64,000 nt of DNA, from the NCBI RefSeq assembly GCF_019219095.1, contig NZ_JAHUWH010000016.1, positions 1 through 64,000 of the forward strand, in the 5' to 3' direction. A program made the position numbers and the translations under genes. The stretch comes from Acidovorax sp. sic0104. GTDB lineage: Bacteria; Pseudomonadota; Gammaproteobacteria; Burkholderiales; Burkholderiaceae_C. The notes under the pieces are model-generated. The model was not told the origin of the DNA. It did not search any database and saw only the letters and a list, made by a program, of their open reading frames with translations. Shown one piece after another: positions 1 through 64,000 of this stretch (its first letter is position 1; the number at the start of each line of letters is the position of its first letter).

Positions 1-99
1 TGCAGGGCTATCAACATGGCTTCACTCCCTGGGTGGATTGAAACGACTCTATCAACTCTTGCAGAACGGCTCGCGCCATGAAGAGTGGATAGCGTTTAG

Positions 100-516
100 A
101 GTCTATGCAATCATCCGGGATGCGACAGGTATGTCACTGGGAATCCGCTGAGCTATACCGATCCGACGGGGCTGATCCGCGTCTGCTCTGTTCTAACAGG
201 ACAGTGTTGGGATACAAATCCGCCCCCTATTGATCCTGAGCCCCCTGTGCCTCCTCCCGTCGATCCCTACATTCCGCCTCCAACGCTACCTGACCCAACT
301 CGCACGCTTTGTATGGTCATGCCTTGGGCTTGTGTGATACCGCCGGTGGTTGATACATGTGTGAATTTCTTAACTGGGCGCTGCAAAAAAGTTTGGCAAA
401 AATGTGCGGATTTTTGTAGAGATGAATATGCGGAGGGGCGCGTCACTGATGGATTTAATGGCATTCGTCTTTGTATCCGGAAATGCATGCGAGACAACAA
501 ATGTAATGACTATTAA
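100..516 (+). pseudogene. Degenerate Rhs relic with Cys-rich C-terminal tip
   Basis: This frame is open from about position 100 to a stop at 516. Near its beginning (139-171) it encodes GNPLSYTDPTG, the junction that ends the Rhs core and precedes the variable C-terminal tip in Rhs proteins. The Rhs core upstream is missing: there are stops at 79 and 97, and the preceding residues do not form Rhs repeats in any frame. The tip has a Pro-rich linker and then a Cys-rich domain, with 11 Cys counting from the junction, many in the last 60 residues. The only in-frame start is a GTG at 247. The likely reading is a displaced Rhs tip left after recombination. The toxic activity, if any, is not recognisable. 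Confidence 0.55.
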
Positions 517-548
517 TGTGGGCGAAATGGCCTGTTTAAAGGATTCTA

Positions 549-788
549 ATGAATATCGATGAGGCGAAAAATATTATGAAATGCGCGCAAGAGCTTGGCG
601 AATTTCTTAGCGAAATCGGTGATATTGCAAGTGCAATTCCAGACCCAGAGCTTGAAAAAAGGATAAGGCAGGAGATTGGAGTGGCGATGATTAAAGTGTT
701 TCGCGATTTTATGCATCCCATCATGATGCAATTTCCAGAGCTGGATCCTGATGTCGAGGATCCTCGGTTAAACCCTTCTAGATCTTGA
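549..788 (+). CDS. Small hypothetical protein, possible Rhs-tip partner
   Basis: This 79-residue protein starts at an ATG with a good ribosome binding site (AAAGGA) about 8 bases upstream. It begins 32 bases after the stop of the Rhs tip, the place where immunity genes usually lie in Rhs loci. The protein is mostly helical in composition and acidic towards the end, with no signal peptide and no known motif. A role as cognate immunity protein is inferred only from position and size. Base composition is clearly lower in GC than in the genes after 2500, consistent with imported DNA. Confidence 0.55.
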   Translation: MNIDEAKNIMKCAQELGEFLSEIGDIASAIPDPELEKRIRQEIGVAMIKVFRDFMHPIMMQFPELDPDVEDPRLNPSRS

Positions 789-844
789 TGTCGGTTGAGG
801 GGTTTTATAAGATTTATCTTTAGCAGATGGTATTGGATCTCATT

Positions 845-2044
845 TTAGGGCGTGTCTGTGACAAAGGCTTGCCATAAATTCATAATCTTCCGACGCTGCT
901 CGAGTAGATCGGTGCGATGGTAGGCTGCCTCTACCTTGTCTTTAATTGAGTGCGCCAATGAACGCTCTGCGAGGTCGCGAGCTACACCTTTCTCGCTGCA
1001 CCAATCCCGAAAGCTTGATCGGAATCCATGTGCTGTTGCCACTCTTCCAGGGGTGTCACTGCGAGCATTCAACCGGCGCAGAAGCGATGTCAGTGCCATG
1101 TCGGAGAGCTCGACCTGATCTCGTACCGAAGGGAACACGAGGGTTTTATGCAAGTCCATCTGCTCTCCAAGGATTGTCATCACACGTGGCGAAAGCGGGA
1201 CGCGATGGGGAAACTTTGCCTTCATGCGCTCGGGCGGGATAGTCCAAGTTTTGTTCTTGAGATCGATCTCGTTCCAGGTTGCCCCCCGTGCCTCGCCTGA
1301 GCGGCAGGCTGTCAAAATCACAAATTCAAGCAAGGTGCGCGTCACCTCAGGTCGGTCGCCCGGCCGGAGGTGTTTCTGCACGAACTCTGGAACTTCTCGC
1401 CAGGGCATGGCGGGATGGTGTTGAGTACGCACAGCCTTGCCTGGCTGCTGCGGGAGCAAATGGCCAACCACATCAGCGGGATTGGATTGGCAGTATCCGT
1501 GGGCCAAACCCCAGGCAATCACGGCATGAATGCGCTGTTTGATCCGACCGGCTGTTTCTGCCTTGATGAGCCAGATTGGCTTCAGCACCTCGGCAACGTC
1601 GCTAGGTTGAATCTCGTGCAAACGTTTGGTCCCCATCTTTGGGAAAACGTACTCCTGCAGGGTGTTGAGCCATTGCTGGCCATGCTTGGGGTTCTTCCAG
1701 CCAGGAAGAAGGTTTCCATGAAGTGTGAGAGCCGCTTCCTTGAAGGTGGGGACCGTAGGCTTGGCTTTAGTCTTTGCCTTCTCTTCCAGCGGATCCTTGC
1801 CCTCGGCCAGCTCGATGCGCATTGCGGTTGCGCGCTTGCCCACTTCCGCGATGCTGATCTCAGGGTAGGAGCCCAGGCCGGCATTTCGACGTTTGCCCGA
1901 GATTGGGCTGACGTATCGCAGGACCCATTTGCCGTGGCCCTTGGTGCTAGAGGGGTGTAGGGCAAGACCGGTGATGCTGCCATGAGGCATTGCCGGGTCC
2001 GCTGGTTTGATACTTCGCGCCTTAGTGTCAGTGATTGCGGCCAT
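845..2044 (-). CDS. Tyrosine-type site-specific integrase (P4/DUF4102 family)
   Basis: This 399-residue integrase is of the kind that inserts genomic islands and prophages into tRNA genes. It has an N-terminal arm-binding DUF4102-like part (about residues 1-90), a SAM-like core-binding part (about 100-190) and a catalytic domain. The catalytic residues are visible: Arg248 in TACRSGE, His339 and Arg342 in HGFR, His365 in LAHSIKD, and the nucleophile Tyr375 in AAYHRTD. Length is normal for the family and the gene looks intact. It reads into the island, and its start lies about 160 bases from a stranded tRNA-Ser 3-prime end, so the island probably used that tRNA as its attachment site. GC content is intermediate between the low-GC left edge and the chromosome. 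Confidence 0.93.
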   Translation of the reverse strand: MAAITDTKARSIKPADPAMPHGSITGLALHPSSTKGHGKWVLRYVSPISGKRRNAGLGSYPEISIAEVGKRATAMRIELAEGKDPLEEKAKTKAKPTVPTFKEAALTLHGNLLPGWKNPKHGQQWLNTLQEYVFPKMGTKRLHEIQPSDVAEVLKPIWLIKAETAGRIKQRIHAVIAWGLAHGYCQSNPADVVGHLLPQQPGKAVRTQHHPAMPWREVPEFVQKHLRPGDRPEVTRTLLEFVILTACRSGEARGATWNEIDLKNKTWTIPPERMKAKFPHRVPLSPRVMTILGEQMDLHKTLVFPSVRDQVELSDMALTSLLRRLNARSDTPGRVATAHGFRSSFRDWCSEKGVARDLAERSLAHSIKDKVEAAYHRTDLLEQRRKIMNLWQAFVTDTP

Positions 2045-2200
2045 CGTGGAAATCTGATTGGGTGTGCCAATCAGTATGCCACTGTCAGCCTGTTCCTATC
2101 GGTAGTGCTTGGATGTTGTTGGACATTTTCTTTATATAAAACAACAATGTAGAGCAAGTTTTTGGATCCTGTTGATCATTGCTGGATGTATTTTTGGCAG

Positions 2201-2215
2201 ACACCCTCTCCGCCA
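2201..2215 (+). other. Attachment site: 3-prime end of a tRNA-Ser gene
   Basis: The bases ACCCTCTCCGCCA (2203-2215) match the acceptor-stem end plus CCA of a bacterial tRNA-Ser. No T-arm or other part of a tRNA precedes them, and a hairpin terminator follows 15 bases later. This is what remains at the far end of an island that inserted into the 3-prime end of a tRNA-Ser gene. The complete tRNA should lie to the left, outside the window. Confidence 0.65.
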
Positions 2216-2229
2216 GTAAGCAAGCAAAG

Positions 2230-2253
2230 ACGGGCCCTCGTGGCCCGTTTTTC
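2230..2253 (+). terminator. Rho-independent terminator (probably of the displaced tRNA-Ser)
   Basis: ACGGGCC pairs with GGCCCGT around a 5-base loop, followed by a run of T. It sits just after the tRNA 3-prime end and was probably the native terminator of that tRNA before island insertion. Confidence 0.75.
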
Positions 2254-2544
2254 ATTTCTACCCATCAAATTCCCCCCCCCGCTACCGGCGCTCGAATCGC
2301 CCCCCCTCGTGCAGTTTCACAAATTGTGAGCTTCCCGGGGAGGCTACTAAAGCGTCCGTATCAGCACGCATCGCTCGGTGCATCAACCCCAGCTAGGGGT
2401 AGAGCTGATCAGGGAGGGACTGCAAAGCCCATCAGGGGCCTGCTTGAGACCGCGCCAGTTCCAGATGGCTTAATTTTCAGCGTGAATCAACAACCACGCG
2501 GTAGCGAGCGACCGCGGATGCCCGTGGCGGGCGCGGCGAAGCCT
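2254..2544. other. Intergenic region, no gene recognised
   Basis: There is no convincing gene between the terminator and the end of the RTX protease gene. The stretch has C-runs near 2272 and 2300. A long open frame runs through it on the + strand, but that frame only mirrors the protease gene. Confidence 0.5.
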
Positions 2545-4863
2545 TCAGATCAGCAGGAAGGCCGCACCCAGCGAGGCGGGGTGGGTCGACACGCCCAGCA
2601 GCGCGATCTGGACTGCGGGGTCTCCGGCGGCGCCGTCGGCGTCATAGGCCAGAATGCCTGTCGTGCTGTTGTAGGTGAGGTTGGCGCTGAGCCCGACTGT
2701 GTTGCCGGCAGCCCCCAGCGCAGAGTACACGCTGGCAGACAACGCGATGACATCGACGCCCGACTGGAAATCCGTGATCGTGTCCACATTGCCAGCGCTG
2801 GGCGCCGTGGAGAAAACGAAGCGGTCTGCGCCCGCACCGCCGGTCAGCGTGTCCTTGCCCAGCCCGCCCACGAGGGTGTCGTTGCCGCCCAGGCCGCTGA
2901 GCAGGTTGGCGCCATCGCCCCCTGTGAGCAGGTTGGCGTCCGCATTGCCCGTCAGGTTGACGTTCAACGCGTTGGTGACAAGAGCGTTCTCCACGTTGGC
3001 CGACAGCACATAGGTGCCGGCTGCCGTGAAGCTCACGTCCACGCTGTCAAGGCCCTCGGAGAGGGCTTCCACGATCACATCGCTGGCCATGTTCACGATG
3101 TACCTGTCATCGCCCGTGCCGCCCACCAGGCGGTCGCCGCCGGCGGCGCCGTCCAGCGTATCGTTGCCGCCGCTGCCGGTGAGGGTGTTGGCCATGGCGT
3201 TGCCGGTGAGCAGATTGTCCAGCGCGTTGCCGGTGATGCCCACGGCGGCGGCAGAGGTGACGATGGCGTTCTCGATGTGGTCGGCCATGCTGTAGGTGCC
3301 GGAGGCCAGGGCCACGCGCACCAGGTCGATGCCTTCGTTGAGGGCTTCGTTGATCACGTCGCCGGCCACATCCACGTCATAGGTGTCGTCGCCCTGGCCG
3401 CCCACGAGGGTGTCAATGCCGGCGCCGCCGATGAGGGTGTCGTTGTCGCCCAGGCCGCTGATGCTGTCATTGCCCGCCAGGCCGTTGATGGAGTCGTCCC
3501 CGGCCGAGCCGACCAACTGGTCGGGACCGGATGTGGGTACGGTACCGATGAGCTCTTCGAGGTTGCGGGTGACATCGGTGAACTGAAAACGCTCGCCGTC
3601 ACTTACGGTGACCGTCTGCCCATTGCCCGTGAGAATCACTTCCGTGGCGGTAGGCCGGGCGACGCTGTATGTCCCTCGCGCACCCGCCAGGATGATGGTG
3701 TCCGTGCCCAGCCCGCCTTCGATGGTGTCGTTGCCCAGCCCGCCTTCGATGGTGTCGTTGCCCGAGCCGCCCACCAGGGTGTTGGCCACCGAGTTGCCGT
3801 AGATGAGATCGGAGTAGGCGGTCCCCGTGGCGTTCTCGATCACCGCGCCGTAGGCGATGCCCAGCGTGTCGCGGATACTGGTTTGGCCATTCCAGATGGA
3901 TGCGCCAATGGAAGAGAACGTGCCAGGCTGCAGGTTGATGACGGCGCCCTGAGTCTGGTTGGAGGCGTCGATATGGTCGATGCCGCCCGCATCCCAGATG
4001 GTCTCGAAGATCTGGGCTCCCGCTGCCCACGAGTAGACCGTGTTCGTTGCCCTGTAGGACATGTTGGCGCCGTACATGGCCTGCAGCGCCGCGACGTCGT
4101 CGATCATCGGCGTTGTCGGGTAGTAGCTCAGGCTGTAGCCCGAGTTCAAGGGCTGGCCCACGTAGCCTCTGTAGCTCATGATGGAGTACTGCAACACGTC
4201 ATGCCCAGGCACGGGCGTGTTCGTCGTCGACGTGTGCGGATGGTTCAGGCCCATCGCATGCCCCAGCTCGTGGATGAAGGTCTGGTATCCATACCCGCCC
4301 GCCACGGGGTTCTGGTAGTCGGAGTAGTTCGTCCCGAACCAGACGTTCCCACCGACGCCGCTATTGGATGGGAAGTACGCCATGGCGGTGGAAATGCCGG
4401 TCGAGTTGCCCCAGCGGATGTCTCCGGCCAGTGCGGCCGAGTCAGTCACCTGCGCGAAGGTGATGTTGGCCACGTTGGCATACTTCTGCATGGCCGACTG
4501 AGCGCCCGCCTTTTGTGATGCCGAGAAGGAGGATGTGACAGAGCTGTTGCCTTCGCTCTCGTTGAATACCGACACGCCCTGCACCAGGAAGCTGTAGGTC
4601 AGCGATACGCCATTGCCGAGCCCATCGGTTCCCCACTTCACCCCGCCTGCCAGATTGCGTACCGACAGCCCCTGCACGGAAGAGTTGCCGATTTCCGAGG
4701 ACGAGAAGGTGTATACCCCCACGACGCTCGCACCGATGCCGTTGCCGCCGCCGGAAAAGGCTTGGCCGAAGTTATCGCCCTGCGGCTCGGATGCCGTCCG
4801 CGCATCATCGTCGTCCGTACGATACAGCGGAACATAGAAGAGGGATAAGGACGGACTGCTCAT
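2545..4863 (-). CDS. Serralysin-like M10 metalloprotease with RTX repeats
   Basis: This 772-residue secreted zinc protease is of the M10 serralysin type. The zinc site HELGHAMGLNH covers residues 198-208 (ligands His198, His202, His208, catalytic Glu199), and the Met-turn SIMSYR has Met229. From about residue 343 to 700 there are several blocks of glycine- and aspartate-rich RTX nonapeptides (GGSGNDTIEGGLGND type), which bind calcium and form a beta-roll. There is no N-terminal signal peptide, as expected for type I secretion through an uncleaved C-terminal signal. The protein is longer than classical serralysins (about 480 residues) because of extra calcium-binding and spacer blocks. No type I ABC exporter or membrane fusion protein lies nearby, so the secretion machinery must be elsewhere. 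The gene is monocistronic. Confidence 0.9.
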   Translation of the reverse strand: MSSPSLSLFYVPLYRTDDDDARTASEPQGDNFGQAFSGGGNGIGASVVGVYTFSSSEIGNSSVQGLSVRNLAGGVKWGTDGLGNGVSLTYSFLVQGVSVFNESEGNSSVTSSFSASQKAGAQSAMQKYANVANITFAQVTDSAALAGDIRWGNSTGISTAMAYFPSNSGVGGNVWFGTNYSDYQNPVAGGYGYQTFIHELGHAMGLNHPHTSTTNTPVPGHDVLQYSIMSYRGYVGQPLNSGYSLSYYPTTPMIDDVAALQAMYGANMSYRATNTVYSWAAGAQIFETIWDAGGIDHIDASNQTQGAVINLQPGTFSSIGASIWNGQTSIRDTLGIAYGAVIENATGTAYSDLIYGNSVANTLVGGSGNDTIEGGLGNDTIEGGLGTDTIILAGARGTYSVARPTATEVILTGNGQTVTVSDGERFQFTDVTRNLEELIGTVPTSGPDQLVGSAGDDSINGLAGNDSISGLGDNDTLIGGAGIDTLVGGQGDDTYDVDVAGDVINEALNEGIDLVRVALASGTYSMADHIENAIVTSAAAVGITGNALDNLLTGNAMANTLTGSGGNDTLDGAAGGDRLVGGTGDDRYIVNMASDVIVEALSEGLDSVDVSFTAAGTYVLSANVENALVTNALNVNLTGNADANLLTGGDGANLLSGLGGNDTLVGGLGKDTLTGGAGADRFVFSTAPSAGNVDTITDFQSGVDVIALSASVYSALGAAGNTVGLSANLTYNSTTGILAYDADGAAGDPAVQIALLGVSTHPASLGAAFLLI
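3707..3760 (-). repeat. Tandem 27-bp RTX-coding repeat
   Basis: Two exact tandem 27-base units (3707-3733 and 3734-3760) lie within the protease gene and encode successive RTX nonapeptides. They are coding repeats and possible slippage points. Confidence 0.8.
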
Positions 4864-4868
4864 GGCTG

Positions 4869-4899
4869 CGATAAGGTTTGGGAGATACCCAAATTATCG
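4869..4899 (-). promoter_or_regulatory. Hairpin in the leader of the RTX protease gene
   Basis: CGATAA and TTTGGG pair with CCCAAA and TTATCG around a 5-base loop, with a 2-base bulge on one arm. The hairpin ends 6 bases before the ATG at 4863, so in the mRNA it would cover the ribosome binding region, where no clear Shine-Dalgarno is seen. A role in translation control is inferred. Confidence 0.35.
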
Positions 4900-5008
4900 T
4901 GCCCCGGTCAGAAATGTCGGTCCTGTCCTACGAAAGTCAACAAATATATGTGCATTCGTTGACGCTTCTCCTGGGCCAGGGCTGCCTGCAGGTACCTGCT
5001 CCACCCCC

Positions 5009-6073
5009 TCAATCTCTGGCCAGCCGGATTCCAACCAAGGTGTAGCGGGTTTGGGGGCTGTTCCAGTTGCGATAGCCGCAGCGTGCATAGAACGACCATG
5101 TGTGCCAGGAGCCCCCTCGGCGCACGCGCACCGAGCCTTCTGCGGGGCCCTGCGGGTCGTAGCTCGGCGACTGCGCGTAGTAGTCGTCGCCATGCCAGTC
5201 CGCCACCCATTCCCACGCATTGCCCAGCATGTCGTACAGGCCGAACGCATTGGGCGCATAGCTGCCGACGGGGGCCGTGAAGGCATACCCATCGTTGCCC
5301 TTCAGGGCATGCTGCTGCCAGCGTGCCCACAAGGGTGCCGCAGCCTGGTCGAAGACATTGGCCATCTGTGCGAGGCCCTTCGGGTCGTCACCATGGGGGT
5401 AGCGTGTGCGGGTGCCCGCGCGGCAGGCGTATTCCCATTCGGCCTCGGTGGGCAGGCGGTAGCGGTGGCCTTCGGTGCGGCTCAGCCACGCTGCCAGGGC
5501 CTGAGCGTCGTTCCAGGTGACGTTGACGACAGGATGGTCGTCGCCCTGCGCAAAGCCGGGGTTGCGCCAGGAGTAGCGCGGGTCGCGCCCTTCGAAAGCG
5601 TCGCCGCGCCGCGTGGTGGCCGGGTCGTATTGCGCGTTGTAGCCGTAGCCGCCAGTGCCGTCCGCCACCGACTCGGGCACGTAGCCCGAGGCGTCGATGA
5701 AACGGCGGAACTGGCCCACGGTCACTTCGTGCCGGCCCAGGTAGAACGCGCGGCTGATGTGCACGGTGTGCGCGGGTTGCTCGTCCGCGAGATCGGTGAA
5801 GCGCCGAGGCTCCAGCGTGGGATAGGCCTGGGCGAGCGCCTCGGGCGACTCCACGCCGCCCATGGAGAAGGTGCCCGCAGGCACCTGCACGAACGCCATG
5901 CCGATGCTGTTGGTCCAGGCAGCGGGACGCCCATGGGGCGGGGCCGCGTCCTGCGTCGGCGGCGATGGCGCGGCGCAGCCCGCGAGCAGGGCCGCCAGCG
6001 CAGCGAGGGCGCCAGCCGGCACTGCGCTGCGCGCGCGGCTCAGGGCTGGCGGTCTGGCGCTTCGCTCACGCAT
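5009..6073 (-). CDS. SUMF1/formylglycine-generating-enzyme-fold lipoprotein
   Basis: This 354-residue protein has an N-terminal lipoprotein signal (LAALLAGC, Cys near residue 33) and a SUMF1-type domain over about residues 55-354. Family marks are VPAGTFSMGG, the central RLPTEAEWEYACRAGT, GLYDMLGNAWEWVADW and RRGGSW. True formylglycine-generating enzymes have a Cys pair just after RGGS. Here the first position is not Cys and only one Cys (ARCGYRN) is present, so oxidation of sulfatase cysteines is unlikely. More probably it is a structural or ligand-binding member, anchored to the outer or inner membrane. It overlaps the preceding small lipoprotein gene by 34 bases, suggesting a two-gene operon. 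The start is uncertain by some 15 codons. Confidence 0.85.
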   Translation of the reverse strand: MRERSARPPALSRARSAVPAGALAALAALLAGCAAPSPPTQDAAPPHGRPAAWTNSIGMAFVQVPAGTFSMGGVESPEALAQAYPTLEPRRFTDLADEQPAHTVHISRAFYLGRHEVTVGQFRRFIDASGYVPESVADGTGGYGYNAQYDPATTRRGDAFEGRDPRYSWRNPGFAQGDDHPVVNVTWNDAQALAAWLSRTEGHRYRLPTEAEWEYACRAGTRTRYPHGDDPKGLAQMANVFDQAAAPLWARWQQHALKGNDGYAFTAPVGSYAPNAFGLYDMLGNAWEWVADWHGDDYYAQSPSYDPQGPAEGSVRVRRGGSWHTWSFYARCGYRNWNSPQTRYTLVGIRLARD

Positions 6074-6315
6074 TCGAAGACCAGGCGCGAGCCGTCATTG
6101 CGCAGCAGTTTGGGAAACAGCATCAGCTTCTGGCATTCGCGGGTGGCGACGCCATAGGCCGGGGCGGTGTCCGCACCATACACAGGCACGCTGAACGTGC
6201 GGTCGCGCCCCGAGGCCATCGCGGCGGACGGGGGCATGGTGGCGGTATTGCACCCCGCCAGCAGGCCGGCCAGCGCGCCGGCCAGCGCCCCGACAGAAAC
6301 AGTCGACAGCTTCAT
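6040..6315 (-). CDS. Small lipoprotein of unknown function
   Basis: This 91-residue protein starts at MKLSTVS, with a clear GGAG ribosome binding site 8 bases upstream. It has a short hydrophobic signal and a lipobox (AGLLAGC), followed by a small domain with two further Cys (RECQKL and FECVSE) that may form a disulfide. No family was recognised. It overlaps the start of the SUMF1-fold lipoprotein gene, so the two are probably translated together and may act together in the envelope. Confidence 0.75.
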   Translation of the reverse strand: MKLSTVSVGALAGALAGLLAGCNTATMPPSAAMASGRDRTFSVPVYGADTAPAYGVATRECQKLMLFPKLLRNDGSRLVFECVSEAPDRQP

Positions 6316-6511
6316 GGCATCTCCAGAAAAGAACATGCAGATGCGCCCAGTTTAAGCACAAGAACGCGCGGGACACCATGGCCCCTGGCGCTTGATGCGA
6401 CGCGTCTCAGGGTGTCTACGCAGTGCGGATTCGATCGATCGAGATACAGTGTGTTACACGCGGTCGTGCAAAAAACATCGTTGTCGGCCGAGCGTTTCGA
6501 GAGAGGCGCAG

Positions 6512-8500
6512 ATGACGGCCAGTCTGGCACCGAACGGGTTGGAGGGCGCATGGCAGTCCTGGGGGCTGCGGGTGCTGGCTGCGCTCTTGCTGCTGGCTTT
6601 CCTGTGGCTGTTGCCGCTGTGGACGCCGCTTGCGCGGCTCGAGTACGACCTGCTCAGCAGCCTGACCGCGCCGGTGCGTCCCGATGCCGGTGTGCTGGTG
6701 GTGGGCATCGACGAACCCAGCCTGGCCGAACTGAACCTGTCTCCACCGCTGCCGCGCAGCCTGCACGCGCGCATGCTGGGGGCGGTGTCGGCCGCAGGTG
6801 CTGCCGCAGTGGGAGTGGACCTGCTTTTCGCCTCCGCGCAGACTGCGGCGGACGATGCGGCCCTGGGCAGTGCCCTGCAGGGCCGCATGCCCGTCGTGCT
6901 GGCCAGTGCCGAGGTCACGGTGCAAAGCTCGCAGGTGGCGCATTACCGGCAGGGCGTGCCGTCCCTATTCACCCAGGCGCGCCATGGCAGCGTGGCCGTG
7001 GATGTGGACGACGACGGCGTGCTGCGCCGCGCGCCCGCCCAGGGCGATGCTTTCTGGCGTGTGCTCGCGCAGAGCGCGGGCCGCCCCGTCACCGCACCGC
7101 CGCCCGGTGCGCTGATGCGCCACTACGCACCGGAAGTGCCGCTGCCCTATGCCCACTACAGCCAAGTGCTGGAGCCCGGGCAGAGCCTGCCGCCCGGTGC
7201 GCTGAAAGGCCGGCTGGTGCTGGTGGGGCAGAACACGCCGGTGGGCGGGGTGGACCAGTTCACGACACCGCAGCGCTTGCGGGGCGCCGGCACGCAGTCG
7301 GGGGTGTTCATGCATGCCACGGCCCTCATCAACGGCTTGACGGGCGACTGGATCGTGCCGGCGCACCCGGCGGGCCCCGCGCTGCAGGCGGTGCTGGCGG
7401 TGGCGTTCGCGGCGTGGGCCACGCGCGTTTGGCGCGGGTGGCGTGCGGGCTGGCTCACTGTGGCGCTGTCGCTGCTGGCCTTGATCGGCGCCTTCTGGGC
7501 CTATCTGGTGGGCGTGTGGTGGAGCGCGCTGCCCACGCTGGCGGGCCTGCTGCTGCACCTGAACGTGGGGGCGGCCGGCAGCTACTGGCGCGAGCGCCGC
7601 CGCCGCGAGCAGCTGCGCAGCGACTTCGCGCGCTACGTGCCGCCTGCGGTGGTGGACGCGCTCGCCGCCGCGGGCACGGCCCCTGCCGCCGTGCAGGGCG
7701 AGCGCCGCGTTCTCACGCTGCTGTTCTCCGATCTGGCGGGCTTCACCGCAGCCAGTGAAAACCTGCCGCCCGAGGCGGTGGCCCAGGCGCTGAACGCGTA
7801 TTTCACGCGCATGACGCGCTGCGTGCACCAGCACGGAGGCACGCTCGACAAGTTCATTGGCGATGCGGTCATGGCGTTCTGGAATGCGCCGCTGCCCGAG
7901 CCAGCCCACGCTGCACGCGCACTGGCTTGCGCAGAGGCCATGCAGGCCGACATGGTGGCGCTGCGCACCGAGTGGCAGGGCACCCCTTTCGGCCGGGTGC
8001 TGTTGCGCATTGGCCTGCACACGGGCGAGGCGGCGGTGGGGCATCTGGGCTCGCACGAACGCTTCACCTACACCGCGGTGGGCGATGCGGTGAACACCGC
8101 CGCGCGGCTGGAAGGCGCGAACAAAGCTTTCGGAACCAGCATCCTGCTTTCGGCTGCCATGCGCGACGCACTGCCTGCGGGGGGCAACGCACTGGCGCAC
8201 CTGCTCTGGGTGGATGCGGTGGTGCTGGCAGGGCGCAGCGCGGGCATCGACGTCTACACCCCGTGCGATGACGCGGTGCTGGTGGAGATCAGCCTGGCGC
8301 TGCGAGGCCACCTGCATGCGGGCGACTGGGCGCAGGCCCTGCAGTGCTGCGTGCAGTGGCACGCGCACGCGGGGCAGCACGCACCGCAGTGGCTGGCGCA
8401 CACCGTGCAACTGCGAGACCGGGTCCAGGCGAGGATGAACGAGCCGCCGTCCGCTCAGGTCCCCACCGTGTTTGGCGCCCGAGCGCTCGACAAGTCCTGA
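6512..8500 (+). CDS. CHASE2-domain adenylate/guanylate cyclase
   Basis: This 662-residue membrane sensor makes a cyclic nucleotide. It has an N-terminal membrane helix (about residues 17-38), an extracytoplasmic CHASE2 domain (about 40-270), three closely spaced membrane helices (about 285-350) and a cytoplasmic class III cyclase domain (about 395-570). The metal-binding aspartates are visible in LLFSDLAGFTA and in FIGDAVMAFW. The start chosen is the ATG preceded by GAGAGAGG; an upstream extension looks non-coding. The FecR-TPR gene follows within about 12 bases, so the pair probably forms an operon in which the envelope protein and the cyclase work in one signalling pathway. The ligand is unknown, and cAMP versus cGMP was not decided. 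Confidence 0.92.
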   Translation: MTASLAPNGLEGAWQSWGLRVLAALLLLAFLWLLPLWTPLARLEYDLLSSLTAPVRPDAGVLVVGIDEPSLAELNLSPPLPRSLHARMLGAVSAAGAAAVGVDLLFASAQTAADDAALGSALQGRMPVVLASAEVTVQSSQVAHYRQGVPSLFTQARHGSVAVDVDDDGVLRRAPAQGDAFWRVLAQSAGRPVTAPPPGALMRHYAPEVPLPYAHYSQVLEPGQSLPPGALKGRLVLVGQNTPVGGVDQFTTPQRLRGAGTQSGVFMHATALINGLTGDWIVPAHPAGPALQAVLAVAFAAWATRVWRGWRAGWLTVALSLLALIGAFWAYLVGVWWSALPTLAGLLLHLNVGAAGSYWRERRRREQLRSDFARYVPPAVVDALAAAGTAPAAVQGERRVLTLLFSDLAGFTAASENLPPEAVAQALNAYFTRMTRCVHQHGGTLDKFIGDAVMAFWNAPLPEPAHAARALACAEAMQADMVALRTEWQGTPFGRVLLRIGLHTGEAAVGHLGSHERFTYTAVGDAVNTAARLEGANKAFGTSILLSAAMRDALPAGGNALAHLLWVDAVVLAGRSAGIDVYTPCDDAVLVEISLALRGHLHAGDWAQALQCCVQWHAHAGQHAPQWLAHTVQLRDRVQARMNEPPSAQVPTVFGARALDKS

Positions 8501-8512
8501 CGCTTGAGTTTC

Positions 8513-11500
8513 ATGAAAGACCGTCCCATGCGCATACGCCGTTTTGTCTGGATGACTCCCGTGGGCCTGGTGGCGGCGGGGCTGGCCGGCCCTGCTGCCT
8601 GGGCCCAGTGCACAGGCGCCCCGGCAGCGCCCGATGCCCCGGCCGCGCAGATCGTGGCGCTGACCGGGCAGGGGCAGACCCGCGCGCCCGGCGTCGAGCC
8701 GTGGTCCAGCGCCGTGCTGTCGCAGCAGCTGCGCCCGGGTGCCGACATGCGCACGCTGGCGCTGTCGTCGGCCGCGCTGCTGCTGGCCGACCGCACGCAG
8801 ATCCGCATGGCGGCCCAGGCGCAGGTGCGCCTGTGCGAATCGCAGCCCGCGCGGACCGTGCTGGAGCTCGCAGCCGGCCGCCTGTGGGCCCGCACCAAGA
8901 AGACGCCGGCAGCGCTGCAGCTGCAGACCCCGGCGGCCCTGGCCGTGGTGCGGGGCACCGACTGGGATGTGGAGGTGGATGCGGCCGGCCGCACCACGCT
9001 CACCGTGCTGTCGGGGCTGGTCGAGCTCTCCAACGCGCAGGGCAGCGTGCAGCTGGGCCCGGCCGAGCAGGGCACCGCCGAGCCAGGCCAGGCGCCCGTC
9101 AAGCGGCTGCTGGTCAGCCCGCGCGACCGCGTGCAATGGGTCATGGCCTACCCGGCCCGCGTGGCGCGCTGGGCCGAGTTTCAGCGGGCAGACATCTCGC
9201 CCGCGCTGGCGCAGGTGCGGGGCGATCTGCAGGCCGGGCGTTGGGCCGGTGCGCAGCAGCGGCTGCAGGCGATGGCCGTGCAGGCAGAAGGCGGCGCGGT
9301 GGTCGATCTGGCCTTGGCGGACCTGGACGTGCTGGATGGCCGGATCGATGCCGCGCAGACCCGCCTTGCCACCGCCTGGCGGCGCACGCGGGATGTGCGC
9401 ACGGCGGCGCGCCGCGGCGAGCTGCTGATGGCGCTGGACCGCTCCGCCGAAGCGCGTGCCTGGATCGATGCCGCGCGCGCCCTGGCGCCGCAGGCTGTCG
9501 AGCTCCTGCTGGCCGATGGCGACTGGCACCGCCTGGACGGGCAGGGCGAAGCGGCCCTGGCCCTGTACAGCGAGGCGGTGGACCGTGCACAGGCCGATGC
9601 CGGTGCTGCGGCGGAGCTGCGTGCCCAGGCGCTGTGGGCCTGGGGCCGTGCGCTGCAGGAGCGCGGCGACGCGCGTGCGGCCCGCGCCGCACTGGAGCGC
9701 GCCGTGGCGCTGGCCCCTGGCGACCCCACCTACCACGGCGAGCTGGCCACGGCCGCCACCGAGTCGCTGCGCCTGCCTGAAGCGCGCGCGGGCGTCGATG
9801 CGGCCCTGGCGCTGGCGGGTGACGACTACGTGGGCCTGGCGGGCGCCGGGCTGCTGGCGCTGCGGCAAGGCGATGCGCAGGCTGCGCGCACCCAGTTGCT
9901 CAAGGCCCTGGTGATCGAGCCGCGCCACGCACGCGCCCAGGTGTGGCTGGCGGTGGCCGAGTACACGCTGGGCGAGCGCGCCGCCGCGCTCGACGCGCTG
10001 GACCGCGCACGCATCGCCGACCCGCGCGACCCCTTGCCCTGGCAGATCGAGGCGATGCTGCGCAACGACAGCGGCGAGCCCGTGCTGGCCATCGCAGCGG
10101 CGCGCGAAGCGCTCGTACGGCTGCCGTACCTCAAGTCCATGAACCCGCTCGCGTCGGACAGCCAGGGCTCGGCCAACCTGGGCAAGGCGCTGGGCGACTT
10201 CGGCATGGAGCACTGGGCCCGCGCCTATGCCAGCGCCTCGTACTACCCGCTGTGGGCCGGCAGCCACTTTTTTCTGGCCGACCGGTACGAGAGCGACTTC
10301 AACCGCCGCTCCGAGCTCTTTCAGGGCTACCTCACCGACCCCACGGTGTTCGGTGCCAGCGACAAGCGCGCACCGCTGATGCTCACCACCGGCAGCGAAT
10401 GGACGGCCGGCGCGAGTGCCGAGCGCAATCCGCTGCGCCACAACGCCACGGTGGACGTGGGCCACCGCGGCCTGGCTGCCGGCAGCCTGCCCGTGTCCTG
10501 GCTGGTGCGTGCCAACGATGTGCAGATGTGGCCGCGCGAAGGCCCGCCCGGCTCGCGCTACCGACTGTCGTCGCCCGGCATCGACCTGGCGGTGGGGGCC
10601 CGGCCCACCGAAAGCCTTGCGCTCTTTGTGCTGCACGGCGACGCCACGCTGCGCTACCGGTTTCCGGACGGCCTGGACTTCGGCAACGGCATCACCTTCA
10701 CCGGCGGGGCTGAAACACGCACTCGTCGCACCGACGTGGGCGCATCGTGGCGCTGGTCGGCCGACAGCCAGACCTGGGCCAAGGTGCATACCGGCCGCCA
10801 GACCGTGGGCCTGGTGCTGGACGACGCGCGCTACGGCCCGCAGGACTATCGCTACGCGAGTGACGAGAAGGGCGTCTTCCTGCGCCACACCATGCTGTGG
10901 GGTGCACACCGCCTGAGTACCGGCTGGGAGCGCGTGGACCGCGACAGCGGCAGCGCCATCGCCGACCCGGTGATCACCACGCCCAACACCAACACCGAGC
11001 GCTACAGCATGCCGTGGGTGGCGGGCGAGTGGCGCACCGGTGCCTGGAGCTGGATGGCCGAGGCCTACTGGCCGCGCCTGGCCCTGCAGCAAAGCAACCG
11101 CTACACCGACACCGCGACGGGCCAGGACCTGCTGCGGCCCATCGACGACAGCGCGACGCACCGCCGCCGTGTGCTGCCCCGACTGGGCGCCAGCCTGCGC
11201 CTCGCGCCCGGCCGTGCGCTGCACTGGGCCTACCAGGAGAGCCTGCGCGCGCCCGGCACCCACACGCTGGCCCCCGTGTCCACCGGCGCCATCGCCGTGG
11301 ACAACCAGTACCTGCTGGCCGGCAGCTACGCGCGCAAGCACGCGGTGCAGCTCGATTGGGAGCTGGGGGCGTCCACCTTCGTGGGGGCCAGCCTGTCGGG
11401 CCAGCGCATCAGCAACCCGGCCACGCGCAGTGGCAGGCTGTTTGCGCAGAACACCGGTGCGCTGTTCGACAACGTGGCCACCATCGCGCCCGTGGTGCTC

Positions 11501-11938
11501 AACGCGCAGACCACGCTCAACACGTACGAGGAAACGCCGGTCTTCGGCCAGGGCCACCTGGCGCAGGCCAGCGTGTCCGTGAACCACCTGCTCGGGCCGC
11601 GCTGGAGCGTGCTGGGCAGCTACATCCACACCGACTCGCGCAACACCGGCACAGGCTTTGCAGGCCATCTGCTGCCCGGCTTTGCGCGGCATGTGGCGCT
11701 GGCCCAGACCACCTGGCGGCACGAGGGCCGCAGCTTCTCGCTGCTGCGCATGACCTGGCGCGGCGCGCGTTACAGCGACGAGGCCAACACGGTACTGCGC
11801 CCGCCCGGCTGGAGCCTGGCCCTGGCCCACGGCTGGGAGTCGCTGGACCGGCGCTGGAGCCTGACCGGCACGGTGCAGACCGGGCTGCGCACCGGTGAGC
11901 GGCCGACGCTGTGGGCATTGGTGCGCTACCGCGATTGA
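8513..11938 (+). CDS. FecR-domain TPR protein with C-terminal beta-barrel
   Basis: This protein of about 1140 residues has a Sec signal (RRFVWMTPVGLVAAGLAG, cleavage after AWA). A periplasmic FecR domain follows (about residues 40-145, ending near VRGTDWDVEVDAAGRTTLTVLSG). Next come TPR-like helical repeats (about 180-540), then some 580 residues rich in alternating polar and aromatic residues that end in VRYRD, typical of an outer-membrane beta-barrel. It lies directly after the CHASE2 cyclase gene on the same strand. FecR and CHASE2 proteins often occur together in bacterial signalling loci, so a role in passing an envelope signal is inferred. The start could also be the ATG at 8528, which gives a more typical signal peptide; neither has a strong ribosome binding site. 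Confidence 0.85.
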   Translation: MKDRPMRIRRFVWMTPVGLVAAGLAGPAAWAQCTGAPAAPDAPAAQIVALTGQGQTRAPGVEPWSSAVLSQQLRPGADMRTLALSSAALLLADRTQIRMAAQAQVRLCESQPARTVLELAAGRLWARTKKTPAALQLQTPAALAVVRGTDWDVEVDAAGRTTLTVLSGLVELSNAQGSVQLGPAEQGTAEPGQAPVKRLLVSPRDRVQWVMAYPARVARWAEFQRADISPALAQVRGDLQAGRWAGAQQRLQAMAVQAEGGAVVDLALADLDVLDGRIDAAQTRLATAWRRTRDVRTAARRGELLMALDRSAEARAWIDAARALAPQAVELLLADGDWHRLDGQGEAALALYSEAVDRAQADAGAAAELRAQALWAWGRALQERGDARAARAALERAVALAPGDPTYHGELATAATESLRLPEARAGVDAALALAGDDYVGLAGAGLLALRQGDAQAARTQLLKALVIEPRHARAQVWLAVAEYTLGERAAALDALDRARIADPRDPLPWQIEAMLRNDSGEPVLAIAAAREALVRLPYLKSMNPLASDSQGSANLGKALGDFGMEHWARAYASASYYPLWAGSHFFLADRYESDFNRRSELFQGYLTDPTVFGASDKRAPLMLTTGSEWTAGASAERNPLRHNATVDVGHRGLAAGSLPVSWLVRANDVQMWPREGPPGSRYRLSSPGIDLAVGARPTESLALFVLHGDATLRYRFPDGLDFGNGITFTGGAETRTRRTDVGASWRWSADSQTWAKVHTGRQTVGLVLDDARYGPQDYRYASDEKGVFLRHTMLWGAHRLSTGWERVDRDSGSAIADPVITTPNTNTERYSMPWVAGEWRTGAWSWMAEAYWPRLALQQSNRYTDTATGQDLLRPIDDSATHRRRVLPRLGASLRLAPGRALHWAYQESLRAPGTHTLAPVSTGAIAVDNQYLLAGSYARKHAVQLDWELGASTFVGASLSGQRISNPATRSGRLFAQNTGALFDNVATIAPVVLNAQTTLNTYEETPVFGQGHLAQASVSVNHLLGPRWSVLGSYIHTDSRNTGTGFAGHLLPGFARHVALAQTTWRHEGRSFSLLRMTWRGARYSDEANTVLRPPGWSLALAHGWESLDRRWSLTGTVQTGLRTGERPTLWALVRYRD

Positions 11939-11941
11939 TAT

Positions 11942-11997
11942 GTTTTTGGCCGCTAACGCATGATGAGTGTGCGCTATTTGCTATCAATAAAGTAGCA
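11942..11997 (-). repeat. Comamonadaceae intergenic element, family 1
   Basis: Read on the - strand this begins GCTACTTTATTGATAGC and continues through a CGCAC...TGCGTTAG segment to GGCC. It is a copy of the element at 57338-57388 and lies between the FecR-TPR gene and the trpS terminator. Confidence 0.65.
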
Positions 11998-12026
11998 ACG
12001 AAAAAGCCGGCCTCAGAGGCCGGCTT
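11997..12026 (-). terminator. Rho-independent terminator of trpS
   Basis: AAGCCGGCCT pairs with AGGCCGGCTT around a 3-base loop, giving a 10-bp stem. On the - strand it is followed by a T-run, so it ends trpS transcription. On the + strand it may also slow readthrough from the FecR-TPR gene. Confidence 0.85.
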
Positions 12027-12049
12027 CGGGGGCGAGCGGGGCGATTCGC

Positions 12050-13354
12050 TCAGGCTGCGGCGGCCGCGTCTGCCAGGGCCTGCAGCGCTGCGGCCACCTC
12101 GTCGGCCTGCACGCCATCGACGGGTGCCAGGCGAGCAGATAGCGCCTGCAGAGCACCCGCATCCTTCTGCAACTGGCCGATGGCCTGCCCCGCCTCCTTC
12201 GGCGCATCGAAGCCGGTGCTCTGCAGCAGCAGCCGTCCGTCCGCCGCCACCAGCTTGAAGTAGAACTTTCCATCCGCCTCGCGGTACTGCTTGAAGGCAG
12301 GCAGGGCGGCCTTGGCCGCCTTCACAGGCTTGGCAGCCGTGGCGGCCTGGGCCAGGCTGCGCAGGCCCACGGCCGAGCGCAACTCGCGGATGAACGGCGT
12401 GGCCAGCGCGCGGGCCCGCTCGGCACCCGCCAGCAGCGTGGCTTCGATGCGGGCGGGGTTGTGGATCAGGTCCTCGTACTTGGCGCGCATGGGCGCGATC
12501 ACCTCGTCCACGCGCTCGAACAGCGTGTTCTTGGCGTCGCCCCAGGCGATGCCGTCGGCATACGCCTTGCGCAGCGCCTCGGTCTCGGCGGGCGTGGCGA
12601 AGGCCTGGTAGATCTGAAACAGCGCGGAGCCTTCGACCTCCTTGGCCTCGCCGGGCGCGCGCGAGTCGGTGAGGATGGAACCGATGAGTTTTTTGAGCTG
12701 CTCGCGAGAGCTGAACAGCGGGATGGTGTTGTCGTAGCTCTTGCTCATCTTGCGGCCGTCCAGGCCGGGCAGTGTGGCCACGTGCTCGTCGATGGCTGCT
12801 TCGGGCAGCACAAAGTGCTCGCCGTACAGGTGGTTGAAGCTCGCGGCCATGTCGCGCGCCATCTCGATGTGCTGGATCTGGTCGCGCCCCACAGGCACCT
12901 TGTGCGCCTTGAACATCAGGATGTCGGCGCCCATGAGCACGGGGTACATGAACAAGCCCGCTGTCACGCCGTCATCGGCCTCACGCCCGGCAGCCAGGTT
13001 CTTGTCCTGCGATGCCTTGTAGGCGTGGGCACGATTGAGCACTCCCTTGCCGGTCACGCACGAGAGCAGCCAGTTGAGCTCGGGAATCTCGGGAATGTCG
13101 GACTGGCGGTAGAAGGTGACGTGATCGGGGTTCAGGCCCGCCGCCAGCCAGCTGGCCGCGATCTCCAGCGTGGAGCGCTGGATGCGCACCGGGTCTTCGC
13201 ACTTGATCAGCGCGTGGTAGTCGGCCAGGAAGTAAAAGCTCTGCACGTCGGGCGACAGGCTGGCCGCCACCGAGGGGCGGATCGAGCCCACGAAGTTGCC
13301 CAGGTGGGGCGTGCCCGTGGTGGTGATGCCGGTGAGAAAACGCGTAGTGCTCAT
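12050..13354 (-). CDS. trpS: Tryptophan-tRNA ligase with extra C-terminal domain
   Basis: This enzyme charges tRNA-Trp with tryptophan in the cytoplasm. It is a class I synthetase: the HIGH-type motif is TPHLGN (residues 14-19) and the KMSKS loop is in GRKMSKS. The start is placed at MSTTRFLTG; the frame is open further upstream, but that part runs through an intergenic repeat and looks non-coding. The protein has 434 residues, about 100 more than the usual bacterial enzyme. The additional C-terminal part includes FKQYREADGKFYFKLVAADG and LLQSTGFDAPKEAGQAIGQL, which resembles the small DUF1508/YegP fold. Its role is unknown. The neighbouring M50 protease gene is on the same strand. Confidence 0.96.
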   Translation of the reverse strand: MSTTRFLTGITTTGTPHLGNFVGSIRPSVAASLSPDVQSFYFLADYHALIKCEDPVRIQRSTLEIAASWLAAGLNPDHVTFYRQSDIPEIPELNWLLSCVTGKGVLNRAHAYKASQDKNLAAGREADDGVTAGLFMYPVLMGADILMFKAHKVPVGRDQIQHIEMARDMAASFNHLYGEHFVLPEAAIDEHVATLPGLDGRKMSKSYDNTIPLFSSREQLKKLIGSILTDSRAPGEAKEVEGSALFQIYQAFATPAETEALRKAYADGIAWGDAKNTLFERVDEVIAPMRAKYEDLIHNPARIEATLLAGAERARALATPFIRELRSAVGLRSLAQAATAAKPVKAAKAALPAFKQYREADGKFYFKLVAADGRLLLQSTGFDAPKEAGQAIGQLQKDAGALQALSARLAPVDGVQADEVAAALQALADAAAAA

Positions 13355-13447
13355 GGGGACGAAATCAGCAAATGGAGGACAAGGAGACGGTGGGACATTG
13401 CACGATGCCAGAGGTGGAGTGCGGCACGCGAGACGGGCGCCGCGCCC

Positions 13448-13522
13448 GCCAGTGCGCCCGTGGAACTGGCTCTGCCGGGCCACCGGTTGCGTCCCCAACC
13501 CGAAGGAGAGAGGGAAGGCGGC
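13448..13522 (-). repeat. Double-hairpin intergenic repeat, family 2 (copy C)
   Basis: In reverse orientation this matches the repeats at 15608-15683 and 51260-51336, sharing the GGACGC-ACC-GTGGCC and GCCAGTTCCAC blocks. It is more diverged in the first hairpin. It lies between the M50 protease gene and trpS. Confidence 0.7.
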
Positions 13523-13543
13523 ACAGTCGATTCAGGGGAAGCG

Positions 13544-14212
13544 TCATTTCAACAGCGCCGTGAGCGGTGTGAGCAGGAACTGGATGACCGTGTAGCCCAC
13601 CGACATCAGGGGGCGCAGCCAAAGCGTTCCCACCACCCCTGCCACCACCAGGGCCAGAACGATGAAGAAGCCATAGGGCTCGATGCGCGAGACCATGTGG
13701 GCCTGCTTCCAGGGCAGGAGGCCGACCAGGATGCGCCCGCCGTCAAGGGGCGGCAGCGGGAACAGGTTGAACGCCCACATCACCAGGTTGACCAGCACCC
13801 CGGCGCGCGCCATCTCTATGAAGAAGCGTTCCTCCACGCCCGAGCCCACCAGCGCCACCAGCAGCACGGCCCAGCCGATGGCCTGGAAGAAATTGGACGC
13901 CGGCCCGGCCAGCGCGACCCAGATCATGTCGCGCTTGGGGTTGCGAAGGTGGCCGAAGTTGACCGGCACCGGCTTGGCGTAGCCGAACAGGAATGCGCCG
14001 GAGGTGGCGAAGTACAGCAGCAGCGGCATCAGGATCGTGCCGACCGGATCGATGTGCTTGAGCGGGTTGAGCGTGATGCGCCCCATCATGTACGCGGTGT
14101 TGTCGCCGAAGTGGCGCGCGGCATAGCCATGGGCTGCCTCGTGCACGGTGATGGCGAACAACACCGGCAGGGCGTAGATCAGAACGGTTTGGATGAGATT
14201 GGAGATGTCCAC
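13544..14212 (-). CDS. Site-2-protease-family (M50) membrane metalloprotease
   Basis: This 222-residue integral membrane protein has the zinc motif HEAAH (residues 24-28), near the start of the first helices. It also has a conserved NPLKHIDPVGT segment and the second metal-site motif PLPPLDGGRI, with four to six hydrophobic helices. It belongs to the short YwhC/Rip-like group without a PDZ domain, so it is not RseP. It is on the same strand as trpS and 190 bases upstream of it, an association common in beta-proteobacteria. The natural substrate is unknown. Confidence 0.92.
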   Translation of the reverse strand: MDISNLIQTVLIYALPVLFAITVHEAAHGYAARHFGDNTAYMMGRITLNPLKHIDPVGTILMPLLLYFATSGAFLFGYAKPVPVNFGHLRNPKRDMIWVALAGPASNFFQAIGWAVLLVALVGSGVEERFFIEMARAGVLVNLVMWAFNLFPLPPLDGGRILVGLLPWKQAHMVSRIEPYGFFIVLALVVAGVVGTLWLRPLMSVGYTVIQFLLTPLTALLK

Positions 14213-14427
14213 CCGTGGATTCTCTCAGACCCTGGCGTCCGTCCCTGTCACAGGGGGAAGTCTGCCGGTGGCGGCGCGGGTGATGCAGTTGTACGACAGC
14301 GTTACACCCTCGGTGCCCAATCGTTGATAGCATGTGGCAACGGAGTAACAAAATGCATCGCACACGGCTGCGGTTTTTCGTTGCGCTGCGTCCCATACTC
14401 ACACAGAACACCCTTCGGAGACATCCC

Positions 14428-15606
14428 GTGCCCCTGGATCACCTCAAAATCGGAACCCGCCTCGTTCTTGCCTTCGGCGGCATTGCGCTGCTGATGGCGC
14501 TGATCATGGGCATGGGCCTGTCCCGTATCAGTCGTGCCGAAGATACCTACCGCAGTGCGGTCTCCACCACCACCGACGGCGAGCGCACGTCCAAGGCCCG
14601 GGACGCGCAAGAACAGTTGTCCGGAGCGCGTTCCTGGATCGTGGGTGGAGGCATCGCGGTGTTTGCGCTGTCGCTCGTGGCCTTTCTGACGCTGCGCAGT
14701 GGCATCGTGAGCCCGCTCAACCAGGCCATCCTGATCGCCGAGACCGTGGCGTCCGGCGACCTGAGTCAGGAGTTCAGTTCTGACCTGGAGGGCGACTTCG
14801 GCCGTCTGCTCGACGGTCTGGGCACCATGGAAGACACGCTCACGGACCTGGTCTCGCGCATCAAGCAAAGCACCGATTCCATCACCGCATCGGCCGCCGA
14901 TATCGACCGGGGCAACAGCAATCTGTCGCGCCGCGCGGAAGACCAGGTGTCGTCCCTGACGGAAACCGCCGCCAGCATGGAGGAACTGACCGCCACCGTG
15001 CGCCAGAACGCCGAACGTGCGCATTCGGCCAGCGGCCTGGCTGTCAAGGCGTCGGCCATTGCCGAGCAGGGTGGCGCGGTGGTGGGCGAGGTGGTGCAGA
15101 CCATGCAGGCCATCAGCGGCAGCTCGCGCAAGATCGTGGACATCATCCAGGTGATCGAAGGCATCGCCTTCCAGACCAACATCCTGGCACTCAACGCCGC
15201 TGTCGAGGCCGCGCGCGCGGGCGAGCAGGGCCGCGGCTTTGCCGTGGTGGCCAGCGAAGTGCGCAACCTGGCCCAGCGCAGCGCCGTGGCCGCGCGCGAG
15301 ATCAAGGCGCTGATCAGCGCTTCGGTCGAGCAGGTGGAAAGCGGCGCGGGCCAGGTCGGCAAGGCTGGCAAGACCATGGAGGAGATCGTCACCGCCGTCG
15401 GCCAGGTGAGCACCCTGCTGGGCGAGATATCCGTGGCCCTGCGCGAGCAGAGCGAGGCCATCAGCCATGTGAACACCGCCGTCTCGCACATGGATGGCGC
15501 CACGCAGGAAACGGCGGCACTGGTTCAGAACGCCGTCGCCACGGCCTCGGCACTGTCGGCGCAGGCCAGCGATCTGGAGCAGGCGGTCGGGGCGTTTAAG
15601 CTTTGA
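14428..15606 (+). CDS. Methyl-accepting chemotaxis protein with minimal periplasmic part
   Basis: This chemoreceptor of 392 residues passes signals to CheA/CheW. The start is a GTG ([12 protein letters not shown]) with GGAG 7 bases upstream. Two membrane helices (about residues 13-33 and 74-96) enclose only about 40 residues, where related receptors have a four-helix bundle of about 150. A short HAMP part follows, then the signalling domain with the hairpin tip [23 protein letters not shown]. There is no C-terminal CheR/CheB-binding pentapeptide. The short sensor part suggests an internal deletion, or a receptor that senses through the membrane or through partners. It is on the opposite strand to the flanking housekeeping genes and looks like an insertion between them. 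Confidence 0.9.
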
Positions 15607-15607
15607 G

Positions 15608-15683
15608 CCCCCTGAGCCGCTGCGCGGCTTCCCCCTCAGGGGGACGCCACCCGTAGCCTGGCAGAGCCAGTTCTACGGTGGCG
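15608..15683 (+). repeat. Double-hairpin intergenic repeat, family 2 (copy A)
   Basis: The first hairpin pairs CCCCCTGAG (15608-15616) with CTCAGGGGG (15635-15643). The second pairs GCCACC...CTGGC with GCCAG...GGTGGC (15646-15682). It starts 2 bases after the chemoreceptor stop and lies between convergent genes, so it may also act as a terminator. Related copies are at 51260-51336 and, reversed, at 13448-13522. Confidence 0.8.
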
Positions 15684-15786
15684 CCGGCGTTTGGGTCGCG
15701 CCAGTTTCGGGCGCTGCGTTCCGAAAAGCTTTTCTGGTGCGCCTGCCCTGATCTGCGCAGGCTCAGAATGCCCCGAGACTTTGGTT

Positions 15787-16422
15787 CTACAACCCCAGCG
15801 CCTGCAAACTTCCGCGGCCTTCGCGGATGACTTCGGGGTCGCCGCCGGTGCCCATGGGGGTCAGGTCCACCACGGTGGTGGGCTCCAGGGGGCAGGCGCC
15901 TGCGTCGACGATGGCGTCAAGCAGTTTTTCATAGCGCGCGCGGATTTCCTGGGGGTCGTTCAGGGGCTCGGTCTCGCCTGCAGGAATCAGCGTGGTGGCC
16001 AGCAACGGGGCGCCGTGCAGCTCCAGCAGCAGCTGCAGGCCCTTGCGGTCGGGCACGCGCAGGCCGATGGTCTTGCGCGAGGGGTGGCTGACGCGGCGCG
16101 GCACTTCCTTGGTGGCTTCGAGGATGAAGGTGTAGGGGCCGGGCGTGCCCAGCTTCAGCAGGCGGTACTGCCGGTTGTCCACGCGGGCGTAGTTGGCCAG
16201 CTCCGACAGGTCGCGGCACAACAGGGTGAGGTGGTGCTTCTCGTCCACCTGGCGGATGCGGCGCAGGCGGTCCACCGCGTCCTTGTCGTCCAGGTGGCAG
16301 ACCAGCGCGTAGCTCGAATCGGTGGGCACGGCCACGATGCCGCCCTTTTGCAGCAGCAAGGCGGCCTGCTTGAGCAGGCGCGGCTGGGGGTTGTCTGGGT
16401 GGGCTTCGAAGTACTGGGCCAT
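15787..16422 (-). CDS. yciO: YciO/Sua5-family protein (threonylcarbamoyladenylate synthase-like)
   Basis: This 211-residue protein has the YrdC/Sua5 fold, which binds ATP, threonine and RNA. The segment [17 protein letters not shown] near residue 26 and the later [17 protein letters not shown] are typical of the YciO branch. True TsaC/YrdC makes the threonylcarbamoyl group of the t6A tRNA modification; YciO is a paralogue whose contribution is less certain. Its start lies 2 bases after the stop of the PHP phosphatase gene upstream, so the two are cotranscribed. Confidence 0.9.
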
Positions 16423-16423
16423 G

Positions 16424-17281
16424 TCATCTCACGATTCTGTCGGCCAGCAGCTCCCACACCGGGGTGAGCTGGCCGGGCAGCATCGGCAGCGTGCCCAGAT
16501 CGGTGTGGGATTCGTCGGGGCTGTGGAAGTCGCTGCCGCGCGAGGCGGCCAGGCCGAATTCCTGGGCCATGGCGGCGTAGGTCACGTATTCGGGGGCGCT
16601 GTGGCTGCCGGTGACAACTTCCACGCCGCGCCCGCCGTGCTGCTTGAACTCGGAGAACAGGGCGTACTCCGCATTGGCGCTGAACTTGTAGCGGGCTGGG
16701 TGGGCAATCACTGCCATGCCGCCGGCCCCGGTGATCCAGCGCACGGCATCGCCCAGAGCCGCCCAGCGGTGGGGTACGTAGCCGGGCTTGCCCTCGGTGA
16801 GGTACTTGCGAAAGACTTCGGGTGTGTCGCGGCAGACGCCGGTCTCCACCAGGAAGCGCGCGAAGTGCGTGCGCGAGATCAGCGCCGGGTTGCCCACGAA
16901 CTGCAGCGCGCCTTCGTACGCGCCCTCTATGCCCACCTGGGCCAGTTGCTCGGCCATGTCCTTGGCGCGGTCGCCACGGCCTCCGCGGGTGGCGGCCAGG
17001 CCTTCGGTCAGTTGGGAGTTGTCGGGGTCGAACCCCAGGCCCACGATGTGGACGGTGGTGTCGGCAAATGTGACGGAGATCTCGACACCCGTGAGGTAGG
17101 GCATGCCCAGTGCGCGCGCTGCGGCCAAGGCGCGGTGCTGGCCGCCGACCTCGTCGTGGTCGGTCAACGCCCACAGCTCGACCCCGTTGGCTTTGGCGCG
17201 GGCGGCCAGGTCTTCCGGGGTCAGGGTGCCGTCGGATACGACGGAATGGCAGTGCAGGTCGGCGTTGAGAATGGTTGTCAC
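16424..17281 (-). CDS. rnm: PHP-domain 3',5'-nucleoside bisphosphate phosphatase / RNase AM
   Basis: This 285-residue PHP-fold metal-dependent phosphoesterase has its metal ligands in [11 protein letters not shown] near the N-terminus and in LTDHDEVGG near residue 40. The later HPARYKFS and [11 protein letters not shown] complete the site. The family (YciV/TrpH) removes the 3'-phosphate from pAp-type nucleotides and trims 5' ends of RNA. It is the first gene of a two-gene unit with yciO, an arrangement also found in enterobacteria and other Burkholderiales. Confidence 0.9.
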
Positions 17282-17428
17282 CAGTTCATTTTAGGGCTTG
17301 TACCGATAACGCGCGCTGCCGAACCAAGCAACACTGACAGTAGGGGCATGGGCCCGGCTGCGTTACCGGTGCCTTTTGGCACAGCCGCAGCGGCAGCCGG
17401 TCATCGGGGGCTGTTCCAAGGAGCGAGC

Positions 17429-19261
17429 ATGAAATTCAACGACCTGCGTGTGGCCCACAAGATGTGGAGCGTCATCCTCGGTTTGCTGGCCTTGATGCTG
17501 GTGACCACGGTCTGGACACAGTGGTACGGCCGGCAGGTGACCGTCGCCACCGAGGAGGTGGTGGACAAGCACGAAGAAGCGATCACCACTGCCGTGACCT
17601 GGCGCGGCCTGGCCGAGGTGGCCGTGACGATGTCCATGGCCAGCTTCGTCACCACTGACCAGGCCCTCAAGGCGGATTTCGATGCCCGCGTTGCAGCCCT
17701 CACGGCCCGCATCACGCCGGTTCAGGAGCAGATCAGCAAAACCTCTGTGTCGGCGATGGACAAGGCTGCGCTGGCCGAGGTCGCCGCCACGCGCGCGGAC
17801 ATCCGCGGTCAGAGCGACAAGCTCAAGGAACTGACGGACGCCGGCGATGCCGCTGCCAAGCAGGCGTACCTGGTGAGCACCTACAGGCCCAAGGCGGTGG
17901 CCTACCTGGCGTCCATCGACAAGTTCGTGGCGGCGCAGCAGCGCCAGCGCGACGAGGCGGTGAAGGCATCGCGCGACACCCGCGGCAACCTGGTGCTGGT
18001 CGGCATGGCCGCGATAGCGGTGGTGATTGCGTTGGGCATGGTGCTGGCCGCCATGCTGGTGCGTTCCATCACGCGGCCGCTGGACCGCGCGGTGGCGCTG
18101 GCCGAGGCGATCTCGGCGGGCGACCTGACGCAGAACATCCACGACGACCGCAAGGACGAGCTGGGCACCCTGACCCGCGCGCTGTCGGCGATGTCCGACC
18201 GACTGCGGGGCGTGGTGGGAGAGGTGCGCACGGGGGTGAACTCGGTGTCCTCGGCGTCGGTGGAGATCGCCAACGGCAACCATGACCTGTCGGCGCGCAC
18301 GGAGCAGACGGCCTCGAACCTGGAAGAGACGGCGGCGAGCATGGAGCAGCTCACGGCCACGGTGAGCCAGTCGGCCGACACCGCCCGCCAGGCCAACCAG
18401 CTGGCCAGCACCGCCGCGCAGGCCGCAGCGCGTGGCGGCGAAGTGGTCGGCCAGGTGGTGACCAGCATGCAGCAGATCACCGACAGCAGCAAGAAGATCA
18501 ACGACATCATCGGCGTGATCGACGGCATCGCGTTCCAGACCAACATCCTGGCGCTGAACGCGGCGGTGGAGGCGGCGCGGGCGGGAGAGCAGGGCAGGGG
18601 CTTTGCGGTGGTGGCCAGCGAGGTGCGCAGCCTGGCCGGTCGCAGCGCGGAGGCGGCCAAGGAGATCAAGGCGCTGATCGGCGCGTCGGTGCAGAACGTG
18701 GAGTCGGGCTCGGCGCAGGTGGCGCAGGCGGGGCAGACCATGCAGGAGATCGTGGCGAGCGTGCAGAGGGTGAGCGATCTGATCGGAGAGATCACGGCGT
18801 CCTCGACGGAGCAGCGGGACGGGATAGCGCAGGTGAACCAGGCGGTGACGCACCTCGATCAGATGACGCAGCAGAACGCGGCGCTGGTGGAGGAGTCGAC
18901 CGCTGCGGCGGCGTCGATGCGCGACCAGGCGCAGAGGCTGGCGGAGGTGGTGTCGGTGTTCAACGTCGGCGCTGCCGCGGCAGTGCGTGCACCCGCTGCG
19001 GCACCACGACCCGCTCCGGCTGCTGCCCCACGGCCTGCACCCGCCGCCAACGCGCGCGTGGGCAGCGTGGCCGCCAAGGGGGCCAAACCCCCCGTCTCAT
19101 CGGCATCTCCATCCGCCGCAAAGGCTGCCGCAGCCCCCCGGCTGGCCTCTGCCAAGCCTGACGCAGCCGCCAATGCAGCGGCGGGATCGGCCTCACCATC
19201 CCCAGCACCCACACCCCGGCCCGCAGCAGGAGGCAACGACGATGAGTGGGAAAGCTTCTGA
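17429..19261 (+). CDS. Methyl-accepting chemotaxis protein (full length)
   Basis: This chemoreceptor of 610 residues has an AAGGAGCG ribosome binding site upstream of its ATG. It has TM1 (about residues 13-32) and a periplasmic four-helix-bundle sensor (35-185, including [12 protein letters not shown]). TM2 (190-213), a HAMP domain (214-266) and the signalling domain (270-530) with [22 protein letters not shown] follow. A Pro/Ala-rich flexible linker ends in EWESF, a pentapeptide tether for CheR/CheB. The signalling half is nearly identical at DNA level to that of the next gene, while the sensor parts are diverged. Confidence 0.95.
18182..19023 (+). repeat. 842-bp direct repeat, copy 1 (receptor signalling domain)
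   Basis: This matches 20348-21189 at a constant offset of 2166 bases. By eye I see fewer than about ten mismatches, for example at the GACC/GAGC difference near 18197. The identity covers synonymous positions too. Confidence 0.9.
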
Positions 19262-19594
19262 TCCCGGTTGGCGGCCCTGGCCGCTCCCGAATTGATAGCT
19301 GATGACCCTTGTTGACAGGTCGTTAGGTGCCGCTTTCATCCCGGTGCGCGGTGCGCGGTTGCCGAGTGTGGCCTTTGCAGCGGTGCGCGATGACGGGTTG
19401 GGCTACCGGCCGTGCCGTCAGCCGCATACCGGCAGCTCCTTCGATTTCTGAATGCGGGTTTCTCCCGGGGACCGGCGGGCGCGGCAGCGGGCCGGGCTGG
19501 CGTAGGCTATGCCAGTTGCTGATGTAAACGAATGTTTCCCGGGCGAGCCTCGCCTTGCATGAAAGCACTACAGATCCACGAGGAAAAACAAACC
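19262..19594. other. Intergenic region between two chemoreceptor genes
   Basis: No gene was found here. It holds a degenerate copy of intergenic element family 1 at about 19290-19334 (TTGATAGCTGATG ... CGTTAGGTGCC) and the leader of the next chemoreceptor gene. No clear flagellar-type promoter was seen. Confidence 0.5.
19290..19334 (+). repeat. Comamonadaceae intergenic element, family 1 (degenerate)
   Basis: TTGATAGCTGATGACCCTTG followed by CGTTAGGTGCC keeps the order of conserved blocks seen in the 57338-57388 copy, with several substitutions. Confidence 0.45.
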
Positions 19595-21403
19595 ATGCAA
19601 CTCGACAATATCCGCGTTTCCCGCAAGCTGTGGGGCGCCTTTCTGGGCCTGATGATCGGCATGCTGCTGCTGTCGGGCTTTGCGCAGAACCGGGCCAACA
19701 CCTCCATGTCTTCCGCCATCGATGCCGTGGTGGAGATCGAGGCGCGCATCTCTTCGGCCGTGCGCTGGCGTGGCGCCACCGAAACCGCCGTCACCATGGT
19801 CATGGGCGGCGCGGTGACCACCGACGCGGTGCTGGCCGAGCAGTACGGCGCCAAGGTCAAGGAGATCATCGGCGCCATCAACAAGGTGCAGGAAAGCATC
19901 GTTGCGTCGGCCACCGCGCCCGAGGAAAAGGCCTCGCTCGACAAGGTGCTGGATGCCCGCAAGGCCGTGCTGGCCGCCACCGCCAAGACCTGGGAGCTCA
20001 AGGGCGCGGGCGATGCCGTGGCCACCCAGAAGTTTGCGGACGATGAATTCGCGCCGCTGGTCACCAAGTACCTCAAGGCGCAGGACGACTTCGTGGCCAC
20101 GCTGGAAAAGCGCCGCGACGCCATCCGCGCCGACGCCACGGCACGCCGCGTGGAATACGCCATCTGGGGCGTCGTGACCTCGCTGGTCCTCATGGCCGTG
20201 GGCTTGTTCCTGGCCTGGAGGCTGGTTCACTCCATCACCGTGCCGCTGGACCAGGCGGTCGAGACCATCGACGCCATCGCCGCTGGCGACCTGACCCGCG
20301 AGCTGCAGTCCACCCGCAAGGACGAGTTCGGCCACATGCTGCGGTCGCTGTCGGCGATGTCCGAGCGACTGCGGGGCGTGGTGGGCGAGGTGCGCACGGG
20401 GGTGAACTCGGTGTCCTCGGCGTCGGTGGAGATCGCCAACGGCAACCATGACCTGTCGGCGCGCACGGAGCAGACGGCCTCGAACCTGGAAGAGACGGCG
20501 GCGAGCATGGAGCAGCTCACGGCCACGGTGAGCCAGTCGGCCGACACCGCCCGCCAGGCCAACCAGCTGGCCAGCACCGCCGCGCAGGCCGCAGCGCGTG
20601 GCGGCGAAGTGGTGGGGCAGGTGGTGACCAGCATGCAGCAGATCACCGACAGCAGCAAGAAGATCAACGACATCATCGGCGTGATCGACGGCATCGCGTT
20701 CCAGACCAACATCCTGGCGCTGAACGCGGCGGTGGAGGCGGCGCGGGCGGGAGAGCAGGGCCGGGGCTTTGCGGTGGTGGCCAGCGAGGTGCGCAGCCTG
20801 GCCGGTCGCAGCGCGGAGGCGGCCAAGGAGATCAAGGCGCTGATCGGCGCGTCGGTGCAGAACGTGGAGTCGGGCTCGGCGCAGGTGGCGCAGGCGGGGC
20901 AGACCATGCAGGAGATCGTGGCGAGCGTGCAGAGGGTGAGCGATCTGATCGGAGAGATCACGGCGTCCTCGACGGAGCAGCGGGACGGGATAGCGCAGGT
21001 GAACCAGGCGGTGACGCACCTCGATCAGATGACGCAGCAGAACGCGGCGCTGGTGGAGGAGTCGACCGCTGCGGCGGCGTCGATGCGCGACCAGGCGCAG
21101 AGGCTGGCGGAGGTGGTGTCGGTGTTCAACGTCGGCGCTGCTGCGGCAGTGCGTGCACCCGCTGCGGCACCACGACCCGCTCCGGCTGCCGCGCCAAGGC
21201 CCGCTGCGGCTGTGAAGGTCTCCCCGAGTGCGGCACGCGTCGCCGCACCACCCAAGCCCGCCAGCGCCAAGGCGCCTGCCGCCCCACGGCTCGCATCATC
21301 GGCAGCCCCCGCACCCCGTGCCGCAGCCGCCCATGCGCCAGCCCCGTCCCCTGCACCCCGTGCTGCGGCCCAGGGAGGAGATGACGACTGGGAAAGCTTC
21401 TGA
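19595..21403 (+). CDS. Methyl-accepting chemotaxis protein (full length, paralogue)
   Basis: This chemoreceptor of 602 residues has its start at [14 protein letters not shown], preceded by GAGGAAA. The organisation is as in the preceding receptor: TM1, a four-helix-bundle sensor (with [12 protein letters not shown]), TM2 near residues 190-211, HAMP, the signalling domain and an Ala/Pro-rich linker ending in DWESF, a CheR/CheB tether. The sensor domain differs from its neighbour, so the pair probably senses different ligands through the same signalling module. A hairpin terminator follows. Confidence 0.95.
20348..21189 (+). repeat. 842-bp direct repeat, copy 2 (receptor signalling domain)
   Basis: This is the partner of 18182-19023. 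The near identity ends within the Ala/Pro-rich linker. Confidence 0.9.
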
Positions 21404-21423
21404 CCCAGCCCGCAACAAAAAAC

Positions 21424-21449
21424 AAAGGCAGCCCTGGCTGCCTTTTGCT
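21424..21449 (+). terminator. Rho-independent terminator after the chemoreceptor gene
   Basis: AAAGGCAGCC pairs with GGCTGCCTTT around a 2-base gap, followed by TTGCTTT. It lies 21 bases after the receptor stop codon. Confidence 0.85.
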
Positions 21450-21487
21450 TTGATACCGCACCGAAAGAAAGAACGAAGGACCCGCCC

Positions 21488-21712
21488 ATGCCCCTGGTCA
21501 ACATCCGCCTCGCCAACCGCGACATTCCCACCACATCCGCCCAGAAGGCCGCCCTGATCGCGGGCGTCACCCGCCTCATGCAGGAGGTGCTGGACAAGAA
21601 ACCCGAGACCGTGACCGTCATCATCGACGAGATCGACCCCGACAACTGGGGCGTGGGCGGCGAGCAGGTCACCGTGGTGCGCCAGCGCAGCAAAGGGCCC
21701 CTGCAGACCTGA
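21488..21712 (+). CDS. 4-oxalocrotonate tautomerase family protein
   Basis: This 74-residue protein begins MPLVNIRLA. After removal of Met the N-terminal Pro is the general base typical of the tautomerase superfamily. The length is slightly above the classical 62-residue subunit, and the protein would form a hexamer or trimer of dimers. The substrate is not evident from the neighbours. An upstream hairpin terminator separates it from the chemoreceptor gene, so it has its own promoter. Confidence 0.9.
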   Translation: MPLVNIRLANRDIPTTSAQKAALIAGVTRLMQEVLDKKPETVTVIIDEIDPDNWGVGGEQVTVVRQRSKGPLQT

Positions 21713-21791
21713 GCTGCGGGCACCAGCCTGTGCAACTGTCGCAGCCCCAAGCCAGCGGCGCCTCTGGCGGACGCACCGAGGTGCGAAGCAC

Positions 21792-23507
21792 CTAGATCTC
21801 GGCGCCCTCGACGAGGAACTGCACCTTCCGCTCGCCCCGCCATTCATTCACATCCAGCCGAAACGCCAGCAGCACCCGCGCGGGGAGCTGCTCGGTATGG
21901 CCGAACCAGATCGCATCCACGGGATTGCCCTGGTGGATGAGCTTGATCGACAGGTGGTTCTTCGCCTCGCCCACCAGGCGCTGGCTCACGATCTGCACCT
22001 CCTCGCTGAACGTGGGGGGCAAAAAGCCTTGGCCCCAGACCTCGCGGTGCAGCGTGTCCACGATGTCGGCGCGGCAGTACTCGGGCGAGAGCGGGCCGTC
22101 CGTCTCGATGCGGCGGGTGAGGGTGGAGGCGTCGAGCCACTCCTGCGCCACCTGGGCCAGGGCCTGCTCGAAGGCCGCAAAGCCCTCTTCGGTCACGGTG
22201 CAGCCCGCGGCCATCGCATGGCCGCCGAACTTGAGGATCACGCCCGGGTGCCGCTTGGCCACCAGGTCCAGCGCGTCGCGCAGGTGAAAGCCGGGGATGG
22301 AGCGGCCCGAGCCCTTGAGCTCGTGCTCCTTGCCCGGCGCGCTGCTGGCCGCGAACACGAAGGTCGGGCGGTGCAGCTTGTCCTTGATGCGGCTGGCCAC
22401 GATTCCCACCACGCCTTCGTGAAAATCCGGGTCGAACACGCTGATGGCGGGCGGCGGCTCCTCGCCGTTGTCGAACAGGCTCTCGGCCATCAGCATCGCC
22501 TGCTCGCGCATGCCGCCCTCGATCTCGCGCCGCTCGCGGTTGATGCCGTCCAGCGTGCTGGCCAGTTCGGCAGCGCGGCCGGCATCGTCCGTCAGCAGGC
22601 ATTCGATGCCCAGCGTCATGTCGGCCAGGCGCCCCGCTGCGTTGATGCGCGGGCCCAGCGCAAAGCCGAAGTCGAACGTGGTGGCTGCGGGCGCCTTGCG
22701 GCCCGCCGCGTTGAACAGCGCGGCCACGCCGGCGGGCATCTGGCCGGCGCGGATGCGTTTCAAGCCCTGGGCGACCAGGCGGCGGTTGTTGGCATCGAGC
22801 CGGACCACGTCGGCCACGGTGCCCAGCGCCACCAGGGTGAGCAGCGGGTCGAGCTTGGGTTGTGTGGCCGCATCAAACACGCCCCGCGCCCGCAGCTCGG
22901 CCCGCAGGGCCAGCAGCACATAGAACATCACGCCCACGCCGGCGATGGATTTGCTCTCGAACGTGCAGCCGGGCTGGTTGGGGTTGACGATGGCGTCGGC
23001 CAGGGGCAGTTCGGGGCCGGGCAGGTGGTGGTCGGTGACGACCACCTGCAGACCCAGCGCCTTGGCCTCCGCCACGCCTTCCACGCTGGCGATGCCGTTG
23101 TCCACGGTGATCAGCACGTCGGCGCCGCGCTCCTTCACGCGGCGCGCGATGGGTGGGGTCAGGCCATAGCCGTCGGTCACGCGGTCGGGCACGAGGTAGT
23201 CCACATGCTGTGCGCCCAGCATGCGCAGGCCCCGCACGCCCACGGCGCAGGCGGTGGCGCCGTCGCAGTCGTAGTCGGCCACGATGATCAGGCGCTTGTG
23301 GTGCGCCATGGCGTCGGCCAACTGGCGTGCGGCGTCGTCGATGCCCTTCAGGCCGCTAGGCGGCAGCAGCCGGGCCAGGCCGTCGTCCAGCTCATCGCTG
23401 GCGCGCACGCCGCGCGCCGCATACAGGCGTGCAAGCAGCGGGTGCACTCCGGCCTGCTCCAGCGCCCAGGCGGCGCGGGGGGGAATGTCTCTTGCTACTA
23501 TTTTCAT
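21792..23507 (-). CDS. recJ: Single-stranded-DNA-specific exonuclease RecJ
   Basis: This is a 571-residue 5'-3' single-strand exonuclease of recombination and mismatch repair. DHH-family motifs are present: VADYDCDGATA, ITVDNGI, VVTDHHLPG and the DHHA1-type KFGGHAMAAG. The start MKIVARDIPP overlaps the stop of the upstream gene (ATGA), showing translational coupling. The start codon also lies within a short repeat-like sequence (23494-23520). A longer upstream extension of the frame exists but only shadows the preceding gene. Confidence 0.97.
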   Translation of the reverse strand: MKIVARDIPPRAAWALEQAGVHPLLARLYAARGVRASDELDDGLARLLPPSGLKGIDDAARQLADAMAHHKRLIIVADYDCDGATACAVGVRGLRMLGAQHVDYLVPDRVTDGYGLTPPIARRVKERGADVLITVDNGIASVEGVAEAKALGLQVVVTDHHLPGPELPLADAIVNPNQPGCTFESKSIAGVGVMFYVLLALRAELRARGVFDAATQPKLDPLLTLVALGTVADVVRLDANNRRLVAQGLKRIRAGQMPAGVAALFNAAGRKAPAATTFDFGFALGPRINAAGRLADMTLGIECLLTDDAGRAAELASTLDGINRERREIEGGMREQAMLMAESLFDNGEEPPPAISVFDPDFHEGVVGIVASRIKDKLHRPTFVFAASSAPGKEHELKGSGRSIPGFHLRDALDLVAKRHPGVILKFGGHAMAAGCTVTEEGFAAFEQALAQVAQEWLDASTLTRRIETDGPLSPEYCRADIVDTLHREVWGQGFLPPTFSEEVQIVSQRLVGEAKNHLSIKLIHQGNPVDAIWFGHTEQLPARVLLAFRLDVNEWRGERKVQFLVEGAEI

Positions 23508-23520
23508 AGCTGATGGCGCA
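23494..23520 (+). repeat. Partial family-1 element overlapping the recJ start
   Basis: GCTACTATTTTCATAGC followed by TGATGGCGC matches the first half of the 57338-57388 element. It includes the recJ start codon and the upstream stop codon. Confidence 0.45.
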
Positions 23521-24472
23521 GGTCCATGAAGCGGGAGGGCCTGAAAAGGCCTTGAATGCGCTGGGCGAGGCTGCGCGGGGCCGTGTGAAACGCCCGCACG
23601 CTGCGCTCGCCACACAGTGTGAGCTGAACGTGCGCGCCGGCCTCGGCCTGCCTCAGCAGATCGGCCACCGGGCCCGCGTCCAGCGCCGTGAAGGCCTGCG
23701 CCCAGGCACGCCAGTCCTCGCGCAGCGCCGCGTCGCGCAGCGTGGTGGGCATGGTGGGTGGCACGGCATCGGCATCCGGGGCGGGCTGGGGCAGCAACCC
23801 CGCGCCGTGCACCCAGAACGAGTTGACCACGGGCAGTCCGCGCGCCGTGCGCTCGTCGTTGAAGGCGTGGGTGTACAGCAGCATCTGCATCTCGCTGTGC
23901 AGGCGGTGCAGGGTGCGCGCGGCCGGCTCGGCCCGGGCGTCGGGCATCCAGGCGCGCACATCGCGCAGCAGCACGCGCTCCAGCGATGCGGTGGCGAGCT
24001 GGTCGAACAGCTCGCCATGGGCCAGCCAGCGGGTGGGCGTGTCGTAGTGCAGGGTGATGCCGTCCTCGGCAAACCACGGCGCCACGATGGCCAGCAGCGC
24101 GCGCGAAGCGGCCTCGTCCAGGCCCAGCAGTTCGGGGTCGCGCAGGGTGACGTGGTCGGTGGTGACCTGCCACTGGCAGGGCGTGAAGAAGGCCCACGCC
24201 TGGCCGCCGTCGGGCAGGCCCTGCTGGTGGCGGTGCCACGCAGCCCAGGGAATGCGGCCATCCTGGGCCGGCAGGCCCAGGGCGCGCGCCAGGGTGCGTT
24301 CGTGGGGTGGGGTGAAGCTGGTGTCCTCGCCGTTGTCGCTCGATGCGGGATGCAGGCTGAGCCGGGCCAGGAGCCGGTCCAGATGGGGCAAGGGGAGGTT
24401 CTGCAGGGCTTGCTGGCATCCCTCGGAGGCGCTCGCAGCGTAGGGGATCAGCAAATGGGTGGTGTCCGACAT
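23504..24472 (-). CDS. RpfE-type regulatory / phosphoglycerate-mutase-like protein
   Basis: This 322-residue protein is of the family that precedes recJ in many beta- and gamma-proteobacteria and is annotated as RpfE-type or as a cofactor-independent phosphoglycerate-mutase-like protein. Visible features are LIPYAASASEGC near the N-terminus and the Trp-rich LHRLHSEMQMLLYTHAFND and LPVVNSFWVHGAG. The start at MSDTT is chosen because residues upstream look non-coding. Its stop overlaps the recJ start. The biochemical role is not established; the conserved link with recJ is the main clue. Confidence 0.8.
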   Translation of the reverse strand: MSDTTHLLIPYAASASEGCQQALQNLPLPHLDRLLARLSLHPASSDNGEDTSFTPPHERTLARALGLPAQDGRIPWAAWHRHQQGLPDGGQAWAFFTPCQWQVTTDHVTLRDPELLGLDEAASRALLAIVAPWFAEDGITLHYDTPTRWLAHGELFDQLATASLERVLLRDVRAWMPDARAEPAARTLHRLHSEMQMLLYTHAFNDERTARGLPVVNSFWVHGAGLLPQPAPDADAVPPTMPTTLRDAALREDWRAWAQAFTALDAGPVADLLRQAEAGAHVQLTLCGERSVRAFHTAPRSLAQRIQGLFRPSRFMDLRHQL

Positions 24473-24554
24473 CCCCCTATTGTCCGGGATGCCACAATCT
24501 GCCCCGGCCCGGGCCCGGCATTCCGCTGGGGCACAAGGCCTTCTTTCCTCATCC

Positions 24555-25808
24555 ATGAAAATCCCCTACGAACTGGCCCTGGGCTGGCGCTACACCCGCG
24601 CCGGCCGCGCCACGCGGCGCAACGGCTTCATCTCGTTCATCTCGGGCGTGTCCATGCTGGGCATTGCGCTCGGGGTGGCGGCGCTCATCATCGTGCTGTC
24701 GGTGATGAACGGCTTTCAAAAGGAAGTGCGCGACCGCATGCTCAGCGTGGTCTCGCACATCGAGATCTTCGCGCCCCAGGGCGCCGCGCTGCCCGACCCG
24801 GCGCGCACGCTGGCCGAGGCCAAGCAAAACCCCAACGTGGTGGGCGCTGCCCCCTTCGTGGCCGCGCAGGCCCTGCTGGCGCGGGGCGAGGACATGAAAG
24901 GCGCCCTGGTGCGCGGCATCGACCCCGCGCTGGAAGGCGCGGTGACCGACCTGGCCGCCACCAATGAAAAGACGCTCAATCTGTTGGTGCCCGGCGAATT
25001 CCGCGTGGTACTGGGCGGCGAGCTGGCCCGCGCGCTGGGCGTGCGGCCCGGCGACGTGGTGACGCTGATCGCCCCCGCAGGCCAGGTCACCCCTGCGGGC
25101 GTGGTGCCGCGCCTCAAGCAGATGACGGTGGCGGGCACGTTCGACTCGGGCCACTATGAATACGACTCGGCCCTGGTGTTGCTGCACCACGAGGACGCGC
25201 AGCGCATCTTCCGCCTGGAAGGCCCCACGGGCGTGCGCCTGAAGCTCAAGGACCTGCACCAGGCGCGCGAAGTGGCGCAGCAGCTGGCCGGCAGCCTGAG
25301 CGGCATGCTGCTGATCCGCGACTGGACGCAGCAGAACCGCACCTGGTTCGCGGCCGTGCAGCTCGAAAAGCGCATGATGTTCATCATCCTCACGCTCATC
25401 GTGGCGGTGGCCGCGTTCAACCTGGTCTCCACCCTGGTGATGACCGTGACCGACAAGCGTGCCGACATCGCCATTCTGCGCACGCTGGGCGCGAGCCCCC
25501 GCAGCATCATGGGCATCTTCGTGGTGCAGGGCGCCATGGTGGGCGTGATCGGCACGGCCGTGGGCCTGTTGCTGGGCCTCGGGATCGCGTTCAACATCGA
25601 CGTGATCGTGCCCGCCATCGAGCGCGCACTGAACGCGAGCTTTCTGCCCAAGGACATCTATCTCATCAGCAAGATGCCCAGCGAGCCGCAGAGCAGCGAC
25701 ATCGTGCCCATCGGGCTCATCTCCCTGGTGCTGGCCTTCGTGGCCACGCTGTACCCCAGCTGGCGCGCCAGCCGTGTGAACCCTGCCGAGGCGCTGCGCT
25801 ATGAGTGA
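24555..25808 (+). CDS. lolC: Lipoprotein-releasing ABC transporter permease (LolC/LolE family)
   Basis: This 417-residue inner-membrane permease extracts mature lipoproteins and hands them to LolA. It has an N-terminal membrane helix ([21 protein letters not shown]), a large periplasmic domain of about 210 residues and three C-terminal helices of the FtsX type. The start at [15 protein letters not shown] fits family length. The ATPase gene lolD follows with an 8-base overlap. Only one permease gene is present here, so the transporter may be a permease homodimer, as in LolF-type systems, unless a second gene exists elsewhere. Confidence 0.95.
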
Positions 25809-26523
25809 CGACAAGAACAACAACGGCAACGAACGCGGCCAGGCACATGGCGCGGTGGTGCTGGAAGCCAAGGGCCTGACCAAGCGCTTCACGGAAGGCC
25901 GGCTCGACGTGACGGTGCTGCACGGCGTGGACCTGCAGATCTGCGCGGGTGAAACCGTGGCCATCGTCGGGGCCTCCGGCTCGGGCAAAAGCACCTTGCT
26001 GCACCTGCTGGGCGGCCTGGATGCACCGACATCCGGAACGGTCCGCCTCCAGGGCGAGACGCTGTCATCGCTGTCGGCAGATCGCCAGGGCCAGCTGCGC
26101 AACCAGCACCTGGGCTTCATCTATCAGTTCCATCACCTGCTGCCCGAGTTCAGCGCTCTGGACAACGTGGCCATGCCGCTGCGCATCCGTCGCATGCCGT
26201 ACGCCCAGTGCCAGCAGGAGGCCGAGCAGGTGCTGGAGGCCGTGGGTCTCAAGTCGCGCGTCCACCATCGCCCCGCCGAGCTGTCGGGCGGCGAGCGCCA
26301 GCGGGTCGCCATCGCCCGTGCGCTCGTGACCCGGCCCGCATGCGTGCTGGCCGATGAGCCCACGGGCAACCTGGACCGAAAGACCGCGGATTCGGTGTTC
26401 GAGCTGATGCTCAAGTTGGCGCGGGACCACGGCACCGCGTTTGTGATGGTGACCCATGACGAATCCCTGGCGGCACGCTGCGGGCGGGTGGTGAGGCTGG
26501 TGTCGGGCGTGCTCGGCGAGTGA
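25801..26523 (+). CDS. lolD: Lipoprotein-releasing ABC transporter ATPase LolD
   Basis: This 240-residue ATPase powers lipoprotein release from the inner membrane. It has Walker [10 protein letters not shown], signature LSGGERQR, Walker [12 protein letters not shown] and the switch His in MVTHDE. The [26 protein letters not shown] segment is the LolD-type Q-loop. The gene overlaps the permease gene by 8 bases, so the two are coupled. Confidence 0.96.
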
Positions 26524-26606
26524 TTCGCTGGCGCTGCGAATGCCTGCCCCGGGGCGTTCGCGGCGGGCGTGCAGGCTGTTGGAGCTGCTGCGCCAAGTCC
26601 GCACCG

Positions 26607-26631
26607 GGGCTGGCGCTTCGGCCGCCAGCCC
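26607..26631. terminator. Hairpin between convergent genes
   Basis: GGGCTGGCG pairs with CGCCAGCCC around a loop containing CTTCGG, an extra-stable loop sequence. It lies between lolD and the aldehyde dehydrogenase gene, which converge. There is no T-run, so a terminator role is tentative. Confidence 0.4.
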
Positions 26632-26638
26632 GATGCCG

Positions 26639-28090
26639 TCAGAACGGGTAGTGGCGGGCCGTGGTCTGCACCGTGATCCAGCGCAGTTCGGTGAACTCCC
26701 GCACGCCGGCCAGCCCGCCAAACCGCCCATACCCCGAGCTTTTCACGCCGCCGAACGGCATCTGCCCTTCGTCATGCACCGTGGGGCCGTTGACATGGCA
26801 GATGCCCGACTCGATGCGCGCCGCCACGTTCCAGGCCTTGGCCACGTCGCGGCTGAATACGGCGGAGGACAGGCCGAACTCGTTGTCGTTGGCGCAGGCG
26901 ATCGCTTCCTCGACACCGTTCACGCGCACCACTGGCTTGACGGGGCCGAAGGACTCTTCGCGGTAGATGTCCATCTCGGCGGTCACGTGGTCGAGCACCG
27001 TGGCCTGCATCAGCGTGCTGTCGCTCTTGCCGCCGCAGACCAGCGTGGCGCCCTTGGCCAGCGCGTCGTCGATGAGCGCATTGCAGCGGTGCACCGTGGC
27101 CATGTCCACCACCGAGCCCAGCACCACAGGGCCCTTGCGCGGGTCGCCCAGGGGCAGGGCCTTGGCGCGCTCGCCGAGCTTGGCCACGAAGGCGTCGGCC
27201 ACTGCGTTGTCCACGATGATGCGCTCGGTGGACATGCAGATCTGGCCCGAGTTGGCGAACGAGCCGAACACGGTGCCGGCCACGGCGGCGTCCAGGTCGG
27301 CATCATCCAGCACCAGCAGCGGAGCCTTGCCGCCGAGTTCCAGCACCACAGGTTTCAGGTACTTCGCGCAGGTCTGCGCAATGATGCGGCCCACCTTGGT
27401 GGAGCCCGTGAAGTTCACGCGGCGCACGGCCGGGTGGGCCACGATGGCCTCCACCACCGCACCAGCATCGGCCGGCGCATTGGTCACGAAGTTGACCACG
27501 CCCGGCGGCAGGCCAGCCTCCTGCAGGGCCTCGATGATCAGACCGTGCGTGGCGGGGCTGAGTTCCGAGCCCTTCAAGATGACCGTGTTGCCGCAGGCCA
27601 GCGGCGTGGCGATGGCGCGCACGCCGAGGATGATGGGCGCGTTCCATGGCGCTATGCCCAGCACCACGCCCGCGGCCTGGCGCACGCCCATGGCCAAGCT
27701 GCCCGGCACGTCGGACGGGATCACCTCGCCAGCAATCTGCGTGGTCAGGGCTGCGGCCTCCTGCAGCAGGCCGGCGGCCAGGTGCACGTTGAAGCCGGCC
27801 CACAGGCCCGAGGCCCCGGTCTCGGCCGCCATGGCGGCGGCAAAGGCCTCGCCCTTGGCTTCGAGCGCATGCGCGGCCTTGAGCAGCAGCGCGCGGCGCG
27901 CGTTGGGCCCCAGCGCCGACCAGGCGGGGAAGGCCTGGGCGGCGGCATCGGCAGCCGCCTTGGCGTCGGCCACCGTGGCAGCCGGCGCGGTGGTGGCCAC
28001 GGAGCCGTCCAGCGGATTGCGGCGCTCGAAGGTGGCGCCGCCCGTGGCCTGCACGCGCTCGCCGTTGATCAGCATGGAAATGGCGGTCAT
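26639..28090 (-). CDS. Aldehyde dehydrogenase (vanillin/salicylaldehyde type)
   Basis: This 483-residue NAD(P)-dependent aldehyde dehydrogenase has the active-site Glu in LELGGKAP and the catalytic Cys in NSGQICMS. The cofactor-binding FTGST is also visible. The start MTAISMLINGE has GGAG 10 bases upstream. Sequence style fits the vanillin, benzaldehyde or salicylaldehyde dehydrogenase group. It is the last gene of a LIV-type ABC transporter operon, which suggests that the imported compound yields, or is, an aryl or alkyl aldehyde that this enzyme oxidises to the acid. Confidence 0.9.
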   Translation of the reverse strand: MTAISMLINGERVQATGGATFERRNPLDGSVATTAPAATVADAKAAADAAAQAFPAWSALGPNARRALLLKAAHALEAKGEAFAAAMAAETGASGLWAGFNVHLAAGLLQEAAALTTQIAGEVIPSDVPGSLAMGVRQAAGVVLGIAPWNAPIILGVRAIATPLACGNTVILKGSELSPATHGLIIEALQEAGLPPGVVNFVTNAPADAGAVVEAIVAHPAVRRVNFTGSTKVGRIIAQTCAKYLKPVVLELGGKAPLLVLDDADLDAAVAGTVFGSFANSGQICMSTERIIVDNAVADAFVAKLGERAKALPLGDPRKGPVVLGSVVDMATVHRCNALIDDALAKGATLVCGGKSDSTLMQATVLDHVTAEMDIYREESFGPVKPVVRVNGVEEAIACANDNEFGLSSAVFSRDVAKAWNVAARIESGICHVNGPTVHDEGQMPFGGVKSSGYGRFGGLAGVREFTELRWITVQTTARHYPF

Positions 28091-28137
28091 TGGAAATAGT
28101 CTCCTGGGCAACAAGAAAGAAGGAAAGAAGAGGGCAA

Positions 28138-28848
28138 TCAGGCTACGCCGAGGTAGGCCTGCCGGACTGCATCCGATTGCAGTAACGTCGACGCTTCGCC
28201 GGACGCGACGATGCGCCCGCGCTCCAGCACATAGCCCCGCTGCGCCACCTGCAGCGCCTTGCGCACGTTCTGCTCCACCATGAGCACGGTGACGCCCTGG
28301 GCCGCGATGCGCTGCACGATGGAGAGAAGCTCGTCCACCATGCGCGGCGCCAGGCCCAGCGATGGCTCGTCCAGCATCAACAGGCGCGGGCCGCTCATCA
28401 TGGCGCGGGCCACGGCCACCATCTGCTGCTCGCCGCCGCTCATGGTGCCGGCCAGCTGCTGGGCGCGCTCCTTCAGGCGCGGAAAGTCCTCGAAGGCCTG
28501 GGCCAGGCGCTCGGCGCGCACGCGCGAGGGCACCAGCCAGCCACCGAGCTCCAGGTTCTCGGTCACCGTCATCTGCGGGAACAGCTGGCGCCCTTCGGCC
28601 ACCAGGGCCAGGCCGCGCTGCACGCAGGCCGTCGCATTCATTGCGGGCACGGCCTGGCCATCCAGCAGTACTGTGCCCTGGCGCGGCAGCAGGCCCGCCA
28701 GCGCCTTGAGCAGCGTGGTCTTGCCCGCGCCGTTGGGGCCCACGATGACCGTGATGCCGGGCCTGGCCTCCAGCGACAGGTCCTGCAGCACCTGGAAGCC
28801 GTTGTAGCCCGTGGTCAGGCCCTGCACGGTGAGGTGTGCGCCGCTCAT
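28138..28848 (-). CDS. livF: Branched-chain amino acid-type ABC transporter ATPase LivF
   Basis: This 236-residue ATPase has Walker A GPNGAGKTT, signature MSGGEQQM, Walker B LLMLDEPSLGLAP and the LivF-type MVEQNVRKAL. It overlaps the livG stop by 4 bases. Within this operon the substrate is more likely an aromatic acid or related compound than an amino acid, as inferred from the linked aldehyde dehydrogenase. Confidence 0.94.
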   Translation of the reverse strand: MSGAHLTVQGLTTGYNGFQVLQDLSLEARPGITVIVGPNGAGKTTLLKALAGLLPRQGTVLLDGQAVPAMNATACVQRGLALVAEGRQLFPQMTVTENLELGGWLVPSRVRAERLAQAFEDFPRLKERAQQLAGTMSGGEQQMVAVARAMMSGPRLLMLDEPSLGLAPRMVDELLSIVQRIAAQGVTVLMVEQNVRKALQVAQRGYVLERGRIVASGEASTLLQSDAVRQAYLGVA

Positions 28849-29603
28849 GCCGTGGCTCCTTCGCTGGTGGCCGTCATTTCATCGCCCAGGTAGGCCTCGA
28901 TCACCTCCGGGTTGCGCACCACCTCGGCGGGCGTGCCGTCGGCGATCTTGCGGCCCTGGTGCAGCACCAGCACCCGCTCCACGTATTTCAGCAGGGTGGT
29001 CACGGCGTGCTCGATCCACACCACAGTGAGGCCCCAGTCGTCGCGCAGGCGGCGGATGCGCTGGGCCATGGCATTCACCTCGGCCTCGGTCAGGCCGGCG
29101 GCCACTTCGTCGAGCAGCAACAGGCGCGGGCGCGTGCCCAGCGCCATGCCGATCTCCAGCAGACGCTGCTGCGAGGGCGTCACGTCGGCGGCGGGGCGCT
29201 CGGCCAGGGCGGCCAGGCCCAGCATGGCCAGGATCTCGTCCTCGGTGCGCAGGCCCACGGGCCCCTGGCGGTGGCGTCCTGCGAACTGCATGCCGAAGCG
29301 CACGTTGTCGCGCACCGTCATGTCGGGGAACACGCGCGGCGTCTGGAAGGTGCGTGCAATGCCGTGCGCCGCATAGTGGTGCGGTCCCTTGCCGGTGAGG
29401 TTGTCGGTGCCGCTCACCAGCGTGCCCGAGGTGGGCGGCTGCACGCCCGAGATGGCGTTGAAGAAGGTGGTCTTGCCTGCGCCGTTGGGGCCGATGATGC
29501 CGATGAGTTCACCCGCCTGCAGCGTGGCGCTCACGCCGTCCACGGCGGTCAGGCCGCCAAAGCGCACCGTCACGGCGTCGATGGTCAGCAGGGTCTCAGC
29601 CAT
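28845..29603 (-). CDS. livG: Branched-chain amino acid-type ABC transporter ATPase LivG
   Basis: This 252-residue ATPase begins MAETLLTIDAVTVRFGG, with Walker A GPNGAGKTTFF and the LivG-style GIARTFQTPRVFPDMTV. Walker B is LLLLDEVAAGL. The signature segment reads TPSQQRLLEIG rather than LSGGQ; LivG proteins commonly vary here, but the loss of both Gly is notable. It overlaps livM by 8 bases. Confidence 0.93.
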   Translation of the reverse strand: MAETLLTIDAVTVRFGGLTAVDGVSATLQAGELIGIIGPNGAGKTTFFNAISGVQPPTSGTLVSGTDNLTGKGPHHYAAHGIARTFQTPRVFPDMTVRDNVRFGMQFAGRHRQGPVGLRTEDEILAMLGLAALAERPAADVTPSQQRLLEIGMALGTRPRLLLLDEVAAGLTEAEVNAMAQRIRRLRDDWGLTVVWIEHAVTTLLKYVERVLVLHQGRKIADGTPAEVVRNPEVIEAYLGDEMTATSEGATA

Positions 29604-30537
29604 GGGCCGCCTCCTGCTGCGCTGTGGCAGTCCGCTTGCGCTGCCACAGCGTGGCCAGGCCATTGGGCAGGTACATCACGCACAAAATCAGCAGCAGGCC
29701 GAGAACCATCATGTAGCCATAGGGCAGCTGCAGGCGCAGCGTTTCTGCCAGCAGGCTGAACACGATGGCCGCCAGCACCGGCCCGCCGATGCTGGCCGCA
29801 CCGCCGATCAGCGCGATCAGCACCGTCTGGAAGCCGATGAAGGGGCTGAACACGGCGGCGGGCTCGATGTAGGTCCAGCGCACGGCCATGGCCGCGCCCA
29901 CGGCCCCCGCGAACGCGGCGGTGATGCCGAAGCCCGCGATCTTGGCAAGGCGCGTGTCCACGCCCAGGGTCTGGGCGCGCTGCTCGTCGGCGCCAATGCC
30001 CGAGAGCGCCAGGCCGAAGCGGCTGCGCTTGACGGCAATCGCGGTGGCGATGGCGCCTGAGGCGATCAGCAGCACCGTGAGGTACACCGTCTCGTTGCTG
30101 GGCACCACCGTGAGCACGCGGCCCACGGTGCCCGAGACCTGCTTCTCGACAAAGGTCACCGCGTGGCGGATCAGCTCCGTCATGCCGAAGGTCAGCACCG
30201 CGAAGTAGGTGCCGCGCAGGTGCAGCACCGCCGCCCCCATGACCACGGCCACCGCAGCGGCGATCAGTGCTCCCGCCACGATCACCAGCGGCCAGGGCAG
30301 CGTGCCCAGCAGTGTGGCACTGGCATACGCGCCGATGCCGAAGAAGGCCGAGGTGGCCAGCGACAGGTAGCGCGTGGCGCCGCAGAACAGCGACCAGTTG
30401 GTGGCCAGCGCGATGTACATCAGGCAGCTGAGCAGCACCGAGGCCGCGAATTCGGACACCAGCCAGGGCAGGGTGCCGACCACGGCCGTGCCCGCCGCGA
30501 GCGCGAGCCAGGGCTTGTTGGAATGGAAGGATTTCAT
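29596..30537 (-). CDS. livM: Branched-chain amino acid-type ABC permease LivM
   Basis: This 313-residue membrane permease has about eight to ten hydrophobic helices and the LivM signature around LRGTYFAVLTFGMTELIR and GFGITAAFAGAVGA. The start ATG overlaps the livH stop (ATGA). It forms the membrane channel with LivH. Confidence 0.94.
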   Translation of the reverse strand: MKSFHSNKPWLALAAGTAVVGTLPWLVSEFAASVLLSCLMYIALATNWSLFCGATRYLSLATSAFFGIGAYASATLLGTLPWPLVIVAGALIAAAVAVVMGAAVLHLRGTYFAVLTFGMTELIRHAVTFVEKQVSGTVGRVLTVVPSNETVYLTVLLIASGAIATAIAVKRSRFGLALSGIGADEQRAQTLGVDTRLAKIAGFGITAAFAGAVGAAMAVRWTYIEPAAVFSPFIGFQTVLIALIGGAASIGGPVLAAIVFSLLAETLRLQLPYGYMMVLGLLLILCVMYLPNGLATLWQRKRTATAQQEAAHG

Positions 30538-31412
30538 TTCTTGGAAAAGAGGCCGTTGGGGCGCCAGATCAGCACGCCGATAAACACCGCATAGCTCAGC
30601 AGCATCTTGAGAGACGGGCTGCTGAAGTGCATGCCCAGGGCTTCGACCACGCCCAGCAGCAATCCGCCGGCCAGGCTGCCCGCGAGGCTGCCGAAGCCGC
30701 CCAGCGTGATGACGATCAGCGCCGTCACGGTGTAGGGCTCGCCCATGGAGGGCGAGATCTCGTAGGTCATCGACAGCAGCGCTCCCGCCACGCCCGACAG
30801 GCCGAGGCCGATGCCGAACATCATGGGGTGCAGGCGCCGGGTGTTGATGCCCACCAGCTGCGCCCCGGTGGGCGACTGCATCAGTGCCCGCACGGCCTTG
30901 CCCAGCAGGGTCAGCTTGAGCAGCGCGATCAGCGCGGCCGACAGGGCCAGCGCCACGCCGAACAGCACCAGCTTGTTCTCGGTGAAGCGCATGCCCGCCA
31001 CCTGTATCGGGTCGGCCAGATATTCGTAGCCGCGCAGGTCGCCGCCCCAGATCACCAGGGCGGTGTTCTGCACCAGGAACATCAGGCCGAAGCCCACCAT
31101 CAGGCTGCGCGCCTCGAACACGTCCACGTTCGGTGCGCGCGCTGCCAGGCGCTTGAAGCACAGCGCATGCACCACCACGCCCAGCACGAACAGCGCGATG
31201 AAGGCGATGGGCATCAGCAGCAGGGGCGACCAGCCCCACGCCGTGTGCGCCCACCAGGTGATGAAGGCGCCGAGCATCAAAAACTCGCCATGCGAGATGT
31301 TCATGATGCGCATCAGCCCGTACTGCAGGTTCAGGCCCATGGCCACCAGCGCATAGATGCCGCCGGTAATGAGGCCACTGGCGACCAGTTCGGCCCAGGA
31401 GGTCAGGGACAT
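30534..31412 (-). CDS. livH: Branched-chain amino acid-type ABC permease LivH
   Basis: This 292-residue membrane permease shows the LivH signatures LVAMGLNLQYGLMRIMNISHGEFLMLGAF and, later, TLGGFGSLAGSLAGGLLLG. It begins 6 bases after the binding-protein stop and overlaps livM, so the operon is tightly packed. Confidence 0.94.
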   Translation of the reverse strand: MSLTSWAELVASGLITGGIYALVAMGLNLQYGLMRIMNISHGEFLMLGAFITWWAHTAWGWSPLLLMPIAFIALFVLGVVVHALCFKRLAARAPNVDVFEARSLMVGFGLMFLVQNTALVIWGGDLRGYEYLADPIQVAGMRFTENKLVLFGVALALSAALIALLKLTLLGKAVRALMQSPTGAQLVGINTRRLHPMMFGIGLGLSGVAGALLSMTYEISPSMGEPYTVTALIVITLGGFGSLAGSLAGGLLLGVVEALGMHFSSPSLKMLLSYAVFIGVLIWRPNGLFSKK

Positions 31413-31418
31413 TCCGTG

Positions 31419-32621
31419 TTACTTCCAGGCAGGCTTGTTGGTGTTGAGCTGTGCTGTGGCGCGATCCTTCGGCCAGACCACCTCGAAGTCGCTGCCCTGC
31501 CACTGGCTCACGGTGCCGGGGATGGACGCGTTCTCGCTGCCCGCAAAGCGGATGCCGCCCAGAATGGTCTTGAATTCGTTCCTGGCGATGTGCTCGCGCA
31601 GCGCCTTGCGGTCCAGGCCCGCCTTCTCCACGGCCTGCTGCAGGATCTGCAGGCCCGCCCAGGCATGGCCGCTGGCCCAGCGGTCGGGCTCCTTGTTGAA
31701 CTTCTTCACGTGGGCGTCGAAGTACGCCTTGGCCTCGGGGCTGGTCTTCACGCTCCACGATCCCATGCCGATCACACCCTCGGTGTTGGCCTGCATCACG
31801 TTCTTGTAGAGCTGGAAGGCCGTGCCCACCGAGGCGTAGAAGAACTTGGGGTTCAGCCCCACCTCGCGCGCCTGGCGGCTGGCCAGGATGGTGTCGGGCG
31901 GGTAGGTGATGCCGATGAAGGCGTCGGGGTTCAGGTCCTTGATGCCGCGCAGCACGGGCGCCAGGTCCTTCACGCCCAGCGGGTAGCTCTTCCTCTCCAC
32001 CACCTGGATGCTGGTCTTCTTGAGCGCGTTGTTCAGCGCCGCGAAGTTCTCAAGGCCAAACAGGTCGTCCATGTAGACGATGGCGACCGACTTCACGCCG
32101 TTGGCCACCAGCATGTCCACCAGCGCGCCCATCATCTTGTCGGGCTGCTGCAAGAGCGAGAAGAAGTAGGGCAGGTTCATGTCGATCAGCTTGCGCGACA
32201 GCGCCGTGGGCGCCAGGAGCGGGTAGCCGAAGCGGTTGGCCAGCGGCGCGATGGCGAAATTGGCGCCCGAGCCCCAGGGCGGCAGGATCAGGTCCACCTT
32301 GTCGCTGCCCATGAGCTTTTCGAAGGTGCGCACGCAGGTCTCGGTCTCGCTGCGGTCGTCGTAGCCGATGAGCTCGATGGGCCGCTTGGCGCCCTTGACG
32401 GACAGGCCTCCCGCCGCATTCACCTGTTCGGCCCACAGCAGGTAGTTGGGCTCCTGGCTGACCTGGGCGCCCGCAGCCCAGGGGCCCGTGCGGGCGATCG
32501 CGTAGCCGATGCGCACGGGGCCCGACTGGGCCAGCAGTTGCGGCGCCACGGCCAGCGCGCCCACGGTGGCGGCGGCCCCCTTGATCCATTGGCGCTTGGA
32601 GGGTTGGTGGTGCTTTGTCAT
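31419..32621 (-). CDS. LivK-type ABC transporter substrate-binding protein
   Basis: This is a 400-residue periplasmic binding protein of the LIV/leucine-binding fold. The N-terminus MTKHHQPSKRQWIKG followed by a hydrophobic stretch and LLAQ resembles a Tat signal with a KR pair. It is the first gene of the operon livK-like, livH, livM, livG, livF, aldehyde dehydrogenase. The divergent AraC-type regulator shares the upstream region. The ligand cannot be read from the sequence; an aromatic compound is inferred from context. Confidence 0.92.
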   Translation of the reverse strand: MTKHHQPSKRQWIKGAAATVGALAVAPQLLAQSGPVRIGYAIARTGPWAAGAQVSQEPNYLLWAEQVNAAGGLSVKGAKRPIELIGYDDRSETETCVRTFEKLMGSDKVDLILPPWGSGANFAIAPLANRFGYPLLAPTALSRKLIDMNLPYFFSLLQQPDKMMGALVDMLVANGVKSVAIVYMDDLFGLENFAALNNALKKTSIQVVERKSYPLGVKDLAPVLRGIKDLNPDAFIGITYPPDTILASRQAREVGLNPKFFYASVGTAFQLYKNVMQANTEGVIGMGSWSVKTSPEAKAYFDAHVKKFNKEPDRWASGHAWAGLQILQQAVEKAGLDRKALREHIARNEFKTILGGIRFAGSENASIPGTVSQWQGSDFEVVWPKDRATAQLNTNKPAWK

Positions 32622-32843
32622 TGTGTGTCTCCACGGATGGGAGGCCCGCGCAGCGCAGGCCGTACCGGGATCGTAGGAAGACACCGGCCTGCACGCTGCG
32701 CTCTGCGTGCACAAAAGCCTTGTCCGAGCGTGCACGGTGCAGGGGGTTTACCCGGATTTCCGCACCCGCCGCAGGAATAGGGCTGCGGTCGATAATCCAG
32801 CCAGAGACAGGCGGCACCGTCTGCATGACGACTGGAGACACCC
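32622..32843. promoter_or_regulatory. Divergent control region, liv operon / AraC regulator
   Basis: These 222 bases separate the liv-type operon and the AraC-family gene. They contain two direct copies of GCGTGCAC (in TGCGTGCAC at 32704-32712 and AGCGTGCAC at 32728-32736, 24 bases apart) and related CTGCACGC and GGTGCAG segments. Direct repeats of this kind suit an AraC-type operator, but this is an inference. Confidence 0.4.
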
Positions 32844-33815
32844 ATGGCCCACCCTCTGACCGAGGTATCGACCGACACCGTGCCACCGCGCGACCGCCTG
32901 CACCTGTGGGGCGACGCGGTGTGGCGCCTCATTGGCGGGCTGGAGTCCGATGCCTTCGGCGACGAGGCCTTCGCGGGCCACATCACCTCGGGCCAGGCAG
33001 GCTACGTCAACCTGTGCCAGCTGGACGTGAGCCGCCACCGCGTGGTGCGCACCCCCAGCCTCATCCGCAGCAGCGACCGGGCCTACATCAAGGTGGTGGC
33101 GCAGCTCGAAGGGCGCGCCTGCTTCGAGCAGAACGGCCGCCAGGTGTGGCTGTCGCCCGGCGAATGGAGCGTGTACGACACCACGCGCGCCTACGCCGTG
33201 AGCAACCCCGAGGCCGTGCGCCAGATGGTGCTGATGATCCCCAAGGAGCAACTGCCCGAGCGCAAGCTCAAGCTCGATGACCTGATGGTGCAGCGGTTTT
33301 CAGGCACCACGGGCGTGTCGCGCCTGGCGTGGGACACCATGCGCGCGGCGTTCACCGAACTGCCCAGCATGTCCGACGCCGCTGCCGACGGCGTGGCCGA
33401 CGTGATCACGCACCTGGTGCAGCTGTCGCTGCTGGAGCGCAACGGCCAGCACAGCGCCGTGTCGCAGCGCGAAGCCCTGCGCGACCGCATCGGCCAATTC
33501 ATCGACCGCCACCTCGCAGACCCTGATCTCACCATCGACCGCATGGCCCAGGCGCTCAACTGCAGCAAGCGCCACCTGTACAACGCGGTGGCCGACGATG
33601 AGGAAACGCTGGCCGCCATGATCCAGCGGCGGCGCCTGGAGGCCTGCCTGCGCGACCTGCGCAGCAGTGCGCAGGCGCAGCGCTCGGTCACGGACATCGC
33701 GCTGTCCTGGGGCTTTGCGAGCAGCGCGCATTTCAGCCGCGTGTTCCGCGCGCAGGTGGGATGCAGCCCCAGCGAGTACCGCACGCGGGCGAGTGCGCCG
33801 GCGCTGGCGCACTGA
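32844..33815 (+). CDS. AraC-family transcriptional regulator
   Basis: This 323-residue regulator has an N-terminal AraC-binding-like domain (about residues 20-190) and a C-terminal double helix-turn-helix (about 215-318; NCSKRHLYNAVADDEE and TDIALSWGFASSAHFSRVFRAQVGCSPSEYR). The domain layout is like FeaR-type activators, which control aromatic aldehyde oxidation in E. coli. It is divergent to the liv/aldehyde dehydrogenase operon and is the obvious candidate for its control. Confidence 0.92.
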   Translation: MAHPLTEVSTDTVPPRDRLHLWGDAVWRLIGGLESDAFGDEAFAGHITSGQAGYVNLCQLDVSRHRVVRTPSLIRSSDRAYIKVVAQLEGRACFEQNGRQVWLSPGEWSVYDTTRAYAVSNPEAVRQMVLMIPKEQLPERKLKLDDLMVQRFSGTTGVSRLAWDTMRAAFTELPSMSDAAADGVADVITHLVQLSLLERNGQHSAVSQREALRDRIGQFIDRHLADPDLTIDRMAQALNCSKRHLYNAVADDEETLAAMIQRRRLEACLRDLRSSAQAQRSVTDIALSWGFASSAHFSRVFRAQVGCSPSEYRTRASAPALAH

Positions 33816-33869
33816 GGAGCGGGTGTGCCCGCAGGCCGCGGTGCAGGCCTGGCAGCCGATTTTTACAAT

Positions 33870-33902
33870 GAAAAACGCCCCTGCCGCTCGCGGCAAGGGC
33901 GT
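33870..33902 (-). terminator. Rho-independent terminator of the hsp20 gene
   Basis: ACGCCC and TGCCG pair with CGGCA and GGGCGT around CTCG, with one mismatch. On the - strand a run of five T follows. It lies between the convergent AraC and hsp20 genes. Confidence 0.75.
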
Positions 33903-33985
33903 CTCAAGCTATTGAATCAATAGCAAAACTGCTGTCTGAAGACGACCCGCCCAGAGCGGACGGATGCGTTCTCCAAGCAGGTGCT

Positions 33986-34372
33986 TTACTGAATGCTCAG
34001 CTGCGTGGCCCGGCTCACGGGCTCCAGGCGGGCCAGCGTGAGGGTCAGCACGCCGTTTTCCAGCCTGGCGCTGCTGTTGGCCACGTCGATTTCAGTGGCC
34101 AGCTCCCAGGCGCGCTGCACCTGGCGGGGCGCGCCTTCCACGCTGTGCAGGCGGACCTGGTTGCCTTCGATCTGAATGGACAGCTGCTCGCGCGCCAGGC
34201 CGGGCACATCGAGCTGCAAGGTGGTGGTCTTCTCGTCCTGGGTCACGCTCACGCCAGCGGAGCCGGCAGGGGCGGCATTGGCAAAGCTGCCCAGCAAAAA
34301 GCGCTGCAGCGCCAGGTCTGCGGAGCGGGGTGCGTTGAAGGCGGAACGGCGGGCGACGGGGGCGAAGATCAT
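33986..34372 (-). CDS. Hsp20/alpha-crystallin family small heat-shock protein
   Basis: This 128-residue protein starts at MIFAPVARRS, with GGAG 9 bases upstream. The alpha-crystallin domain spans roughly residues 38-125 (QDEKTTTLQLDVPGLAREQLSI ... ARLENGVLTLTLARL). The family holds unfolding proteins in an ATP-independent way in the cytoplasm. A short C-terminal tail without the usual IXI motif is seen. A CTTGAAA element upstream suggests heat-shock sigma factor control. Confidence 0.9.
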   Translation of the reverse strand: MIFAPVARRSAFNAPRSADLALQRFLLGSFANAAPAGSAGVSVTQDEKTTTLQLDVPGLAREQLSIQIEGNQVRLHSVEGAPRQVQRAWELATEIDVANSSARLENGVLTLTLARLEPVSRATQLSIQ

Positions 34373-34425
34373 GGAAGGTACTCCTTTACACTGCGCGGCT
34401 CTCGACGTGGTCGCCGCATGGACAG

Positions 34426-34455
34426 GAGTTATGTACGGCCGCATCGCTTTTCAAG
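34426..34455 (-). promoter_or_regulatory. Possible heat-shock (sigma-32) promoter of hsp20
   Basis: On the - strand CTTGAAA (34449-34455) equals the -35 consensus of heat-shock promoters. The -10 match (ACATAACT, 16 bases downstream) is weak. Confidence 0.35.
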
Positions 34456-34467
34456 GGAAAAAGTGGC

Positions 34468-35814
34468 ATGAATAAATTGCGATCCGGGGGCTTGAAAACA
34501 GGCGCCAAGGCACTACGTCCTACGGTTTTTGCGGCGCTTCTCGGCATGGCGGGTGCCTTGTTTTCAATGGCACCAGCGGCTGCGCAAAGTGCGAATCCTG
34601 CAGCAGCCAGCGCGCCGGCCAAGCCGGTCAAGGTGGCCCTCATCGAAAGCCTCTCGGGCGCGTTTGCCAACACCGGCGAGGCCGTCTACCGCAACGTGTA
34701 CTGGGCCATGGAGCGCGTGAATGCGCGCGGCGGCGTGCAGCTGCCCGCCAGCAGCGGCGGCCCCCGTCCGCTGGCGCTGGAGCGCTACGACAGCAAGGGC
34801 CAGAACGAAGAGGCGCTCTCTGCGCTGCGCGCCGCCATCGACGACGGCGCGCAGGTCATCCTGCAGGGCAACTCGTCGGCCACCGCAGCGGTGCTGATCG
34901 AGGCCATCAACAAGCACAACGAGCGCGAGCCGAACAAGCGCGTGATCTTCCTGAACTACTCGGCGGTGGACCCCATCCTCACCAACGAGAAATGCAGCTT
35001 CTGGCACTTCCGCTTCGATGCCCATGCCGACATGCGCATGGCCGCGCTCATGGAGGTCATGCGCGAGGACAAGGCTCTTAAGAGCGTCTACCTCATCGGC
35101 CAGGACTACAGCTTCGGCCAGGCCGTGCTTCGCGAGGCGAAAAAGCAGCTGGCCGCCCAGCGCCCCGATGTGGCCGTGGTGGGCGACGAGCTGCACCCCA
35201 TCGGCCGCGTGAAGGACTTCGCGCCCTATGCGGTCAAGATCAAGACCAGCGGCGCGCAGGCCGTGGTCACCGGCAACTGGGGCAACGACCTCACGCTGCT
35301 GGTGAAGGCTGCGCGCGAGGTGGGCTACGAAGGCAGCTTCTACACCTTCTACGGCAACGCACTGGGTGCGCCCGCCGCCATCGGCGATGCAGGCATCGGC
35401 AAGGTGGTCGCGGTGGCCGACTGGCTGCCCAACGTGCCGGGCGCGCAGAGCGAGGCGTTCTACCAGTCGTTCCGCACGCGTTTCCCGAAACCGCAGGACG
35501 ACTATGTGCACATGCGCATGCAGCTCATGGTCGAGGCGCTGGCCCAGTCGATCGAGCGCGCGGGCAGCACCGATGTCGTGGCCATCGCACGCCAGATGGA
35601 GGGCGCCAACGTGCAGCTCTCCGGCCAGGGCGGCAGCATGCGCGCGGCGGACCACCAGTTCCAGCAGGCGCTGGTGGTGGGCGTGATGGACAGGAAGGGC
35701 GCACCGGGCGTGAAGTTCGACGTCGAAGGCTCGGGCTACGGCTTTCGCGTAGTGAGGCAGATTGCCGCCGCCAAGGCCCAGCAGCCTCACAGCTGTGCAA
35801 TGCAGCGTCCCTGA
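34468..35814 (+). CDS. LivK-type ABC transporter substrate-binding protein (orphan)
   Basis: This 448-residue periplasmic binding protein has a Sec signal (TVFAALLGMAGALFSMAPAAAQ) and a periplasmic type I binding fold (VALIESLSGAFANTGEAVYRNV ... ). No permease or ATPase genes are adjacent, so it either feeds a transporter encoded elsewhere or serves as a sensor. It is transcribed divergently from hsp20 and ends 130 bases before the flavin monooxygenase cluster. Membership in that cluster is not supported by its type, since that cluster has its own polar-amino-acid binding proteins. Confidence 0.88.
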   Translation: MNKLRSGGLKTGAKALRPTVFAALLGMAGALFSMAPAAAQSANPAAASAPAKPVKVALIESLSGAFANTGEAVYRNVYWAMERVNARGGVQLPASSGGPRPLALERYDSKGQNEEALSALRAAIDDGAQVILQGNSSATAAVLIEAINKHNEREPNKRVIFLNYSAVDPILTNEKCSFWHFRFDAHADMRMAALMEVMREDKALKSVYLIGQDYSFGQAVLREAKKQLAAQRPDVAVVGDELHPIGRVKDFAPYAVKIKTSGAQAVVTGNWGNDLTLLVKAAREVGYEGSFYTFYGNALGAPAAIGDAGIGKVVAVADWLPNVPGAQSEAFYQSFRTRFPKPQDDYVHMRMQLMVEALAQSIERAGSTDVVAIARQMEGANVQLSGQGGSMRAADHQFQQALVVGVMDRKGAPGVKFDVEGSGYGFRVVRQIAAAKAQQPHSCAMQRP

Positions 35815-35944
35815 CGCGCGACTTGGGGATGTGCGGCCCAGCGCGCGCCGCATATCGATATGAAAAGTTAGCGCAACCGGTGGAGGCCCCCGGGCCACAG
35901 AATTTGCCGCATCGATCACTCATGCGCGATTCGCTGCCTCCACC

Positions 35945-36946
35945 GTGTCCTACGCCCTTTCCCTGCTCGACAAAAGTCCCATCCCCGACGGGGCCACGGC
36001 GGCCGAGGCGCTGCAGCGCACCGTAGCGCTGGCCCAGCGCGCCGAGCAACTGGGCTACCGACGCTTCTGGGTGGCGGAGCACCATGGCAACCCGGGCCTG
36101 GCCGGCTCGGCGCCCGAGGTGCTGGTGGCGCATCTGCTGGCGCGCACCTCGCGCATCCGCATCGGCTCGGGCGGCGTGATGCTGCAGCACTACAGCCCTT
36201 TCAAGGTGGCCGAGGCTTTCAAGGTGCTCGCCTCGCTGGCGCCCGGCCGCGTGGACCTGGGCGTGGGCAAGGCGCCCGGCGGCCTGCCGCTGTCCACGCG
36301 GGCGCTGCAGGCGCTGCACGACAAATCCAGGCCGTCCGATTTCAGCGCGCGCTTTGCGGAGCTGGACGCCTTCCTGCACGGCACGCTGGACCCGGACCAC
36401 GCGCTGGCGGGCGCCGTGGCCTACCCCGCACCGCCCAGCCTGCCCGAGCGCCATCTGCTCGGCGGCAGCCCCGACAGCGCTGTGCTGGCGGCGCGCCACG
36501 GCTGGCATTTCACGTACGCGGGCCATTTCAACGGCGACCCCGTCAACATCGAGCGCACGGTGCGCGTGTACCGCGAAGCCGCTGGCCGGGCCCCGTCGCT
36601 GGCGCTCTATGCGCTGGTGGCCCCCACGCAGGCCGAGGCCGAAAGCCTGGTGGGTGCCTTGCGCGTCTTCAAGCTGCATTTGTCCACCGGACAGAGCGTG
36701 AACCTGCCCAGCGCGCAGGCGGCCGCGGAGTTCGCGCGCCAGGCCGGCGTGGCGGATTACCGGCTCGAAGAAACCCGGCCCCACGTGATCGCCGGCTCGC
36801 CCGAGCATGTGCGCGAGCAGCTCGATGTGCTCAGCGAGCGCTACGGCATCGAGGAGTTCGTGGTCGACACGCCCGTCACGGGCTTTGCCGAGCGGCTGGC
36901 GTCGGTCGAACTGCTGGCCGGTGCCTACGCCACCGCCGAGGTCTGA
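35945..36946 (+). CDS. Luciferase-like flavin-dependent oxidoreductase (MsnO8/YtmO group)
   Basis: This 333-residue protein is of the bacterial luciferase fold, which uses reduced FMN and oxygen. The start of the family domain, [21 protein letters not shown], and [20 protein letters not shown] place it in the group called luciferase family oxidoreductase group 1, which includes B. subtilis YtmO/CmoO. The start codon is probably GTG. It is the first gene of a same-strand block with a second monooxygenase, a deacylase, an acetyltransferase and an amino acid transporter. The inferred job is in oxidative cleavage of a modified cysteine or related sulfur compound. Confidence 0.88.
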
Positions 36947-36986
36947 GCTGCCGGGCGCGGCCATTACTTTCCCTGGAAAAGACACC

Positions 36987-38345
36987 ATGAGCTACACCCC
37001 ATCCCCCATCCGTTTCGGCGTCATGCTGCATGGCGCAGGCGGCCACATGAATTCGTGGAAGCACCCCGCAGGCCCTGCGGACGCGAGCGTCAACCTCGAC
37101 TTTTACATCGAGACCACGAAGAAGGCCGAGGCCCATGGCATTGCCTTCGCCTTCGTCGCCGACGGGCTGTTCATCAACGAGAAGTCCATCCCGCACTTCC
37201 TGAACCGCTTCGAGCCCATCTCCATCCTGTCGGCGCTCGCCGTGGCGACGTCGAAGATCGGGCTGGCGGGCACCATCTCCACCTCGTACAGCGAGCCTTT
37301 CACGGTGGCGCGGCAGTTCGCTTCGCTGGACCTCATCAGCAAGGGGCGCGCAGGCTGGAACGTGGTGACCACGCCGCTGGAGGGCACGGCCAGCAACTAC
37401 AGCCGCAACCACCCCGAGCATGCGCTGCGCTACGAGATCGCCGACGAGTACCTGCAGGTGACGCAGGGCCTGTGGGACAGCTGGGACGAAGACGCCGTGG
37501 TGCGCAACCGCGCCACTGGCCAGTTCTTCGACCCGGCGAAGCTGCACACGCTGAACCACAAGGGCCGCTTCTTCCAGGTGGCGGGGCCGCTCAACATCGG
37601 CCGGTCGCCGCAGGGGCAGCCGGTGATCTTCCAGGCCGGGTCATCCGACGCAGGCATCGGACTGGCAGGCAAGTACGCCGATGCGGTGTTCACCCACTCG
37701 CCCTCGGTCGATGAGACGCGCAGCTTTCTGCGCAAGGTCAAGGCCAGCGCCGTGGTGCACGGCCGGCAGGCCGACGATGTGAAGATATTCCCCGGCATCG
37801 GCCCCGTGGTGGGCGCCACGCAGGAAGAGGCGGAGGCCAAGTACCAGGCCATCCGCGAGCTGCTCACGGTCGATGAAGCGCTGGCCTACCTGGGCCGCTA
37901 CTTCGACCACCACGACTTCAGCCAGTACCCGCTCGACGAACCCTTCCCGGAGCTGGGCGAGATCGGCCGCAACAGCTTTCGCTCCACCACCGACCGCATC
38001 AAGGCCGACGCCAAGGCGCGCGGCCTGACCCTGCGCGAAGTGGCGCTGGAGGCCGCCACGCCGCGCTCGCAGTTCGTGGGCACCGGCGAGCGCGTGGCCG
38101 ACGAGATCATCCGCTGGGTGGACGCAGGCGCGGCCGATGGCTTCATCCTGGGCTTCCCCGTGCTGTCGCAGGGGCTGGATGATTTCATCACCCACGTGAT
38201 CCCGGTGCTGGAGGCGCGGGGCCGCTACCAGCGCACGCTGCCGGGCCACACCCTGCGCGACCACCTGGGACTGCCGCGCAAGGCCAGCCGGTACGCGCAG
38301 GTCGCGGCTGACGCAGGCAAGACGCCTGAGAAGAAGGTCGCGTGA
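36987..38345 (+). CDS. NtaA/SnaA/DszA-family flavin monooxygenase
   Basis: This 452-residue protein is a two-component FMN-dependent monooxygenase of the NtaA/SnaA/SoxA/DszA family. Family marks are [19 protein letters not shown] at the start, FAFVADGLF, and [20 protein letters not shown]. The ribosome binding site is GGAAAAG. The family cleaves C-N or C-S bonds; B. subtilis YxeK and YtnJ/CmoJ of this family act on N-acetylated S-substituted cysteines. The next gene (M20 deacylase) overlaps its stop (TGATG), and the previous monooxygenase ends 40 bases upstream. A flavin reductase partner is not encoded nearby. Confidence 0.92.
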
Positions 38346-39550
38346 TGGGAGCGGCATTGCCGACAGCGGCTCCAGAGCAGGACGTGCAGCGCGTGAAATG
38401 TGTGGAAGAGGGCATTGCGGCCTTCATCGGCGAGTTCCAGGCATTGCGCCGGGACCTGCACCAGCACCCCGAGCTGTCGTTCCAGGAGCACCGCACCTCG
38501 GCCATTGTGGCCGAGCGCCTGGGGTCCTGGGGCTACGCGGTGACCACCGGCATCGCGGGCACGGGGGTGGTGGGCACGCTGCGCAAAGGGCAGGGTACCA
38601 AGGCCCTGGGCATCCGTGCCGACATGGACGCACTGCCCATCACCGAGGCCACGGGCCTGCCCTATGCCAGCCGGAACGCCGGGGTGATGCACGCCTGCGG
38701 GCACGACGGGCACACCACAGTGCTGCTGGCCGCCGCGCGTTTCCTGGCCGAGTCGGGCCGTTTTGATGGCACGCTGAACCTGATCTTCCAGCCCGCCGAG
38801 GAGAACGGCGGCGGTGCACAGCACATGATCGGCGAGGGCCTGTTCGAGCGCTTTCCGTGCGACGCGGTGTTCGGCCTTCACAACTGGCCCTGCGTGGGCG
38901 CGGGGCACTTCGGCTGCGTGACGGGGCCTGCCATGGCCTCGGTCGACCAGATCACCATCACCGTGCGCGGCAAGGGCGGCCACGGCGCGGCGCCGCACGA
39001 AACGGTGGACCCGGTGGTCGCCAGCGCGCACATCATCACCGCGCTGCAGACGGTGGTCTCGCGCAATGTCGATCCGCTCGACATGGGCGTGGTCACGGTG
39101 GGCTCCATCCACGGCGGCAACGCGCCCAACGTGGTGCCCGAGAGCGTGGAGCTCAAGCTCACGGCCCGCGCCTTCAAGCCCGAGGTGCGCGAGGTGCTCA
39201 AGGAGCGCATTCCGGCCATCGCCCGCGCGCAGGCCGAGAGCTTCGGCGCCACGGCCGATGTGTTGTACCGGCCCGGCTATCCGGCGGTGCTCAACCACGA
39301 TGCCGAGACGCAGCTGGCGCGCAGTGTGGCCATCGACACCTTCGGCGCCGCGCGCGTGGACGCCGGGTTTCGCCCGCGCACGGCCAGCGAGGACTTCGCG
39401 TTCATGCTGCTCAAGCGCCCCGGCAGCTACGTGTTCGTGGGCAATGGCGATGGCGCATCGCTGCACAGCCCGTACTACGACTTCAACGACGCCATCCTGG
39501 CGCCATCGGCCACGTACTGGGTGCGGCTGGCCGAGCGGTTTCTCGCTTGA
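38345..39550 (+). CDS. M20-family amidohydrolase / N-acyl amino acid deacylase
   Basis: This 401-residue metal-dependent amidohydrolase is of the hippuricase/IAA-amino-acid hydrolase type. Metal-ligand motifs are HACGHDGHT and PAEENGGGAQHM; RADMDALPI and the dimerisation-domain GKGGHGAAPHETVDPV are also typical. The start ATG overlaps the stop of the monooxygenase gene. B. subtilis relatives YxeP and YtnL (SndA/SndB) deacetylate N-acetyl-S-substituted cysteines or N-acetylcysteine. With the linked acetyltransferase and monooxygenases this gives the final deacetylation step, an inference from context. Confidence 0.92.
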   Translation: MGAALPTAAPEQDVQRVKCVEEGIAAFIGEFQALRRDLHQHPELSFQEHRTSAIVAERLGSWGYAVTTGIAGTGVVGTLRKGQGTKALGIRADMDALPITEATGLPYASRNAGVMHACGHDGHTTVLLAAARFLAESGRFDGTLNLIFQPAEENGGGAQHMIGEGLFERFPCDAVFGLHNWPCVGAGHFGCVTGPAMASVDQITITVRGKGGHGAAPHETVDPVVASAHIITALQTVVSRNVDPLDMGVVTVGSIHGGNAPNVVPESVELKLTARAFKPEVREVLKERIPAIARAQAESFGATADVLYRPGYPAVLNHDAETQLARSVAIDTFGAARVDAGFRPRTASEDFAFMLLKRPGSYVFVGNGDGASLHSPYYDFNDAILAPSATYWVRLAERFLA

Positions 39551-39563
39551 CCCGGAGCCCACC

Positions 39564-40076
39564 ATGAGCGACAGATTCATCTACACCACGCCGCAGGACC
39601 CGCTGGCTCGGCCCTTGATCGACGAGCTGACTCAAGAGTACGAGAGCCGTTATGGCGATTTCTACCAGCAGGAAGGCGGCCTGCGCGAAATGGACAAATA
39701 CGCGCCCGGGTTGTTCTCGCCTGCCCAAGGCGGCAATTTCTTGCTCCTGCTGCGCGATGGGCGGGCCATCGGCGGCGGCGCCTTCAAGCGCCATGACGAC
39801 CCCGACACGGCCGAACTCAAACGCGTGTGGACCCACTCGGCCCATCGCCGCCAGGGCCTGGCGGGCCGCGTGCTGCAGGAACTGGAGGCGCAGGCGCTGC
39901 GCCAAGGCTACGCGCGGCTGTACCTCACCACGGGCTTTCGCCAGCCCGAGGCCGTGGGGCTGTACCTGAGCCATGGCTACGCCGCCTTGTTCGATACATC
40001 GTTGCCGCACGAGACCTACCGGCACCTGCCGTTCGAGAAGTGGCTGCGGGCGCAGGAACTGGCCCGCGCAGCCTGA
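39564..40076 (+). CDS. GNAT-family N-acetyltransferase
   Basis: This 170-residue acetyltransferase has the acetyl-CoA-binding segment HRRQGLAGRVLQELE and the C-terminal LYLTTGFRQPEAVGLYLSHGYAALFD. The ribosome binding site is GGAG. It sits between the M20 deacylase and the amino acid transporter. The presence of an acetylase and a deacetylase in one cluster is what makes an acetylate-cleave-deacetylate route likely, with this enzyme in the role of SnaA/YxeL. Confidence 0.9.
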   Translation: MSDRFIYTTPQDPLARPLIDELTQEYESRYGDFYQQEGGLREMDKYAPGLFSPAQGGNFLLLLRDGRAIGGGAFKRHDDPDTAELKRVWTHSAHRRQGLAGRVLQELEAQALRQGYARLYLTTGFRQPEAVGLYLSHGYAALFDTSLPHETYRHLPFEKWLRAQELARAA

Positions 40077-40118
40077 TTTCACCCTGTCCGACGCATTGTT
40101 TCGGGAGTTCTTGCCACC

Positions 40119-41990
40119 ATGTCCACAACCACCATCCTGGATGCCGCTGGAGGTCTGCCACGAGGCCCAGTGCATCCCGCTGCAGCCGTTGGCAGCCATG
40201 CATCCAGTGCGTCCCCTGCCACGCCATCGTCCGCGCCCGCCAAGGGCGACTTCTCGCACTACCGGGTCGTGCCTGCGCGACACCGGGCGCGGGCCGTGGG
40301 CACCGTGTTTGCAGCTGTTGTCATTGCGCTGGTGCTGTACTCGGTGCTTGCCAACCCGCGCTGGGGCTGGAGCATCTTCGGCGAGTATTTCTTCTCGGAA
40401 CCCGTGCTGGTGGGCCTGGGCCGCACGCTCCTGCTGACGGCGCTCGGGGCGCTGTTCGGCTTCACGCTGGGCACGGCGCTGGCGCTGGCCCGCGTGTCGC
40501 GCTCGCCGCTGCTGGCGGGGCTGTCGTGGGCCTTCATCTGGATATTCCGGTCCATCCCGGTCATCGTGCTGCTGCTCATCATCAACAACCTGGGCTACCT
40601 GTACGAAACCGTGAGCCTGGGCGTGCCTTTCACCGGCTGGACGTTCTTCTCGTACCCCACCACGCAGCTCATCAGTCCCTTCGTGGCGGCGCTGATCGGC
40701 CTCACGCTGAACCAGGCGGCCTTTGCGTCGGAGATCGTGCGCGGCGGCATCCTATCGGTGGATCAGGGGCAGCTGGAAGCGGCGGCCGCCCTGGGCCTGC
40801 CGCGCCGCCGCCAGGCGTTTCGCATCGTGCTGCCGCAGGCCATGCGGTCCATATTGCCGGCGGGCTTCAATGACATCATCGGGCTGGCCAAGGGCACGTC
40901 GAACGTGTACATCCTGGCCTTGCCCGAGCTGTTCTACACCATTCAGATCATCTACCGCCGCAACCTGGAGGTGATTCCGCTGCTGATGGTGGCGACCGTG
41001 TGGTACCTGGTGATCCTCACGGTGCTGTCGCTGCTGCAGTACTACATCGAGCGCCACTTTTCCAAGGGCGCGCTGCGCAGCCTGCCGCCGTCGATCTTCA
41101 GCGGCATGGCGCAGCGCCTGTGGCCTGCGCGGCGCGTGGCCGTCCAGGGAGATGCAGTAGCTGAACGCACCGTGGCGGCGCCCGCGCCCGCCGTCGCCAC
41201 CGTGCCGCGCTGGACGGGCGAGCGCAACCGCGGTGGTGAAGTCACCATCCACGGCGTGTCCAAGAGCTACGGCGCCTTGCGCGTACTGAAGGACGTGACG
41301 TTGACGGTTCCCCCCGGCAGCGTCACGGTGATCCTGGGGCAGTCCGGCTCGGGCAAGTCGACCTTGTTGCGCACCATCAACCACCTCGAACGCGTGGACG
41401 ACGGCTTCATCGCCATCGATGGCGAGCTGATCGGCTACCGCCAGGACGCGGACACCCTGTACGAGCTGGGCGAGAAGGACATCCTCAAGCGCCGGGTGGA
41501 CGTGGGCATGGTGTTCCAGAACTTCAACCTGTTCCCGCACCTCACGGTGCTGGAGAACATCGTCGAGGCACCGGTGAACGTGCGCAAGGTCGCGCGTGCG
41601 GAGGCCGAGGCCCTGGGGCTGGAGCTGCTGGCCCGCGTGGGCCTGTCCGACAAGGCGCACAGCTACCCCCGGCAGCTCTCCGGCGGGCAGCAGCAGCGGG
41701 TGGCGATTGCCAGGGCACTGGCGCTCAAGCCCAAGGTGCTGCTGTTCGACGAGCCCACCTCGGCGCTCGACCCCGAACTGGTGGGCGAGGTGCTGGATGT
41801 CATCAAGGAACTGGCGCGCACCGGCACCACGCTGATCATCGTGACGCACGAGATCGGCTTCGCCCGCGAGGTGGCTGACACGGTCGTGTTCATGGAGCAG
41901 GGTCGGATCATCGAAACGGGCGCGCCCGCCAAGGTGTTCAGCCGGCCGGACCACCCGCGCACGGCCGAGTTTCTGGCCAAGGTGCTCTAG
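40119..41990 (+). CDS. Fused polar amino acid ABC permease/ATPase
   Basis: This 623-residue single-chain transporter component has a variable N-terminal cytoplasmic region (1-50). A HisM-type permease domain follows (about 55-310; the EAA loop is near QLEAAAALGLPRRRQAF), then a linker rich in Ala/Val (about 335-365). An ATPase domain (about 370-623) shows Walker A GQSGSGKST, signature LSGGQQQR, Walker B VLLFDEPTSALDPE and IVTHE. Usually these are two proteins of about 230 and 250 residues. Two tandem binding protein genes follow, so the substrate is likely a small amino acid derivative such as a modified cysteine or cystine. Confidence 0.94.
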   Translation: MSTTTILDAAGGLPRGPVHPAAAVGSHASSASPATPSSAPAKGDFSHYRVVPARHRARAVGTVFAAVVIALVLYSVLANPRWGWSIFGEYFFSEPVLVGLGRTLLLTALGALFGFTLGTALALARVSRSPLLAGLSWAFIWIFRSIPVIVLLLIINNLGYLYETVSLGVPFTGWTFFSYPTTQLISPFVAALIGLTLNQAAFASEIVRGGILSVDQGQLEAAAALGLPRRRQAFRIVLPQAMRSILPAGFNDIIGLAKGTSNVYILALPELFYTIQIIYRRNLEVIPLLMVATVWYLVILTVLSLLQYYIERHFSKGALRSLPPSIFSGMAQRLWPARRVAVQGDAVAERTVAAPAPAVATVPRWTGERNRGGEVTIHGVSKSYGALRVLKDVTLTVPPGSVTVILGQSGSGKSTLLRTINHLERVDDGFIAIDGELIGYRQDADTLYELGEKDILKRRVDVGMVFQNFNLFPHLTVLENIVEAPVNVRKVARAEAEALGLELLARVGLSDKAHSYPRQLSGGQQQRVAIARALALKPKVLLFDEPTSALDPELVGEVLDVIKELARTGTTLIIVTHEIGFAREVADTVVFMEQGRIIETGAPAKVFSRPDHPRTAEFLAKVL

Positions 41991-42016
41991 AAAACCTCTT
42001 TCCCTGCCCGCTGCCG

Positions 42017-42036
42017 CCGGCCTGCACCCAGGCCGG
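42017..42036 (+). other. Intercistronic hairpin before the binding protein genes
   Basis: CCGGCCTG pairs perfectly with CAGGCCGG around CACC, with no T-run. It may protect or separate the downstream mRNA so that binding proteins are made in excess, as is common for ABC systems. This role is inferred. Confidence 0.4.
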
Positions 42037-42112
42037 GCGTCAGCGTGGACGCAGCACTCATTTTTCTTTCACACCCACCCACGCAACCTGCTTGTTATTC
42101 CGGAGCCCCTTC

Positions 42113-43048
42113 ATGACCCTTGTGAACAAGACCCTGGCCGCGCTCGCGCTGGCCGCCGCCTCCGTCGCCGCGCTGGCGCCCCTCCATGCGTCGGCGCAGG
42201 CCATCGACCTGAGCCCCGAGCAGCCGGGCAGGCCGCGCTCGCAGAAGGTGGACGATGCCTTGAAGCTCGTCGGCAAGGACTTCAAGTTCGCCAAGGACGG
42301 CGTGCTCACCGTGGGCACCACCACGGGCCGGCTGCCGTTTGGCGCCTATGCCACCGACAACAAGACGCCCGTGGGCAATGCTCCCGACATCGCACAGCTG
42401 GTGGCCGACAGCCTCGGGCGCAAGCTGGAGCTGGTGTCCGTGGCCTGGGCCGACTGGCCGCTGGGCCTGCAGTCGGGCAAGTTCGATGTGGTGATCTCCA
42501 ACGTCACCGTGACCGAGGAGCGCAAGGAAAAGTTCGACTTCTCGACCTACCGCAACGACCAACTGGGCGTGTACGTCAAGGCCGACAGCAAGATCACCTC
42601 CGTCAAGGAGCCGAAGGATGTGGCGGGCCTCAAGGTGGTGGTGGGCGCGAGCACCAACCAGGAGCAGATCCTGTTGCGCTGGAACCAGCAGAACATCGCC
42701 GCAGGCCTCAAGCCCGTGGAGATCCAGTACTACGACGACGATGTGGTGCTGTATCTGGCGCTGGCCTCGGGCCGTGCGGACGCGTACCTGGCCCCCAACG
42801 GCATCGCCGCGCACAACGCGCGCGACGGCAAGACGAAACTGGTAGGCACCTTTTCAGGCGGCTGGCCGCAGGCGGCCGAGATCGCCGTGACTTCGCGCAA
42901 GGGCTCGGGCATTGCCGACGCGATCACCACGGCACTGAATGCGCAGATCAAGAACGGCAACTACGCCAAGGCGCTGGAGCGCTGGAACCTGCAGTCCGAG
43001 GCCATCCAGGTCTCGCGCACCAACCCTCCCGGCCTGCCCAAGAAATAA
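42113..43048 (+). CDS. Polar amino acid ABC transporter substrate-binding protein (1)
   Basis: This 311-residue periplasmic binding protein of the SBP_bac_3 family has a Sec signal (LAALALAAASVAALAPLHASAQA). The ribosome binding site is CGGAG. The mature part starts with an unusual segment, IDLSPEQPGRPRSQK, before the binding fold. Its neighbour downstream has the same architecture, with conserved VAWADWPLGLQSGKFDVVISNV and TSVKEPKDVAGLKVVVGASTNQE. The pair resembles the tandem binding proteins TcyJ/TcyK of the B. subtilis cystine-type system. Confidence 0.92.
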   Translation: MTLVNKTLAALALAAASVAALAPLHASAQAIDLSPEQPGRPRSQKVDDALKLVGKDFKFAKDGVLTVGTTTGRLPFGAYATDNKTPVGNAPDIAQLVADSLGRKLELVSVAWADWPLGLQSGKFDVVISNVTVTEERKEKFDFSTYRNDQLGVYVKADSKITSVKEPKDVAGLKVVVGASTNQEQILLRWNQQNIAAGLKPVEIQYYDDDVVLYLALASGRADAYLAPNGIAAHNARDGKTKLVGTFSGGWPQAAEIAVTSRKGSGIADAITTALNAQIKNGNYAKALERWNLQSEAIQVSRTNPPGLPKK

Positions 43049-43072
43049 GCCCGCGGCCTTCAAGGACGATCC

Positions 43073-44017
43073 ATGACTCTCCATTCCCTATTGCGCCGCA
43101 GCCTGGTGGCCCTGGCCTCGGCGTGCGCGCTGTCCTGCGCGTGGACCGTGGCCGGTGCTGCCACCGCGTTTGACTTCAGCCCCGAGCAGAAGGGCCGCAT
43201 CCGCACCGAGAAAGACGCAGCGGCCGTCCAGGCCATTCCGAAGACTTTCAAGTTCGTGAAGGAAGGAGTCTTCACCGTGGCGATCGCGCCGTTTGCGCCG
43301 CCCATCGCCACGTATGCCAGCGACGCCAAGACGGTGGTGGGGTTCGACCCGGACTATGCGCAGCTGATTGCCGACGCCCTGGGGCTCAAGCTCGAACTGC
43401 TGCCGATTGCCTGGGCCGACTGGCCGCTCGGGCTCACCTCGGGCAAGTACGACGCGGTGATCTCCAACGTGGGCGTGACCGAGCTGCGCAAGGAGAAGTA
43501 CGACTTCTCCACCTACCGCCTGGGGCTGCACGGCTTTTATGTGCGCGCCGACAGCAAGATCACCTCCATCAAGGAGCCCAAGGACATCGCCGGTCTCAAG
43601 GTCATTACCGGCTCGGGCACCAACCAGGAGCGCATCCTGCTGGAGTGGAACAAGCAGAACGTCGCCGCGGGCCTCAAGCCCGTGGAGCCTGTGTACTTCG
43701 ACGACGACGCCGCGCGGCTGCTGGGCGTGGTGTCGGGCCGGGCCGACGCCAACTTCAACCCCAACGCGCCGCAGGCCTACCACGCGGCCAAGGACGGCAA
43801 GATCAAGCTCGTGGGCACGGTGAACGCGGGCTGGCCGCTCAAGTCCGACGTGGCCATCACCACGCGCAGAGGCTCGGGCCTGGCCGATGCGCTGACGCTG
43901 GCCACCAACGGGCTCATCAAGAACGGCAAGTACACGCAGGCGCTGCAGCGCTGGAGCCTGCTGGAAGAAGCCTTGCCCAAGTCTGAGACCAACCCCCCTG
44001 GGCTCCCGAAGTTCTGA
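43073..44017 (+). CDS. Polar amino acid ABC transporter substrate-binding protein (2)
   Basis: This 314-residue paralogue of the preceding protein has a Sec signal ending near VAGAATA and the same N-terminal DFSPEQKGRIR segment. It keeps WADWPLGLTSGKYDAVISNV and ends NPPGLPKF. The residues lining the pocket differ in several positions (for example FAPPIATYAS against TGRLPFGAYAT), suggesting a related but different ligand. It ends 2 bases before the third monooxygenase gene, so translation is likely coupled. Confidence 0.92.
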   Translation: MTLHSLLRRSLVALASACALSCAWTVAGAATAFDFSPEQKGRIRTEKDAAAVQAIPKTFKFVKEGVFTVAIAPFAPPIATYASDAKTVVGFDPDYAQLIADALGLKLELLPIAWADWPLGLTSGKYDAVISNVGVTELRKEKYDFSTYRLGLHGFYVRADSKITSIKEPKDIAGLKVITGSGTNQERILLEWNKQNVAAGLKPVEPVYFDDDAARLLGVVSGRADANFNPNAPQAYHAAKDGKIKLVGTVNAGWPLKSDVAITTRRGSGLADALTLATNGLIKNGKYTQALQRWSLLEEALPKSETNPPGLPKF

Positions 44018-44019
44018 CC

Positions 44020-45111
44020 ATGGCCATTGCGCACCTTGCATTTCTGACACCCGGCAACTATGCCGAGGACGGTCCCTTCCAGGGCCTGGAAGACACCTTG
44101 CGGCTGTTCGAGCACGGGGAGGCGCTGGGATTCCAGGGTGCCTGGGTGCGGCAGCGGCATCTGGAGAGGGCGGTGTCGTCCGCGGCCACGCTGCTGGCCG
44201 CCGCCACGCAGCGCACGCGGCGCATTGCGCTCGGTGCGGCGGTGATCCAGATGGGGTATGAGAACCCCTTTCGGCTGGCCGAGGATCTGGCGACGGTGGA
44301 CGTGTTGTCGCGCGGGCGCCTGCAGGTGGGGCTGAGTGCAGGGGCGCCGCCGTACGGGCCTCTGCTGGGCGGGCACTTGTTCGACGGCGATGCGCAGGGC
44401 ATCGACTTTTCGCATGCGCGGGTGGAGCGATTGCGCAGCAACTTGCGCGGGGATTTCTTCGGCGACGATGACTTTTTCGTGGAGTCGCCCGCAGGCCGCC
44501 AGCGCCCGCGGGTGCAGCCTCATGCCCAGGGCCTGGTGGAGCGACTGTGGTACGGCGGCGGCTCTTTGCGGTCAGCCCACTGGGCGGGTGCGAGCGGCCA
44601 TCACCTGTTGATCGGCAATCTCAACCGAGGTGAGCAGACTGACGACTTCTTCGAGGCGCAGCGCAGCCAGCTCGACCTGTTCCACGCAAACTGGTCGGCG
44701 CCCTATGCCCCGCGCGTGGCGCTGGGGCGGGTCATCGTGCCGCTGGACGGTGCCGACGCTGCCACGCGTGCCCGCTACCGCGCCTGGGCCGCGCTCAGGC
44801 TGCCGCGCACGCTGGGGCCGCAAGGAGATCGCCGCACGCTGTTCGCGCGCGATCTGGTGGGCACGTCCGACGAAATCCTGGAGAGCCTGCGCAAGGACCC
44901 CATCGTGCCGCGGGTGCAGGAACTGCGTCTGGAGCTGCCGTACGACTTCAGCGTCGACGAATATGCGCAGATCCTGCGCGACACCGCGCGGTATATCGCA
45001 CCGGAACTCGGCTGGTCACCGGCTGCTGCGGAGCCCGGGGCCCCCGGTGCTCACTGCCCGGCGCGCGCGGCGGACACTTCGCGGCCCAGCTCGATCACGG
45101 CCATGGCGTAG
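44020..45111 (+). CDS. Luciferase-like flavin-dependent oxidoreductase (third copy)
   Basis: This 363-residue protein is of the luciferase-like monooxygenase fold (IAHLAFLTPGNY at the start, LGAAVIQMGYENPFRLAEDLATVDVLSRGRLQVGLSAG in the middle). It is clearly different from the other two monooxygenases of the cluster and may handle another substrate or step. The last about 20 residues (Pro/Ala/Ser-rich) run into the convergent transglycosylase gene, giving a 61-base tail-to-tail overlap. The core ends near residue 335. Confidence 0.85.
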   Translation: MAIAHLAFLTPGNYAEDGPFQGLEDTLRLFEHGEALGFQGAWVRQRHLERAVSSAATLLAAATQRTRRIALGAAVIQMGYENPFRLAEDLATVDVLSRGRLQVGLSAGAPPYGPLLGGHLFDGDAQGIDFSHARVERLRSNLRGDFFGDDDFFVESPAGRQRPRVQPHAQGLVERLWYGGGSLRSAHWAGASGHHLLIGNLNRGEQTDDFFEAQRSQLDLFHANWSAPYAPRVALGRVIVPLDGADAATRARYRAWAALRLPRTLGPQGDRRTLFARDLVGTSDEILESLRKDPIVPRVQELRLELPYDFSVDEYAQILRDTARYIAPELGWSPAAAEPGAPGAHCPARAADTSRPSSITAMA

Positions 45112-46172
45112 TAGCTCGACCAGTTGTAGCGCGTGATGGCGTAGAAGTTCTCTGTGCCCGCCACGTAGCTGGCGGCATCACCGCCGTTTTGCAGTTCGAT
45201 CAAGGCCAGTGGGCCTGTGTGCTGAACGCCTGCGGCGTCCAGCACCGCGCCCTTGGCCTGCATGCTGGCCACGCTGAAGGTGGGCAGGATGTCGGGGGCC
45301 ATCAGGTCATCGAGCTGCAGGCGTGCGGTGTCGAACTGCACGCCGAAGTGTGTGGGCATGCCGGGCGTCCACCCGTGGCCGCGAAAGTAATTGGCCACCG
45401 AGCCGATGGCGTCGGCCGGGCTGTTGAACAGGTCCACACGGCCGTCGCCATCGAAGTCGATGGCATAGCGCACCCAGCTCGAGGGCATGAACTGGCCCAG
45501 GCCCATCGCGCCGGCGTAGCTGCCGCGGGCCTCGAACGGGTCGGTGTTGCTGCGGTTGGTGAAGCTCAGGAACTGCTCGAGCTCACGTCGGAAGAACTCG
45601 GTGCGCTCCTTGGCGCGTGGGTGGGCCGAGGGGAAGTCGAAGGCCAGCGTGGCCAGCGCGTCCATCACGCGGAAGTTGCCCATCTGCTGGCCGTAGATGG
45701 TCTCGACGCCGATGATGCCCACGATGATCTCGGCAGGCACGCCGTACTCGCGCTCGGCCCGCTCCAGCGCCGCCTGGTTCTGCTGCCAGAAGCGCACGCC
45801 CGCACGGATGCGGATGGGCTCGACGAAGCGACTGCGGTACACGCGCCAGTTCTTGGCCGTGCCTTTGGCCGGTGGCAGCATGAGGCGCGGCACCTGCGTG
45901 AGGAACTGCGCCTGGCCGATGGCCTGGCGCACCCATTCGCGGTCCAGGTCGCGGCGCGCGGCCAGGTCGTCGGCGAACTGCAGGGCCTCGGGCCGGGTGG
46001 CGTACAGGATGGCGGGCTGCCTGGCGGGCGCAGCGCTGCCTTTGGCTGCGGATTTTGGGGATTTTTGGGGGGTTGCGCTGACAGGGCTTGTGCTGATTGC
46101 TATTAAAGTGATAGCTATTGCAATGGCGGTCCGGCTCAAGTTCTTCTGCATGTCCGATATCGGTGTGTTCAA
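45051..46172 (-). CDS. mltB: MltB-type lytic murein transglycosylase
   Basis: This protein of 373 residues cuts peptidoglycan between MurNAc and GlcNAc. The catalytic Glu is in GIIGVETIYGQQ, and SYAGAMGLGQFMPSSWVRYAID is a strong family mark. The N-terminus has a hydrophobic Sec-type signal (TAIAIAITLIAIST), without a lipobox. The start may also be the internal Met at 46151 (MQKNLSRT), which gives a better signal peptide. The signal-coding DNA includes sequence related to an intergenic repeat. The gene starts one base before the stop of the TgpA-like gene. Confidence 0.92.
   Translation of the reverse strand: MNTPISDMQKNLSRTAIAIAITLIAISTSPVSATPQKSPKSAAKGSAAPARQPAILYATRPEALQFADDLAARRDLDREWVRQAIGQAQFLTQVPRLMLPPAKGTAKNWRVYRSRFVEPIRIRAGVRFWQQNQAALERAEREYGVPAEIIVGIIGVETIYGQQMGNFRVMDALATLAFDFPSAHPRAKERTEFFRRELEQFLSFTNRSNTDPFEARGSYAGAMGLGQFMPSSWVRYAIDFDGDGRVDLFNSPADAIGSVANYFRGHGWTPGMPTHFGVQFDTARLQLDDLMAPDILPTFSVASMQAKGAVLDAAGVQHTGPLALIELQNGGDAASYVAGTENFYAITRYNWSSYYAMAVIELGREVSAARAGQ
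46092..46118 (-). repeat. Partial family-1 element inside the mltB signal sequence
   Basis: GCTATCACTTTAATAGC on the - strand has the dyad form of the start of family-1 elements (GCTAT ... ATAGC). Here it encodes part of the signal peptide. Confidence 0.35.
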
Positions 46173-48206
46173 TCAATGTCTGGCGGGCTTGGGCCACGGC
46201 AGGGCGCGGAACTGGCGGCGCAAGGCGCCCAGCTCTGCACCAGGCTCTGGGGCATAGCGCAGGCGCTCCAGGCGCAGCAGCCAGTCAGCCACCCCTGCGG
46301 CCGGAAGTCCAAATTGTGCCTGCACGCGTTCGGCCATGGCGCGGGGCGGCAGGTTGTCCGGCAGCACCAGGCCTGCACGTGCCAGCCGCTGGCGTGTGCG
46401 CGCGAGCAGCCGCAGCCAGGGGTCGTGCTGGCTGCGCTCCCACAGGCTCCAGGCACCGGCACCCAGTGCCGTGGCAATGACCAGGTAGCCCAGGACCGTG
46501 GTCAGGTCCTGCCAGCTGGGGGACTCGAACCCCAGGGCCTTGAGCAGGTCCATCTGGCGGCTCTGGGTGTAGTTGAGCACCCACTGGTTCCAGCTGTTGT
46601 TCACGGCCTCCCAGACGGCGCGCAGGTTCTGGGCCAGGCCGGGGCTGAGCGTTCCGATGGCGGCGCCGAAGACACCTTCGGGTGGCCGCAGGCGCTGGAA
46701 TTGGCCGACGCGCCCGGGAGACACAGCCCCCGTGGGGTCCACGCGCACCCATCCGCGATCCTCCATCCACACCTCTGTCCAGGCATGCGCGTCGGCATTG
46801 CGCACGGTCCAGTAGCCATCCACCGGGTTGCGCTCGCCGCCCTGGTAGCCGGCAACGATGCGCGATGGCACATCCATGGCCCGCATCAGCACGACGAAGG
46901 CGGAAGCGATGTGCTCGCAGAACCCTTGCCTGCGGTCGAACCAGAATTCGTCCGCCGTGTGTTCGCCGTAGAGGCCGGGTGCCAGCGTGTAGGTATAGCC
47001 GCCGGTTCGCAGGCGCTGCAGTGCCGCGTCGACCAGGGCCTGGGTGCCACCTGCCGACAGCTTTGGGTCCGCGCGAATTTGCGCGGCCAGCTCCAGGGTG
47101 CGGGGGTTGAAGCCGGGTGGCAGCTCCGTAAATGCACGCAACTGGCGCACGGATTTCTGCGGCCCGTGGCGAAACTCCGGATAGCTCACGGCCTGGTAGC
47201 GCAGTACCTCGGTGATCGGCCGGTTGGTCATCCACTGCAGGTCCTGGGTCATGTGGGCCTTCATGCTGGACAACTGGGGAGCATCCGGCGTGGCCTCCAG
47301 CACCATCAGCCAGGGCTGCCGCTGGGGCTCGAGCGTGACCTCGTAGCGCAACTCCCTGCCACTGACCTGCAGGTTGGCCGGCAGTGCCGCGCTTGCGGCC
47401 CAGGTGCTGTCCTCGCGGTACGGCTCGGCCTGCCACTGGCGGCCGTCGAAGGCCGTCAGTACGGGGCCTCGGAAGTACAGCATCGACTGGGGCGGCATCT
47501 GATTCGGGTTGCCTTCAAAGCGCAGGCGGATCGCCACCCGATCATCGAGCGCGATCTCGGCCATGTCCCCGATGCGCATGTTGCCCGACAGCCCGCTGCG
47601 CCCGATGGGGTCGTCGCTGGGCAGGCCCCACAGGGGCGCCATGCGGGGGAAAAGCATGAACAACGCCACCATGATCGGTGCGCCCAGTAGCGCCATCGCC
47701 CCTGCGATGCGGAACGTCTGCCACAGCGGCGGCCTTCCCACCGGCATGTGTGCGTTGACCAGCGCCATGAGCAGGCCCATCAGGCCCACCAGCATGGCGG
47801 CAGCAGTCGTCAGCGACTGCGAGAAAAAGAAGTTGCTGAGGATGGTGAAGAAGCCCAGGAAGAACACCACCATGGCATCGCGCCGGGCACGCAACTCCAG
47901 CATCTTGAGGGCGAGCAGCAGGACGATGAGCGTCACACCCGCATCGCGTCCGAGGATCGTGCCGTGCGTGAACACGGTGCCCGCCACTGAGGCCACCAGC
48001 AGCGCGAACACCATCCAGCGGCCCGGCAGCGGCCGGACCTTCAGGGCCATATGGCCCCGCCACAGCAGCAGCGCGCCCGCAAGCACGCTCGTCCACAACG
48101 GAAGGTTGGGCGCCTGCGGCGCGATCACCCAGACGATGACCAGCAGCAGAAAGATCGTGTCGCGGGCGTCGCGGGGCAGGGAGGAGAGGGTCTGGCGCAG
48201 GTTCAT
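46173..48206 (-). CDS. TgpA-like DUF3488/transglutaminase membrane protein
   Basis: This 677-residue membrane protein has about six N-terminal helices (DUF3488 region, residues 15-200) and a periplasmic transglutaminase-like domain. The catalytic triad is visible as Cys in RRQGFCEHIASAF, His in NADAHAWTEVW and Asp in VRVDPTG. A further membrane helix near residue 580 and a C-terminal cytoplasmic DUF4129-like tail follow. The start at MNLRQTLSSLPRD is used. The family (TgpA in Pseudomonas aeruginosa) is linked with cell envelope function and sits in an operon with DUF58 and MoxR genes, as here. Confidence 0.93.
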   Translation of the reverse strand: MNLRQTLSSLPRDARDTIFLLLVIVWVIAPQAPNLPLWTSVLAGALLLWRGHMALKVRPLPGRWMVFALLVASVAGTVFTHGTILGRDAGVTLIVLLLALKMLELRARRDAMVVFFLGFFTILSNFFFSQSLTTAAAMLVGLMGLLMALVNAHMPVGRPPLWQTFRIAGAMALLGAPIMVALFMLFPRMAPLWGLPSDDPIGRSGLSGNMRIGDMAEIALDDRVAIRLRFEGNPNQMPPQSMLYFRGPVLTAFDGRQWQAEPYREDSTWAASAALPANLQVSGRELRYEVTLEPQRQPWLMVLEATPDAPQLSSMKAHMTQDLQWMTNRPITEVLRYQAVSYPEFRHGPQKSVRQLRAFTELPPGFNPRTLELAAQIRADPKLSAGGTQALVDAALQRLRTGGYTYTLAPGLYGEHTADEFWFDRRQGFCEHIASAFVVLMRAMDVPSRIVAGYQGGERNPVDGYWTVRNADAHAWTEVWMEDRGWVRVDPTGAVSPGRVGQFQRLRPPEGVFGAAIGTLSPGLAQNLRAVWEAVNNSWNQWVLNYTQSRQMDLLKALGFESPSWQDLTTVLGYLVIATALGAGAWSLWERSQHDPWLRLLARTRQRLARAGLVLPDNLPPRAMAERVQAQFGLPAAGVADWLLRLERLRYAPEPGAELGALRRQFRALPWPKPARH

Positions 48207-48282
48207 CGCGGGGACGCGGGCCGGTGGGAGTCGGTTGACGGCAGGGGCGGTGCGCAAGGGGGCGCCTGGCGCGGGTGGGGGG

Positions 48283-49326
48283 TCAGCACAGCGCGAGCGC
48301 CTCAAGGCAGTTGCGTTTGTGCACGGGCCCCGAATCCGGGGCCAGTTCCGCGTTGGGCAGGCGCAGGCCATAGTCCAGGCCCAGCTGGTCGGCCTGCAGC
48401 ACCCAGGCTGTCAGGCGCGATACGCGGCCTTCGTGGTCTGCCAGCGTGGCGCGCGCCAGGTCCAGCCACAGCTCCTGCCGCTGGGCCTGCTGCGCATCGC
48501 GGCTGACCAGATCGTCGGTGCCTGTGCCCAGCGTCTTGGCGGCTTTTTTCCAGACCACCAGCTTGAGGGGATCGCCGCGCCGGTAAGCGCGCACACCATC
48601 GAATTCGCCGATGCCCTGAGTCGGCGTGCTGCCAGCTCCGCCAGTGCGCGGCTCGCCAGGCGGCAGCGGCGGGGCAGGTGTCTCTGGTGCGGGGTACACC
48701 ATGACCTGCGATGCGGGGCGCCAGTAGGTCCACACTCGGAAGGTGCCCAGCGGAAAACGCGTCTCCGCTGTCAGCGTCGGCACCCGGTGCAAGCCTCGGC
48801 GCTCGGGCTTGAAGGCCACCATCACGCTGGTCTGGCCCTGTGCGGGCACGTCCGTCCAGGCCCAGTGGTGCGCCTCCTTGCCCGTACCGTGCACCGACAG
48901 CGCGATGCCGTAGCGCGGCGTCTTGCGGGCGCTCGATATCTGGATCTCGAATGCGGTGCTCGTGCCCATGAAGTGCGCATCGGGCGCCTTCAGGTGCAGG
49001 GTCAGGCCGCGCAGGTTGGCGTGGCAGATGTGCATGCCCACCACGGAGCTGCCGGCCAGCAGAAACGTCAGCAGGTAGCCGAGGTTGAGTTCGTAGTTGA
49101 TCGATGCGATGAGCAGCACGATCAGCGTCAGCGCCAGCATCCAGCCCGAGCCAGTAGGCAGGATGTACACATTGCGCTGGGTGAGCGTGAGCGTGTCGTT
49201 GAGGGGCAGCCGGCCTTGCCACCAGCGCTGAAAGCGCCGGCGCAACGGAGCGAGCGGGCTGAACCGCGCCGCCAGGGCGCGCCAGCGCGCCAAGGGTGAC
49301 TGGGGGAGCGATGCAGTGGAGTCCAT
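48283..49326 (-). CDS. DUF58-domain membrane protein
   Basis: This 347-residue protein has two N-terminal membrane helices (about residues 60-100) and a DUF58 region with the hallmark IGEFDGVRAYRRGDPLKLVVWKKAAK. DUF58 proteins have a von Willebrand factor A-like fold and pair with MoxR ATPases. It lies between moxR (3 bases upstream) and the TgpA-like gene. Confidence 0.93.
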   Translation of the reverse strand: MDSTASLPQSPLARWRALAARFSPLAPLRRRFQRWWQGRLPLNDTLTLTQRNVYILPTGSGWMLALTLIVLLIASINYELNLGYLLTFLLAGSSVVGMHICHANLRGLTLHLKAPDAHFMGTSTAFEIQISSARKTPRYGIALSVHGTGKEAHHWAWTDVPAQGQTSVMVAFKPERRGLHRVPTLTAETRFPLGTFRVWTYWRPASQVMVYPAPETPAPPLPPGEPRTGGAGSTPTQGIGEFDGVRAYRRGDPLKLVVWKKAAKTLGTGTDDLVSRDAQQAQRQELWLDLARATLADHEGRVSRLTAWVLQADQLGLDYGLRLPNAELAPDSGPVHKRNCLEALALC

Positions 49327-49329
49327 GGG

Positions 49330-50250
<921 letters not shown>

Positions 50251-50303
50251 GGCGTGACGTTATCCGAAAAACACCAGAAATTGCGAGAGACGGGGACAAG
50301 ACT

Positions 50304-51257
50304 GTGAGCAAGACGGGCTATTTCACCCATCGGGACTGTTGGAAGCATGAGATGGGTCCGGGCCACCCCGAATGTCCCGAACGGCTGGACGCCATCGAAG
50401 ACCGCTTGCTGGTCACCGGTGTGGGCGATGCGCTGGAGCGCTACGACGCCCCTGAGGCGTCGCTCGCCGACATCGAGCTGGCCCATGGCCGCATGCACAT
50501 CGCCGCCTTGCGCGGCCTGTCCGACCGGCTCAACGAAGAGCTGGTGGCGGGCGGCCCGAATTACGCGCAGATCGACACCGACACCTCCATCAACGCGCAC
50601 ACCTGGAAGGCATCGCTGCGCGCCGCAGGGGCCGCGCTGGCGGCCACCGATGCGGTGATGGCCGGGGAGATCGAGAACGCGTTCTGCTCCGTGCGTCCGC
50701 CGGGCCACCATGCCTGCCGTGACAAGGCCATGGGCTTTTGTTTCTTCAACAACGTGGCGGTGGCGGCCAAGTACGCGCTGCAGCGCTACAACCTGCAGCG
50801 CGTGGCGGTGGTGGACTTCGACGTGCACCACGGCAACGGCACGGAAGACATCCTCGCCAACGACCCGCGCGCGCTGATGGTCAGCATCTTTCAGCACCCG
50901 TTCTACCCTTACAGCGGCGACCAGGACCCGGCACCGAACATGGTCAACGTGCCTGTGCCGGCATACACGCGCGGCATGGACATCCGCGAGATCATCGAGA
51001 TGATGTGGATGCCCCGGCTGGAGGCCTTCAAGCCCGAGATGATCTTCGTGTCCGCCGGCTTCGATGGCCACCGCGAGGACGACATGGGCCAACTGGGCCT
51101 GACCGAGCAGGACTACGCCTGGATCACCCAGCGCGTGAAGGACGTGGCGCGCCGCTTTGCCAAGGGGCGGATCGTCTCGTGCCTGGAGGGCGGCTATGTG
51201 ATGGGGCCGCTCGCGCGCAGCGTGGAGGCGCACGTGCGGGTCCTGGCTGATCTTTGA
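50304..51257 (+). CDS. Histone-deacetylase-family amidohydrolase
   Basis: This 317-residue zinc-dependent deacetylase is of the arginase/deacetylase fold. Active-site motifs are RPPGHHA (tandem His), VVDFDVHHGNGTED (metal Asp and His) and FVSAGFDGHREDDMG (metal Asp). The catalytic Tyr position is expected in the LEGGY segment, here CLEGGYVMG. Bacterial members act on acetylpolyamines or acetylated proteins and small molecules. The start is a GTG. The family 2 repeat follows the stop codon. Confidence 0.92.
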   Translation: MSKTGYFTHRDCWKHEMGPGHPECPERLDAIEDRLLVTGVGDALERYDAPEASLADIELAHGRMHIAALRGLSDRLNEELVAGGPNYAQIDTDTSINAHTWKASLRAAGAALAATDAVMAGEIENAFCSVRPPGHHACRDKAMGFCFFNNVAVAAKYALQRYNLQRVAVVDFDVHHGNGTEDILANDPRALMVSIFQHPFYPYSGDQDPAPNMVNVPVPAYTRGMDIREIIEMMWMPRLEAFKPEMIFVSAGFDGHREDDMGQLGLTEQDYAWITQRVKDVARRFAKGRIVSCLEGGYVMGPLARSVEAHVRVLADL

Positions 51258-51259
51258 TT

Positions 51260-51336
51260 CCCCCTGAGCCGCCTGCGGCGTCTTCCCCCGGAGGGGGACG
51301 CCACCCGTGGCCTGGCGGAGCCAGTTCCACGGTGGC
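51260..51336 (+). repeat. Double-hairpin intergenic repeat, family 2 (copy B)
   Basis: It starts CCCCCTGAGCCGCCTGCGGC, followed by a CCCCCGGAGGGGG block, then GGACGCCACCCGTGGCCTGG and the second arm GCCAGTTCCACGGTGGC. It matches 15608-15683 over its whole length and lies 2 bases after a stop codon, as copy A does. Confidence 0.8.
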
Positions 51337-51389
51337 GCTGGCAAGGCAGCGCCCGCTGGTGACGCTCGCTGCCACTGAAGAAGTAAGAC

Positions 51390-52181
51390 ATGACGATTTT
51401 GAATCCTGAAAATTTCTTGATGAACACCCGCGATGCGCGCGGCGTGGTCACCCTGACACTGAACGACCCGACCCGCTTCAATGCGCTGGGCACCGAGATG
51501 CTGTTCGCGCTGCAGCAGGCGCTGGACGACGCGGGCCGTGACGAGTCCGTGCGGGTTGTTGTGCTGGCTGCAGCCGGCAAGGCTTTCTGCGCGGGGCACA
51601 ACCTCAAGGACATGGCGGCGAATCCCGAGCTCGCCTACTACCAGAAGCTCTTTGCGCAGTGCAGCCGCATGATGCTCACCATCCAAAAGCTGCCGGTGCC
51701 GGTGATCGCGCGCGTGCAGGGCATGGCCACGGCGGCGGGCTGCCAACTGGTGGCGCAGTGCGACCTGGCGGTGGCGGCGGACACGGCGAGCTTTGCCACC
51801 AGCGGCATCCACTATGGCTTGTTCTGCGCCACGCCGAGCGTGCCGCTGGTGCGCAATGTGCCGGCCAAGCGGGCGATGGAGATGCTGCTCACGGGGGACT
51901 TCATCGATGCGCGCACCGCACTCGCCCAGGGGCTGGTCAACCGCGTGGCGCTGGCCGATGCCCTGGATGCCGAGGTGGAGCAGCTCGTGGCATCCATTCT
52001 TGGCAAGCCCCGTGTGGCGGTGGCCATGGGCAAGGCGCTGGTCTACCAGCAGCGCGAACTGGGCATGGAGGCCGCCTACCAGCTCGCAGGCCAGGCCATG
52101 GCTGTCAACATGATGGATGCCGCCGCGCAGGAGGGCGCGCAGGCCTTTGCCGACAAGCGCCAGCCCGCCTGGAAGCAGTGA
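51390..52181 (+). CDS. Enoyl-CoA hydratase/isomerase family protein
   Basis: This 263-residue crotonase-fold protein has the oxyanion-hole segment AAAGKAFCAGHNLKDM and the second loop MATAAGCQLVAQCDLAVAA. The usual two catalytic Glu are not both present in these loops (AAGC in place of AAGG/GGGC-type followed by Glu), so the exact reaction (hydratase, isomerase or thioesterase-like) is open. It resembles ECHDC3-like proteins. The MscS gene follows after 5 bases. Confidence 0.9.
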   Translation: MTILNPENFLMNTRDARGVVTLTLNDPTRFNALGTEMLFALQQALDDAGRDESVRVVVLAAAGKAFCAGHNLKDMAANPELAYYQKLFAQCSRMMLTIQKLPVPVIARVQGMATAAGCQLVAQCDLAVAADTASFATSGIHYGLFCATPSVPLVRNVPAKRAMEMLLTGDFIDARTALAQGLVNRVALADALDAEVEQLVASILGKPRVAVAMGKALVYQQRELGMEAAYQLAGQAMAVNMMDAAAQEGAQAFADKRQPAWKQ

Positions 52182-52186
52182 GCGCC

Positions 52187-53524
52187 ATGGCTATCGATAC
52201 GACCCTGATGCTGGATGGCGTGGGCCGCTGGGCCCAGGCGTTTGTACAGCCCGCCGTCCTCGTGGAACTGGCGGCGCTCGCCGTCTGCGTGGGCGTGGCG
52301 TGGTGGCTGGTCTCGCTGCTCAAGCGCGGCCTGGGCCAGGACGACCCGCGCTCCATTCTGTTCGGTGCCCGCGTCATCGATGGCGCCTTGTTCCCGCTGG
52401 CGCTGCTGAGCCTGGCCTACGTGGCCCGTACGTTGCTGATGCACTGGATGCCGCTCGCGGTGTTCAAGGTGGCGATCCCCGTGTTGGTGTCGCTGGTGGT
52501 GATACGCATCGGGGTGAAGGTGCTGCAGGCTGCGTACCCGGATGCCTCCTGGGTGCGGCCCATCGAGCGGTCGATTTCGTGGCTGGCATGGCTGGGCATG
52601 GTGCTGTGGGTCACCGGCTTGCTGCCGCTGGTGCTCGAGGAGCTGGACCAGATCCATTGGAAGGTGGGAGGCTCCAACCTGTCGGTGCGCACGATGATCG
52701 AAGGTGCACTTACGGCAGGCGGCGTGCTGCTGATCGCGCTGTGGATATCGGCCGCCATCGAGTCGCGCCTGCTGCGCGCCGCCACAGGGGCCGAGCTGTC
52801 GCTGCGCAAGGCGGTGAGCAATGCGGTGCGGGCGCTCCTGATCTTCGTGGGGCTCATCATGGCCCTGTCGGCCGTGGGGATCGACCTGACGGCGCTGTCG
52901 GTGCTGGGCGGGGCCATCGGCGTGGGGCTGGGCTTCGGCCTGCAGAAGCTCGCATCCAACTATGTAAGTGGCTTCGTGATCCTGGCCGAGCGCAGCATGC
53001 GCATCGGCGACAACGTGCGCGTGGACAACTTCGAGGGCCGCATCACCGACATCAGGGCGCGCTACACCGTGGTGCGCTCCTCCACGGGCCGCGAGTCCAT
53101 CGTGCCCAACGAGATGCTGATCATCCAGCGCGTGGAGAACCTGTCGCTGGCCGACACGCGGGTGTGGCTGTCCACCGTGGTGAGCGTGGGCTATGAGACG
53201 GATGTCGAGCTGGTCACGGGCTTGCTGGCCGAAGCGGCCCTGGCCAGCAGCCGCGTGCTGCGCGACCCTGCACCCAGCGTGGCTTTGTCGGCCTTCGGTG
53301 CCGACGGGCTGGAGTTCACCGTGGGCTTCTGGATCGCCGACCCCGAGAACGGCTCGCTGGGCCTTCGGTCCGAGATCAACCGGGCCATCCTCAAGGCGCT
53401 GCGAGCCCACAAGATCGAAATTCCCTTCCCGCAGCGGGTGATGCATGTGCAGGTCGATGGCACCGTGCCCACTGCACTGGCGGCGGGAGTGCCCCCGGCG
53501 GCCCGATCCAATGAAGCGCCTTAG
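52187..53524 (+). CDS. MscS-family mechanosensitive ion channel
   Basis: This 445-residue membrane channel has about five or six helices in the first 290 residues. The pore-lining TM3 and beta-domain signature is GGAIGVGLGFGLQKLASNYVSGFVILAERSMRIGD, followed by VDNFEGRITDIRARYTVVRSSTGRESIVPNEML. It opens under membrane tension in hypo-osmotic shock. It is longer than E. coli MscS (286 residues) because of extra N-terminal helices. It is coupled with the enoyl-CoA hydratase gene by close spacing only. Confidence 0.94.
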   Translation: MAIDTTLMLDGVGRWAQAFVQPAVLVELAALAVCVGVAWWLVSLLKRGLGQDDPRSILFGARVIDGALFPLALLSLAYVARTLLMHWMPLAVFKVAIPVLVSLVVIRIGVKVLQAAYPDASWVRPIERSISWLAWLGMVLWVTGLLPLVLEELDQIHWKVGGSNLSVRTMIEGALTAGGVLLIALWISAAIESRLLRAATGAELSLRKAVSNAVRALLIFVGLIMALSAVGIDLTALSVLGGAIGVGLGFGLQKLASNYVSGFVILAERSMRIGDNVRVDNFEGRITDIRARYTVVRSSTGRESIVPNEMLIIQRVENLSLADTRVWLSTVVSVGYETDVELVTGLLAEAALASSRVLRDPAPSVALSAFGADGLEFTVGFWIADPENGSLGLRSEINRAILKALRAHKIEIPFPQRVMHVQVDGTVPTALAAGVPPAARSNEAP

Positions 53525-53565
53525 CCAGATGTCTGGGCCAGGTTGCCGCATGCGACAGCAAACTC

Positions 53566-53596
53566 TGGACAGGCGCGCCCTTCAGTCGCCTATAAT
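53566..53596 (+). promoter_or_regulatory. Candidate promoter of etfBA
   Basis: There is a perfect TATAAT at 53591-53596 and TGGACA at 53566-53571, separated by 19 bases. The palindrome at 53603-53620 begins 6 bases after the -10 box and so covers the start site. Confidence 0.5.
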
Positions 53597-53602
53597 TCAT
53601 AA

Positions 53603-53620
53603 AAAGCACGATCGTTCTTT
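53603..53620 (+). promoter_or_regulatory. Palindromic operator at the etfBA start site
   Basis: AAAGCACGATCGTTCTTT is an 18-bp dyad with one mismatched pair around the core ACGATCGT. It fits a TetR-type repressor site. From memory, fatty acid degradation genes of beta-proteobacteria are under TetR-type control, so a link is inferred. Confidence 0.5.
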
Positions 53621-53688
53621 TTTCGATCTGGCACCCTGTGACCCGGCTCCGCAGTCCTCGCGCTGCAGTGCGGCATAGAATGTTCTAG

Positions 53689-53704
53689 TTTACGTAAACG
53701 TCAA
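53689..53704 (+). promoter_or_regulatory. Second palindromic operator in the etfB leader
   Basis: TTTACGTAAACGTCAA is a 16-bp dyad (TTKACGT-NN-ACGTMAA) located 31 bases before the etfB start. The form is like sites of MerR-type regulators of branched-chain acid catabolism (LiuR), which is an inference. Confidence 0.45.
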
Positions 53705-53734
53705 TTCAACCAACTCTATCTAGGAGCCGCTGCA

Positions 53735-54484
53735 ATGAAGGTCTTGGTCCCTGTCAAGCGCGTGGTGGACTACAACGTGAAGGTCCGCGTGAAGTCGGAC
53801 AACACGGGTGTGGACATCGCCAACGTGAAGATGAGCATGAACCCCTTTGACGAGATCGCCGTCGAGGAGGCCGTGCGCCTGAAGGAGAAGGGCCTGGTGA
53901 CCGAAGTCATCGCAGTGTCCTGCGGCGTGACCCAGTGCCAGGAAACCCTGCGCACCGCCATGGCCATCGGCGCCGACCGCGCCATCCTGGTCGAGACCGA
54001 TGTGGAACTGCAGCCGTTGGCCGTGGCCAAGCTCTTGAAGGCCCTGGTGGACAAGGAACAGCCCAGCCTCGTGATCCTGGGCAAGCAGGCCATCGACGAC
54101 GATGCCAACCAGACCGGCCAGATGCTGGCGGCGCTGGCCGATCTGCCCCAGGCCACCAACGCCAGCAAGGTGGACCTCGCGGCCGACAAGGTGAACGTGA
54201 CCCGCGAAATCGACGGCGGCCTCGAAACCCTTGCCCTGACGCTGCCCGCGGTCATCACCACCGACCTGCGCCTGAACGAGCCACGCTACGTCACCTTGCC
54301 CAACATCATGAAGGCCAAGAAGAAGCAGCTCGATACCGTCAAGCCCGAAGACCTCGGCGTGGACGTGGCGCCCCGCCTGAAGACCCTGAAGGTCAGCGAG
54401 CCCGCCAAGCGCGGCGCAGGCGTGAAGGTGGCCGATGTGGCCGCACTGGTCGAGAAACTCAAGAACGAAGCGAAGGTGATCTGA
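53735..54484 (+). CDS. etfB: Electron transfer flavoprotein subunit beta
   Basis: This 249-residue beta subunit of the ETF takes electrons from acyl-CoA dehydrogenases and delivers them to ETF-quinone oxidoreductase. Family marks are [31 protein letters not shown] and [24 protein letters not shown]. It is followed after 1 base by etfA. The leader region holds a promoter and two operator-like palindromes, so expression is probably induced by fatty or branched-chain acids. Confidence 0.97.
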
Positions 54485-54485
54485 C

Positions 54486-55418
54486 ATGTCGGTACTCGTT
54501 ATTGCTGAACACGACAACGCGTCCATCAAGGGCGCGACGCTGAACACCGTGACCGCTGCCGTCGCCTGTGGCGGCGACGTGCACGTGCTGGTGGCGGGCC
54601 ACAACGCGGGCGCCGCTGCGGCCGCCGCCGGCCAGATCGCCGGTGTTGCCAAGGTCATCCATGCCGATGCAGCAGGCCTGGCCCATGGCCTGGCGGAGAA
54701 CGTGGCCGCGCAAGTGCTGGCCATTGCTTCCAGCTACAGCCACATCCTGTTCCCCGCCACCGCCGGCGGCAAGAACGTTGCCCCTCGCGTGGCCGCCAAG
54801 CTCGACGTTGCCCAGATCAGCGACATCACCAAGGTGGTGAGCGCCGACACTTTCGAGCGCCCCATCTACGCCGGTAACGCGATTGCCACCGTGCAATCGG
54901 GCGATGCCGTGAAGGTCATCACCGTGCGCACCACGGGCTTTGACGCCGCTGCCGCCACCGGTGGCAGCGCCGCCGTCGAAACCGCCGCTGCCATTGCCGA
55001 CGCCGGCAAGAGCAGTTACGTGGGCAGCGAGATCGCCAAGAGCGACCGGCCCGAACTCACCGCCGCCAAGATCATCGTCTCTGGTGGCCGGGCTCTGGGC
55101 AGCAAGGAAAAGTTCGACGAAGTCATCACGCCCCTGGCCGACAAGCTGGGCGCCGCCATCGGCGCATCGCGCGCCGCGGTGGATGCGGGCTATGCACCGA
55201 ACGACCTGCAAGTGGGCCAGACCGGCAAGATCGTGGCACCGCAGCTGTACATCGCGGCCGGTATCTCGGGCGCGATCCAGCACTTGGCCGGCATGAAGGA
55301 CTCCAAGGTGATCGTCGCGATCAACAAGGACCCCGAAGCGCCGATCTTCAGTGTGGCCGACTACGGCCTGGAAGCCGACCTGTTCACGGCCGTGCCGGAA
55401 CTGGTGAAGGCGCTGTAA
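54486..55418 (+). CDS. etfA: Electron transfer flavoprotein subunit alpha
   Basis: This 310-residue alpha subunit carries the FAD site: the C-terminal [29 protein letters not shown] and [15 protein letters not shown] are classic. It forms the heterodimer with EtfB. A terminator follows the gene, so part of the transcription ends before the acyl-CoA dehydrogenase gene. Confidence 0.97.
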
Positions 55419-55443
55419 GGCGCTCAGGCCCACCAGCCGCCAC

Positions 55444-55473
55444 AAAAGGCATCGCTTGCGATGCCTTTTTTTT
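55444..55473 (+). terminator. Rho-independent terminator after etfA
   Basis: AAAAGGCATCGC pairs with GCGATGCCTTTT around TT, followed by a run of T. It is a strong terminator 25 bases after the etfA stop. Confidence 0.9.
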
Positions 55474-55501
55474 GACGAGTTTTGCTTTTTCGGAGACAAC
55501 C

Positions 55502-57292
55502 ATGAGCTACACCGCCCCCGTCAAGGACATGCTGTTCGGCATCGAGCACCTGGCCCGTATCGATCAGATCGCACAAATTCCTGGCTTCGAAGACGCGGGC
55601 CTGGACACGGCCGCTGCCGTGCTGGAAGAGTGCGCCAAGTTCAACGAGGGCGTGCTGGCTCCACTGAACTTCGAAGGTGACAAGAACCCGTCGAGCTGGA
55701 AAGACGGTGTGGTCACCACCACCGCCGGCTTCAAGGACGCCTTCCGCCAGTACGGCGAAGGCGGCTGGCAGGGCCTGCAGCACCCAGCCGACTTCGGCGG
55801 CCAGGGCCTGCCCAAGACCATCGGCGCGGCCTGCATCGAGATGACCAACAGCGCCAACATGAGCTTTGCGCTGTGCCCGCTGCTCACCGACGGCGCCATC
55901 GAGGCGCTGCTCACGGCCGGTAGCGACGAGCTCAAGGCGACCTACCTTGAAAAGCTGGTGACCGGCGAGTGGACCGGCACCATGAACCTCACAGAGCCGC
56001 AAGCGGGCTCGGACCTGGCCCTGGTGCGCACGCGCGCCGAGCCTCAGGCGGACGGCAGCTACAAGGTCTTCGGCACCAAGATCTTCATCACCTACGGCGA
56101 GCACGACATGGCCGCCAACATCGTGCACCTGGTGCTGGCCCGCGTGGCGGGCGCGCCCGAAGGCGTGAAGGGCATCAGCCTGTTCGTGGTACCCAAGTTC
56201 GTGGTGAACAAGGACGGCTCGCTGGGCGCGCGCAACGACGCGCACTGCGTGAGCATCGAGCACAAGCTGGGCATCAAGGCATCGCCCACGGCGGTGCTGC
56301 AGTTTGGCGACCATGGCGGTGCCGTGGGCTATCTCGTCGGTGAAGAAAACCGCGGCCTCGAATACATGTTCATCATGATGAACGCCGCGCGCTATGCCGT
56401 GGGCATGCAAGGCATCGCTATTGCCGAGCGCGCGTACCAGAAGGCCGTGCAGTACGCCAAAGACCGCGTGCAAAGCCGCCCGGTGGATGGCTCCATTGCG
56501 GCCAGCGCGCCCATCATCCACCACCCCGATGTGAAGCGCATGCTCATGACCATGCGCGCCTACACCGAAGGCTGCCGCGCCATGGCCACGGTGGCCGCCG
56601 CCGCATTCGACGCCGCGCACCACCACCCCGATGCCGACACGCGCAAGCAGAACCAGGCGTTCTACGAATTCATGGTGCCGCTGGTCAAGGGCTACAGCAC
56701 CGAGATGAGCCAGGAAGTCACCAGCCTGGGCGTGCAGGTGCACGGCGGCATGGGCTTCATTGAAGAGACGGGCGCCGCGCAGTACTACCGCGACGCCAAG
56801 ATCCTTACCATCTACGAAGGCACGACCGCCATCCAGGCCAACGACCTCGTGGGCCGCAAGACGGCGCGCGACGGTGGCCAGACGGCCAAGGGCATTGCAG
56901 CGCAGATCGAGAAGACCGAAGGCGAGCTGGCGGCCAGCGGCACCCCCGCCGCCCTGGCCGTGGCCAAGCGCCTGACGGCCGCGCGCAAGGCGCTGCTCGA
57001 CGTGATCGACTTCGTGGCTGGTGGCACCAAGGCCCAGCCCAACGCCGTGTTCGCGGGCAGCGTGCCCTACCTGATGCTGGCGGGCAACGTGGTGGCGGGC
57101 TGGCAGCTGGCGCGCAGCCTGCTGGTGGCGCAGGAGCTGTTGCACAAGGGACAGGACCAAGCCTTCATGCGCGCAAAAATCACCACGGCGCAGTTCTACG
57201 CCGAGCACATCCTCGTGAAGGCCCCCGGCCTGCGCGACAGCATCGTGGATGGCGCCGCCAGCGTGACCGAGTTGGCCCTGGAAGCCTTCTGA
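55502..57292 (+). CDS. Acyl-CoA dehydrogenase with C-terminal extension
   Basis: This 596-residue flavoprotein is of the long acyl-CoA dehydrogenase type (DmdC/FadE5-like, with an extra C-terminal domain after about residue 460). Marks are LTEPQAGSDLALVRT and ITYGEHDMA in the substrate/FAD region, QVHGGMGFIEETGAAQYYRDAKI, and IYEGTTAIQ with the catalytic Glu. The start is placed at MSYTAPVKD with CGGAG upstream. The electrons go to the ETF encoded just upstream. The acyl-CoA substrate is not decided by sequence. Confidence 0.94.
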   Translation: MSYTAPVKDMLFGIEHLARIDQIAQIPGFEDAGLDTAAAVLEECAKFNEGVLAPLNFEGDKNPSSWKDGVVTTTAGFKDAFRQYGEGGWQGLQHPADFGGQGLPKTIGAACIEMTNSANMSFALCPLLTDGAIEALLTAGSDELKATYLEKLVTGEWTGTMNLTEPQAGSDLALVRTRAEPQADGSYKVFGTKIFITYGEHDMAANIVHLVLARVAGAPEGVKGISLFVVPKFVVNKDGSLGARNDAHCVSIEHKLGIKASPTAVLQFGDHGGAVGYLVGEENRGLEYMFIMMNAARYAVGMQGIAIAERAYQKAVQYAKDRVQSRPVDGSIAASAPIIHHPDVKRMLMTMRAYTEGCRAMATVAAAAFDAAHHHPDADTRKQNQAFYEFMVPLVKGYSTEMSQEVTSLGVQVHGGMGFIEETGAAQYYRDAKILTIYEGTTAIQANDLVGRKTARDGGQTAKGIAAQIEKTEGELAASGTPAALAVAKRLTAARKALLDVIDFVAGGTKAQPNAVFAGSVPYLMLAGNVVAGWQLARSLLVAQELLHKGQDQAFMRAKITTAQFYAEHILVKAPGLRDSIVDGAASVTELALEAF

Positions 57293-57337
57293 GGCCCGAG
57301 CGTGGTGTGAGGAGACGCATTCCTGCAGTGCAGGGGT

Positions 57338-57388
57338 GCTATAAAAATAATAGCTGCTGGCGCTTGATGGATAAGCGTTAGGGGCTGA
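57338..57388 (+). repeat. Comamonadaceae intergenic element, family 1 (best copy)
   Basis: GCTATAAAAATAATAGCTGC is followed by TGGCGCTTGATGGATAAGCG and TTAGGGGC. It has a short dyad (GCTAT/ATAGC) and an inner CGCTTGATGGATAAGCG dyad. Copies or pieces are at 11942, 19290, 23494 and 46092. It lies between the acyl-CoA dehydrogenase and nitronate monooxygenase genes. Confidence 0.75.
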
Positions 57389-57422
57389 TTTGATTCAATT
57401 TTCTGTCCTGGAAGTCGTTGCC

Positions 57423-58376
57423 ATGTCCAAACTGCCTCCCGTGTTGCAAAACCTGTCGTTGCCCGTCATCGGCTCGCCGCTGTTCATCATCAGCAACCCC
57501 AAGCTCGTGATCGAGCAGTGCAAGGCCGGTGTGGTGGGCTCCATGCCCGCGCTCAATGCCCGTCCGGCCGAGTTGCTCGACGAATGGCTGGCCGAGATCA
57601 CCGAGACGCTGGCGGCCTACAACAAGGCCCACCCCGACAAGCCCGCCGCGCCCTTTGCCATCAACCAGATCGTGCACAAGAGCAATGACCGCCTGGAGCA
57701 CGACATGCAGGTGTGCGCCAAGTACAAGGTGCCGATCATCATCACCAGCCTGGGTGCGCGCGAAGACGTGAACCAGGCCGTGCACGACTGGGGCGGCGTG
57801 GTGCTGCACGACATCATCAACAACAAATTCGCGCACAAGGCCATCGAGAAGGGCGCCGACGGCCTGATCGCCGTGGCAGCCGGTGCGGGCGGCCATGCGG
57901 GCGTGAAAAGCCCGTTCGCGTTGATCCAGGAAATCCGCCAGTGGTTCGACGGCCCGGTGGCATTGAGCGGCTCCATCGCCAGCGGCGGCGCCGTGCTGGC
58001 CGCGCAGGCCATGGGGGCGGACTTCGGCTACATCGGCTCGGCCTTCATCGCCACGCACGAAGCGCGCGCCAGCGACGAGTACAAGCAGGCCATCGTGGCG
58101 GGCAACTCGGACGATATCGTCTACAGCAACCTGTTCACGGGCGTGCACGGCAACTACCTGGCGCCTTCGATCCGCGCCGCTGGCATGGACCCCGACAACC
58201 TGCCCGTGTCCGACCCCAGCAAGATGAACTTTGGCGGCGACGCCAAGAAGGCCTGGAAGGACATCTGGGGCTGCGGCCAGGGCATCGGCGCCATCGACGC
58301 GGTGACCAGCACGGCAGACCTGGTGGCGCGCCTGCGCGCGGAGTACGAGGCAGCCCGCGCCCGCCTCAAGCTCTGA
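57423..58376 (+). CDS. Nitronate monooxygenase-like FMN oxidoreductase
   Basis: This 317-residue TIM-barrel FMN protein is of the 2-nitropropane dioxygenase/nitronate monooxygenase family. Marks are LPVIGSPLFIISNPKLV at the N-terminus, AGAGGHAG near the flavin phosphate, and GGAVLAAQAMGADFGYIGSAFIATHEA. GGAAG precedes the ATG. Close relatives in Burkholderiales follow fatty acid oxidation genes and may also act as enoyl or quinone reductases. The exact substrate is unknown. Confidence 0.92.
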   Translation: MSKLPPVLQNLSLPVIGSPLFIISNPKLVIEQCKAGVVGSMPALNARPAELLDEWLAEITETLAAYNKAHPDKPAAPFAINQIVHKSNDRLEHDMQVCAKYKVPIIITSLGAREDVNQAVHDWGGVVLHDIINNKFAHKAIEKGADGLIAVAAGAGGHAGVKSPFALIQEIRQWFDGPVALSGSIASGGAVLAAQAMGADFGYIGSAFIATHEARASDEYKQAIVAGNSDDIVYSNLFTGVHGNYLAPSIRAAGMDPDNLPVSDPSKMNFGGDAKKAWKDIWGCGQGIGAIDAVTSTADLVARLRAEYEAARARLKL

Positions 58377-58395
58377 CGCCGCGCCACAAGGGCCT

Positions 58396-58425
58396 GGCCG
58401 GCAGGCTGCCGGCCGGTTGCGTTTC
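58396..58425 (+). terminator. Probable terminator after the nitronate monooxygenase-like gene
   Basis: GGCCGGCA pairs with TGCCGGCC around GGC, followed by a T-rich but interrupted stretch (GTTGCGTTTCT). Confidence 0.5.
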
Positions 58426-58620
58426 TCCCCCGCGCCCGCAGCGTGCACAGCGCTGCGGGCGCTGTCGTTTGTGGCGTGCCCTGGCAGTTGTGTGGGCAGG
58501 TCGCGACAGGGCAAACCCCCAATAGACGGCGCGGCATGCCCTGCGCAATGATGATGATTAATAACCAGATGGGCGCCGCGTGCCGTGGTGCCTGCCATCA
58601 TTGTTGCGGGGGAAAGTGCC

Positions 58621-59760
58621 ATGCTTCGTTCGTGTTTGCTGGGGCTGCTGATGGTGGCCCTTGGCGCCAGCCAGGGTGTGCATGCCCGCAATGAGGGGGT
58701 GACCAACGACGAGATCCGCCTGGGAGCCTCGGCCGTGCTGTCGGGCCCCCTGGGGCCGCAGACGGCGCAGTACGGCGAAGGCTCGCGCCTGATGTTCGAC
58801 GCGGTGAACGCGCAGGGCGGCGTGCACGGCCGCATGATCCGCTACACCACGCTGGATGACGGCTTCGACACGGCCAAGGCGGTGGAGAACACGCGCCAGC
58901 TGCTGGAGACCGACAAGGTCTTCATGATCTACAACAGCACCGGCACTGCGCAGACCGCCGCCATCCTGCCGCTGATCAAGGAGCACCGCACGCTGCTGTT
59001 CGGCCCTGTCACGGGCGCGTCGGCGTTTCGTGAAACTCTGAACCCGCTGGTGTTCCACGTGCGCGCGGGCTATGCCAGCGAGGCGGCCAGGATCGTGTCC
59101 CAGCTGCGCCAGCAGGGCATCACGCGGGTGGCGGTTTTCTACCAGGACGACGGCCTGGGCAAGACGCTGCTGGCCGAGCTCAAGAAAGCCTCCGAAGAGG
59201 AAAAGCTCGCATTCGTCGCCGAGATCAAGGTCGAGCCCAAGCAGCCCGACTTCGCGGCCGCCGCGCAGGCCGCCGAGAAGGTGCAGCCCCAGGCCGTCAT
59301 CGTGGCCACGGCGGGCACCACGTTCACCAGCTTCGTGAAGGCCGTGCAGGCCACGGCGGCGCGGCCGGCGTACTACGGCTTTTCAGTGGCCAGCATGGAC
59401 GTGATCCAGCGTGAACTCAAGGACAAGGCGCGCGGCATCATCCTCGCGCAGATCATGCCGTCGCTGCGCAACACCACCGTGCCCGTGGTGGCCGAGTACC
59501 TGGCCCTGCTGCGCGCCAAGTCACCCAGCGCCCAGCCCTCGGCCTCGCAGTTCGAGGGCTTCGTGCACGCCCGGCTGCTGGTGGAGGGCCTGCGCCGTAC
59601 GGGCCGCAACCTGACCACCGAGTCCTTCACCAAGGCCATGGAGGACGCGGGTGAGATCTCGTTCGGGCGCTTCAATGTCAAGTACTCGCCCAGGAGCCAC
59701 AACGGGTCTACCTATGTGGAGCTGGCCATCGTGGACGCGGAGGGGAGCTTGCGGTATTGA
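58621..59760 (+). CDS. LivK-type ABC transporter substrate-binding protein
   Basis: This 379-residue periplasmic binding protein has a Sec signal (LLGLLMVALGASQGVHA) and the family opening VTNDEIRLGASAVLSGPLGPQ. The ribosome binding site is GGGGGAAAG. No permease or ATPase lies beside it, so it is an orphan component of the large LivK-type family typical of this bacterial group. The ligand is unknown. Confidence 0.9.
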   Translation: MLRSCLLGLLMVALGASQGVHARNEGVTNDEIRLGASAVLSGPLGPQTAQYGEGSRLMFDAVNAQGGVHGRMIRYTTLDDGFDTAKAVENTRQLLETDKVFMIYNSTGTAQTAAILPLIKEHRTLLFGPVTGASAFRETLNPLVFHVRAGYASEAARIVSQLRQQGITRVAVFYQDDGLGKTLLAELKKASEEEKLAFVAEIKVEPKQPDFAAAAQAAEKVQPQAVIVATAGTTFTSFVKAVQATAARPAYYGFSVASMDVIQRELKDKARGIILAQIMPSLRNTTVPVVAEYLALLRAKSPSAQPSASQFEGFVHARLLVEGLRRTGRNLTTESFTKAMEDAGEISFGRFNVKYSPRSHNGSTYVELAIVDAEGSLRY

Positions 59761-59837
59761 TATTGAGCTGGCTGCAGCGGTGGGGTGTTGGGCGAGTCTA
59801 TGAGGTAGCGAGATGGAGCAGCTTCTGCAGCCTCCAT

Positions 59838-59897
59838 CCGTTCGGGCTGAGCCTGTCGAAGCCCTGCGCAGCGCTTCGACGGGCTCAGCGTGAACGG
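59838..59897. repeat. 60-bp inverted-repeat element, copy 1
   Basis: The arms are CCGTTCGGGCTGAGCCTGTC and its near complement ending GGCTCAGCGTGAACGG, enclosing a short loop. The same element occurs at 60048-60107. I recognise it as a dispersed repeat of beta-proteobacterial genomes. Confidence 0.85.
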
Positions 59898-59938
59898 TTG
59901 GGGGTGTCAGGGTCTGGGGTGCAAGCGGTCTGCAGTGT

Positions 59939-59970
59939 GATCGGTTGGAGGTGCGATCGGTTGGAGGTGC
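59939..59970 (+). repeat. Tandem 16-bp repeat
   Basis: There are two exact head-to-tail units of GATCGGTTGGAGGTGC. Confidence 0.8.
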
Positions 59971-60047
59971 GCGCGGACGAGATGTATGCCGTGAAGATGT
60001 GAGCGTGGCGTTGCCGGTCGTAGCCAGCGGCCCAGGCTTCTCCCCAA

Positions 60048-60107
60048 CCGTTCGGGCTGAGCCTGTCGAAGCCTTGCACGGCGCTTCGACAGGCTCAGCG
60101 CGAACGG
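60048..60107. repeat. 60-bp inverted-repeat element, copy 2
   Basis: Same arms as copy 1 (CCGTTCGGGCTGAGCCTGTC ... GGCTCAGCGCGAACGG). It differs from copy 1 at a few positions, mostly in the loop. Confidence 0.85.
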
Positions 60108-60140
60108 TCTTGGTGGTGTGCGGCCTGCATCGCTGACCCT

Positions 60141-61148
60141 TCACAACCCATACGTCAGCTCCCGCGCCTTGCCCCAGAACACCCGGTACATGAAGACCGT
60201 GTACACGATGATCGCCGGCAACGTGATGGCCATCCCGATGCCGATCACGGCCAGCGACTCCGGCGCGCTGGCAGCCTGCCACACCGTTAGGCGGTCGATC
60301 ACGATGTACGGATAGATGCTGTAGGCCAGACCCAGGAAGGCCAGCACGAAGATCAGCACCGTGGCCACGAACACGATCCAGCCGTAGCCTGCCTGCACCA
60401 CGCGCGGCGTGCCCAGCACGTGGCGGATGGCAAAGAATGCCGCCACACATGCCAGCGGAATCGGCAGCAGCGCGAACAGCTCGGGCAGCACGAACCACTT
60501 GGCGAACACAGTGTGGCTGACCAGCGGTGTGGCCAGCGAGATGCCGAGCAGCGCCAGGCCCATGGGCCACAGCACGCGCTGGCCCCACTTGGCGGCCTTG
60601 GTCTGCAGGTCGCCATCGGTCTTCATCAGCAGCCAGCCCACGCCCAGCATGGCGTACGCCGCTGGCAGCGTGAGCGCGATGCCCGCCGAGAACAGCAGGC
60701 CCCAGGCGTCGTTCTGGAAACCGGTGACGTACGCGCCCAGCATCCAGCCCTGCGCCAGCGTGGTGACCAGCGAGCCCCCGGCGAACAGCTTGTTCCAGGT
60801 GGCCTTGTGCGCATCGCGCGCCTTGACGCGAAAGTCGAACGCCACGCCGCGAAGGGTCAGGCCCAGCAGCATCGCGGCCACGGGCAGGTACAGGGCCGAC
60901 AACACCACGCCGTGCGCCATGGGAAAGCAGATCAGCAGCACCCCCACGCCCAGCACCAGCCAGGTTTCGTTGGCATCCCAGAAGGGACCGATGCTCGCGA
61001 CCATCACGTCCTTTTCGGCATCGGTGGCCAGGGGCAGCAGGATGCCCACGCCCAGGTCGTAGCCGTCCAGGATCACGTAGGCAAGCAGGGCCAGGCCCAT
61101 GATGGCCATGAAGGCCAGGGGCAGGGTGTGGGCCAGGGTCATTTCCAT
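60141..61148 (-). CDS. cydB: Cytochrome bd-type quinol oxidase subunit II
   Basis: This 335-residue membrane protein has about eight helices, with the family marks LDGYDLGVGILLP and PFWDANETWLVLG near the N-terminus. It pairs with subunit I to reduce oxygen to water at high affinity. AGGAG precedes the ATG. It follows cydA by 10 bases. A short CydX-type third subunit was not seen after it. Confidence 0.97.
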   Translation of the reverse strand: MEMTLAHTLPLAFMAIMGLALLAYVILDGYDLGVGILLPLATDAEKDVMVASIGPFWDANETWLVLGVGVLLICFPMAHGVVLSALYLPVAAMLLGLTLRGVAFDFRVKARDAHKATWNKLFAGGSLVTTLAQGWMLGAYVTGFQNDAWGLLFSAGIALTLPAAYAMLGVGWLLMKTDGDLQTKAAKWGQRVLWPMGLALLGISLATPLVSHTVFAKWFVLPELFALLPIPLACVAAFFAIRHVLGTPRVVQAGYGWIVFVATVLIFVLAFLGLAYSIYPYIVIDRLTVWQAASAPESLAVIGIGMAITLPAIIVYTVFMYRVFWGKARELTYGL

Positions 61149-61158
61149 GGTGTTCTCC

Positions 61159-62538
61159 TCAAGCCGCAGGGTGTGTGGGCAGCGGCGCCTGCCCCGGCGG
61201 TGGCACGGCCGGTACGGGCATGGCCGGGTGCTCGGACATGTACTTGAGCACGCCGATGTAGGCCACGAGCAGCAGCACATAGACCGTGAGGTAGGCCGCC
61301 AGCGTGGTCGCCACCATCCCCGGCGGGTGCGCGGCCACGGCGTCCGCTGTCTTGAACAGGCCGTAGACCAGGTACGGCTGGCGGCCGATCTCCGTCACGT
61401 ACCAGCCGGCCAGCGTGGCCACCCAGCCCGAGAAGGTCATGCCCACCAGCGTGAGCAGCAGCGCGCGGGGCAGAGTGCTTTTGGCCTGTCTGCGGCGGCG
61501 GTACAGCACCCAGGCGCTGGCCCAGGCCACCGCCAGCATGAGCACGCCCATGCCCACCATCACACGGAAGGCCCAGAACACCGGCGCCACCGGCGGGTGG
61601 GCGCCCGCGAACTCGTTCAGGCCCTTCAGTTCCGCGTCGATGTCGTGCGCGAGGATCAGGCTCGCGGCCTTGGGGATCTGCAGCGCGTAGTCGGTGCGGC
61701 CTTCCTTTTCGTTGGGCAGGCCGAACAGCGTGAGCGGGGCGCCTTTCTCGGTGTGCCAGATGCCCTCGATGGCCGCGATCTTGGCGGGTTGGTGCTGCAG
61801 CGTGTTCAGGCCGTGCATGTCGCCCATCAGGATCTGCAGAGGGATCGCCACGGCCACCGCGGCGACGGCGGTGCGCAGCGCCTTGTGCGTGCCCTCGGTG
61901 GTCGTGCCCTTGAGCAGTTGCCAGGCGCTCACCCCTGCGATCAGAAAGCCAGCCGTCAGCGCCGAGGCCAGCAGCTTGTGCCCCAGGCGGTAGGGGAACG
62001 ACGGGTTGAACACGATGGCGAACCAGTCCACGGCGTGGAACTTGCCGTCGATGATCTCGTAGCCCTGCGGTGTCTGCATCCAGGAGTTCAGGCTCAGGAT
62101 CCAGAACGCCGACAGCGTGGTGCCGAACGCCACCATCAGCGTGGCGACCAAGTGCACCCGCTCGGACACGCGGCCCCGGCCGAACAGCATGATCCCGAGG
62201 AAGGTGGCCTCCAGGAAGAAGGCCGTGAGCACCTCGTAGCCCAGCAGTGGCCCGGCGATGTTGCCCACGTGTTCCATGAAGCCTGGCCAGTTGGTGCCGA
62301 ACTGAAAGCTCATCGTGATGCCCGAGACCACGCCCAGCGCGAAGGTGAGCGCGAACACTTTGGTCCACAGGTAGTAGGCGTGCTCCCAGCCCTTGGCCTG
62401 CGGCGTGCCGCGCGTGGCCGTGTACCGCAGGCGAAAGAACACCAGGAACCAGCACAGCGCGATCGTGATGGTCGGGAACAGGATGTGAAAGCTGATGTTG
62501 GCCGCGAACTGGATGCGCGACAGCATGAAGGTGTCCAT
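61159..62538 (-). CDS. cydA: Cytochrome bd-type quinol oxidase subunit I (short Q-loop)
   Basis: This 459-residue haem-binding subunit has about nine helices. The N-terminal RIQFAANISFHILFPT includes the conserved haem His. The family motif GWYVTEIGRQPYLVYG is near residue 395. Compared with the E. coli protein (about 520 residues) the quinol-binding Q-loop is short, as in the cyanide-insensitive CioA subgroup. It starts 4 bases after the stop of the regulator gene upstream, so regulator, cydA and cydB form one operon. Confidence 0.96.
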   Translation of the reverse strand: MDTFMLSRIQFAANISFHILFPTITIALCWFLVFFRLRYTATRGTPQAKGWEHAYYLWTKVFALTFALGVVSGITMSFQFGTNWPGFMEHVGNIAGPLLGYEVLTAFFLEATFLGIMLFGRGRVSERVHLVATLMVAFGTTLSAFWILSLNSWMQTPQGYEIIDGKFHAVDWFAIVFNPSFPYRLGHKLLASALTAGFLIAGVSAWQLLKGTTTEGTHKALRTAVAAVAVAIPLQILMGDMHGLNTLQHQPAKIAAIEGIWHTEKGAPLTLFGLPNEKEGRTDYALQIPKAASLILAHDIDAELKGLNEFAGAHPPVAPVFWAFRVMVGMGVLMLAVAWASAWVLYRRRRQAKSTLPRALLLTLVGMTFSGWVATLAGWYVTEIGRQPYLVYGLFKTADAVAAHPPGMVATTLAAYLTVYVLLLVAYIGVLKYMSEHPAMPVPAVPPPGQAPLPTHPAA

Positions 62539-62542
62539 GGCC

Positions 62543-63127
62543 TCACGTCCCCTTGTTGTCCTTGGCCGGCGAGCCCTTGCCCGTCAGCCGGTCCTTGAAC
62601 TCCAGCACCCGGGTCACCGCAGTGCCCATGCCCATGAGCTGCATGGCGGTCTCGGGCGCCAGGCGCTGCACGTCGTCGAACCAGGTCATGAGCCGGTCGA
62701 TGAGCTCGTGCATCTCCCGCATGCGCTCCTGGGCGTGGCGCTCCGCGTCGGTGCCGGGTTCTTCGAGCAGCGCCATGCGCAGCATCGACAGCGTGGGCTC
62801 GATCTCGCGGCGGCGGCGCTCTTCGGCCAGCACGCGGAAGATCTCCCACACGTCCTTGGGCGCCTCGAAGTATTCACGCCGGTCGCCGGGCAGATGGCTG
62901 AGCTTGACCAGGCGCCAGGCTTGCAGTTCCTTGAGGCCCATGCTCACATTGGAGCGCGAGAACTCCAGCGTCTCGGCGATCTCGTCGGCATTGAGCGGGC
63001 GCGGGGACAGGAAGATGAGGGCGTACATCTGCCCCACCGTGCGGTTGATGCCCCAGCGGCTACCCATCTCTCCGAAGTGGGCGACGAACTGGCGGTTGAG
63101 TGGCGGCAAATGGTTGATGTAGGTCAT
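62543..63127 (-). CDS. GbsR/MarR-family transcriptional regulator
   Basis: This 194-residue regulator has a winged helix-turn-helix (about residues 30-85; LNADEIAETLEFSRSNVSMGLKELQAWRLV) and a helical C-terminal half. It lies directly upstream of cydA on the same strand. The two palindromes just upstream of its start suggest that it controls its own operon and so the bd oxidase. The signal it senses (oxygen, respiration block or cyanide-like stress) cannot be read from the sequence. Confidence 0.92.
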   Translation of the reverse strand: MTYINHLPPLNRQFVAHFGEMGSRWGINRTVGQMYALIFLSPRPLNADEIAETLEFSRSNVSMGLKELQAWRLVKLSHLPGDRREYFEAPKDVWEIFRVLAEERRRREIEPTLSMLRMALLEEPGTDAERHAQERMREMHELIDRLMTWFDDVQRLAPETAMQLMGMGTAVTRVLEFKDRLTGKGSPAKDNKGT

Positions 63128-63148
63128 GGGGAGGATTGTGCCTGTATT

Positions 63149-63182
63149 TACTGAAGTTTCAGTATTTACTGAAAATTCAGAA
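63149..63182 (-). promoter_or_regulatory. Paired operators of the gbsR-cydAB operon
   Basis: TACTGAAGTTTCAGTA (63149-63164) is a perfect 16-bp palindrome. TACTGAAAATTCAGAA (63167-63182) is a near copy. Their centres are 18 bases apart, and they lie 22 to 55 bases before the regulator start codon. Confidence 0.75.
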
Positions 63183-63339
63183 CAATGTGCTCGGGTAACC
63201 CAACCAGATGCGGCGCGGCATATGGGAAAGACGCCTGTGCGACGAGCATTCGGCCTGCAAACGGTGAAAATAGAAGGTTTTGGCCTGTGTCCTTGTAGGC
63301 GCAGGCGCAACCTGCGCCATACGGCCTACCTTTTCCAGC

Positions 63340-64000
63340 ATGTCCTCACCCACATCCCGCACGCCTGTCATCGATATGGCCAAAGGCTTGGCGTGCATCG
63401 CCATCGTCTGGCATCACCTGGCTTTCTACGGACCCATGTCGGACATCGCCGAGCCACTGGCACCGGATTTCATGGCCTGGCTGTATGACTATGGCCGCAT
63501 GGCGGTTCAGGTGTTTCTGGTACTGGGCGGCTATCTGGCAGCGGCCAGCCTGGCGCCACTGGGTGTGGCCCGCTTCGACTTCGCCGGCCACGTGATCGCC
63601 AAGCGCTTCGTGCGGCTGGTCGTGCCCTATGCCGTGGCGTTGCTGCTCACGGTGGTGGTGGCTGCCCTGGTGCGCCCCTGGATGGATCACGGCTCCGTGC
63701 CCGACGAACCCACCCTGTCACAACTGCTGGCCAATGCCCTGCTGCTGCAGGATATCGTGGGCGAGAGCGCACTGTCCGCCGGCGTGTGGTACGTGGCCAT
63801 CGACTTCCAACTGTTTGTGCTGAGCGTGCTGGTCTGGGCGACCGTGCGCGCCGTGCCGGGGGCCCGCAGGCATGCGGCGCTGCTGGCTCAAAGCGCCATC
63901 GTCGCGGGCATGGCCGCGTCGCTGTGGGTGCTCAACCGCATGCCCGAACTCGACATGTGGGCGGTCTACTTCTTCGGCTCCTACGGCCTGGGCATGCTGG
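63340..64000 (+). CDS. Acyltransferase-3 family membrane protein (partial, runs off the window)
   Basis: The first 220 residues of an integral membrane acyltransferase of the OafA/OpgC type are present, and the frame is open to the end of the window. It begins MSSPTSRTPVIDMAKGLACI, with the early His pair in IAIVWHHLAFYGP. It continues with MAVQVFLVLGGYLAAAS and RFVRLVVPYAVALLLTVVVA, which are typical for the family. Such enzymes O-acylate cell-surface sugars or periplasmic glucans. No substrate can be named. It is divergent from the gbsR-cydAB operon. Confidence 0.85.
   Translation, partial: MSSPTSRTPVIDMAKGLACIAIVWHHLAFYGPMSDIAEPLAPDFMAWLYDYGRMAVQVFLVLGGYLAAASLAPLGVARFDFAGHVIAKRFVRLVVPYAVALLLTVVVAALVRPWMDHGSVPDEPTLSQLLANALLLQDIVGESALSAGVWYVAIDFQLFVLSVLVWATVRAVPGARRHAALLAQSAIVAGMAASLWVLNRMPELDMWAVYFFGSYGLGML

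Follow-up and report, generated by a model that had tools for sequence, protein, structure and literature searches.

We examined eight neighbouring genes at positions 35945–45111 of the window (the whole 64,000-nucleotide stretch of Acidovorax sp. sic0104 DNA analyzed here). The first-pass annotation had described these as eight consecutive same-strand genes of named families. Pfam and NCBIfam searches bore this out: all eight were present on the plus strand in the order given below. Taken together, they probably form an operon that imports S-substituted cysteines, most likely of the S-alkyl or S-benzyl type, and recovers cysteine from them by a route of the CmoO/CmoJ kind. The features of the locus are as follows.

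34468..35814, plus strand: Peripla_BP_6 binding protein, a neighbour outside the core (PF13458, E = 3e-68)
35851..35877, plus strand: candidate regulatory element, the palindrome CATATCGATATG (35851–35862) followed by AAAAGTTAGCGCAAC
35945..36946, plus strand: LLM1, MsnO8-family flavin monooxygenase, ortholog of YtmO (CmoO) (TIGR03558, 346 bits, cut-off 167)
36987..38345, plus strand: LLM2, NtaA/DmoA-family monooxygenase, ortholog of YtnJ (CmoJ) (TIGR03860, 517 bits, cut-off 280)
38345..39550, plus strand: M20 aminoacylase, predicted N-acetylcysteine deacetylase (TIGR01891, 357 bits, cut-off 154)
39564..40076, plus strand: GNAT N-acetyltransferase (PF00583, E = 4.7e-16)
40119..41990, plus strand: amino acid ABC importer, permease fused to ATPase (BPD_transp_1 at residues 114–315, ABC_tran at 390–548)
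42113..43048, plus strand: SBPa, family-3 binding protein (PF00497)
43073..44017, plus strand: SBPb, family-3 binding protein (PF00497), 58% identical to SBPa
44020..45111, plus strand: LLM3, third luciferase-like monooxygenase (PF00296, E = 1.2e-23)

Gaps between the genes ranged from a 1-base overlap up to 42 bases, with the exception of 122 bases before SBPa. The M20 gene starts at either ATG 38345 or GTG 38342, and the 3′ end of LLM3 overlaps a convergent SLT_2 gene by 61 bases. Gene order was retained in all ten same-genus loci, one of which carries a deletion of LLM3. It was likewise kept outside the genus, both in other genera and on plasmids of alpha- and beta-proteobacteria; such conservation is far beyond chance. 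All eight genes are under purifying selection, with dN/dS values of 0.03–0.30 across all comparisons with the ten same-genus loci (nine for LLM3). In all 11 genus members, the window included, the Peripla_BP_6 gene lies in front of the cluster (the other 10 loci were all syntenic). It was not counted as core because the stretches examined in other genera, some of which were short upstream, showed no such gene next to the cluster.

The palindrome of the candidate regulatory element lies 82 bases from the start of LLM1. Its core was kept in 10/10 same-genus loci (nine exact copies of ATATCGATAT and one ATATTGATAT), while the flanks had diverged. The core pattern was matched once in the window versus never in 100 shuffles, and the palindromic 12-mer occurs at two places in the 5.8 Mb genome. 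The cluster may be regulated via this element.

For comparison we used the ytm-ytn (L041) and scm/yxe (L121) loci of B. inaquosorum, standing for the corresponding B. subtilis operons. LLM1 shared 42% identity with YtmO across 332 residues (BLAST). Raw scores were nearly tied, at 246 bits for YtmO and 243 bits for a paralog from Bacillus. On a phylogenetic tree, LLM1 and YtmO formed a clade (support 100/99) that left four other Bacillus MsnO8 proteins and a paralog from the own genome outside; LLM1 is the YtmO ortholog. LLM2 was 58% identical to YtnJ versus 46% to YxeK and clustered with the former (support 100/98), with YxeK and two own-genome paralogs outside, and is the YtnJ ortholog. Across the LLM2 clade, all 33 proteobacterial loci (counting the window) had LLM1 immediately 5′ of LLM2. 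Thus, the likeness to B. subtilis ytm-ytn that had been proposed for this locus amounts, for these two enzymes, to orthology by tree beyond shared family names. LLM1 is predicted to be an S-oxygenase of N-acetyl-S-alkylcysteine, and LLM2 is predicted to cleave the C–S bond of the sulfoxide. Among solved structures, the best relative of LLM2 by sequence was 3sdo (643 bits), followed by YtnJ (1tvl, 559 bits). The name of 3sdo, “nitrilotriacetate monooxygenase”, is a depositors’ label and counts against our reading. LLM2 was excluded as an SsuD equivalog (54 bits, TIGR03565 cut-off 518), an SfnG equivalog (90 bits, TIGR04021 cut-off 383) and RutA (score far below the model cut-off).

M20 and YtnL were reciprocal best hits, and the motifs HACGHD and PAEE were common to M20, YtnL and YxeP. 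The best solved relative of M20 was YxeP (1ysj, 249 bits), and the clade of cluster M20 proteins joined YtnL and YxeP at weak support (88/34). M20 is predicted to deacetylate N-acetylcysteine. It was missing from three of the eight loci chosen by LLM2 and scanned (L108, L109 and L128). A gene for an AstE/AspA-type deacylase was seen near one of these three.

An N-acetyltransferase of the GNAT family recurs in related clusters, and the window GNAT shared 49–65% identity with its cluster counterparts at 12 other loci. A BLAST comparison of this GNAT with YtmI gave no hit at E ≤ 10. Its profile best matched C2:473393 in the B. inaquosorum genome, which is neither YtmI nor YxeL; a profile comparison aligned just 93 columns. 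Membership of the YtmI/YxeL subfamily was therefore rejected. The first-pass annotation had likened GNAT to these proteins and had itself named a placement away from YxeL as telling against its proposal; such a placement is what both searches gave. As GNAT lacks orthology to YtmI or YxeL, its predicted role in acetylating S-substituted cysteine rests on family and context.

The importer is a single 623-aa frame, 49% identical to YtmN and, over 169 residues, 40% identical to YtmL. In NCBIfam, SBPa scored best with NF008426, a model for cystine binding, but stayed under the cut-off of that model.

PMC10863075 describes the CmoO/CmoJ pathway as acetylation, stereospecific sulfoxidation, C–S cleavage of the sulfoxide, reduction and deacetylation. 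PMC12757645 reports in vitro deacetylation of N-acetylcysteine by YtnL and implicates the ytn cluster in the breakdown of S-methyl- and S-benzylcysteine. By analogy, an S-substituted cysteine would be imported by SBPa, SBPb and the fused permease-ATPase, and N-acetylated by GNAT. LLM1 would then convert the thioether to a sulfoxide, and LLM2, with reduced FMN and O2, would cleave the C–S bond to yield an aldehyde and N-acetylcysteine sulfenic acid. The sulfenic acid may be reduced through general thiol chemistry or by an unlinked reductase, after which M20 would deacetylate N-acetylcysteine to cysteine. Reduced FMN would likewise be supplied by an unlinked reductase; an SsuE-type FMN reductase gene was present in the own genome (224 bits, over the cut-off). 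In Bacillus, a glutaredoxin gene lies between YtmO and YtnJ. No glutaredoxin, flavin kinase or flavin reductase was detected by Pfam among the eight window genes, which counts against the proposed pathway.

LLM3 matched the closest named model, TIGR04027 (KPN_01858-type luciferase-like monooxygenases), weakly (101 bits, cut-off 413). As LLM3 and six homologs all scored below this cut-off (92–114 bits), they were considered relatives rather than members. The position of LLM3 is conserved in related clusters, where the enzyme is frequent but dispensable. Our tentative guess is that it serves as a second S-oxygenase or C–S-cleaving enzyme that would widen the substrate range. LLM3 stands out as an uncharacterized enzyme of a sulfur-linked family.

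The cluster design is not special to the genus of the window. Matching gene order was found on plasmids of Comamonas, Rhizobium, Ensifer, Mesorhizobium, Agrobacterium, Haematobacter and Terrarubrum. As had been noted earlier, this version differs from those of Bacillus in its fused transporter and third monooxygenase, but neither is peculiar to the strain: both turn up in numerous loci of alpha- and beta-proteobacteria. Several of the copies in other species had nearby genes for an FMN/flavin reductase, a DSBA-domain protein, cysteine synthase, and cystathionine beta-lyase or MalY/PatB (C–S lyase). These neighbours fit the missing steps and thus support the proposed pathway. In 5/5 Rhizobium loci examined, a ChaC-type gamma-glutamylcyclotransferase gene (by Pfam for two) was located ~3 kb after the cluster, and taurine transport genes were found near Rhizobium copies. 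Elsewhere (L130), an LLM3 relative and NtaA-type enzymes were clustered with an SfnB-type oxidoreductase.

Other substrates and purposes were weighed against the same data. Degradation of S-(2-succino)cysteine, as by Bacillus scm (yxe), would proceed by acetylation, one-step monooxygenase cleavage and deacetylation, and the outline parts match (GNAT, NtaA-type monooxygenase, M20, amino acid importer), as does the closeness of M20 to YxeP. However, LLM2 grouped with YtnJ and not YxeK, and the scm stretch examined gave no match for an MsnO8 gene, whereas LLM1 invariably precedes LLM2 in the proteobacterial clade. Moreover, the cluster had no YxeL-type GNAT (profile search of the Bacillus genome), and no lyase domain (2SL lyase) was found by Pfam among the eight genes. 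We regard this route as highly improbable. The substrate range first suggested is accordingly narrowed: S-alkyl-type cysteines stand, and S-(2-succino)cysteine is less likely, given that LLM2 does not belong to the YxeK type.

The cluster could instead scavenge sulfur from another compound, such as a sulfonate, thioether or secondary metabolite, with GNAT and M20 protecting and deprotecting a non-cysteine amine. The SfnB-linked cluster and the taurine transport genes of Rhizobium point this way, but the placement of LLM1 and LLM2 in the YtmO and YtnJ clades, the scores of LLM2 far below the SsuD, SfnG and RutA cut-offs, and the amino acid type of the importer and binding proteins make it quite improbable. 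A role in electrophile detoxification, as the last leg of a mercapturate-like glutathione-conjugate route with cysteine recovery being secondary, seems unlikely. S-Alkylcysteine arises primarily from S-alkyl glutathione, according to PMC10863075, and the ChaC-type genes of Rhizobium fit such a role; the dedicated importer, though, points to an external substrate, and no glutathione transferase or gamma-glutamyl enzyme was found among the eight genes by Pfam.

With recovery of cysteine from S-alkyl-type cysteines as the preferred reading, the LLM1 and LLM2 orthologies give a testable pathway for a gene set repeatedly carried by plasmids of alpha- and beta-proteobacteria associated with soil and plants. 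In the plasmid records examined, its monooxygenases were mostly annotated just as “LLM class flavin-dependent oxidoreductase”. gamma-Glutamyl-S-methylcysteine is a storage compound of bean. A further idea, which we consider unlikely, is that the proteobacterial cluster represents a distinct, horizontally spread form of cysteine dealkylation, to which LLM3 contributes a third flavin-dependent reaction on sulfur, one unknown in Bacillus, and that rhizobia, via the nearby gamma-glutamylcyclotransferase and FMN reductase, live on gamma-glutamyl-S-methylcysteine of the bean host. If true, the Rhizobium copies would tie a plasmid-borne sulfur-salvage trait to the bean compound, and LLM3 might, for example, catalyze oxidation to the opposite sulfoxide stereoisomer or oxidize S-substituents rejected by CmoO.

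Compared with known systems, the window shares with ytm-ytn (cmo) the YtmO and YtnJ orthologs, the reciprocal best hit to YtnL, a GNAT, two binding proteins and an amino acid ABC importer in one gene run. The ytm-ytn importer has two permeases, with the ATPase a protein of its own, whereas that of the window is one permease fused to its ATPase. The window GNAT belongs to another subfamily, LLM3 is extra, and the YtnI-type glutaredoxin, RibR and YtnM of ytm-ytn are not among the eight genes. With scm (yxe), for S-(2-succino)cysteine breakdown, the window shares the four outline parts named above, but its monooxygenase and GNAT lack orthology to YxeK and YxeL, and it has two further luciferase-like enzymes. 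A plasmid cluster of Pantoea agglomerans (L148) resembles the window in LLM1 (49%), M20 (39%), LLM2 (60%), a GNAT of the same subfamily (49%) and two binding proteins; it differs in having permease and ATPase as separate genes and no matched LLM3, and is an intermediate form between the Bacillus and window types. The window cluster represents a rearranged form of the Bacillus subtilis pathway, plus one extra enzyme.

Eight consecutive genes on the forward strand (35945-45111) make up the cluster, and the first-pass annotation had described them correctly. Their families and order, together with a candidate element in front of them, were as follows:

35851-35877: palindromic candidate element before LLM1, CATATCGATATGAAAAGTTAGCGCAAC
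35945-36946, gene 1, + strand: LLM1, MsnO8-family monooxygenase (Pfam/NCBIfam)
36987-38345, gene 2, + strand: LLM2, NtaA/DmoA-family monooxygenase
38345-39550, gene 3, + strand: M20 amidohydrolase
39564-40076, gene 4, + strand: GNAT
40119-41990, gene 5, + strand: permease-ATPase fusion
42113-43048 and 43073-44017, genes 6 and 7, + strand: SBPa and SBPb, family-3 binding proteins, 58% identical to each other
44020-45111, gene 8, + strand: LLM3, third luciferase-like protein

The widest gap in the cluster is 122 bases, and the gene spacing is compatible with a single transcript. The end of LLM3 overlaps a convergent SLT_2 gene by 61 bases. Beside the cluster, the opposite strand (window 45051-50250, - strand) encodes an SLT_2 transglycosylase, a TgpA-type transglutaminase, and a MoxR-type AAA ATPase. 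A search for an RNA element or riboswitch gave no Rfam match at gathering scores anywhere in the window.

We assessed the relationship to Bacillus enzymes via BLAST and phylogenetic trees. Searching the genome collection with YtnJ yielded 23 loci, one of which is the ytm-ytn region (S-alkylcysteine salvage) of Bacillus inaquosorum (L041), where identity to the query reaches 96%. The gene order there is GNAT, two binding proteins, two permeases, ATPase, MsnO8-type, glutaredoxin (Pfam), NtaA-type, RibR, M20, and permease; the gene before the glutaredoxin we take to be YtmO and the one after it YtnJ, followed by RibR and YtnL (M20). Identity to the proteins of this locus was 42% for LLM1 and YtmO, 58% for LLM2 and YtnJ, 41% for M20 and YtnL, and 49% for the ATPase half and YtmN. 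Against the whole B. inaquosorum genome, LLM2 scored higher with YtnJ (551 bits) than with YxeK (440 bits), and LLM1 was nearly tied between YtmO (246 bits) and a paralog (243 bits). In the LLM1 tree (44 rows, 42 of them different), a 37-row clade (support 100/99) united the window protein with YtmO and Psychrobacillus proteins, leaving outside four further MsnO8 proteins of Bacillus and the paralog from the strain's own genome. The LLM2 tree (50 rows), flagged like the LLM1 tree for some long branches, contained a 38-row clade (100/98) of the window protein, YtnJ, and Paenibacillus and Psychrobacillus proteins; YxeK and the two paralogs from the strain's own genome fall outside it. Judged by these placements, the pathway proposed in the first-pass annotation has good support as far as the two central enzymes, LLM1 and LLM2, are concerned. 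S-(2-succino)cysteine, the substrate of the scm (yxe) operon, was rejected as first choice for the main substrate because the LLM2 tree leaves YxeK outside the YtnJ clade.

The best match of the M20 protein in B. inaquosorum was YtnL (293 bits; the next two scored 266 and, for YxeP, 251), and YtnL in turn found the window M20 best in the strain's own genome (290 bits; second 264). Among the 37 rows of the M20 tree (35 of them different), the cluster proteins grouped in a separate clade (28 rows, 100/99), which adjoined YtnL plus YxeP with weak support (88/34).

In the published route of CmoO (YtmO) and CmoJ (YtnJ), the substrate is acetylated, CmoO forms the sulfoxide, CmoJ cleaves the C-S bond, and reduction and deacetylation follow (PMC10863075). 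ScmP, YhaA, and YtnL deacetylate N-acetylcysteine in an acetylate-break-deacetylate scheme (PMC12757645), and variants of the S-(2-succino)cysteine pathway have been described (PMC9706529). Among the papers listed by literature searches on S-methylcysteine and succino cysteine, these Bacillus enzymes, luciferase-like monooxygenases, and mercapturic acid, there was no account of the proteobacterial cluster. Earlier notice of proteobacterial carriers is likely, because PMC10863075 itself describes a wide distribution of the pathway among soil bacteria. Clues to steps that the eight genes lack come from genes near the cluster in other species, which encode FMN or flavin reductases, DSBA-domain proteins (Pfam was run on two; one record labels the protein a 2-hydroxychromene-2-carboxylate isomerase), cysteine synthases, and cystathionine beta-lyase or MalY/PatB, with MalY/PatB on the opposite strand. 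In the strain's own genome, an SsuE-type reductase gene is located elsewhere.

This version of the cluster recurs across proteobacteria. Plasmid records with a match numbered 298 for LLM2 (E ≤ 1e-100) and 153 for LLM3 (E ≤ 1e-40). Among the matches listed (40 LLM3 rows and 80 partly overlapping LLM2 rows from these records), all 15 records with both genes had them on one strand, at a distance of 6.2-7.0 kb. The exact eight-gene order was present on plasmids of Comamonas odontotermitis, Rhizobium sophoriradicis, Mesorhizobium 131-2-5, Ensifer adhaerens, Terrarubrum flagellatum, Haematobacter massiliensis, Agrobacterium vitis, R. phaseoli N161, R. leguminosarum trifolii 9B, and R. etli IE4803. 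Sinorhizobium americanum had the same order, with the LLM3 match absent from the gene table, as did R. leguminosarum viciae 248, where the GNAT is in two overlapping pieces and the gene table omits some genes. LLM3 sits between the binding proteins in Phyllobacterium 628; the cluster is without M20 in Roseomonas gilardii and without LLM3 in Methylobacterium NMS14P, and B. cenocepacia and Paraburkholderia terrae have a different gene order without either. On a Pantoea agglomerans plasmid, permease and ATPase are separate genes and LLM3 was not matched. Paracoccus methylovorus had only an LLM2 relative (51%), without LLM1, GNAT, or M20. The P. terrae locus carries an AstE/AspA-type deacylase gene in front of the GNAT gene (L128 5163-6188), a possible substitute for M20. 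Within the family, all eight loci from other genera, which were picked by LLM3, had LLM1, LLM2, GNAT, the fusion, and one or both binding proteins; M20 was present in six. A class-wide LLM2 search at E ≤ 1e-120, a limit too strict to give the distribution, matched two of 321 genomes, including the strain's own.

Within the genus, a GNAT of at least 72% identity was detected in the strain's own genome and 10 of 35 same-genus genomes (11 of the 60 genomes in the relatives search, where the remaining matches were weaker GNATs). The cluster was syntenic in all 10 of these loci, with a Peripla_BP_6 gene in front. Against same-genus loci, dN/dS was 0.03-0.30 for every gene. Synonymous divergence of the GNAT gene (39564-40076) from four of them (L067-L070) was 0.67-0.84, compared with 0.13-0.53 for the other eight genes tested, which suggests that the GNAT segment was swapped between lineages.

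LLM3 was present in 11 of 299 genomes in the family, own included (E ≤ 1e-50), and in six of 11 plasmid loci picked by LLM2 (L108, L109, L124-L129, L148-L150); it had no match in the one locus picked by LLM2 in another family (L120). It is dispensable, as one of the 10 same-genus loci (L067 3355-5823) has it deleted, with about 0.4 kb separating SLT and SBPb and the rest of the cluster kept. Relatives of LLM3 in Erwinia E602 and Burkholderia stagnalis, both picked by LLM3, have no such cluster around them. The B. stagnalis relative lies in one run with an SfnB-family sulfur acquisition oxidoreductase and an NtaA/DmoA enzyme, and that of Erwinia E602 adjoins an M20-family dipeptidase and an ABC importer, presumably of the peptide type. 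By gene context, LLM3 is therefore sulfur-linked.

The core of the palindromic element was kept in 10 of 10 same-genus loci (in one with a single change), and the bases around it differ. With up to three mismatches allowed, the pattern had a single match in the window and none in 100 shuffles. The exact 12-mer has two copies in the strain's own genome (5.8 Mb in 82 contigs); with only one further copy, at C22:196049 beside an open frame, a genome-wide sulfur signal was rejected. A position matrix built from nine sites was applied to ten stretches of the strain's own genome; in a shuffled window, scores of at least 9 arose 17-26 times, so that only high scores are meaningful. Besides the two exact copies, the best site was GCATACCGATATC (L077 9397-9409, - strand, score 15.1), roughly 85 bases upstream of the mechanically called start of the LLM2 paralog on contig C33, nearly the distance seen at the cluster. 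Site and distance are suggestive, and only that, of a regulator common to the two. The exact core was not found in upstream stretches of the clusters of other genera; similar sequences were present upstream in L112, L113, L117, L118, and L119.

In all five Rhizobium copies read (L105, L129, L145, L146, L147), genes for an FMN reductase, for a ChaC-type gamma-glutamylcyclotransferase, and for taurine transport come after the cluster, the ChaC-type gene at a distance of about 3 kb; three copies (L105, L129, L146) stand directly after repABC in the stretch read. Gamma-glutamyl-S-methylcysteine is a storage compound of bean (PMC6572574), and its use by rhizobia via the cluster and the ChaC-type gene is a lead. 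All five plasmids belong to a single replicon cluster (rep_cluster_841), and two of the strains were obtained from fava bean and clover rather than Phaseolus, so the loci cannot be counted as independent events. LLM3 and the rhizobial copies are the parts of the cluster that deserve bench work.

The GNAT departs from what had been proposed. A close relationship to YtmI or YxeL was rejected on three tests. BLAST against YtmI gave no match at E ≤ 10. Searched against the B. inaquosorum genome, a profile of 13 cluster GNATs had a single clear hit (C2:473393, 38 bits), which is neither YtmI nor YxeL. Profile-profile comparison aligned 93 columns with 27% identity and 88% probability (YtmI 16 bits), its small E-values stemming from a six-sequence database. 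The cluster GNAT and YtmI thus share a superfamily and belong to different subfamilies. The ytm-ytn region also differs in layout: its two permeases and ATPase are separate genes, whereas the window cluster has a permease-ATPase fusion, and a glutaredoxin gene lies between YtmO and YtnJ.
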